Shown here: one piece after another, positions 1 to 33,970 of the stretch
How the letters are laid out: each line of letters starts with the position of its first letter
How positions within the stretch are numbered: position 1 is the first letter of the stretch
Assembly: GCA_009692005.1 (NCBI GenBank)
Contig: SHZZ01000038.1
Coordinates: 1 to 33,970 of the forward strand
Reading direction: 5' to 3'
DNA length: 33,970 bases
Origin: Gemmataceae bacterium
GTDB taxonomy: Bacteria > Planctomycetota > Planctomycetia > Gemmatales > Gemmataceae
Made by a program: the position numbers and the translations under genes
Notes under the pieces: generated by a model
Seen by the model: only the letters and a program-made list of their open reading frames with translations
Database searches by the model: none
What the model was told of the DNA's origin: nothing

Positions 1-90
1 TGCCGTCCAAAGTGAAAGCTCTTTCCGCTTCACCTTCTCCATCCACTCCAACCGTGACATTTCCTTCCGACTCATCGTTATCGTCTCCAT
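1..90 (-). CDS. ISNCY-like transposase, N-terminal fragment cut by the window edge
   Basis: Thirty codons read leftward from an ATG at 88-90 and run off the window. The start is supported by a perfect AGGAGG about 8 nt upstream. The peptide begins METITMSRKEMSRLEWMEK and continues with lysine- and arginine-rich residues, like the helix-turn-helix N-terminus of ISNCY-type transposases with an integrase-like catalytic domain. The catalytic part lies outside the window. A second in-frame Met at 73-75 is possible but lacks the ribosome site. Immediately upstream are two tandem terminal-repeat units (119-163), the expected place for an IS end. The family call rests on the short N-terminus, the terminal repeats and the matching C-terminus at the other edge of the window. 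Confidence 0.65.
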   Translation of the reverse strand, partial: METITMSRKEMSRLEWMEKVKRKELSLWTA

Positions 91-118
91 TGGCTGCCTC
101 CTTTGAAAGCAGCTTAAT

Positions 119-163
119 GGGGACATTTCTATCTGTGCCAGATGGGGACGTTTCTATCTGTGG
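119..163 (+). repeat. IS terminal repeat, two tandem 20-bp units
   Basis: Two near-identical units occur at 119-138 (GGGGACATTTCTATCTGTGC) and 144-163 (GGGGACGTTTCTATCTGTGG), with a 25-bp period. The same motif appears in inverted orientation, three times, at 33727-33798. Both sets lie next to transposase fragments, so these are the ends of an insertion sequence, probably transposase-binding sites. This set is the end upstream of the transposase start codon. Confidence 0.75.
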
Positions 164-555
164 ATGACAGGAAAAACCTACCTTTTGAGTCATCCAGGTT
201 TTGCGGGTGGGTGAGGTGGAAGGGGCAGTGGTAGTGCCTTTTTCCCCATCAACCTGCCCGGGGCTAGGCTACATGGGGATCCAACGGATTACCCGTCGTT
301 GACACTTTCCTTGGGAACGCCAGGCTCCAGCCTGGCAAAAGATGAAACCCGTCGCTCACGCTCGGCCCCTTGGGGCCTCGGACGGGTTGGCGGACCCATC
401 CTTCACCCTTTCCCCTGGTAGTCCATCTTTCTTTCCTAAAAAATCGCCAGCGCCTTGATTGCCCTAAAACAGTTTTGGAAAAAGAGGAAATGTTGGCAGG
501 TTTACTTCAGAGAAAAGGTTCTAAAATAAGCACCAGGATTCCCAGGAGATTTGCC
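164..555. other. Intergenic stretch with structured palindromes
   Basis: This is about 390 bases between the IS end and the mutarotase start. I see no convincing gene. An open frame runs from 370 into the mutarotase, but its peptide is unlike the family and a good ribosome site favours the ATG at 556. The notable content is two adjacent inverted repeats (319-336 and 346-388), listed separately. No clear promoter was recognised. Confidence 0.6.
319..388. repeat. REP-like pair of intergenic inverted repeats
   Basis: The first palindrome, 319-336, is GCCAGGCT-CC-AGCCTGGC with perfect 8-bp arms. The second runs from 346 to 388: outer arms AACCCGTC and GACGGGTT (8 bp, perfect) enclose an inner stem GGCCCC-TT-GGGGCC. 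Two strong hairpins in 70 bp without a T-tract look more like a REP-type or other dispersed intergenic element than a terminator. Whether it recurs in the genome cannot be judged here; no second copy was noticed in the window. Confidence 0.4.
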
Positions 556-1596
556 ATGGCTTTTACTTTGACCACGACCATCCGGCCTGATGTTACCGTT
601 CGGGATGGCACTTTGATCACGCTGCGGTCGCCTCGCGGTGCAACCGCTGTCGTCTACCCGGCGTTGGGATTTAACTGCTTTCACTGGTCGGTCCCATCCC
701 CCGAGGGAACGCTGCAGCTTCTTTTTCAGGACCCGGAACTTTTCCCCAACGGCAGACCCACCCGAAGCGGTATTCCCATCCTTTTCCCCTACCCCAACCG
801 CATCGAGAACGCGCGCTTTTCCTGGGAGGGCAAAGAATACCACCTGCCCAAAAACGACAACATTCAAAAAAACAACATTCACGGTTTTGCCTGCCGGTCG
901 GCCTTTCGCGTGATCGATCAAGGGTGCGATAAGGCTTCCGCCTGGGTGACCGGAGAGTTTCACCTGTTCAAAGACTTTCCGGAATGCCGTGAATATTGGC
1001 CCGTGGATGCCGTGTTGAAACTCACCTACCGGCTGACGGAAGATTCCCTGGCCATGGGAGCAGAGGTCAGGAACCCCGATAACAAACCGCTGCCCTTTGG
1101 CCTGGGCTACCACCCGTATTTCCAACTGCCTTTTCTTTCGGGTCTGGATGCTGAGGATTGCTCACTGAGTTGCCCTGCTTCTTCATATTGGCGCCTGAAT
1201 GAATGCCTGCCGGATGGCAGGAAAATCCCGGTGGACCCGGCTCGGGACCTCAACCGGCTGCGGCTCTTGCGAGGATTTCAGGTTGATGACATTCTGACCG
1301 ACTTGCCAAAGTTTACACCCGGGCCGGACGGGTTGCTGGAACGCGGCCGGGTTGTTGGAGCGAAAAAACACGCCCTGGCGCTCCGCTGTGATGCCGCCTG
1401 GCGCGACATGGTCGTCTTCACGCCTGGGGCCAGAACCAGTGTTTGCATCGAGCCCTACACTTGTGTCACCAACGCCATCAATCTTCAGGCGCAAGGGTTT
1501 GACACCGGTTTGCTGGTATTGAAACCGGGCGAGGTTCACCGGTCGCAATTCGTCATGAGAGTGGAGCCAATGGATCAGTTTAAAGAGAGTAAATAA
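556..1596 (+). CDS. Aldose 1-epimerase (mutarotase) family protein
   Basis: The 346-residue product is a galactose-mutarotase-like beta-sandwich enzyme, expected to interconvert alpha and beta anomers of an aldose or hexose phosphate in the cytoplasm. Family signatures are visible: FPYPNRI near residue 77, the first catalytic His in NNIHGF (H109), GLGYHPYF with the second His (H186), and the general-base Glu in CIEPYTC (E299). No signal peptide is seen. ATG 556 was chosen over the longer frame because AGGAG sits 7 nt upstream and the mutarotase fold begins there. The RsmC-like gene starts 3 nt after its stop, so the two are probably co-transcribed. The substrate (free sugar or hexose 6-phosphate) cannot be decided from sequence. 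Confidence 0.88.
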   Translation: MAFTLTTTIRPDVTVRDGTLITLRSPRGATAVVYPALGFNCFHWSVPSPEGTLQLLFQDPELFPNGRPTRSGIPILFPYPNRIENARFSWEGKEYHLPKNDNIQKNNIHGFACRSAFRVIDQGCDKASAWVTGEFHLFKDFPECREYWPVDAVLKLTYRLTEDSLAMGAEVRNPDNKPLPFGLGYHPYFQLPFLSGLDAEDCSLSCPASSYWRLNECLPDGRKIPVDPARDLNRLRLLRGFQVDDILTDLPKFTPGPDGLLERGRVVGAKKHALALRCDAAWRDMVVFTPGARTSVCIEPYTCVTNAINLQAQGFDTGLLVLKPGEVHRSQFVMRVEPMDQFKESK

Positions 1597-1599
1597 AAC

Positions 1600-2676
1600 A
1601 TGAAAAAGTCCCCTGTATCGCTTCGTCCGCCAGTTCCTCCGGAAAGCCTTAAAGGAAGGGTTCGCTTCCCCCTGGTAGTTGTGCTTGGCACCCCCGCGGA
1701 GGTAACCAACTTGCTGGTCCATGAGCCGAAAGGTGAAACCGTCTGCTACCAGATGGATTTGCACCAGGCGGATCGGCTCGGGCAATCTCTGCGCGAAGCC
1801 GGGGTCGAAGCCAAGGTGACATGCCTGCCGGACTTGTGGGATCTACCTGGAGGTTTTCAAACCGCGGTGTTTTTCCCATCCCGCGGTGGCGAGCGCGATC
1901 TCCAAATCGATATGGTGGAACAGGGGTTTCAGCTTTTGCCTGCCGGCGGGCAGTTCCTGGTTTGGTCGAGTTTGGCCAACGACCTGTATTTTCCCGGGCT
2001 GTTAAAGAAAGTATTCAAGAAGTCCCATACGCACTTGGAGGGCGAAACGACTCTGCTGTGGAGTCAAAAGAACTCGGAACACCCTCGCCGCCGCCACGAA
2101 GTGAATATTCGGTGCAAGGTCAACCGTGGGGAGCCGGCCCACTTCCTTTCCCGCCCGGGGACTTTCTCTTATGGGCAGTTCGACCAGGGTTCACGCGCCC
2201 TGTGCGAGGCCATGAGCCTGCGCGCGGGGCAAAAGGTCATCGATCTCGGCTGCGGCTGGGGAGGCGCCGGCGTTTTTGCCTGGAAGAAAGTGGGCCCCTC
2301 GGGACACATCACTTTTGTCGATAGCAATGTTCGCGCAGTGGAACTGGCCCGCTTCAACGCGGAGGCCAACGGAGTGGCCAATTTTGCCGCCGTGGCGCGC
2401 GGCAATTTGGAAGGTTTTCTCCCACGCTCCTTTGACATCGCCCTGGCCAAACCGCCCTACTTTGCCAACCACGCTCTGGCCAGGCTTTTCATCGAACGCG
2501 CCAGGGAACTGATCAAGGCCGATGGCAGCTTTTTCCTGGTGACGCAACAGTCGATTGAAATGGTTGAGATAATGTCCGAGGTGGGTTTCGATGTGGAAGG
2601 GGCGGAGACGCGGGGCCACACGGTGCTGATGCATCGCGGCTTGGCGGCTCGACAGGACATGCAAGTTGCTCAATAG
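1600..2676 (+). CDS. RsmC/RlmG-like class I SAM-dependent methyltransferase
   Basis: This 358-residue protein has the two-part layout of RsmC/RlmG rRNA guanine-N2 methyltransferases: a degenerate N-terminal Rossmann-like half (about 20-160) and a C-terminal SAM-binding half (about 185-340). SAM motif I is DLGCGWGGAG (215-224), with the acidic residue of motif II at D241. The catalytic motif IV, normally NPPF or NPPY in this family, reads AKPPYF (283-288), so Asn is replaced by Lys. That makes the 16S G1207 assignment uncertain. The start lies 3 nt after the mutarotase stop. Its last 7 bases overlap the stop of the convergent metalloprotease gene. It may act on rRNA, or be a paralogue with another substrate. 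Confidence 0.75.
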   Translation: MKKSPVSLRPPVPPESLKGRVRFPLVVVLGTPAEVTNLLVHEPKGETVCYQMDLHQADRLGQSLREAGVEAKVTCLPDLWDLPGGFQTAVFFPSRGGERDLQIDMVEQGFQLLPAGGQFLVWSSLANDLYFPGLLKKVFKKSHTHLEGETTLLWSQKNSEHPRRRHEVNIRCKVNRGEPAHFLSRPGTFSYGQFDQGSRALCEAMSLRAGQKVIDLGCGWGGAGVFAWKKVGPSGHITFVDSNVRAVELARFNAEANGVANFAAVARGNLEGFLPRSFDIALAKPPYFANHALARLFIERARELIKADGSFFLVTQQSIEMVEIMSEVGFDVEGAETRGHTVLMHRGLAARQDMQVAQ

Positions 2677-4502
2677 TATTCGTAACCAACCTGGAAAATC
2701 ACGCGGCCGTCCGGCAAGCGTTCAATGTGCGTGATGTGCACCGCCTGGCCGCCCTGCTTGATGGGATTGCTTGAAGGAATGGTCCTGGGGGTGAAATCGG
2801 CGTTGGCCTTGCTGGGGAAGGGGACCACATTCAAGTAGCGGGAAGGACCTGAAGGCCCGGCGATGCCGTGCGATTCTTCCAGGCTCGGCTTGCCGTCGAC
2901 CACGCGCCAGATCAGCAGTCCATCGGCCGGCAGATTCTTGTCGAAACCTTTTTTCGCCCGGTTCTCCAGGAGGAAATATTCGGTTCCGTCGGCGCGCACA
3001 GGGATTTTGAAACACTCCTTGAAACTGCTTTCAATCGGTGAAAGGATGAGTTTCTGCGGCACATCGGGGGAGATGACCACCGGATTGATCCAACCGAGCT
3101 GCTCCTTGCACCAGGCGGAAAAATGCACTGGTCGCCCCTCGTTGCCATGCCCGTTGGCCATGGTGCACCAGAGGCCAAGCCCTTCCATGTCGGGCACTTC
3201 CGGGCGGGCATAAAGGTCGGGCAGCCCCAGCATGTGGCCGAACTCATGCGTCATGACACTGATGTTGGCCATGCGCTCTCCCCCCTCGGGGCAGACAAAA
3301 TAGGAGAACCGCTTTCCCTTGTGGGTGAGCATGGCGCGGTGCGGCCAGAGGATGTTCCCACGGGAGACCGGCGCCCGTCCGCCGGCGTAGAGGAGGAACA
3401 CCCCGTCAAATTCCTCCATCACCTTGTCCCCATCCCGGGCGGTCCACTTTTCCATGATCTTGTCGAGAAAGCCGCCGCGCTGCGTGGCGGATGCGTACTC
3501 CATCCGTTTCTTTTCCAGTTTCACCGGGGGAAAAGTCTTTCCTTCGACTTTCATTTTTCCGCACGATTGTTCCAGGTAATAATCATTCATGCTGCCATAC
3601 ACTTTTTGGCCGGTGGCGTTCTTTTCCGCGTAGGCGCTGGCGCTAAAAAGCTGTTTCTCCCAGTCGGCCGCCTTGATTTTTTCATTCATGGCCTGGTCGG
3701 CAAATTCCACGGTAAGGATGGCCAGGTTGTACGCTGGTTTTTTGAACAACCGTCTTTCCCGATCATTCCAGCCGCGCCCGCCCTTCTCATCCCCCTGATC
3801 GAGTTCCGCCTTGATTTCCGCGGTGACAGCCTTCCCCTCGCGGAGCAGGGAAAGCTTGATGAGATCGCCGGGCTTTTTGTCATCAAGGGGCAGTGATGCG
3901 CCGGGTGTCAGGGTGAGTTTTTTTCCATCGACCGCGACAATCTGATCGCCGTTCTTCACTCCGGCTTTTTCCCCAGGACCGCCCGGCGCCACGCCGCGAA
4001 TCACCAGCGTGCCTTCTTCTTTTCCCGCCTGAAAAAACAACCCCAAGCGCACCTGCGGCCGGGTGGTGTAGGGGTTGCTCCAGGCGCCGGCTTCCACTTT
4101 CACTTCCTGTCCTTTGCCCTCGCGCTTGATTTGTATTTTCAGGCTTTGCCCCTGTTCGATCCCCCCTTGAACCTGGGAAAGAACTTCCCTGGAAGCAATC
4201 TTCACCCCGTTGATTTGTTCCACTAGGTCGCCTTTGCGAAGGCCGGCCTTTTCCCCGGGCGACTTGCTTTCCACCTCGGCGATCACCGGCCCGTCGGCCT
4301 GCTTCCAATCGAAGCGAATGCCGATTTTTCCCGACTGGCTGGACCCTGCGCCTGCAACCCCTTTCAACTTGACCGCCTGATCGACGGTCTTATATTCCTT
4401 CAGATCCCGTTCCTCGGCCAACAAAGGCAAGGTGACCGCGCCGGAGGAAAGGAGCAGCCCGGTGAAAATTGCCTGGGAAAGGGTTCGCTGTTTGAACATC
4501 AT
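2670..4502 (-). CDS. Secreted M6-type metalloprotease with tandem PDZ domains
   Basis: This 610-residue protein starts with a signal peptide (hydrophobic stretch about 11-28, then LLAEE). Two PDZ-like modules follow: about 50-135, with SPGEKAGLRKGD, and about 150-232, with GGPGEKAGVKNGD. The C-terminal half is a zinc peptidase of the M6 immune-inhibitor-A type. It has HEFGHMLGLPD at 419-429, where H419, H423 and D429 would bind zinc and E420 is catalytic, and a Met-turn-like CTMANG around 446-451. It should act outside the cytoplasmic membrane. The PDZ modules suggest binding of substrate or partner C-termini. Two ATGs (4502 and 4499) are both possible; no strong ribosome site separates them. 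It follows the DUF1080 gene on the same strand after 130 bp, so it may be its own unit. Confidence 0.85.
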   Translation of the reverse strand: MMFKQRTLSQAIFTGLLLSSGAVTLPLLAEERDLKEYKTVDQAVKLKGVAGAGSSQSGKIGIRFDWKQADGPVIAEVESKSPGEKAGLRKGDLVEQINGVKIASREVLSQVQGGIEQGQSLKIQIKREGKGQEVKVEAGAWSNPYTTRPQVRLGLFFQAGKEEGTLVIRGVAPGGPGEKAGVKNGDQIVAVDGKKLTLTPGASLPLDDKKPGDLIKLSLLREGKAVTAEIKAELDQGDEKGGRGWNDRERRLFKKPAYNLAILTVEFADQAMNEKIKAADWEKQLFSASAYAEKNATGQKVYGSMNDYYLEQSCGKMKVEGKTFPPVKLEKKRMEYASATQRGGFLDKIMEKWTARDGDKVMEEFDGVFLLYAGGRAPVSRGNILWPHRAMLTHKGKRFSYFVCPEGGERMANISVMTHEFGHMLGLPDLYARPEVPDMEGLGLWCTMANGHGNEGRPVHFSAWCKEQLGWINPVVISPDVPQKLILSPIESSFKECFKIPVRADGTEYFLLENRAKKGFDKNLPADGLLIWRVVDGKPSLEESHGIAGPSGPSRYLNVVPFPSKANADFTPRTIPSSNPIKQGGQAVHITHIERLPDGRVIFQVGYEYY

Positions 4503-4544
4503 TTGGCGCCTAAAAGGGTGCAGGAGTCGGGCTTATTCATTAAT

Positions 4545-4560
4545 CGTCCCCAAGGGGACG
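4545..4560. promoter_or_regulatory. Palindrome upstream of the metalloprotease gene
   Basis: CGTCCCC-AA-GGGGACG forms perfect 7-bp arms 43 nt upstream of the protease start codon. It could be an operator or a 5'-leader hairpin. It has no T-tract, so it is unlikely to terminate the preceding DUF1080 transcript. The function is not shown by sequence alone. Confidence 0.3.
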
Positions 4561-4632
4561 GTCGATGGCAACTGGATTTACCGAGATTTCATGGAGTTTT
4601 AAGAATTTCAAAACACCTGTAACCCAATGAAT

Positions 4633-5322
4633 TCAAGGCAGCGGCTTGATCTTGATATTCTTAAACCAGCAGTCGCTGCCATGGTCTTGCAAGCCGATAT
4701 GCCCATGGCGCGGGTGGTCTTTGTAAACCACATCGAACTTGTGGCTGGTGCCATCGGGGCGCAGGTTTTTTTTGGGCCACTGGTCGAGGTCCATTCGAGT
4801 CACCTTTTCCCCGTTCAGCTCCACTTCCACCAAGTTGCGGTCGCACCTTAGCAGAAGATGATTCCACATTCCGGCGGGTAGGGCGGCGCTTTTTGCCGGG
4901 CGCACCAGGTCGTAAATGGCCCCGGTGTCATGAAAGCCCGTACCCTTGGTGTCATCGATGGCGAGTTCCAGCCCGTTGAATCCGACATCACGGCCGGGGC
5001 GTGGCTGTAGCGGAAAGGTCCGGAAAAAGACGCCGCTGTTGCATTTGCCACTGATGCGATAATCCAAAGAGAGGAGAAAGTTGTCGAAGGTCTTTTCCGT
5101 GGTCAGCATGTATTCGCAGGGGTGCGGGTTGAGCGCCCCCTGTTGCACATGGGTATTGGCAATGGCCTTTCCCTTGGGACTGATCCAGCCCTTGGCGGTT
5201 TTGCCATCGAAGAGAAGAACCCAGCCCTCGTCTTTTTCCATTCCTGTCAGAGTGTTGTCTTCGGCCTTGGCCTGGGGAAGTAAAAAGAGGGCCCATGCGG
5301 CCAGGAAAATTAATCGGTTCAT
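4633..5322 (-). CDS. Secreted DUF1080 (3-keto-disaccharide hydrolase-type) protein
   Basis: The 229-residue product starts with a signal peptide (MNRLIFLAAWALFLLPQAKA). A single DUF1080 concanavalin-like beta-sandwich follows: WVLLFDGKTAKGW near the start, CNSGVFFRTFP in the middle, and a C-terminal GHIGLQDHGSDCWFKNIKI. DUF1080 proteins are abundant in planctomycetes and some hydrolyse 3-keto-glycosides. The start at 5322 overlaps the stop of the oxidoreductase as ATGA, and GGGAG lies just upstream. A longer open frame runs back into the oxidoreductase gene, but it would put the signal peptide internally and is rejected. Pairing with a Gfo/Idh dehydrogenase fits a scheme in which a sugar is oxidised at C3 and the keto-glycoside is then cleaved. 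The exact substrate is unknown. Confidence 0.88.
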   Translation of the reverse strand: MNRLIFLAAWALFLLPQAKAEDNTLTGMEKDEGWVLLFDGKTAKGWISPKGKAIANTHVQQGALNPHPCEYMLTTEKTFDNFLLSLDYRISGKCNSGVFFRTFPLQPRPGRDVGFNGLELAIDDTKGTGFHDTGAIYDLVRPAKSAALPAGMWNHLLLRCDRNLVEVELNGEKVTRMDLDQWPKKNLRPDGTSHKFDVVYKDHPRHGHIGLQDHGSDCWFKNIKIKPLP

Positions 5323-6674
5323 AGCTCCCACCCTTTCCTGGCTTCGACTCGCACGAATTCTGCCGCTCCTTCGTGATTGGTCACTTTCAAGGCCTCGCTG
5401 TCCCACTCGAGCCGAGTGCCGGGGAAACGCAACGCCAGCACACCCAAGAGCATGGTTTCCGTCATGGGGCCTGAATAGTCGAAGCCAGCGGCGGGTTTCT
5501 TCCCGCTTTTGCAACCTTGCACCCATTCCTCATAATGCCCGGGAGAGCGTTCCATGGTTTTAGGGATTTTCCTCGCCTCTTCTTGCAAGGATTCAGGAAG
5601 GATCCTTGGCATGCCGCCATGGGAGGAATGGTAAAGCACTCCCTTGGAGCCGACATACAGCACGCCGTTGTCAGGCAACTTTTGGCCCCTGGGCATTTCC
5701 CTGGGCGCCGGAGGCATCAAGCCGCCATCGTACCAGGTAAGCTTAACCGGCGGCCGGTTGCGGCCAGCAGGGAAGTCGAAATAGATTACTGAAGCGATGG
5801 GGTAAGTATCAAAATTGGGTTTGCCTTCGATTGAGCTGCCGTCCAGGGTGGTGCGCGCTTCCACGGAGGCAGGCGCCCCGAGTTCCAACGCCCAGATCGG
5901 GTGGTCGATGATATGGCAGCCCATGTCGCCCAAGGCGCCGGTGCCAAAATCCCACCACCCGCGCCAATTGTGTGGCGCATAGGCCGGGTGGTAGGGCCGT
6001 TCCTTCCTGGGCCCAAGCCACAGATCCCAGTTCAAGGAGTTTGGAATCGTTGGCAACTCCTTGGGTCGGCCGATACCCTGTTTCCACAATCGCCCGGCCC
6101 GGTCCGACCAGGCATGCACCTCGCGCACTGCCCCAATCGCGCCGCCGCGGATCCACTCATTGGTCAGCCGTGAACCTTCCGATGCGTGCCCTTGGTTTCC
6201 CATGGAGGTGATGACTTTGGCCTTGGCGGCGGCTTTGGTCACCTCACGGCATTCATACAGGGTTTGTGTCATCGGCTTCTGGCAATAAACATGCTTGCCC
6301 AGGCGAATAGCGGCCATGCTCGCCACGGCATGAGTGTGGTCGGGGGTGCTGACGGTGACGGCGTCGATGTTCTTCGCTTCTTTTTCCAGCATGACGCGGA
6401 AGTCCTGGTATTTGCGCGCCTTGGAAAAATTGTTGAAGGAACCGGCGGCGCGAGTGGCATCGACATCGCAGAGTGCGATCATCTCGGCGCCCAGGCGGCT
6501 GATGGTTCCAACATCCCCACCCCCCATGCCCCCTACGCCGATCGAGGCCACACGGACCCTTTCACTTGGAGGAACCTGACCAGCGCCGCCCAGCACATGG
6601 CGCGGGACCACCAGCACCGTGGCCATGGCGGCAATCAGAGACCTTCGGGAAACCTTGTTTTGCAATGGGGTCAT
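5319..6674 (-). CDS. Tat-exported Gfo/Idh/MocA family oxidoreductase
   Basis: The 451-residue product has a twin-arginine signal (SRRSLIAAMATVLVV, RR at 10-11). A Rossmann NAD(P) domain follows, with GVGGMG at 46-51 and D70 as the ribose-binding acid. The catalytic-loop Lys is in CQKPMTQ, where the usual EKP reads QKP. The C-terminal part contains the planctomycete-type HNWRGWWDFGTGALGDMG segment. It should oxidise or reduce a sugar derivative in the periplasm with a cofactor bound before Tat export. The start at 6674 is chosen because GGAG lies 6 nt upstream and the Tat signal begins there; the open frame extends to 6740. Its stop overlaps the DUF1080 start as ATGA, implying coupled translation and a shared pathway. 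Confidence 0.88.
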   Translation of the reverse strand: MTPLQNKVSRRSLIAAMATVLVVPRHVLGGAGQVPPSERVRVASIGVGGMGGGDVGTISRLGAEMIALCDVDATRAAGSFNNFSKARKYQDFRVMLEKEAKNIDAVTVSTPDHTHAVASMAAIRLGKHVYCQKPMTQTLYECREVTKAAAKAKVITSMGNQGHASEGSRLTNEWIRGGAIGAVREVHAWSDRAGRLWKQGIGRPKELPTIPNSLNWDLWLGPRKERPYHPAYAPHNWRGWWDFGTGALGDMGCHIIDHPIWALELGAPASVEARTTLDGSSIEGKPNFDTYPIASVIYFDFPAGRNRPPVKLTWYDGGLMPPAPREMPRGQKLPDNGVLYVGSKGVLYHSSHGGMPRILPESLQEEARKIPKTMERSPGHYEEWVQGCKSGKKPAAGFDYSGPMTETMLLGVLALRFPGTRLEWDSEALKVTNHEGAAEFVRVEARKGWEL

Positions 6675-6903
6675 GGGATCTCCAAGGGAGGGAGGTATGG
6701 CATGCCCGCCAATGGTAACCGAAAGTGAAGGGGAATTCATCTGGGTGGATAATTAATTCAAATAGGGCAAAAGTGCTGTTAGTTTTGTGCCCTTTCAAGG
6801 GGGCGAGAACCTTGACCAAGGGAATTGGCTTGGCTTCCCTTGTTATTACGAAAAGGAAACATTTCCCACTTGCTCAGGACTGGGGATGTGAAAAGAAGGG
6901 TAC

Positions 6904-6929
6904 CCGCCAGGGTTCATGGCCCCTGGCGG
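6904..6929 (-). terminator. Hairpin downstream of the FKBP gene, possible terminator
   Basis: CCGCCAGGG (6904-6912) and CCCTGGCGG (6921-6929) form a 9-bp perfect stem with an 8-nt loop, starting 13 nt after the FKBP stop codon. On the minus strand the hairpin is followed by GTACCCTTCTTTTC, which is T-rich but not a clean T-run. An intrinsic terminator or a 3'-end stabilising hairpin is plausible. Confidence 0.5.
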
Positions 6930-6941
6930 AATTATCAACAG

Positions 6942-7376
6942 TTACTTTATTTCCAAAAGTTCGACATCGAATTCTAAAATAGCGTTGGGAGGAATAACAC
7001 CACCGGCTCCCTTGGCCCCATAGCCCAGCTCGGCCGGAATGGTCAGTTTCCTTTTTTCCCCGATCTTCATCCCCGCCACCCCTTCATCCCAACCGCGAAT
7101 GACCATGCCGAAGCCCAGGCCAAAGGAGAAGGGCTCGCCGCGGTCGACGCTGCTATCGAATTTCTTCCCGTTACTTTTGAGCCAGCCGGTGTAATGCACA
7201 GTGACCCTTTTACCAGCTTTGGCCTCGTCGCCTTTGCCTTCCTTGAGGATTTCGTATTCCAGTCCAGAGTTGGTCTTCACTTTTTTTCCTTTGGTTTCCT
7301 GAGCTTGGGCCAGGGTCATGGAGAACGCGGCTATAAACCCAAAAACCGCAAAAGTCTTCCTCGCACCGAGTAGCAT
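6942..7376 (-). CDS. Exported FKBP-type peptidyl-prolyl cis-trans isomerase
   Basis: The 144-residue product has a signal peptide ending near TLAQAQ and one complete FKBP domain. Active-site features are present: VHYTGWL, KKFDSS, FGLGFGMVIRGWDEG, and the C-terminal GVIPPNAILEFDVELLEI. It catalyses proline isomerisation and probably assists folding of exported proteins. The ATG at 7376 is preferred over the open-frame start at 7451 because the signal peptide begins there and an AAAGGA-type ribosome site lies just upstream. It is divergent from the DUF1643 gene, with 143 bp between, and is followed by a hairpin at 6904-6929. It stands alone as a transcription unit. Confidence 0.9.
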   Translation of the reverse strand: MLLGARKTFAVFGFIAAFSMTLAQAQETKGKKVKTNSGLEYEILKEGKGDEAKAGKRVTVHYTGWLKSNGKKFDSSVDRGEPFSFGLGFGMVIRGWDEGVAGMKIGEKRKLTIPAELGYGAKGAGGVIPPNAILEFDVELLEIK

Positions 7377-7519
7377 GACATTTTCCTTTCCCGAAAAGGG
7401 GCAACATTGGCGATAGAATATTGTTCTAACAGCCCTGCCGGTTTTGGCCAAGAGGAAACCTGTTTTCTAGTCGCCAGTTTGCGTTTAAATTCCGATTCTA
7501 GGTTTTCGAAAGGAAGAGT

Positions 7520-8017
7520 ATGAAACGGGAAACGGTTTTCTCACCCTGCAGGAAGTACCGTTATTCCCTGTGGCGGCAATGGGATAAAAGCAATCCCTCC
7601 TTTGCCTTGTTTATTGGACTCAATCCCTCAACGGCCGATGAAGTAAACGATGACCCAACACTTCGCCGTTGCCTGGCCTTTGCCAGGAAGTGGGGTCATG
7701 GCGGGCTATGCCTGGTGAATTTATTCGCCTTCAGGGCGGCATCCCCGGCAGTGATGCAACAACAAGCTGACCCTGTTGGGCCGAAGAATGACACCTGGAT
7801 CGCCTTGTGGGGGAAGAAAGCCAACCGGGTTGTGGCTTGTTGGGGAATTCACGGTTCCTTTGCCGAGCGGGACAAGGAAGTTATTCCGTTTTTGGGAAAA
7901 GAGATCTACTGCATGGGGCGGACGAAAAGCGGTCAGCCGCGGCATCCTCTTTACTTGAAAGCCAGCCAGAGATTGCAAAAGTTCCAGCCGGGTCAGGACG
8001 GTTTCCAGAAAAAATAA
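7520..8017 (+). CDS. DUF1643 family protein
   Basis: The 165-residue protein matches the DUF1643 pattern: an N-terminal RYSLWRQWD, the signature FIGLNPSTADE followed by DDPTLRRC, then GGLCLVNLFAFRA, a central VVACWG, and a C-terminal CMGRTKSGQPRHPLYL. The biochemical role of this family is unknown to me. It is sporadic in bacteria and phages, and the fold suggests a small alpha/beta enzyme or nucleotide-binding protein. It has no signal peptide. An AAAGGAAG ribosome site precedes the ATG. Its last 25 bases overlap the 3' end of the convergent TSUP permease gene. Confidence 0.85.
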   Translation: MKRETVFSPCRKYRYSLWRQWDKSNPSFALFIGLNPSTADEVNDDPTLRRCLAFARKWGHGGLCLVNLFAFRAASPAVMQQQADPVGPKNDTWIALWGKKANRVVACWGIHGSFAERDKEVIPFLGKEIYCMGRTKSGQPRHPLYLKASQRLQKFQPGQDGFQKK

Positions 8018-8760
8018 GCGGCGAGGATGTAACCGACCAAGATAATGAAAATCCGCAGGGCCGGGCGGGGGATTTTCAAACTCAACTTCACACCCAGGAT
8101 TCCGCCGATTACTGAAAAAATGGCCATACTTCCGGCCACCGGCCAATGAATGTTCGCAGTGGCGGCAAAAACCAGCGCCGCCGTGGTGTTGGTCGCGAAA
8201 GCCAGGATGTTCTTCAAGGCGTTGACGCGGTGGATTTCGTGAATGCCCATGTAGGAAAGGGAGGCCATCATGAGGATGCCAATGCCCGCGCCGAAATACC
8301 CGCCATAAATAGCGACAATGAATTGGAAGAAGAAAAGACCTACGAGCCCCTTTTTCCCGGGGAGGGAGTCCGGGGTGCCTGGCGGCGCCGGGTCTTTTAA
8401 CCAGGGTTGCAAAAGGAATAAAGTCGAGGCTAACACCAACAGCCAGGGAACCAGCAGGGCGAACTGGGATTGGAATTCCAGGACCAGCGCCGCTCCGAGG
8501 GCCCCGCCCAAAATGCTGGCGGGAATGAGTAGGCACAGCCAGGTGCGAGTGCCGGCGAGATATTTTTTTGCCCCCCAGGCGCCGGCCAGCGAACCAGGCA
8601 GCAGCGCCACCGTGCTGGTGGTATTGGCCGCAACCAAGCTTCCCAAACTCCATTGCAAGGCGGGGAAGGAAAGCAAAGTTCCTCCGCCGGCAATGGAATT
8701 GATAAACCCTGCGGCCAGCGCCGCCCCGAGGCACAAAACTGCTTCCTGCCAAGTATCCAA
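7993..8760 (-). CDS. TSUP-family (TauE/SafE-type) membrane permease
   Basis: The 255-residue, very hydrophobic protein has about eight predicted membrane spans and two homologous halves. The N-terminal half begins AAGFINSIAGGGTLLSFPAL, the TSUP signature with its GGG turn at 25-27. The second half repeats the pattern near YGGYFGAGIGILMMA. TSUP proteins export or import small anions such as sulfite, sulfoacetate or other organosulfonates; the substrate here is not readable from sequence. It starts 18 nt after the MDR dehydrogenase stop on the same strand, so the two are likely co-transcribed. A longer minus-strand frame (7721-8767) overlaps it in another phase but lacks any family features. 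Confidence 0.87.
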   Translation of the reverse strand: MDTWQEAVLCLGAALAAGFINSIAGGGTLLSFPALQWSLGSLVAANTTSTVALLPGSLAGAWGAKKYLAGTRTWLCLLIPASILGGALGAALVLEFQSQFALLVPWLLVLASTLFLLQPWLKDPAPPGTPDSLPGKKGLVGLFFFQFIVAIYGGYFGAGIGILMMASLSYMGIHEIHRVNALKNILAFATNTTAALVFAATANIHWPVAGSMAIFSVIGGILGVKLSLKIPRPALRIFIILVGYILAAYFFWKPS

Positions 8761-8778
8761 GGCGCATTCCCTTTCAAG

Positions 8779-9801
8779 TTACCAGTGAACCACCACGCCG
8801 AGATATTCATCCTTGTTTTTCAACAAGCCCTCGTAAGCGGCGCCAAGCCCTTCTGGCTTGATGCGGTGTGTGATCAGGCCGTTGAGGGAAAGCCTGCCCG
8901 CAGCCAGAGAAGCGATTAGCCATTTTTGCGCCTTGTGAATATCCCAGTTTCCACTGAGGCGAGTGTGCGCCGGTTCAAAGAGCATGTTGCCATGCGCCCC
9001 GGACACTTCAATGTATCTGCGGTGGAGATCGTCGTAGAAATTAACATCCTGGGCTTTTCCCCGCGGGCTGCCCACCACGATCACCTGCCCGCCATCGCAA
9101 GCGAGGGACATGGCTTCGGGTATGGCCTGGGGAACGCCGGTGGCATCGGCGACAATTTCCGCCCCGGTGGGAACCAAGTTCCGCAATTGTTCCTTGATCG
9201 GCCCGGCAGCGGGATCGATGGCGAAACTGGCGCCGGCGGCCAGCGCTGCTTTCCTTCTCATGGGAACCGCGTCGATGCCAACCACGGGGTTGGCTCCAGC
9301 GGCAATCAGGGACCTCAGGGCGAACTGGCCGATAATTCCCAGGCCCAACACCGCCGCCGACCTGCCCAGGGTGAGGCCGGCCCTAATGGCCGCGCCCATG
9401 CCATAGCGGGAAATGCAGGCCAGCGCGGCTTTTTCAAAATCCAGATTATTGGGGATTTTCCACCACTTGCCTCTTTCGTGGCTCAAGCTCAAGAGTTCCG
9501 CCGAGGCGTGGTTGCCAGGAAAGCATACCCGGTCTCCTTCTTCAACCCCGCGGATGTCTTTCCCAATTTTCACGATCACCCCCGCTGCCGAATATCCTGG
9601 CCGGAAGGGGAATTTCCAGTCGGGCAGCTTCGGATCCAGCAGCCATTGATGCGCCCCGGTGTAAACCGCCAGTTCTGTCCCGGCGCTGATGGCGGAAACC
9701 TTGGCGCTTACCAGAACCTGATCGGGTCCCGGATCGGGAAGGTCAACCTCCCTGACGCCGGTTTTTAACGGTTCCACGATCACTGCTTGCAATGCTTTCA
9801 T
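8779..9801 (-). CDS. MDR-superfamily dehydrogenase, zinc site degenerate
   Basis: The 340-residue protein is a medium-chain dehydrogenase/reductase with an N-terminal GroES-like domain (about 1-125) and a Rossmann domain. The latter has GLGIIG at 153-158 and D177 at the end of beta-2, which favours NAD. The usual catalytic-zinc residues are not evident: the Cys position reads ISAGTE (38-43) and the GHE motif is replaced by GYSAAG (69-74). The four-Cys structural zinc loop is also absent. This resembles the BchC-like or threonine-dehydrogenase-like branch annotated as zinc-binding alcohol dehydrogenase. GGAG 7 nt upstream supports the start at 9801. It lies upstream of the TSUP permease with an 18-nt gap and diverges from purL. 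Confidence 0.82.
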   Translation of the reverse strand: MKALQAVIVEPLKTGVREVDLPDPGPDQVLVSAKVSAISAGTELAVYTGAHQWLLDPKLPDWKFPFRPGYSAAGVIVKIGKDIRGVEEGDRVCFPGNHASAELLSLSHERGKWWKIPNNLDFEKAALACISRYGMGAAIRAGLTLGRSAAVLGLGIIGQFALRSLIAAGANPVVGIDAVPMRRKAALAAGASFAIDPAAGPIKEQLRNLVPTGAEIVADATGVPQAIPEAMSLACDGGQVIVVGSPRGKAQDVNFYDDLHRRYIEVSGAHGNMLFEPAHTRLSGNWDIHKAQKWLIASLAAGRLSLNGLITHRIKPEGLGAAYEGLLKNKDEYLGVVVHW

Positions 9802-9901
9802 CCTGTCTCCTTGAAAAATGCCATGGGGAAATCCTAGTGATGGATGGCTTGCGGGGCAGGGGAGTGGCGAATGAAGGAAGCGCGCCTGGGCCATGGATTC
9901 C

Positions 9902-9907
9902 TATAAT
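9902..9907 (+). promoter_or_regulatory. Candidate -10 element upstream of purL
   Basis: A perfect TATAAT lies 35 nt before the purL start codon, in the divergent gap between purL and the MDR gene. No good -35 hexamer is present 16-18 nt upstream, so only the -10 match supports it. No purine riboswitch fold or PurR-like box was recognised. Confidence 0.35.
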
Positions 9908-9942
9908 GCAGTTGTCAACTTTTCAATGAATGGATAAGGCGC

Positions 9943-12822
9943 ATGATCTGGGAAATCGAAATCAAGGCTCGCGGAATCGATTTGGAAAAAGGTCGGGTGA
10001 ACCGTGATTTTCACCTGTTCCGCCCGGGCCAGGGCGCCATCGACCCGGTGACCTCTTCCACCCGCGGGTTTCTTATTGAAGGCAACATCAACCAGGATGA
10101 AGCGAAAAAGTTATCCGATCAATTGCTGACCGACCCGGTGGTGGAAACGGGGAGAGTGTCGGCTTCGGGTTCGGCGATTCAAGAAAATGGAGCCCCGTGC
10201 CTGGGCACGGTTCTGTTGAATCCTGGTGTGATGGACCCTGCCGCCCTCAGTATTCTTGCCGCTGCCAAGGATTTGGGAATTCCCTTGGATGCGGTCCGCA
10301 GTTTCCGCAGGTATTTTGGCCCGCCTTGTTCTCAAGAGGATAAAACTCTTCTATTTCGCAAGGTGCTGGCCAACGAAGCGATTGAAATGGTAGTTGAAGG
10401 ACCGGTAAGGGAAGACCATCTCTCGCGGGGCAAGCCCTACACCTTTCACAAGTTGGAAGTGAAACTCCTTGAGCTTGCTGACAATGATCTGAATCAGTTG
10501 AGCCGTGACATGACTCTTTCCTTGAATCTTGAGGAAATGAGGACCATCCAGGGGCATTACCAGAAACTCGGGCGGAATCCCGCCGATGTCGAATTGGAAA
10601 CCATTGCCCAGACCTGGTCGGAACATTGTTCCCACAAGACTTTGAAAGGCCGCATCGACTTCCAGGGCAAACAATACGGCAACCTGCTCAAGGAAACCAT
10701 CTTTGAAGCCACCCGCAGTTTGCGCCAGAGCATGGGGAAGGATGACTGGTGCGTCAGCGTTTTTGAGGATAACGCCGGGGTGATTCGTTTCGATGAACGG
10801 CACCATCTTTGTTTTAAAGTGGAAACGCACAATCGTCCCTCGGCGATTGAACCCTACGCCGGGGCCAACACGGGAATAGGCGGGGTGATCCGCGATCCGC
10901 TGGGCACGGGACTGGGCGCCAAGCCTGTTTGCAATACCGATGTTTTTTGTTTCGCCCCACTCGATACACCGCCTGAGTCTCTCCCCGAGGGGATTCTTCA
11001 CCCGGTGAAGATCATGACCGGCGTGGTGTCCGGCGTCCGCGATTATGGCAATCGCATCGGCATTCCCACCATCAATGGCGCGGTTTCTTTCCATGAACGC
11101 TATCTTGGCAACCCCCTGGTTTTCTGCGGCACAGCGGGATTGATTCCTGTTGATAAGGCTTTCAAAAAGCCCCTGGCAGGCGACTTGATCGTCGTGGTCG
11201 GCGGGCGCACTGGACGCGATGGCATTCATGGCGCCACTTTTTCTTCCGCCGAACTCCACACCGAATCGGAAAAGATCAGTGGCGGAGCGGTGCAGATCGG
11301 CAACGCCATTGAAGAAAAGAAAGTTGTCGACGCCATTCTTAAAGCCCGCGACGAAGGGCTGTACAACGCCATCACCGATTGCGGCGCCGGGGGCTTTAGC
11401 TCCGCCGTGGGCGAGATGGGCGAACACCTGGGCGCCAGGGTCGATCTGGATAAGGCCCCGTTGAAATACGATGGCCTGTCGTACACGGAAATCTGGATTT
11501 CCGAATCGCAGGAGCGGATGATCTTGGCCGTGACGGAAGAGAAATGGGCGCGCCTGCATGAAGTCTGCGCCGGCGAAGGGGCGGAAGCGGCGGTCCTTGG
11601 CGTCTTTGAAAAAACCGGCCGCTTGCAATTGTTCTTCCAGGGAAACCAGGTTGCGAATCTTGACCTGGAATTCCTCCACAATGGCCGGCCCAACCAGATT
11701 CGCTCCGCCTCCTGGTCACCCCCGGCGGAAGCTTCTGCTTCTCCCATTCTTCCTTTACAAGAGGACCTGGGCGAAACCCTGAGAAAACTTCTCGCCGCCC
11801 CAAACATACGCAGCAAGGAATGGATCATTCGCCAATACGATCATGAGGTTCAGGGCGGCAGTGTCATCAAGCCCCTGGTGGGCGTGAAGGATGACGGCCC
11901 GTCCGATGCCTCGGTGGTCAACCCGTGCCTCGATTCCTTCAAGGGATTCGCCGTCGGTTGCGGCCTGCTGCCGGACTACGGCGACCTTGACCCCTACGCC
12001 ATGGCCGCTTGCTCCATCGATGAAGCTGTGCGCAATGTCGTGGCCGTGGGTGGAAACCCGGAACGGCTGGCCATCCTGGACAACTTCTGTTGGGGCAACA
12101 CCGATAGGCCAGAGGTTCTCGGTTCCCTGGTCCTGGCTGCCGAGGCTTGCAAGGAGTTTGCCCTCGCTTACCGCACTCCCTTTATCAGCGGCAAAGACAG
12201 CCTGAAGAATGAGTTCCACTCCAGCGGAAAAAATATTGTAATTCCGCCAACTCTCCTCATTAGCGCCATGGCGCTGGTGGAGGATATTCGCGAGTGCGTG
12301 ACCATGGATCTGAAGCAAGCGGGGAACCGGCTGTTTTTGTTGGGCAGGCCGCAAAAGCATCTCGGCGGGTCGCAGTATTCGCGCCTTCATGGAATGAAGG
12401 GAAGCCGGGTGCCCAGGCCCGATCCGAAGGAAGCCATTGCCATTCATCGATCCTTGCACCAGGCGATCCGCTTGGGGTTGGTCCGCTCCTGCCATGATGT
12501 CAGTGAAGGGGGGATCGCGGTCACGCTGGCGGAGATGGCGTTTTCGGGCGAGTTGGGAGCCGACATTACCGGCTTGATTCAAGCCGGGGAAATGCCCGAC
12601 CCCGTTCTCTTTTTTGGCGAGTCGCCCGCTTGCTATGTTCTGGAAGTTGAGTCGGATAAGAGTTCGCAATTGACCGGGAAACTGGCCGGGCTTCCCCTGT
12701 GGGAAATCGGCGAGGTGCGACGGGAGAAACGGCTGCGCCTGGCGGGAGTAAACGGAGAGTGGAAAATCTGGGCCCAACTTGACCAGTTGAAAAAAGCCTG
12801 GCAGGAGCCGTTGCTAAAGTGA
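9943..12822 (+). CDS. purL: PurS-PurL fusion: phosphoribosylformylglycinamidine synthase synthetase subunit
   Basis: The 959-residue enzyme catalyses the ATP-dependent conversion of FGAR to FGAM in purine synthesis, taking ammonia from a glutaminase partner. The first ~165 residues contain two PurS-like repeats: about 1-72, with GFLIEGNIN, and about 85-160, with TVLLNPGVMDPAALSIL and VLANEAIEMVVEGP. The PurL body follows, with the catalytic-His signature WSEHCSHKT (225-233) and VETHNRPS (293-300), and a second AIRS-like half. The protein ends without the GATase domain of the ~1,300-residue large PurL, so a separate PurQ must exist elsewhere. It is probably monocistronic. Its stop lies 4 nt from the convergent ruvX stop. 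Confidence 0.95.
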   Translation: MIWEIEIKARGIDLEKGRVNRDFHLFRPGQGAIDPVTSSTRGFLIEGNINQDEAKKLSDQLLTDPVVETGRVSASGSAIQENGAPCLGTVLLNPGVMDPAALSILAAAKDLGIPLDAVRSFRRYFGPPCSQEDKTLLFRKVLANEAIEMVVEGPVREDHLSRGKPYTFHKLEVKLLELADNDLNQLSRDMTLSLNLEEMRTIQGHYQKLGRNPADVELETIAQTWSEHCSHKTLKGRIDFQGKQYGNLLKETIFEATRSLRQSMGKDDWCVSVFEDNAGVIRFDERHHLCFKVETHNRPSAIEPYAGANTGIGGVIRDPLGTGLGAKPVCNTDVFCFAPLDTPPESLPEGILHPVKIMTGVVSGVRDYGNRIGIPTINGAVSFHERYLGNPLVFCGTAGLIPVDKAFKKPLAGDLIVVVGGRTGRDGIHGATFSSAELHTESEKISGGAVQIGNAIEEKKVVDAILKARDEGLYNAITDCGAGGFSSAVGEMGEHLGARVDLDKAPLKYDGLSYTEIWISESQERMILAVTEEKWARLHEVCAGEGAEAAVLGVFEKTGRLQLFFQGNQVANLDLEFLHNGRPNQIRSASWSPPAEASASPILPLQEDLGETLRKLLAAPNIRSKEWIIRQYDHEVQGGSVIKPLVGVKDDGPSDASVVNPCLDSFKGFAVGCGLLPDYGDLDPYAMAACSIDEAVRNVVAVGGNPERLAILDNFCWGNTDRPEVLGSLVLAAEACKEFALAYRTPFISGKDSLKNEFHSSGKNIVIPPTLLISAMALVEDIRECVTMDLKQAGNRLFLLGRPQKHLGGSQYSRLHGMKGSRVPRPDPKEAIAIHRSLHQAIRLGLVRSCHDVSEGGIAVTLAEMAFSGELGADITGLIQAGEMPDPVLFFGESPACYVLEVESDKSSQLTGKLAGLPLWEIGEVRREKRLRLAGVNGEWKIWAQLDQLKKAWQEPLLK

Positions 12823-12826
12823 GGAA

Positions 12827-13288
12827 TCAAGTCGACAGCGGGCCGGGGGGAATGTCGTCCAGGCCTGCCCCGCCCGATTCCAAAAACGATTGCAAAATGA
12901 TCTGAGCGGCGATTTGATCCCGCTTTTCCTTGCGCTTCTTGGGCGACATCCCAACCGCTTTTAAGGTCTCTTCTGCTTCCACCGTGGTATAGCGCTCGTC
13001 AAAAAAGCGCACTTCCACCCCGGTGGTTTTCCCCAGCCATTGGCCGAACTCACGCGCTTCCTTGGCTTTTTCCCCCTCGCTGCCATCGCCACGCACCGGC
13101 AAGCCCACCACCCAGCCGGCCACCTGTTCCCTTTTGGCAAGCTCTTGAAAAAAGCCAGCATCCTTGGCAGGTGCAGCGCGAGTGTAAGTCTGCAAAGGGA
13201 AGGCAATCCCGGTGCCCGGGTCCTCCGAGGCCAAGCCAACTCGCACGGTTCCGAAATCGACGCCTATCCAGCGCCCCGGCATGCTCAC
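12827..13288 (-). CDS. ruvX: RuvX/YqgF family Holliday-junction resolvase-like nuclease
   Basis: The 153-residue RNase H-fold protein has the family's catalytic acids in place: D11 in WIGVDFGTVRVGLA, D97-E98 in FFDERYTT, and D124 in KRDQIAAQIIL, with the glycine motif VVGLPV at 60-65. YqgF proteins act in 16S rRNA 5'-end maturation and have been proposed as Holliday-junction nucleases. GTG at 13286-13288 is chosen because GGGAG is 7 nt upstream. An ATG two codons later (13282) is the alternative. The GTG overlaps the guanylyltransferase stop as GTGA, making this the last gene of the five-gene minus-strand operon. Confidence 0.9.
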   Translation of the reverse strand: MSMPGRWIGVDFGTVRVGLASEDPGTGIAFPLQTYTRAAPAKDAGFFQELAKREQVAGWVVGLPVRGDGSEGEKAKEAREFGQWLGKTTGVEVRFFDERYTTVEAEETLKAVGMSPKKRKEKRDQIAAQIILQSFLESGGAGLDDIPPGPLST

Positions 13289-14367
13289 AAAAATTCTCCC
13301 AAGCCTTTGTCCTTCAGCATTTCAACCATTTTCTTCAGAGCTGACTCGTCGCGCTTGTCCGCCACTAACAAGGCGTCGCCGTCTTGCACAATTAACAAGT
13401 CTTTTACTCCGATGGTGACGATGAGTTTTTTCGGGTTGTCGGAAACTACGATCGACCCGCTGGTCTTTATGCCCAGGTGCCTGGCGGCGACGGTGTTGTC
13501 CTCGGCATCCTGCGCTTGCAGCCGCTCCAGGGCCAGCCAGCTTCCAACATCATCCCATTGATAAGGGGTTTGCAACACCAGGACATCCTGAGCTTTCTCC
13601 ATGATGGCGTAATCGACGCTGATTTTTTCCATGAGAGGGAATTCTTTTTGCAGCACTTCTTCCCTCTGGGGGGTTGGCCAGGCCTCGGCGATGGCCAGCG
13701 CCCTTTGGTGCAATTCCGGCTTGTGCGCTGCCAGCGATTCCAAAACGGCGGATGCCTTCCACACGAAAATGCCGCTGTTCCAGTAGTATTCTCCCGAGGA
13801 GAAAAATTCCTGGGCCACGGCTGCGCTTGGCTTTTCCTTAAAGGCGGAAACTTTGAAGGCGGTTAACCCCTGGCGTTGCGCCGACTCGGGGCCCTTTTGA
13901 ATGTACCCGTACCCAACCGCCGGGTAAGCAGGCTTGATGCCAAAGGTGAGGAAGCTCTTGGGCTGGTCGAGGCAGATCTGGTGCGCGGCGTGGACCGCCC
14001 GGCGAAATTCCTGCACCGGCTCGATCACATGATCTGCCGGGGTAACCAGCATGATGGCGTCGGGGTCTTTCGCGTGAATAAGGGCGGCGCCCAAGGCCAC
14101 GCAAGGCGCCGTGTCGCGACCCACAGGCTCGCCGATGACCCGGTCCTGAGAAATCTCCGGCAGATGCGCCCGCGTTTCTTCCCGGTAGGCTTCCGCCGTG
14201 ATTACCCACATGTTGTCCGGCGTTACGCACCCTTCCAGCCGGTCGTAGGCTTGTTGAATCAGGGAGCGCTCGCTACCCAGTTGCAGGAATTGCTTCGGTT
14301 TCTTTTTCCGGCTCTTGGGCCAGAAGCGGGTTCCCCCTCCTCCAGCCATGATCATCGCGTGCAGCAT
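13285..14367 (-). CDS. manC: Mannose-1-phosphate guanylyltransferase
   Basis: The 360-residue nucleotidyltransferase makes GDP-mannose from GTP and mannose 1-phosphate. The N-terminal signature MIMAGGGGTRFWPKSR carries the nucleotide-binding loop at 9-17, followed by KPKQFL. Further family segments are VTPADHVI, FKEKPS, YYWNSGIFVWKAS, VDYAIMEKA and WDDVGSW. Its length matches the single-domain ManC/RfbM type without the C-terminal phosphomannose isomerase domain, so the isomerase must be separate. It begins 19 nt after the UDP-sugar pyrophosphorylase stop and its own stop overlaps ruvX. The product would feed mannose or fucose into envelope polysaccharide or glycolipid synthesis. Confidence 0.92.
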   Translation of the reverse strand: MLHAMIMAGGGGTRFWPKSRKKKPKQFLQLGSERSLIQQAYDRLEGCVTPDNMWVITAEAYREETRAHLPEISQDRVIGEPVGRDTAPCVALGAALIHAKDPDAIMLVTPADHVIEPVQEFRRAVHAAHQICLDQPKSFLTFGIKPAYPAVGYGYIQKGPESAQRQGLTAFKVSAFKEKPSAAVAQEFFSSGEYYWNSGIFVWKASAVLESLAAHKPELHQRALAIAEAWPTPQREEVLQKEFPLMEKISVDYAIMEKAQDVLVLQTPYQWDDVGSWLALERLQAQDAEDNTVAARHLGIKTSGSIVVSDNPKKLIVTIGVKDLLIVQDGDALLVADKRDESALKKMVEMLKDKGLGEFL

Positions 14368-14386
14368 TTAATCCTCCTTGAAACAT

Positions 14387-15826
14387 TTACCGCACGGTCT
14401 TTTTATCGATAAGCGCCGGGGCAGTCAGGGAAATCCCTTTGGGCAGGTGATCGGCAAGTTCCTTCTCATCCAGGGCGAAGAAGGGGCAGATTTCCAAATC
14501 GGGAGACCCTCGGCTGGGGTCGAAGTTGGCGACCTTTGCCCCGGCCCGGGTCAGCCAGGTGTGGAACAGGCGGTTTTGGGCGGCGCGGGCCGTTTCAGGG
14601 GAATCTTCCCCCTCGGCGTTTTTCAATGGCGCGAACTCCTCTTCGCGCGCCGTTTCCACCAGCAACCACCTGCTGGCGCTGAGGAACAAATCAAAAATGA
14701 ACCGCTCGAACTTGAGAGCGTTCTCGCTTTGGGGAACAATCCATTCCCCTTGAAGATTGACATGGCTGACCTTTTTCCTGGCCACATGGAAGGGCAGGGC
14801 GCTGCCCTGTTCCAGTATCTGGAGCAAAAATTCCAGGTTGAACAAGTGGATGGCAGGGTTGCCGGCGCGGACCAAAAGTTTCCCATCGGGAGTTCTTTTT
14901 TCGGCCAAGTCCCCTGGCAGGTCGGAATATTCGATCAGGTGGCACTTCCCCGCCACCTCGGCAAAGATGCCGATCTTTTCTCCCGGCCTGGTCTTTTCAA
15001 TAACTTTGCAGGAAATCTCAGCGTTGGCATCGAGGTGCTGGCCGAGGAAAACCGGATCAGCAATCCGCACCAGGGGATTGTCCACCTGGAAATAAAACAG
15101 GTGGCGGATTCCCTGGCGCCATAATTCCTGGGCCAGCCCGCTGGCTTTCAATGCCGCCAGAGAACCCCCGTGCCCATCTGGCGCGGTGAATACCCGATGA
15201 GGTTGCTCAAACAGAAGCTGGCCGGTGTTCAAATCCATGGCGGGCATGATGCCCTGCTGAAAAAAACGCGCTTGCCCTGGCGCCAGGCCGAAGAAATGAT
15301 TTTCTTCAAAGTGGGCCAGGCTTTCGTCGTGCGTCGACGGACTGGTCATTATCAATAAGGGAATCGCTTTGCCATGCCGTTGCGACAAGGCCAGAACTTT
15401 CTCCGCATGCAAATGAAACAAGCTGTGGTTGCGGACCGGAGTGATCGGCCAAATTCCCTTGGGCTTGGTGGTTCCCAGGCGGGTGGCCTGGCCGCCAGCA
15501 ACTACCATTACCGCGACTTCCCCTGTCCGCAGGGCTTTCACGCCCATGTTCAAGAATTTTTCTTGGGCTGGACCGGTTTGAATTGTTGGCGCTTTGAGTG
15601 CGTTCAGCGGGGGCGCCCCGGCCGCGTTTCCTTGCCCTAGGAAAAGGCCGAAGGCCTGGGCAAAGTCAATTCCCAGCAACTGGTTTTCCAGCCCCTTCTT
15701 ATCCCCCTCGGAAAGACCTTCCCACCTTTTAAGGGTTTCTCCCTGCCTGGATTGCTCCAGTCTGTTCCTCAAATCCGGATTCAACGATCCATCCCCCAAT
15801 TTAAAAGGGCAGCGCCAGCCCATCAT
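14387..15826 (-). CDS. UAP1-like UDP-N-acetylhexosamine pyrophosphorylase
   Basis: The roughly 480-residue protein belongs to the UDPGP type-1 family, closest in pattern to eukaryotic UAP1/AGX enzymes that make UDP-GlcNAc from UTP and GlcNAc-1-phosphate. Shared segments include VVAGGQATRLG and KPKG (about 110-124), LLIMTSPST, FFQQGIMPAMD, TAPDGHGG, VDNPLVRIADP, KVIEKT, EYSDLP, AGNPAIHLF, KFERFIFD and EFAPLKNAEG. This differs from the bacterial GlmU type. The start is uncertain. ATGs at 15826 and 15823 lie inside the preceding hydrolase gene; a TTG just after that gene's stop, with a GGGGGA site, is also plausible. The manC gene follows after 19 nt. UDP-glucose or UDP-GalNAc activity cannot be excluded. 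Confidence 0.87.
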   Translation of the reverse strand: MMGWRCPFKLGDGSLNPDLRNRLEQSRQGETLKRWEGLSEGDKKGLENQLLGIDFAQAFGLFLGQGNAAGAPPLNALKAPTIQTGPAQEKFLNMGVKALRTGEVAVMVVAGGQATRLGTTKPKGIWPITPVRNHSLFHLHAEKVLALSQRHGKAIPLLIMTSPSTHDESLAHFEENHFFGLAPGQARFFQQGIMPAMDLNTGQLLFEQPHRVFTAPDGHGGSLAALKASGLAQELWRQGIRHLFYFQVDNPLVRIADPVFLGQHLDANAEISCKVIEKTRPGEKIGIFAEVAGKCHLIEYSDLPGDLAEKRTPDGKLLVRAGNPAIHLFNLEFLLQILEQGSALPFHVARKKVSHVNLQGEWIVPQSENALKFERFIFDLFLSASRWLLVETAREEEFAPLKNAEGEDSPETARAAQNRLFHTWLTRAGAKVANFDPSRGSPDLEICPFFALDEKELADHLPKGISLTAPALIDKKTVR

Positions 15827-16589
15827 AAGCCAGTTCCACCCCTGCGGGCAACCGCGCCTGAACCTCCTCATGGTCGATGTCGTGGCTCATATGGGTGAGG
15901 TAAGCCTTGGCCGGTTTTAATTCCGCAATTACTTCCAGGGCTTGCTTGAGCGAAAAGTGCGCCGGGTGAGGCCTTTCCCTCAGGGCGTCCAGCACCAGGA
16001 TGTCCAGGCCGCGCAAGAGTTCCATGCTGGAAGGGGGGATGAAATTGACATCGGTGCAGTATGCCAGGCCTTTCAGTCGGAAACCCAGCACCTTGAATTC
16101 CCCATGGATCAAGGGAATGGGAATGATTTCTTCCCCCAAAACGGAAAATGGATCAGTATCAATGTGGTTGATGTTTAATAGCGGAAGGTAGCCTCTTTTG
16201 GATGGAGAAACCTCCGGGCTGGGAAAGGCGTAGGAAAAGGCTTGCCGGATCCGCGCTTCCACTTCGTCGTTGCAGTACAAGGGCACCGGCCCCCCGCCAT
16301 GAATTTGCAAGGGCCGCAAGTCATCCAGCCCATGCAAATGGTCGGCGTGGTAGTGTGTGAAGAGCACTGCTTCGATCGATTGCACTTTTTCTCTGATGAG
16401 CTGCAGACGGATCTCAGGCGGGGTGTCGATGAGGATGTTGCCACGAGGTGTCTGCAAAAGGGCAGCACAGCGGTAGCGTTGATTCTTCGGGTTGGAGGAG
16501 AGGCAAACCTGGCAGGAACACCCAATCATGGGAACTCCAACCGAGGTGCCTGTTCCCAGGAAAGCAAAGGTCCTTCGGCCGCTGGTCAC
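15801..16589 (-). CDS. MBL-fold metallo-hydrolase, PhnP-like
   Basis: The 262-residue metallo-beta-lactamase-fold protein opens with FLGTGTSVGVPMIGCSCQVC, the PhnP-type start with a Cys cluster (C24, C26, C29) that may bind a structural zinc. The dinuclear metal motif is THYHADHLHGLDD (78-90), and a C-terminal LTHMSHD supplies another ligand. PhnP-type enzymes cleave cyclic phosphodiesters; many homologues lie outside phosphonate operons and have unknown substrates, as here. The open frame extends to 16685 inside the MFS gene. I prefer the GTG at 16589, which places the fold at the N-terminus and leaves 31 nt after the MFS stop, though no ribosome site is decisive. Its 3' end overlaps the pyrophosphorylase start. 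Confidence 0.85.
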   Translation of the reverse strand: MTSGRRTFAFLGTGTSVGVPMIGCSCQVCLSSNPKNQRYRCAALLQTPRGNILIDTPPEIRLQLIREKVQSIEAVLFTHYHADHLHGLDDLRPLQIHGGGPVPLYCNDEVEARIRQAFSYAFPSPEVSPSKRGYLPLLNINHIDTDPFSVLGEEIIPIPLIHGEFKVLGFRLKGLAYCTDVNFIPPSSMELLRGLDILVLDALRERPHPAHFSLKQALEVIAELKPAKAYLTHMSHDIDHEEVQARLPAGVELAYDGLALPF

Positions 16590-16620
16590 TGCCAAAATCT
16601 CTTTAGGGTCGCCGGGAATT

Positions 16621-18279
16621 TCAGGTATTTGATCGCATTCCCTTGGTCCCATCGCCATCAATATGCACCGGTTTGTACCCGCCAATCATGCTGAAGTAAA
16701 CCAGCAACAGCAGGTAGATGACCGCCATGGTCAGGGGAATAAAAGAATCTGCAATCAGGGTCTTGCGGTCGCCTTCGATGCTGGCGTTGAGAACTTGAGT
16801 TTCCTCGGTCGTGAGAGGTTTTTTTTCTTCCTTTTTCTTGTTGATGTCCCCAAGTTTCTTGGCATCGATACCGGGAACTTTATCCAAGAACAAGAAGCTG
16901 CTGGGTTTTTCCGCCTTGTATTGCTCAAAGATGGCGGGGTTGGCTTTCAATGCTTCACCCGCAAAGCGGTCCTTGGCATAACCGAGTCCGGGGGAGCCCA
17001 ACAACCCGGCGCTGAACATGCCCAGCCCGCCCATGATCGACATGGCCACCGCCCCGGTGCGGGGGAACCGATCCGAGGCTACCGCCAGCATGGTGGGCCA
17101 AAAGAAAGTTTTGCCAATGCCATAGACGGTGAGCGCCACCAGGGCGCCCCCGAATGTGGTGATGGAACTGGTCATGCGCAAGCCAAGGCAAGCCAAGGCA
17201 GCACAAATCATTAGCAAGGCAATGGGCTTTATTCCCAGTCGAGTTTCAATGAAGTGTGCGCAAAACCTCAAGGCGAACATTGTCATGGAGGTGAACACAA
17301 AGAGGATTTTCCCCTGTTCCGAGGATAGTATGTTGCCGGTGATGTTTTGAATCCAACCGTCGGTGCCAAGTTCGACCGCCCCCACCAGAGCATGGGTGAT
17401 AAACAAAATAAACAAAAGAACCGACCCCATCGCAAACGCACTCAGTCCGCTGAAAAACAGCCAGATGCCAACGCCTACCGCGATGGAGAGGTAACCCCAG
17501 ATTTGTCCGCTGAAGATATCATTGTCCGTCAGGGATTTCAGGGTTGGCCCCAGGTTGTCCCCGAAGAACATCCACAGGAAAAACCCGATCAAAACTGCCC
17601 CGATGACACCAACATCGCGGAACATCTCTCCCAGGGTCAAACCCCTTTGGGAAGCTTCGGACTTGGGAAACTTTTGGCCCAGGAAAAGCACGCCGTAAAA
17701 AAGAGTTGGTATCAGGAACAAGCCAAGCTGAATCTTCCAGTCGATTTTGAAAATGTCGTCGAGGACCCAGCCCATGGCGCTGCCCAGAACCAGCCCGGCC
17801 GGCCACGAGGCGTGCAGGATGTTGAGGTAATGCATGCGGTTGTTGGGAAACAAAGTTGCCACCAGCGGATTGGCGACTGCTTCCAAGGTTCCGTTGGCCA
17901 TGGCGAAAATGAAAGACCCCCAAAAGAGGCAATTGAAAACCATGTCCTTGGACATTCCGGGGTAGGGCGCGAAAGTGATGACCGCGGAAACCAGGTGAAG
18001 AAGGAAAGCTGCAATGACCAATCTGCCGTACCCGACCCTATCGACGATGATGCCGCCGAAGATAATGCCGAAGCAGAAGCCGGTCATGCCTCCGCCGCCG
18101 ATTTTACCCAGTTCCTCCCCTGAGAAACCGAATTCACTGCCCCAGTTATCGAGAATGCCTCCGCGGATGGAAAACCCAATTCCCGCTGCAAGGATTGCCA
18201 TGAAGCCCGCCAACAGCAGGCGCATGGCATTGGGAGCAACGGCTCCGGCTGTATTATCCCTGTTGGCTAGATCACTCAT
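16621..18279 (-). CDS. Major facilitator superfamily transporter
   Basis: The 552-residue membrane protein has 12 or more predicted spans. The first half shows the MFS arrangement with [20 protein letters not shown] in the loop 2-3 region (a GxxxDRxGxR-type motif). A long hydrophilic insert near the C-terminus (about 440-520, lysine- and glutamate-rich with [11 protein letters not shown]) precedes the last span. This extended layout occurs in planctomycete sugar or nucleoside MFS permeases. The substrate is not readable; the downstream nucleotide-sugar genes make a sugar plausible, which is inference. The ATG has AAGG about 8 nt upstream. It is the first gene of the minus-strand operon, and a palindrome at 18331-18351 lies 51 nt upstream. 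Confidence 0.87.
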
Positions 18280-18706
18280 TTTGAAAACCTTGGAAAGGAA
18301 ATTCGGTCGTCACCCGGGCAAAAAATCAATGTGTGGTAATATATGCCACACTTGGTTGCCTCGTCTAGTGAATAAAAAGGCTTCTTTAAAGAAAGGCAGC
18401 AAGTTACAAGGAAAGTTTCCCATTACGAAACGGTTCACGGTAAAGCGCCAGTAATGTCTGCCAGCCATTCGTTTCAAAATCCTTGCCGATGAAAAAAACA
18501 TCCCAAAGAATTCCAGGAATCGCTGGCTGGAGGGTTCCGTCTGCACCCACCCTTTGCCCTGGTTTAGGGAGTAAAATCTTTTTGGCTTTTTGCCCTTTTT
18601 GCCCCAATTGACTGGCTGGTTTATTTCCTGTCTTGTTCCCCGAGGAAAAAGGGCTATAAGGGCCGACCTGAAATCGTTGGAATTAACCGCTTTTCCGGAG
18701 TTATCC
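18280..18706. other. Divergent intergenic region between MFS transporter and parvulin genes
   Basis: About 430 bases separate the two divergent start codons. Short open frames in both directions here show no family features or ribosome sites. The only structured element noticed is the palindrome at 18331-18351. The region should hold promoters for both directions. TTGACT near 18607 resembles a -35, but no good -10 follows at the right distance. Confidence 0.6.
18331..18351. promoter_or_regulatory. Operator-like palindrome upstream of the MFS operon
   Basis: GTGTGGTA-ATATA-TGCCACAC is a 21-bp inverted repeat with 8-bp arms (one mismatch) around an AT-rich 5-bp centre, 51 nt upstream of the MFS start codon. 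Its size and symmetry fit a dimeric repressor or activator site. No regulator gene is adjacent. As RNA the mismatch is a G-U pair, so a leader hairpin is the alternative. Confidence 0.45.
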
Positions 18707-19813
18707 ATGCGGCACGGCGGGTGGGTTGGCGTAATCTTGATCGCTTCCTTTTTCACCCTGGGGTGTTTGTCCCCCGGGGCTAACTACCCGGCGGGCGCCA
18801 ATCCCCTGACGGAATCCTCCATTCCCCGCGGGCAAATGGAAGAAGCCGTCGACGGACAAAACCTGCCTCCCGAAAAAATCGTTACCCGGGGCGTCAAACA
18901 GCAGGGCGGCGCCATTGTTGCCACCGTGAACGGCGATGCCCTTCTTGAAGAAGAAGTCCTTCTCTCCATTTCCCAGGGACTGGCGGATGGCGGGAACGAA
19001 GCGGCGCGCTGGAAACATGCCGTTAATCAACTCGTGGAACGCGAAGTCGTCATCCAGGACGCTGTGACCAAGCTGTCGCGCAACCCCCAGGCCAGGAAAT
19101 TTCTCGACAAACTTCAGGAAATGGCCAGCAAGGAATTCGACCGCTACATGCGTTTGTTAAGGGAACGGAACAAAGCGGAAAGCGAAGAGGAATTCACGAA
19201 GCTGCTGGAATCACAAGGTGTTTCCCTGGCCCTTCTTCGGCGGCAATCGGAACGGAATTTCATGGCCTTGCAGTACATGCAATCGCGCATCATTCCCAAT
19301 CTTGACCGCATCGGCCATGTGCAAATTCGCGAGTATTATCAAACTCACCAAGACGACTTCCAGGTGCCGGACAGTGTTGAATGGCGCGACATCTTTATCA
19401 GTTATAAGCCGGAGGTATCGAAGGAGGAGACGCGAAAACTGGCGGAGACGATTTTGACTCGTGCGAAAAAAGGCGGGGACTTTACGCAATTGTCGCTGGA
19501 ATTCTGCCATGGCGACGGGAAATTCCGCAATGCCGAGGGCATCGGCCGCAAGAAGGGCGAGATCAAACCCCGGCAGGTTGAGGACTATTTGTTTTCCATG
19601 AAGGATGGGGAATTGGGCCCGCTGGTAGAAATGTCCACCGGTTTCCACATTATTCAACTGGTGAAAAGAGAACACGCCGGCGTGAGGCCGTTTGATGAAA
19701 AAGTGCAGAAGCAAATCCGCGACCGGCTGAGGAATGAGGCGGCGCAATTCGAAATGAAACGAATTGTCACCGAACTCAAGCGCAATGCCGTCATCGAGTA
19801 TTTCGACAAATAA
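18707..19813 (+). CDS. Parvulin-type peptidyl-prolyl isomerase, probable lipoprotein (SurA/PrsA-like)
   Basis: The 368-residue protein starts with a hydrophobic signal ending FFTLGC, so C20 is a likely lipidation site, although Thr at -3 is not the commonest lipobox residue. A SurA-N-like helical region follows (about 60-210: VATVNGDALLEEEV, then VNQLVEREVVIQDAV). A single parvulin domain lies at about 221-317, from WRDIFISY to STGFHIIQLVKRE, with a charged C-terminal helix. It should assist folding of exported or outer-membrane proteins. The ATG at 18707 is chosen because GGAG sits 7 nt upstream and the signal begins there; the open frame starts at 18590. A strong hairpin at 19818-19837 follows directly. 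Confidence 0.87.
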   Translation: MRHGGWVGVILIASFFTLGCLSPGANYPAGANPLTESSIPRGQMEEAVDGQNLPPEKIVTRGVKQQGGAIVATVNGDALLEEEVLLSISQGLADGGNEAARWKHAVNQLVEREVVIQDAVTKLSRNPQARKFLDKLQEMASKEFDRYMRLLRERNKAESEEEFTKLLESQGVSLALLRRQSERNFMALQYMQSRIIPNLDRIGHVQIREYYQTHQDDFQVPDSVEWRDIFISYKPEVSKEETRKLAETILTRAKKGGDFTQLSLEFCHGDGKFRNAEGIGRKKGEIKPRQVEDYLFSMKDGELGPLVEMSTGFHIIQLVKREHAGVRPFDEKVQKQIRDRLRNEAAQFEMKRIVTELKRNAVIEYFDK

Positions 19814-19817
19814 AAAC

Positions 19818-19837
19818 GGGCCGGGAAAACCCGGCCC
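19818..19837 (-). terminator. Rho-independent terminator between convergent genes
   Basis: GGGCCGGG-AAAA-CCCGGCCC is a perfect 8-bp GC-rich stem with a 4-nt loop. Read on the minus strand it is followed by GTTTTTA, a classic intrinsic terminator for the small lipoprotein gene ending at 19857. In the plus direction the tail is only TTAACTC, so any termination of the parvulin transcript would be weaker. It probably serves both genes. Confidence 0.8.
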
Positions 19838-19856
19838 TTAACTCGCGCACCCCGTA

Positions 19857-20285
19857 TTAAAGTTTCCCTGGAATTGGCAGCCCAGTGCTCACCCGCGTCA
19901 CCGGTTGGCGCGCCGTGCTGGTCATGGCATCATCCTGTTCCAATAAATCCTGCAAGCCTTTTTTCAACATGTCGCCGCGCAGTTGCGCCGCGTCGCGTTC
20001 CCCTGTGCGTAAATCGCTCAGGGAGCGTAATTCATTCCGTTCCTGCACCACCTGAACATGGTTTTCCAGTTTTTTCTCCAGCAAGGCCACGGTTTTCGCC
20101 AGTTGTTCCCGCATTTCGGAGATGGCAAGGCTATCCTGCTCAAGTTGCAAACAACGGGATTCAAGGATTTTGATTTTCTCTGCCGGGGAAACGCCCTGGT
20201 TTTGCGAGCATCCCCAGATGCCAACGGTAATTGCAACAGCCACCCAAATGGACTTATTCGAAAGGTTGGGGTTTTGCGGATTCAT
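19857..20285 (-). CDS. Small coiled-coil lipoprotein of unknown function
   Basis: I do not recognise a family for this 142-residue protein. It has an N-terminal hydrophobic segment (about 12-25) ending IWGC, so C26 is a likely lipid anchor. A long charged helix from about 35 to 115 shows heptad-like Leu and Ile spacing (KIKILESRCLQLEQ, LLEKKLENHVQVVQERNEL), consistent with a coiled coil. A short Pro- and Thr-containing tail follows. It is probably anchored to a membrane facing the periplasm, perhaps as a structural or scaffold element. It stands alone, with a strong terminator 20 nt after its stop, and is convergent with the parvulin lipoprotein gene. Confidence 0.7.
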   Translation of the reverse strand: MNPQNPNLSNKSIWVAVAITVGIWGCSQNQGVSPAEKIKILESRCLQLEQDSLAISEMREQLAKTVALLEKKLENHVQVVQERNELRSLSDLRTGERDAAQLRGDMLKKGLQDLLEQDDAMTSTARQPVTRVSTGLPIPGKL

Positions 20286-20505
20286 TTATTCTCCAATCAA
20301 AATGCGGGAAGGAAAAATCGAACACGGGATCAGGCTGGGAGTAGGAATCCCGATCAGTTGGAATATCGGCGGGGTTTTGTTCCTATAATTCCCAAACATA
20401 CCAAATTGTTTAACTTATCTATATTTAAATCCTTACCATTATTACAACCTGTTCTATCCAACCATTTTTAGCAGGGGTTATTTGTCGCAACTCTTTAACT
20501 AACAA

Positions 20506-21360
20506 TCACTTAAGTATTGATTTAAATTCAGGAGCTGGGTCCAGAGCGATTTCCTCACCCATGAATTGCGCCTTCTCACTCCATTCCAAAATAGCCAGCA
20601 GCGATTCCTTTTTTGCGGTTGAGCTTGTGACTTGGATTTTTCCACGGATTTCTTCTGAAGACAAGGCTGACAAATTGCATCCGACTTCCTTTTCCAACTG
20701 GTCTCGAACCAGCAGGCTGACTTCTTTTCCCAAGCGCCCCCGTTCTGGCCAAGGGGATTTTTTCAATTCCTCAATGGAAGAATGCAATTTTCTATGCCAG
20801 GCTTGTTGCTTCCGCCGATCGCCTCCAGGGTTGCGAATGATCAAAACACAACTTGCGGCAAGTAGAATTAGAATCCAAAAACCAGCCCCGGGGATCACCC
20901 AGGGGTTGGGTGTATTCTGGCTTGGGTAATCCAGCAAGGGCAGGGAGATCGTATCGGGCGCCAGCCAATTTCGCCAAAGCAAGGGGAGAGTGGCCCCGGA
21001 TTCGGTTTTTAACAAAGCCCGAAGCGCTGGAGTTTGCGCTGATTCCGGCTTGAGAAAAACCAGGCGGTAATGACGATGAGATTTAACCAGTCCCTGATCC
21101 CGCCTGATTTCCTCCCCTGGATTGGTTGTGAATTTCCACAAGGCAGGATTGGGATTGGCAATTTCCAAAGTGATGCCGGGTTTTAATCCCGGCCCTTGCA
21201 AGCGCAGCCACAAATCCAGGGTGGTTGGATTTTCCCCCGCCAGGCGAGCTTCCAGCATGGCATGAAAACCCTCTGGCACCGGGGTAAGTGGGGGAATGGC
21301 AACAGTCTCTTCCGTCGAGGCTTGCATTCCAACCAGGCACAGGACCAAAACGCGAATCAT
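20506..21360 (-). CDS. BatD/DUF4381-like single-span membrane protein
   Basis: The 284-residue protein begins with a short signal-like segment (MIRVLVLCLVGMQAS). A periplasmic beta-rich domain follows to about residue 170, then one membrane span (GFWILILLAASCVLII), then a basic cytoplasmic helical tail with HRKLHSSIEELKKS and EVSLLVRDQLEKEVG. This topology matches the proteins that accompany DUF58 and MoxR ATPases in Bat-type operons. Family assignment is by layout and position, not by strong motifs. The ATG at 21360 overlaps the DUF58 stop as ATGA, so synthesis is coupled. The upstream extension of the frame to 21540 lies within the DUF58 gene and is rejected. Confidence 0.65.
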   Translation of the reverse strand: MIRVLVLCLVGMQASTEETVAIPPLTPVPEGFHAMLEARLAGENPTTLDLWLRLQGPGLKPGITLEIANPNPALWKFTTNPGEEIRRDQGLVKSHRHYRLVFLKPESAQTPALRALLKTESGATLPLLWRNWLAPDTISLPLLDYPSQNTPNPWVIPGAGFWILILLAASCVLIIRNPGGDRRKQQAWHRKLHSSIEELKKSPWPERGRLGKEVSLLVRDQLEKEVGCNLSALSSEEIRGKIQVTSSTAKKESLLAILEWSEKAQFMGEEIALDPAPEFKSILK

Positions 21361-22235
21361 GTCTTGGCCTTTGCCACCCTGGGCGACTGGCGAAAATAGC
21401 GGGCCATTATTTCCATGGGGTCGCCACCTTGGCAAAGGTCGAGAAACCCGATTCCACTTTGGGCGCAGTGAGAAATCAACTTTTCTCGGTGGGCAGCAAA
21501 GCGGCGCAAATACTCCTGGTGAAACGAATTCGAAGACCACGGCAATAGGAATGGCTTATTTTCGCCGGGCTGGTTGACCCAGGCGTCGAGTTTTCCCGGA
21601 GGGGAAATTTCCGCATTCGAAAGGACCCGGAAGAAATGCAAGTCATGGAAAAGGGCCGCCTGGCCGGCGCGACCCGGGACAGGGCTCCAAAAATCGGAAA
21701 GGAAGATGGCCAGGGATCTCTTGATAGGGCCGTGGGTGAGGAAATCCCATGGGGAAGGCCAAATGGCTTTCTTCTCAGGTTTCTGTTCCAGCATTTCAGC
21801 CGCCATCCAGCGGAGTTTTTCCTCGTCGCGGGTGGGAGGAATGAATTGCCTGACTCCCTCATTGACCAGGGCGAAAGCCAAACGGTTTCCCCGCAGGATG
21901 GCTGCCAGTCCAAGAATCAGGGCGATTTCGGCGGCCATTTCCCGCTTGGAAACTTGCGGGCCGAAATCCATTCCCGAGCTGCCATCGAAGAGAATCAGCA
22001 AGGTGGTTTCCCGGTCATGGAGAAACTCCCTGCACAGGGGTTTGGCCAGGCGGGCGCTGGCTTTCCAATCCAGGTGGCGGATATCGTCGCCTGGTTGATA
22101 TTCCCTTAGGCCGGAAAATTCCAACCCCATGCCGCGGAGAATTCCCCCAGCTCGCCCTTGGCCGCTGCCGGAAAGAGCTTTTCTCGCCCGGATTTCCAAA
22201 GCCCGAATTTTTTCCCGGTCGATTGACTGGAGCAT
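21357..22235 (-). CDS. DUF58 domain protein (von Willebrand A-like fold)
   Basis: The 292-residue protein carries the DUF58 hallmark YQPGDDIRHLDWKASAR (46-62), preceded by GMGLEFSGLRE and followed by a VWA-like strand with FDGSSGMDFG (83-92), a partial MIDAS-type metal-binding site. DUF58 proteins are usually encoded beside MoxR AAA ATPases, which are thought to remodel or load metal-binding client complexes. Here the partner gene directly downstream is the BatD/DUF4381-like membrane protein, coupled through ATGA. No MoxR ATPase or full VWA protein lies in the window, which is unusual. There is no signal peptide, so it should be cytoplasmic. hisG is on the same strand 144 nt upstream but is functionally unrelated. 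Confidence 0.88.
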   Translation of the reverse strand: MLQSIDREKIRALEIRARKALSGSGQGRAGGILRGMGLEFSGLREYQPGDDIRHLDWKASARLAKPLCREFLHDRETTLLILFDGSSGMDFGPQVSKREMAAEIALILGLAAILRGNRLAFALVNEGVRQFIPPTRDEEKLRWMAAEMLEQKPEKKAIWPSPWDFLTHGPIKRSLAIFLSDFWSPVPGRAGQAALFHDLHFFRVLSNAEISPPGKLDAWVNQPGENKPFLLPWSSNSFHQEYLRRFAAHREKLISHCAQSGIGFLDLCQGGDPMEIMARYFRQSPRVAKAKT

Positions 22236-22379
22236 TCCACTTTAGCCCAAAGGAACCCGCCTGATTTTAATACACACGGCCCATAATAATCGTTTTCGCC
22301 CCTGGGGTCGAGTGGCTTGATGGGGAGGATTGCTTAAAGCAACTCCCACTCACCCATCCCTTTGTTCTTCGGGCCGCAC

Positions 22380-23261
22380 TCAGTCGATAATTTTGTTCAA
22401 AGGGTATTCGACGATTCCACGGGCGCCAGCCTGGCTGAGTTGCGGAATGATATGTCGGACAATACTTTCATCGAGAATGGTGTTGACCGCCACCCAAGAG
22501 GGATCGGAAAGCGAAGAAATTGTCGGTTTCTGCAAAGCCGGCAGCACTTGCAAAACTTTTTCCAGGGCGGCCTTGGGGACATTCATCATCAGGCCGACTT
22601 TTCCTTCAGAAGCCAGCGCCCCTTTCAGCATGAGAACCATGTCGGCCATTTTGGCGCGCTTCCACGGGTCTTCCATGGAGGCGGGGCAAGCGATGAACCG
22701 CGTCGTGCTTTGCATGAGTTCTGCCACGATGCGCAACTGGTTGGCGCGAAGGGAACTGCCTGTTTCCGTCACATCGACAATGGCATCGGCAAAACGGGGA
22801 GGTTTCACTTCCGTCGCGCCCCAGGAGAATTCCACATTCGCCTGCACCCCATGCGAGGCCAGCCAGCGTTGCGTGATATTCACCACCTCGGTGGCAATCC
22901 TTTTCCCATTGAGGTCGGCCACCGACTTGATGGAGGAGCTTTCCGGCACCGCCAGCACCCAGCGCACCGGGCGCCTGCTTACTTTGCTGAAAATCAATTC
23001 CGCCAGTTCCGTCACCGTGGCGTTGTTTTCCTGAATCCAATCGAAGCCTGTGAGGCCGCAATCGAGGGATCCATCTTGAACATAACGAGGCATCTCCTGG
23101 GCGCGGATCAGGGTGCAGTGAATTTCCGGATCGTCGATGGTGGGATAGTAGCTTCGTGATTGGAAAACCAATTTGTAGCCGGCCTTGCGGAAGAGCTCAC
23201 CGGTGGCGTCTTGCAAACTGCCGGCGGGAATCCCCAGCCGCAGCACTTTCTCCTGGCTCAT
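22380..23261 (-). CDS. hisG: ATP phosphoribosyltransferase, long form
   Basis: The 293-residue enzyme catalyses the first step of histidine synthesis, joining ATP and PRPP to give phosphoribosyl-ATP. It shows the family start [14 protein letters not shown], the segment [10 protein letters not shown], the PRPP-loop region [17 protein letters not shown], and a C-terminal regulatory ACT-like domain (about 215-293) that defines the long form. The long form is feedback-inhibited by histidine and does not need HisZ. The ATG overlaps the hisI stop as ATGA, so translation is coupled. It is the last gene of apt-hisI-hisG. Confidence 0.95.
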
Positions 23262-23629
23262 TTCTTGTACACCTTGGCTGGATCAAAGATTCTTTCGCCG
23301 ATCACTTGAGTTTCTCCACCCGTTACTTTGCGGAAAAAACAGGACTGATACCCTTCATGGCAAGCGGCGCCGCCCTTTTGTTCCACTTTCAAAAGAACGG
23401 TGTCGGCGTCACAATCAATGAAGACTTCCTTCACCACTTGGAAGTTGCCGCTCTCTTCGCCTTTACGCCAAAGTTTGTTTCTACTGCGGCTGAAATAAAC
23501 CGCCCGTCCCGTGCGCACCGTCTCCTCGTAGGCTTCCTGATTCATCCAGGCCAGCATCAAAACCGCGCCGCTGACGGCATCCTGGGCAACCGCCGGGACC
23601 AGTCCACCCGATTTCTTGAAATCCAGCAT
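23258..23629 (-). CDS. hisI: Phosphoribosyl-AMP cyclohydrolase
   Basis: The 123-residue protein carries out the third step of histidine synthesis, opening the purine ring of PR-AMP. Signatures are [32 protein letters not shown], the metal-binding DCDADT, and the Cys-containing [11 protein letters not shown]. It is the single-function HisI form without the HisE pyrophosphohydrolase domain, so step two must be encoded elsewhere. It starts 12 nt after the apt stop and overlaps hisG by ATGA. The upstream gene apt also uses PRPP. Confidence 0.95.
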
Positions 23630-23641
23630 GGCGTATTCAAC

Positions 23642-24154
23642 CTAATAATTTAACACACTGAAACATTTTACTGGGGCCAGCGACTCGCGCCCTGCCAGGA
23701 AACTTAATTCCATCAGGAAAGCGCACCCCGCCACTTGACCCCCGGCGCGTCCCACGAGTCGGCAAGCCGCGCGCATGGTGCCCCCGGTGGCCAGCACATC
23801 ATCCACCAAGAGGACTTTGGCTCCGGGCTGAATGGCATCCACATGCATTTGCAATTCCGCCTGGCCGTATTCCAGATCGTAGTTGAAGGCAAGGGTGGTA
23901 TATGGAAGTTTTCCGGGTTTGCGCAGTGGCACCAGGGGTTTGTCGAGTTCCAGCGCCAAGGGGGCGGCGAAAAGGAACCCGCGGGCCTCGGCGGCAGCAA
24001 TTGCATCGATAGATTGGCCACGGAATTGCCGAGCCAATTGCTCAATGGAAAAGCGAAATGCCTGGGGATTTCCCAACAAGGGTGTTATATCCTTGAACAG
24101 GATCCCGGGTTTGGGGAAGTCAGGAACATCTCGGATAAATTTCTTTAGGTCCAT
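23642..24154 (-). CDS. apt: Adenine phosphoribosyltransferase
   Basis: The 170-residue enzyme salvages adenine to AMP using PRPP. The start MDLKKFIRDVPDFPKPGILF with KDITPLL is the classical Apt N-terminus, and the PRPP-binding loop is VDDVLATGGTM (117-127). AAEARGF and PLVPLRKPGKLP are further family segments. The ATG at 24154 is chosen because the protein family begins exactly here; the open frame continues to 24478 across the divergent GNAT gene. It is the first gene of a three-gene minus-strand unit with hisI 12 nt downstream. Confidence 0.95.
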   Translation of the reverse strand: MDLKKFIRDVPDFPKPGILFKDITPLLGNPQAFRFSIEQLARQFRGQSIDAIAAAEARGFLFAAPLALELDKPLVPLRKPGKLPYTTLAFNYDLEYGQAELQMHVDAIQPGAKVLLVDDVLATGGTMRAACRLVGRAGGQVAGCAFLMELSFLAGRESLAPVKCFSVLNY

Positions 24155-24205
24155 GCGCCTTTTCCCCTTTCCAGATGGGATCCCAAGGAAACTAGAGGAT
24201 ACAAA

Positions 24206-24694
24206 GTGATTGAACCCGAGGCAACCACGACTGTAAAAATCCGGCCTGCCAGCCAGGCCGACGCACCCATGATTACGGAATTCAATGTACAACTGGCCAT
24301 GGAATCGGAAAGGAAAAAGCTCGACCTTGCCGTAGTAGCCCAGGGAGTGCTTAATTGCTTGAAAGACCCGTGGAAGGGGCGATACTTTATCGCCTTGGCG
24401 GAGGAAGAGGTTGTGGGTCAACTGATGATCACCCTGGAGTGGAGCGATTGGCGCAATGGCTGGATCTGGTGGATTCAAAGCGTGTATGTGAAACCTGGAT
24501 GGAGGAAGAAGGGCGTGTTTCGCGGATTATTTCACAAGGTGGAGGAAGAGGCGCTCTTGGCAGGCGATGTGGCTAGCCTGCGGCTTTATGTGGAACAGCA
24601 TAATTACAATGCCAAGGAAGTTTACAAAAAGATGGGCTTGCTACCTGCGGGGTATGAAGTTTTGGACAAGCCCATGGACAAAGGCCAATCATGA
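24206..24694 (+). CDS. GNAT-family N-acetyltransferase
   Basis: The 162-residue protein has the GNAT fold order: an N-terminal KIRPASQADAPMI strand-helix, a central IQSVYVKPGWRKKGVFRGLF forming the acetyl-CoA loop, and a C-terminal LYVEQHNYNAKEVYKKMGL. The acetyl-CoA motif (Q/R-x-x-G-x-G/A) is present in variant form as RKKGVF. The acceptor is unknown. The start is GTG at 24206 with AGAGG 8 nt upstream. Its stop overlaps the EamA transporter start as ATGA. It is divergent from apt with only 51 bp between, so promoters must be compact or overlapping. Confidence 0.85.
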   Translation: MIEPEATTTVKIRPASQADAPMITEFNVQLAMESERKKLDLAVVAQGVLNCLKDPWKGRYFIALAEEEVVGQLMITLEWSDWRNGWIWWIQSVYVKPGWRKKGVFRGLFHKVEEEALLAGDVASLRLYVEQHNYNAKEVYKKMGLLPAGYEVLDKPMDKGQS

Positions 24695-25605
24695 GTCAAG
24701 AAAACCCAGGCATCCTGCCGGGCCAATTAACCCGGGCCAGGATTTACTTAATCGCGGCTTCCTTGCTCTGGAGCACGAGCGGGTTTTTCACCCGGCTTTT
24801 GCAGTCCACCAAAAGTGAAGGTGAGTTGGAAACAATTCATCCCACGCAAATGGCTTGCTTCCGGGCCCTATTTGCCGCTTTGGGAATGACTGTCTGGCTG
24901 CGTCGTGGAGATTTCACTTTTCGCCCGCCCATGGTCCCGACGGTAATGAGTTTCGCTGCAATGAACATTCTGTTTGTGACGGCGCTGGCGCTCGGCAGCG
25001 CCGCCAACGCCATTTTGCTGCAATACACGGCGCTGATCTGGTTTATTGTCTTTTCCATTTATTTTCTCAAGGAAAAGCCAGACACCAAGGCTATCCAGGC
25101 CCTGGCACCCGGGCTCTTGGGCATTGTCATCATGGTGGCGGGGGGTTGGAACGCTGGCGAAGGGCCCATTATTGCCATTGCCCTGGGCAGCGGCCTGGCC
25201 TACGCGGGAGTCATCATCGGCATTCGCCACATGCGGGATGTCGCGCCACCGTGGATCACATTTTGCAATCACCTGGTTGCAGGGCTCATTCTTGTTCCCT
25301 TCATTTGGCAATGGCCCATGCCCAGTTCCAAACAGTTGTTGATTTTGTTTGTTTGGGGAGTGTTTCAAATGGGGGTGCCTTACCTGCTGGCGGCAAAAAG
25401 TTTAAAAGTCATCAGCCCGCAAGAGGCTGGAATCCTTACCCTTTTGGAACCGGTATTCAATCCCATCTGGGCCTACCTGATTGCCCCCGAAAGGGAAGTC
25501 CCTACTCTTTCCACGATTGTTGGCGGGGTTTTTCTCCTCTCAGCGCTGCTATGGCGCTTTTGGCCATTCGGGAAAAAAGCGAATGGCGACCTGTCCGCCA
25601 GGTGA
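24691..25605 (+). CDS. EamA-type (DMT superfamily) transporter
   Basis: The 304-residue membrane protein has about ten predicted spans in two homologous EamA halves. The first contains LLWSTSGFFTRLL and MNILFVTALALGSAANAILLQYTA. The second contains GSGLAYAGVIIGIRHMR and GVPYLLAAKSLKVISPQEAGILTLLEPVF, the typical family ending. It is likely a metabolite or amino-acid exporter; the substrate is unknown. Translation is coupled to the GNAT gene by ATGA, hinting that acetyltransferase and exporter may handle the same small molecule. No terminator was seen before the next plus-strand gene 96 nt downstream. Confidence 0.9.
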   Translation: MSQENPGILPGQLTRARIYLIAASLLWSTSGFFTRLLQSTKSEGELETIHPTQMACFRALFAALGMTVWLRRGDFTFRPPMVPTVMSFAAMNILFVTALALGSAANAILLQYTALIWFIVFSIYFLKEKPDTKAIQALAPGLLGIVIMVAGGWNAGEGPIIAIALGSGLAYAGVIIGIRHMRDVAPPWITFCNHLVAGLILVPFIWQWPMPSSKQLLILFVWGVFQMGVPYLLAAKSLKVISPQEAGILTLLEPVFNPIWAYLIAPEREVPTLSTIVGGVFLLSALLWRFWPFGKKANGDLSAR

Positions 25606-25701
25606 GAATTCAAGGATTTTCTTGGCTTTGTTCCTCGATCCCCCATAAATTCCTTGCAGAATGCCCTGAGTTTCCTTCACCGCATAGCTGGAGAAATATC
25701 C

Positions 25702-26304
25702 ATGCGATTATCCCTGTTGATACCTGCTGTCATGGGTTTGGCCTTGGCGTGTTTTCTTCCGGGCGTTTCCGCCGAGGAAGAAAAGTGGGTTTCCTTATTT
25801 AATGGCAAAGACTTGACTGGGTGGAAAACTCACCCTGCGGACAAGGCCAAGTGGGAAGTCAAGGATGGCGTGATTGTGGGCACGGGCACTGCGGGCCACC
25901 TGTTCAGCGAACGGGGCGATTACAAGAATTTTCGCTACCGGATGGAAGCCTCGATCAGCAACAAAGGTAACAGCGGCCAGTATTTCCGGACGAAGTTTGC
26001 CAAGGCATTTCCCCCGGGTTTGGAAGCGCAAATCAACAGCACTGGTGGCGACCCTGTAAAGACCGGCAGCCTTTACAATGTGGTCAAGGTTTTGGACCGT
26101 CTGGTGGAACCCGACACTTTTTTTGTTCAAGAGGTCATTGCCAAGGGCAACCACATTGTCATCAAGGTGAATGGCAAAATGACGGTGGACACGATGCTGA
26201 CGGGGAAGTTCGCGGATTTCACAGAAGGGCATTTTGCCATCCAACAGCACGATCCGGGCTCCACGGTAAAGATCAAACGGGTTGAAGTTATCGAGATGCC
26301 CTAG
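25702..26304 (+). CDS. Secreted DUF1080 protein, second copy
   Basis: The 200-residue product has a signal peptide (MRLSLLIPAVMGLALACFLP to VSAEE). One DUF1080 domain follows, starting WVSLFNGKDLTGWKTHP, with NKGNSGQYFRTKF in the centre and GHFAIQQHDPGSTVKIKRVEV at the end. It diverges considerably from the copy at 4633-5322, so it is not a recent duplicate. The start at 25702 is supported by GGAG 9 nt upstream and by the signal peptide; the open frame begins at 25654. It lies alone between the EamA gene and the convergent LPS-transport gene. It is probably a glycan-active secreted enzyme, though many DUF1080 proteins are uncharacterised. Confidence 0.88.
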   Translation: MRLSLLIPAVMGLALACFLPGVSAEEEKWVSLFNGKDLTGWKTHPADKAKWEVKDGVIVGTGTAGHLFSERGDYKNFRYRMEASISNKGNSGQYFRTKFAKAFPPGLEAQINSTGGDPVKTGSLYNVVKVLDRLVEPDTFFVQEVIAKGNHIVIKVNGKMTVDTMLTGKFADFTEGHFAIQQHDPGSTVKIKRVEVIEMP

Positions 26305-26361
26305 GTTGAACCGGGCTGGAAATGAAGAGGTCAAGGCTGCTGGTCAAGGGTGAAGCTGAGA

Positions 26362-29300
26362 TTAATTCCCGCCGCCGTTCAGCCAGCGGCCTTCATCAAT
26401 GCGGAACTGGCCAGTAGCGCGGTTGTAAGTGATCTTTCTGCCTTTTATTTCTTCGGGTGGCAGTCCCTGGCGGACCCGCTTGTATAAAGTGGCTGTGCCA
26501 TTTTCTCCCCCGTTGAAAATCACCAAGTCCTTGGCCTCCTCGTAGGAAACTTGCTCGGCGCGGCCCCAGAATTCCTGAGCCTGCACTACCACACGACCCT
26601 TGGCCCGCATCTCTTGTTGGGCTTTTCCCTTGGCTTGCGTGGTTAGAACATCCAGGCGGTCGCAACGCAGGTACATCCCGCCCTTGGGCAAATTGTCGAG
26701 TACGGCGTCGAGGTCGATTTCAATATTTGGGTTTTCACAGGGGAAATTTAAAACGCGCACATTTTCTAAAAATGTTGCTGTGTTGCTCAGGCTGTTGCCA
26801 TACATGCTGCGCAAAAAGGTAACATGGGTGAGCTTCATCACCTCAGTGGTTTTATCCTTGGAATTGCTGGTAGTGATGGCGGTTGGCTTGGGAGGGGTTT
26901 CCGGGCTAACGGGAGCAAAGAGGGCATCGCCGCCCCCCAGTTGCAAGATGCGGACTTCCCCAGGTCCCGATGCTCGGACTTCGTTCCCTTCTTTGGCCTG
27001 CTTGCCGTCTTCGTCATCGCGGTCGAGTCGGTTCATGGATAGTGTGATCGCCTGGATGCGGTGGTATTTCACCAGTCGGTCTTCCAAACGAATGATCTCC
27101 TCCACGCGGACATTGCGGTCGCAGACGAGATTTAAAACCCGTGCCGGCTGGCCGACTTTATTCCCCGCCCTGAGGGAGACTTCCTTGTCGAAGAAGACCT
27201 GCAAGGATTGGCAGGCCAGGCGGGAGTTTTCCTGTTCGGCCTGAATGCCGCCATGAAACTCGGCGAATTTCCCATTGAAGAACATCGACTTGTTCCAGTG
27301 CACCTCAAGGGGAACTGCCTTGTTCAACTTGTTTCCCTGGAAGTTCGTGGTGCTTTCCATTTGCATGGCGCCGACACCATTGACCCAGGCCTTGTTGGTC
27401 GCCTGGTCAATGTTGACTTCGGGGCCAACAATTAGCATGCGGTCCATGCGCAACTGAGCCAGGTCGCCAGTGACAACCAGGAAATTTCCCTCGGGCCCAT
27501 AGGTCATTTGCAGGGTGTCGCCTTTGACATCGACGCCTTTTTCCCCCACTTTGGACGGGTCTTGCTTGACATGCACCGAGCCCTCGGTCCAGACCTTCTC
27601 GAAGCGGTTTTTCCCCGGGAATTGAATGATCCAGGCCTCGATGGAACGGGCGGTCAGTTCTAACGGTGGATCCCTTTTCTCTTTGCCATCTCCCTTGAGA
27701 GGTTGACCCAAGTCGAGCCCTAAAACAGGCCCCAGGATTTTTTCCTTGGGCATGGGGCTGCCCGGCAGTTTGCCATTCTGCTTGGGATCAGCGCTTGGCG
27801 CGGGCGGGTTGGCCTCGCCTGGCGGCGGGTCGCGAAACCAGACAGTCAGGCGGCCGCTCTCCTTGATGATCAAGTCGCGGGAAATGGAGGCAACATTTCC
27901 AATGCCTTCCACGCGGTGGATTTTTTTTCCGCCCTGTGCTGGCGCGGCCTCTTTTTTCAGCGAGCTGGCCTCTGGCTTGGCCTTTGGCTTGGGTTCCGGC
28001 TTGGGCGGCGCCAGCCAGACTTTCAAGGTATCCGCACTCAATTCCTGTTCCTCTTTCGGGTTCAGAAACCTGGCTTTGCCTTTCAAAACGAGCAATTCAT
28101 GCGGCCCCTCCCGCGTGGAAAGAAGTTGGTCGGTCCAGAATGCCTTGACCGGTTTTCCCTGACCGGTTTTTTCTCGTTCATGCATCTCTATCCAACCGGG
28201 TCCAGTGGCCTGCGCTTTTTGAAACGAAGTGGACCCCGCAACCTTGGGGTCGGCCTTCTCCTCTGTCAGGGTCATTTGCGGGCAGTGAAGTACATTGCCT
28301 TCCTTGATGGCCCAAATTTCCGGCGAGCCTTTCAAAGTGGCGGATTGAGTCCGGGCATCGTAATAAAAATCGTTGCCATGCGCTTCCAGGTGATCCGCCT
28401 CGGAAGTGAGCACCACCTCTTTCCCGGTGGCCCTGGCGGTTTGGATGTCCATGCCTGTTTCCAGGCTTTTTTCCTCGCGTGCAACTCCTGAGGCAGGGTC
28501 GGCGCCATCCTTCCTGCGCAACTCTAGCGTCAGTTTCTCGCACACCAGTTGGTCGACCGCGCCTTTGGTGTCGTGGTAGCGGTTGACCGTTACTTCTCGC
28601 ACGGGCGCCCCGGGTTTGAGACCAGCGTCAAAAACTGCCAGATCCATTCCCTTTTGAAGGAAGTAGTCAAAGGTTCCCTGGGTTTTGATGGTTATGTGGG
28701 ACTTATCCTTGGCTCCAGTGGATTCTGTGCTCTGAGGTGGAGAATCTTTTTTATGCCCCGGGTTCCCCAAAAAATTCGAGTTGCCATCGATGTAAAGATG
28801 CATGTCCACTTGCGAGAGGAGTTTGATTCTGCGGACGCCGGAAATAGGATCGCCCTTGGCCTTTTTGGCCTGGGCCGGAGTAGCGCCAGGAGTTTCCGAA
28901 AGGAGTTCCATTTCGAAACCGACGCCGTGGATTTCCGTCGGCTTGGGCTTGCTGGAGTTGTCGGTCAAGTGCAAGGCGTCGGCCGACCAGACGAGGCTTT
29001 TGTTTTCCTGATAAAAGAGCGGCCCGTTGGGAATGAAAATAAAAATGTCGTCGTCGCGAGCGGAAGTTTTGCGGTTGTTGACCACCTCGATTTTGCCGCT
29101 GATTTCCGCGCCCACCACCTTGCGGCTGCCGATGTCGGTCAGGTGAGCTATGGGCCTGTCGAACTTCAAGAAAGCGACCTCGCCCCGAATGGTGTTGATT
29201 TCCTGCTGCCGACTTTCGGATTTATCCTTGTTGAAAAGAGCCACGCTTAGCGGGGCGAGGCGGACGCGCCCATCGGGCTCGACTTGAAACAGGTCGGCGG

Positions 29301-29571
29301 CAAAAACCATTCTGCGCGAGTTGATTTCAATTTTGATCTTGCGGTTGATTTCCGGGCATTCTTGGCCAAAGGCCTGCTGCAAGCGGTAAACCACGCGGCT
29401 GGTGGTTCGGGCTGGCAAGGGCGGAAGGTCTTCCTTGGCGCGCGCGTAAAAGCCGGCGGGCAAGGGGGGCATGCCATCAATCCCGCCCAGCACCCAGCCG
29501 TAGCCCAGGTACATGGCCAGGAAAAGGCTGAAGCCAAATCCCAGGAGCAAAATCCTTTTTGGGGTCCACAC
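26362..29571 (-). CDS. Giant LptC/OstA-like lipopolysaccharide-transport protein
   Basis: The 1,069-residue protein has one N-terminal membrane anchor (about 7-29) and a large extracytoplasmic part rich in beta-strands. Residues about 60-270 resemble an LptC-like region (NRKIKIEINSRRM, WSADALHLTD). OstA/LptA-like strand repeats appear at about 375-435 (TSEADHLEAHGNDFYYDA), 489-519, 665-737 and 969-1069 (MRAKGRVVVQAQEFWGRAEQVSYEE). A Lys/Pro/Ala-rich linker lies near 519-547. E. coli LptC and LptA are each under 200 residues, so this looks like an anchored fusion or expanded bridge. The start is GTG, with AGGAG 10 nt upstream. It follows kdsC by 37 nt on the same strand, as in the Proteobacterial kdsD-kdsC-lptC-lptA order. 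Function is inferred from context and repeats. Confidence 0.75.
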   Translation of the reverse strand: MWTPKRILLLGFGFSLFLAMYLGYGWVLGGIDGMPPLPAGFYARAKEDLPPLPARTTSRVVYRLQQAFGQECPEINRKIKIEINSRRMVFAADLFQVEPDGRVRLAPLSVALFNKDKSESRQQEINTIRGEVAFLKFDRPIAHLTDIGSRKVVGAEISGKIEVVNNRKTSARDDDIFIFIPNGPLFYQENKSLVWSADALHLTDNSSKPKPTEIHGVGFEMELLSETPGATPAQAKKAKGDPISGVRRIKLLSQVDMHLYIDGNSNFLGNPGHKKDSPPQSTESTGAKDKSHITIKTQGTFDYFLQKGMDLAVFDAGLKPGAPVREVTVNRYHDTKGAVDQLVCEKLTLELRRKDGADPASGVAREEKSLETGMDIQTARATGKEVVLTSEADHLEAHGNDFYYDARTQSATLKGSPEIWAIKEGNVLHCPQMTLTEEKADPKVAGSTSFQKAQATGPGWIEMHEREKTGQGKPVKAFWTDQLLSTREGPHELLVLKGKARFLNPKEEQELSADTLKVWLAPPKPEPKPKAKPEASSLKKEAAPAQGGKKIHRVEGIGNVASISRDLIIKESGRLTVWFRDPPPGEANPPAPSADPKQNGKLPGSPMPKEKILGPVLGLDLGQPLKGDGKEKRDPPLELTARSIEAWIIQFPGKNRFEKVWTEGSVHVKQDPSKVGEKGVDVKGDTLQMTYGPEGNFLVVTGDLAQLRMDRMLIVGPEVNIDQATNKAWVNGVGAMQMESTTNFQGNKLNKAVPLEVHWNKSMFFNGKFAEFHGGIQAEQENSRLACQSLQVFFDKEVSLRAGNKVGQPARVLNLVCDRNVRVEEIIRLEDRLVKYHRIQAITLSMNRLDRDDEDGKQAKEGNEVRASGPGEVRILQLGGGDALFAPVSPETPPKPTAITTSNSKDKTTEVMKLTHVTFLRSMYGNSLSNTATFLENVRVLNFPCENPNIEIDLDAVLDNLPKGGMYLRCDRLDVLTTQAKGKAQQEMRAKGRVVVQAQEFWGRAEQVSYEEAKDLVIFNGGENGTATLYKRVRQGLPPEEIKGRKITYNRATGQFRIDEGRWLNGGGN

Positions 29572-29608
29572 TGCTGCCTGACTCCTTGAATCGTTTAACC
29601 AAATTTCC

Positions 29609-30151
29609 TTAGACGCCTACCAGGGCCCATTTCCCTTGCACTTGCAAAATCAATTCAGCGATTTCACGAACGCCACAGCGGCCAGCCGGCGCTTGCGTGA
29701 CATAATGTGCCGCCTGGCGAACTTCCCAACTGCCATCGCCCGGGGCTACACCCAGCCCGCAGGCCTGGATTGGCCCCAGGTCCGCCAGGTCATCCCCCAT
29801 AAAGCAGGTTGACGGCGCGTTCTCACCCGTGGCGGTCCAAATCCCTTGCAGGGACTTCATTTTGTCCTTCGATCCTTGCACCACCAGGCTGACCCCGAGT
29901 TCTTTGGCTCGCAGCTCAACCACGGAAGATTCTCTGCCGGTGATAATGGCGGTGCGAATGCCCGCTTCGCCTAACGCCTTAATCGCCATGCCATCGCGGA
30001 CATTAAAGACTTTCCACTCAACCCCGCTGCCGTTGTGAATAATCCCGCCCCCGGTGAGGACCCCATCCACATCCATGACAAACAAACGGATGCTCTGGCA
30101 TCGCTGCTTGAGGGATTTTTTCTGGATAGTTGGCTGCTCAACAGTATTCAT
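29609..30151 (-). CDS. kdsC: KdsC-like HAD phosphatase (Kdo-8-phosphate phosphatase)
   Basis: The 180-residue C0-type HAD phosphatase removes phosphate from Kdo-8-phosphate. The nucleophile motif is DVDGVLT (27-33, with D27 and D29). Motif II is IITGRESSVVELRAKELG, the motif III lysine is in GSKDKMKSL, and motif IV is MGDDLADL. NVRDGMAIKAL and the C-terminal AGRCGVREIAELIL are typical of KdsC. The ATG overlaps the kdsD stop as ATGA. With kdsD directly upstream the Kdo assignment is strong, although related phosphatases act on other sialic-acid-like sugars. Confidence 0.9.
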   Translation of the reverse strand: MNTVEQPTIQKKSLKQRCQSIRLFVMDVDGVLTGGGIIHNGSGVEWKVFNVRDGMAIKALGEAGIRTAIITGRESSVVELRAKELGVSLVVQGSKDKMKSLQGIWTATGENAPSTCFMGDDLADLGPIQACGLGVAPGDGSWEVRQAAHYVTQAPAGRCGVREIAELILQVQGKWALVGV

Positions 30152-31209
30152 GCGACGCGGGCCCCCTGCGACAGCCCGGGGGCAAAGCCAATTAAATCGG
30201 TGATGTCTAAAAGCCCAGCAGGGCGCTGGCCCCCATCCACCACGGGGACCTCGCTGAGTTTCCTCGTTCGCATGAGGTCAAGGGCCTGCTCCAACTTCGA
30301 TCCGAGGGTGACCGTGAGAGGTTTGCGGGTCATGACTTCTGCAATCGGCCGGTCGAGCGCCTCATCCATCCGTTTTTCAATCAGCCTTGCCAGGTCGCTA
30401 TCGGTGAAGAGGCCGCTCAAAATCCCGGAATCCGCAGTGAGCATGACGGCGCCTGTTCTCCGTCCCTGCTGGCCAACGCAAGAAAAAACTTCCCGCACCG
30501 TTTGCCAATCGGGGGATATGCGCAATTCTTGCCCATGGCGCATGACACTTTCCACCGACATCAGTTTCTTGCCCAGGCTTCCCGCCGGGTGGAAACGGGC
30601 AAACTCCTCGGGGCTGAAAGATCTGGCCTGGCTGAGGCAAAAGGCCATGGCATCGCCGACGGCGATCATGGCGGTGCTGCTGGCGCTGGGCGCCAGCCCC
30701 AATGGACAAACTTCTTCCAAGGGGCCATAAGCAATCGTTACATCGGCGCGTTTGGCCAGGGTGCTTTGTCGGTTGCCCGTGAGGCCGATAATTCCGGCAC
30801 ATTCCTGGCGCAGCGGGCCAAGAAGCCTCAAGATTTCTTCACTTTCTCCACTATGGGAAAGTACCAGCGCCAGGTCCTGGGGATGAACCATTCCCAGGTC
30901 GCCATGGACGGCGCGAACAGCATCGAGAAAATACGAGCGCGTTCCGGTGGAGTTAAGTGTGCCAACCATTTTGTAACCGACATCGGCGCTTTTTCCCGTG
31001 CCGGTGATCGCCAGCCTTCCCACCCCTTTTTCCGTCATGGCCCAAATTTTTTGAATACTGTTGAGAAAGGAATCTCCCAGGCGAGAAGCGACCAGTTCAA
31101 GCGCGGCAGACTCCTCCCGGATCAATTCTCGGGCGAAATCCAAAGCCTCCACTGCCAGGAATTCTGTCCCGGTGGGAAACCGCAGCGGGTTGACATCCCT
31201 TTCTGCCAT
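30148..31209 (-). CDS. kdsD: Arabinose-5-phosphate isomerase (KpsF/GutQ/KdsD family)
   Basis: The 353-residue enzyme converts ribulose 5-phosphate to arabinose 5-phosphate, the first dedicated Kdo precursor. It has an N-terminal SIS domain with ITGTGKSADVG (68-78), VHGDLGMV (101-108, with the conserved His) and SHSGES (118-123), then CPLGLAPSASST. Two C-terminal CBS domains follow (about 215-340). The start at 31209 is chosen because the family begins near there and the frame extension to 31383 is Ser/Pro/Arg-rich with no homology features. The ribosome site is weak. It heads the kdsD-kdsC-LptC/OstA-like unit. Confidence 0.93.
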   Translation of the reverse strand: MAERDVNPLRFPTGTEFLAVEALDFARELIREESAALELVASRLGDSFLNSIQKIWAMTEKGVGRLAITGTGKSADVGYKMVGTLNSTGTRSYFLDAVRAVHGDLGMVHPQDLALVLSHSGESEEILRLLGPLRQECAGIIGLTGNRQSTLAKRADVTIAYGPLEEVCPLGLAPSASSTAMIAVGDAMAFCLSQARSFSPEEFARFHPAGSLGKKLMSVESVMRHGQELRISPDWQTVREVFSCVGQQGRRTGAVMLTADSGILSGLFTDSDLARLIEKRMDEALDRPIAEVMTRKPLTVTLGSKLEQALDLMRTRKLSEVPVVDGGQRPAGLLDITDLIGFAPGLSQGARVA

Positions 31210-31394
31210 TGGAAACCCAATTCCCTTCCCTGAAATGAGGTTACAAAACCTGGAGTGTCCTCCTATGCCCGATAGGGGTAGGGGTTGGCAAGATCGTTTT
31301 AATAGACGGGGTAAAAAGGGGAGAAAAGAGAAAGGCAAGGCAAACCGGGAGGAATAGCCAAGGATTTTCCTCGTCCACGGCACCCCCGGCCCTT

Positions 31395-31400
31395 TATAAT
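31395..31400 (+). promoter_or_regulatory. Candidate -10 element of the secreted CxxC-protein gene
   Basis: A perfect TATAAT lies 38 nt before the start codon at 31439, within the 229-bp divergent gap to kdsD. No convincing -35 hexamer is seen 16-18 nt upstream. It resembles the isolated TATAAT upstream of purL. Confidence 0.35.
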
Positions 31401-31438
31401 TCTTTCAACCCCGCCTTGGCAAATGGAAAATTACATTC

Positions 31439-31990
31439 ATGCGCGCTTTGAATTTCCTGGTTCTATTTTTCGCCGCCACGGTTGCGCTGGGCGCTCCGCA
31501 GGTGGGCAAAAATCTTCCCCCCTACACCATGCTGGTAATTGCCGGGGATGAACGGGGTAAACTCCACTGTTATGTTTGCGAACATGGGGGAAAGGAAGGA
31601 GTAATTCTTTTCGCCCGCCAGCCCGGCAAGACGCAAGGGGAAATCGCCTCCTGGATGGAAAGGCAACCGAAAAGCCGACCGCAATTCCATGGTTGGGTTA
31701 CCTTCCTGGAAAAAGACCCAGGCAGTGACAAGCCGATTTTCACTTGGGCCGAGGAAAATAAGCTCAGGCAAACGCCAGTGGGTAGATTCGAAGAGGAGTC
31801 TGGTCCGCCGGCCTATTTAATTGGTGAAAAAGACACTCTGCTGGCGCTGTACTTCCGGCAGGGGAAAGTTGCCGCCACTTTCCGGGCGGGAAACCCCGAA
31901 GAGGAAAAGCAAATCATCGCGGGGCTGGAAAAGGAACTGAAAAAGCACGGGCCCCTCCCCCCTGCAACAGGCGAAAAGGCAGGCAAGTAA
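31439..31990 (+). CDS. Small secreted protein with a CxxC motif, possibly thioredoxin-like
   Basis: I do not recognise a named family. The 183-residue product has a clear signal peptide (MRALNFLVLFFAATVALGAP). A compact mature domain contains LHCYVCEHGG (C44 and C47) followed by a hydrophobic strand GVILFARQP, an arrangement reminiscent of thioredoxin-fold proteins. However, the usual WCxxC context is absent. A lysine-rich C-terminal tail follows (GLEKELKKHG, then Pro and Gly). It should be exported. Possible roles are redox handling or metal binding; neither is shown. It diverges from kdsD and abuts the convergent sulfatase gene with no base between the two stop codons. Confidence 0.7.
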   Translation: MRALNFLVLFFAATVALGAPQVGKNLPPYTMLVIAGDERGKLHCYVCEHGGKEGVILFARQPGKTQGEIASWMERQPKSRPQFHGWVTFLEKDPGSDKPIFTWAEENKLRQTPVGRFEEESGPPAYLIGEKDTLLALYFRQGKVAATFRAGNPEEEKQIIAGLEKELKKHGPLPPATGEKAGK

Positions 31991-33640
31991 TTATTCCCCT
32001 GCCTTTTTCTTGCCGGCCTTGCCTTTGTTCAACCGGAAGGGGTCGATGTCCGTGAAGGGGGGCTTTTCAAAAGGCACGGGGGTTTTAACCAAGCGCGGAT
32101 CGCCCGCTTCTTTCAACTTCGCCAGCAACTGTTGCGATAGTTCCTGTTTGACCTGGGTATATTTACTTTCCTTGGCGACATTGTTGACCTGATCGGGGTC
32201 ATTGCTTAAATCGAACAGTTCTTCCGCCGGACGCTTGGCAAACGCAAGTTCGTAATGCCATTTCCATTTTGGGTCATTCGCGTGGGTCACAAGCCAGGCC
32301 TTTGTGGGGCTGGCATCCATATCAGCAAAGGCAGTGTAAGTGACATTTTGCAAACTGGCGAAATCCTGTTTGCTGTTCTTATCGGCTCCTTCCGGGTTGC
32401 CCATCGGCCAGCGATCAGGTTCAAAGTTGCGGATGTAAACAAAATCGCGGTTGCGGATCGAGCGCACGGGGTAAGGAAGATTGTTGTCGCGGGCAAAACC
32501 AACATGGCGCTCTCGGCCCGAGATTACCCAGGTTCGACTTGGATCAATCTGGCCGCTTTTTCCGGATTGCAAAAGAGGGAAAATGGAATTGCCATCAATC
32601 TTGCCTGGAAATTTCCCGCCTGCCACTTCCACGAATGTCGGAGCCAGGTCAGGAAGGAAAACAAAGTCATTTAAAACCCGGCTCCCTTTTCCACCGGGAA
32701 CGCGGACCACCAGGGGAACCGCCACGCCATGACTGTACAAATTGCATTTTCCATGAGGGACCCCTGGCATGCCATGGTCGCCCGATAAGACGATCAAGGT
32801 ATTCGTCAATTCGCCGGACTCCTCCAGTTTTTTCAGCAGCACGGCGACATAAGCATCCACCGCCTGGCATTCGCCGAGATAATCAGCGACATCCTGGCGC
32901 ACTTCCTCAACATCGGGAAGAAACTTGGGGAGCTTGCCCTTGAGATCATCGGGGTTGATGTTCCACAGTTTTTTGCCCGATCCTTTGATCCAGGTGCGGT
33001 GGGTCGTGGTGATCCCCAAAAAGTAGTGCCACGGCTGCCCGGTCTTGGAAGCGGCTTTGAAATCAGAAAAATTGCCGGCCACTTGAGCCAGTATCTCTTC
33101 TTTGGCTTTTTCCAAGGACATCCCTTTATCCATTCGGGTAGCCATCTCTTCGGAAAAATTATTCGGTGCGCGACCGGCCTTTTCATGGGCGAACTGCTGC
33201 CCGCCGAATGGGGCATCGGCGGGAGAACCAGGGCTCCAGACTTTGTAGCTTTTGCCGATCTGGTAGCCCAAGTCCTTGAGAAGCAGGGGAAAAGTTGGAA
33301 TGGAGGCGTCCCAAATCGCGCCTTGCAGGATGGCGCCGCGGCCGGTGTTAAAAAAATGTCGACCTGAAAGAAGTGAACTTCGGCAAGGGGTGCAGGAGGG
33401 CGCGTTGACAAAAGCATTTTTGAAAACTATTCCCTCGCGGGCCACCCGGTCCACCGCGGGGGTATGGATGACATCATTGATCGTGGGGCGCCCATCGAGT
33501 CCCTTGTAACAACTGGCATAGCGGCCCCAGTCGTCGGCAAAAACAAAGAGGATATTCCAACGGGGCGCTGTGTCAGCATAAACCGGAGTGAGAAAAACTC
33601 CGGCCACGATCAACGCCGCTAACTTTTGGAAACAACTCAT
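31991..33640 (-). CDS. Secreted formylglycine-type sulfatase
   Basis: The 549-residue protein has a signal peptide (cleavage near TPVYA) and an alkaline-phosphatase-like sulfatase domain. The active-site motif is SCTPCRSSLLSGR (82-94), a CxPxR site in which C83 would become formylglycine. Metal ligands are in FADDWG (D36, D37) and LSGDHGMPG; PHGKCNLYSHG supplies the lysine region. The C-terminal part has the usual ELFDLSNDPDQ segment. It would remove sulfate from polysaccharides or other esters outside the cytoplasm and needs a formylglycine-generating enzyme encoded elsewhere. ATG 33640 is chosen because AGGAG lies 6 nt upstream; the frame opens at 33670. The IS end lies 86 nt upstream of the start codon. 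Confidence 0.92.
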   Translation of the reverse strand: MSCFQKLAALIVAGVFLTPVYADTAPRWNILFVFADDWGRYASCYKGLDGRPTINDVIHTPAVDRVAREGIVFKNAFVNAPSCTPCRSSLLSGRHFFNTGRGAILQGAIWDASIPTFPLLLKDLGYQIGKSYKVWSPGSPADAPFGGQQFAHEKAGRAPNNFSEEMATRMDKGMSLEKAKEEILAQVAGNFSDFKAASKTGQPWHYFLGITTTHRTWIKGSGKKLWNINPDDLKGKLPKFLPDVEEVRQDVADYLGECQAVDAYVAVLLKKLEESGELTNTLIVLSGDHGMPGVPHGKCNLYSHGVAVPLVVRVPGGKGSRVLNDFVFLPDLAPTFVEVAGGKFPGKIDGNSIFPLLQSGKSGQIDPSRTWVISGRERHVGFARDNNLPYPVRSIRNRDFVYIRNFEPDRWPMGNPEGADKNSKQDFASLQNVTYTAFADMDASPTKAWLVTHANDPKWKWHYELAFAKRPAEELFDLSNDPDQVNNVAKESKYTQVKQELSQQLLAKLKEAGDPRLVKTPVPFEKPPFTDIDPFRLNKGKAGKKKAGE

Positions 33641-33726
33641 CCTTGCTCCTTTTGCTTGCCACCGTTTCACCTGAAGTTTATTTCAACTTCCGTCGGCTGT
33701 CCATTCAGCAAGTTCCAAGCTGTCTT

Positions 33727-33798
33727 CCACAGGTAGAAATGTCCCCATCCTTCCACAGGTAGAAATGTCCCCATCCTTCCACAGATAGAAATGGCCCC
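33727..33798 (-). repeat. IS terminal repeat, three tandem 20-bp units
   Basis: Three units lie at 33727-33746, 33753-33772 and 33779-33798, with a 26-bp period and ATCCTT spacers. Their consensus on the minus strand is GGGGACATTTCTACCTGTGG; the third unit reads GGGGCC and TATCTG. They are inverted relative to the two units at 119-163. They lie downstream of the transposase stop codon, so this is the opposite end of the IS from the one at the left edge. Confidence 0.75.
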
Positions 33799-33815
33799 TA
33801 CACCACCGGGCGCCG

Positions 33816-33970
33816 CTAACTCCAGGGGTGGTCTGCCCTCGGCTTCCACGCTGGCTTCGACTTCCCCACCTGCCGCGGTTCCACCGCCCTCATTCGCACC
33901 GGACGCTCCGGCAACTCCTTCCACTTTAGCTCATGGCCCTGATACTGCAATTGCATCGTGCCATTTAACA
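33816..33970 (-). CDS. ISNCY-like transposase, C-terminal fragment cut by the window edge
   Basis: The last 50 residues and the stop (33816-33818) of a transposase enter from the right edge. The peptide contains LNGTMQLQYQGHELKWKELP and ends with a basic tail KPAWKPRADHPWS, a pattern I associate with the C-terminus of ISNCY-type integrase-fold transposases. It reads leftward, in the same orientation as the N-terminal fragment at 1-90, so the two edges hold opposite parts of two same-orientation copies of one element type. The terminal repeats start 17 nt after the stop. Confidence 0.7.
   Translation of the reverse strand, partial: LNGTMQLQYQGHELKWKELPERPVRMRAVEPRQVGKSKPAWKPRADHPWS

Follow-up and report, generated by a model that had tools for sequence, protein, structure and literature searches.

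A giant anchored protein encoded behind kdsD-kdsC in a Gemmataceae bacterium is a probable single-chain LptC-LptA bridge

Introduction

The closest described counterpart of the locus reported here is the E. coli kdsD-kdsC-lptC-lptA-lptB segment, which encodes an LptC of ~190 aa and an LptA of ~185 aa that is used in several copies. Multi-domain OstA-like proteins of Bacteroidota (Pfam OstA_2) carry several OstA folds in one chain. In Veillonella, a transenvelope MlaD, composed of an MCE domain and an outer-membrane barrel, has been proposed to span the periplasm as one long protein that replaces separate carriers (PMC10665443). In planctomycetes, LptD and BamA were reported for every member examined in a study in which the words LptA and LptC are absent (PMC3422733), and a later survey called the Lpt set of the phylum 'largely reduced' (PMC8871954). 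Three enzymes, KdsA, LpxK and WaaA, have been detected as proteins in Tuwongella (PMC8567305). Our search of titles and passages in the PMC literature found no report of a natural LptC-LptA fusion or of a planctomycete LptA or LptC.

Here we describe a kdsD-kdsC locus followed by a single 1,069-aa frame. It shares with the E. coli locus its gene order, one N-terminal anchor, predicted LptC and then LptA folds and a C-terminal match to a curated LptA profile, but it places four to five OstA repeats in one chain where E. coli uses separate short proteins. The likeness to the Bacteroidota proteins, several OstA folds per chain, is one of general description only, and that to Veillonella MlaD lies in the use of one long protein, the folds and cargo being unrelated.

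Results

Gene order and conservation of the locus

The window, i.e., the whole stretch of 33,970 nt of Gemmataceae DNA that was analysed, belongs to a genome of 4.19 Mb in 99 contigs with a completeness rated at 100%. Direct reading of the sequence gave three minus-strand genes in a row:

30148..31209, minus strand: kdsD-type D-arabinose-5-phosphate isomerase, first step of Kdo synthesis (TIGR00393 KpsF/GutQ; Pfam SIS and CBS domains)
29609..30151, minus strand: kdsC, Kdo-8-phosphate phosphatase (TIGR01670), overlapping kdsD by ATGA
26362..29571, minus strand: giant anchored protein of predicted LptC-LptA type, 1,069 aa, GTG start (open reading frame, Pfam, AlphaFold2, homologues)

Both enzymes scored above their curated cut-offs, the isomerase with 230 bits (cut-off 203.7) and the phosphatase with 133 bits (cut-off 107). 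The kdsD frame runs from an ATG at 31209 to 30148, and a longer GTG-start frame reaches 31383. The kdsD/kdsC junction reads ...GCATGAATACT, an ATGA overlap. The giant frame opens with a GTG 37 nt past the kdsC stop, and an AAGGAG stands upstream of this start codon. A preliminary description of this DNA had given the same coordinates, strand, ATGA coupling and 37-nt gap, all of which were correct, and the E. coli-like order that it had proposed, kdsD-kdsC and then the giant gene, was likewise borne out. By Pfam, the genes flanking the three look unrelated (a sulfatase and a 3-keto-disaccharide hydrolase). Elsewhere in the window, positions 2670-4502 of the minus strand encode a protein of 610 aa that combines an M6-type metallopeptidase domain with a pair of PDZ domains.

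Homologues of the giant protein were found in 69 of 79 related genomes. At the family and order level, upstream DNA was readable at 26 loci, and at every one of them the gene immediately before the giant is kdsC or, if that is lacking, kdsD; the arrangement is thus not a product of chance. At class level, too, kdsD/kdsC precede it at nearly all loci. Downstream, neither lptB nor any other shared gene was found at the loci examined, and the ten relatives checked for lptB had only unrelated genes there. Across 25 aligned giants, identity to the protein of the window ranges from 67% to 29%, and frames of the family extend to ~1,340 aa. In one relative, two frames on what appears to be a single contig (L015, L081) together make up the giant, through either a frameshift or an assembly error.

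Predicted architecture of the giant protein

The features assigned within the giant frame, from the N- to the C-terminus, are as follows:

29491..29562, minus strand: single transmembrane helix, predicted inner-membrane anchor (residues 4-27; AlphaFold2 helix and sole hydropathy peak)
28786..29364, minus strand: LptC-like domain (residues ~70-262; hhalign and structure match)
28252..28710, minus strand: OstA repeat 1 (residues ~288-440; independent OstA profile, E 6.8e-8 full length, 3.7e-10 as segment)
27832..28158, minus strand: OstA repeat 2, weak (residues ~472-580; E 4e-4 full length, 1.5e-5 as segment)
27346..27672, minus strand: OstA repeat 3, weak (residues ~634-742; E 9e-5 full length, 2e-6 as segment)
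26914..27321, minus strand: OstA repeat 4 (residues ~751-886; E 3.4e-8 full length, 2.3e-10 as segment)
26374..26841, minus strand: OstA repeat 5, bona fide LptA domain (residues ~911-1066; Pfam PF03968, LptA/LptH fold)

An AlphaFold2 run of the giant, using 27 sequences, predicted a helix at residues 4-27 followed by an all-beta remainder (pLDDT 77.8, pTM 0.58). The helix coincides with the only hydropathy window above 1.6, which starts at residue 7, in agreement with the one membrane anchor claimed beforehand. Given the pTM of 0.58 and the low-confidence linkers at 528-547, 587-631 and 881-908, the placement of the modules relative to one another is not fixed in the model. Teneurins were the top Foldseek matches and were dismissed at a TM of ~0.05; Foldseek combined with domain superposition gave a list of structural matches led by LptD, LptA, LptH and LptC. 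The predicted protein is thus a string of Lpt-type beta folds.

In the giant, PF03968 (LptA/LptD_N) matched residues 963-1054 with an E-value of 3.7e-12 and 46.9 bits (cut-off 20.4), and it is present in 23 of the 25 aligned giants. The corresponding repeat 5 (residues 912-1068) superposed on E. coli LptA (2r1a) with a Z of 14.2 and 1.8 Å over 119 residues, and on LptH with a Z of 14.0 and an rmsd of 1.4 Å. Against the TIGR03002 LptA equivalog, the whole giant reached 38.9 bits, under the cut-off of 71.7. It does not qualify as a stand-alone LptA, i.e., a free soluble protein with a signal peptide, because its LptA part belongs to an anchored chain of 1,069 aa.

For the remaining repeats, an OstA profile was built solely from repeats of the shorter fusions described below, with no giant sequence included. 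It gave five non-overlapping matches in order along the giant, at residues 295-435, 477-566, 639-728, 757-827 and 917-1057 (E 2e-11 for the last). The earlier claim of several OstA-like repeats therefore stands by this independent profile, but two of the five matches are weak and Pfam recognises the C-terminal repeat alone. As the weak repeats 2 and 3 match overlapping parts of the profile and are perhaps one interrupted repeat, with repeat 3 as its second half past a disordered insert, we state the count as four to five. PF13100 (OstA_2) matched one fusion of ~660 aa, not the giant.

The N-terminal domain was assigned by profile-profile and fold comparison. Against the LptC domains of 14 planctomycete proteins, hhalign returned a probability of 96.3% (E 1.8e-9) over residues ~88-226, with no other module of the giant above 4%. 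Modelled alone (residues 28-265), the domain reached a pLDDT of 83, and its nearest fold was LptC (6mit_C, Z 12.1, 3.7 Å over 136 residues), followed by 4b54 (Z 11.8), 3my2 (Z 11.4) and then LptA (Z 10.4); the first 19 rows of the structure search were all Lpt proteins. An anchor helix at residues 4-27 with an LptC fold behind it is the architecture of LptC. The curated LptC profile PF06835 matched neither the giant itself nor anything else in the genome, and it was reached by one of the 25 aligned giants (E 2.2e-4). Within the giant family, then, LptC profiles match the N-terminal and LptA profiles the C-terminal part, as had been anticipated.

Single-chain LptC-LptA proteins in other planctomycete families

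Running the Pfam models across the phylum showed that other planctomycete families have frames, 655-1,124 aa long, that begin with PF06835 and in most cases continue with PF03968. One such fusion of 664 aa (L142) matched PF06835 at residues 53-200 (E 7.6e-20) and PF03968 three times (E 4.2e-22). Both profiles were over their cut-offs in frames of 931 and 1,112 aa; in those of 981 and 1,124 aa, LptC was over its cut-off and the LptA match was sub-threshold. Read directly from curated profiles, the predicted architecture of these frames is single-chain LptC-LptA, and many of them also stand behind kdsD-kdsC.

Searches of PDB sequences with phmmer using a single giant, and with a profile of 25 giants, returned no match; linking the giant to Lpt proteins consequently needs profile-profile or fold comparison. 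Profile-profile alignment of the giants with the shorter fusions gave a probability of 98.4% (E 5e-15) over residues 651-1063. By this strong evidence of homology, the giant is a predicted variant of the known Lpt machine, not a new kind of system.

Partner genes and alternative readings

The genome contains LptB, over its cut-off, two LptF/LptG-family permeases, LpxC and a Kdo transferase, so that kdsD, kdsC, LpxC and the Kdo transferase are the Kdo-lipid A pathway genes identified. LptB lies on another contig than the giant, whereas lptB adjoins in the E. coli locus. PF04453 alone had no match in the genome, and the LptD of this genome is by itself without any Pfam match, PF03968 included. 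Absence of LptD was rejected, as a class-level LptD profile, in which 12 of the 15 planctomycete rows match PF04453, found a divergent gene at C87:14713-17391; the same profile found LptD in 65 of 65 good-quality relative genomes. Of the genes that the preliminary description asked for, those of LptB, LptF/G, LptD, LpxC and Kdo transferase are thus encoded. On C87 (L162:565-6431), the divergent LptD gene, L162:3108-6431, stands directly after an RNase E/G gene.

Lpt folds are no proof of cargo, and Borrelia burgdorferi, which lacks LPS, has Lpt proteins that interact (PMC10353723). The giant could accordingly be a bridge of Lpt type that carries some other glycolipid or lipid in place of Kdo-lipid A, which is the proposal made for Borrelia. 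We regard this as unlikely in view of the Kdo-gene neighbourhood kept across the phylum, the LpxC and Kdo transferase of the genome and the KdsA, LpxK and WaaA proteins of the planctomycete Tuwongella (PMC8567305).

Profile searches of the genome found no separate LptA (PF03968) or LptC (PF06835) besides the giant, and these searches hence leave it as the sole candidate for the two functions. Short divergent proteins can escape profiles, and PF03968 also missed the LptD of this genome; the giant might then be merely a length-extended LptA (or LptC) with structural extra repeats, undetected short LptA or LptC proteins doing the rest. That arrangement appears slightly less probable again than a different cargo. 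The giant chain holds an LptC domain as well as LptA domains, both curated profiles match one frame in other families, and, in the class to which the window belongs, PF06835 has no match and the listed matches of PF03968 lie solely in frames >1,000 aa.

AsmA/TamB and RBG-like bridges are likewise long anchored beta-groove proteins. A phospholipid bridge of that type with a superficial Lpt resemblance shares this design, and the LPD-3 complex structure is among the Foldseek matches of the giant, but such a reading is made very improbable by sequence homology specifically to LptA and LptC, by domain-level fits to LptA, LptH and LptC and by the Kdo gene neighbourhood.

Proposed role of the giant protein

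Sequence, predicted fold and genome context lend good support to the single-chain LptC-LptA reading put forward in the preliminary description. With a probability of roughly 85%, we take the giant to be an anchored covalent LptC-LptA bridge that leads from LptB2FG through its LptC domain and OstA repeats to LptD, with Kdo-lipid A as cargo. The single helix would anchor the protein in the inner membrane, and the LptC domain would receive lipopolysaccharide from LptB2FG, the transporter whose genes lie elsewhere in the genome. The four to five OstA/LptA repeats would relay the lipopolysaccharide through the periplasm to the divergent LptD, at its N-terminal domain. Lipid A-Kdo as cargo would account for an operon shared with Kdo genes.

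The OstA repeats would stack into one continuous groove. The giant presumably docks on LptF and LptD, its cargo would be lipopolysaccharide, and its length may be an adaptation to a wide periplasm. By residue count, it corresponds to about five to six LptA units, an estimated ~20 nm if stacked like LptA fibres.

If so, the missing planctomycete LptA and LptC are apparently joined in one long chain next to Kdo genes, and this chain would complete a plausible path of export for a phylum with a long-disputed envelope. The giant would also be a natural experiment on a lipid bridge of fixed length, and a single-chain bridge would offer a simpler structural target than a multi-protein one.

Variation in length and gene neighbourhood

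It seems fairly probable that the whole periplasmic LPS conveyor of planctomycetes is one covalent protein, the repeat number and length of which vary by lineage, from ~660 to 1,340 aa, with bridge length fixed genetically as opposed to by LptA oligomerisation. Frames of ~660 aa with one LptC and three LptA matches occur in two families, f45, possibly anammox bacteria, and f71. Like the giant, to which they are homologous, they stand behind kdsD-kdsC; they are shorter, and they pass both the LptC and the LptA Pfam models where the giant passes only that of LptA.

Several neighbourhoods differ in detail. Directly behind the ~660-aa fusion, two loci (L142:3920-5743 and L154:4358-6184) encode a protein of ~608 aa that contains a GDPD-family phosphodiesterase region and HEAT repeats, and frames of similar size follow the fusion in L146 and L155. 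A frame of ~84 aa, weakly DUF7387-like, lies between kdsC and the fusion at L145:2688-2939 and L143:3765-4016. Finally, one locus (L157:2510-4469) has an E. coli-like arrangement of kdsD, kdsC and a separate short lptC (174 aa), in which the next gene is of the ApbE family, not lptA.
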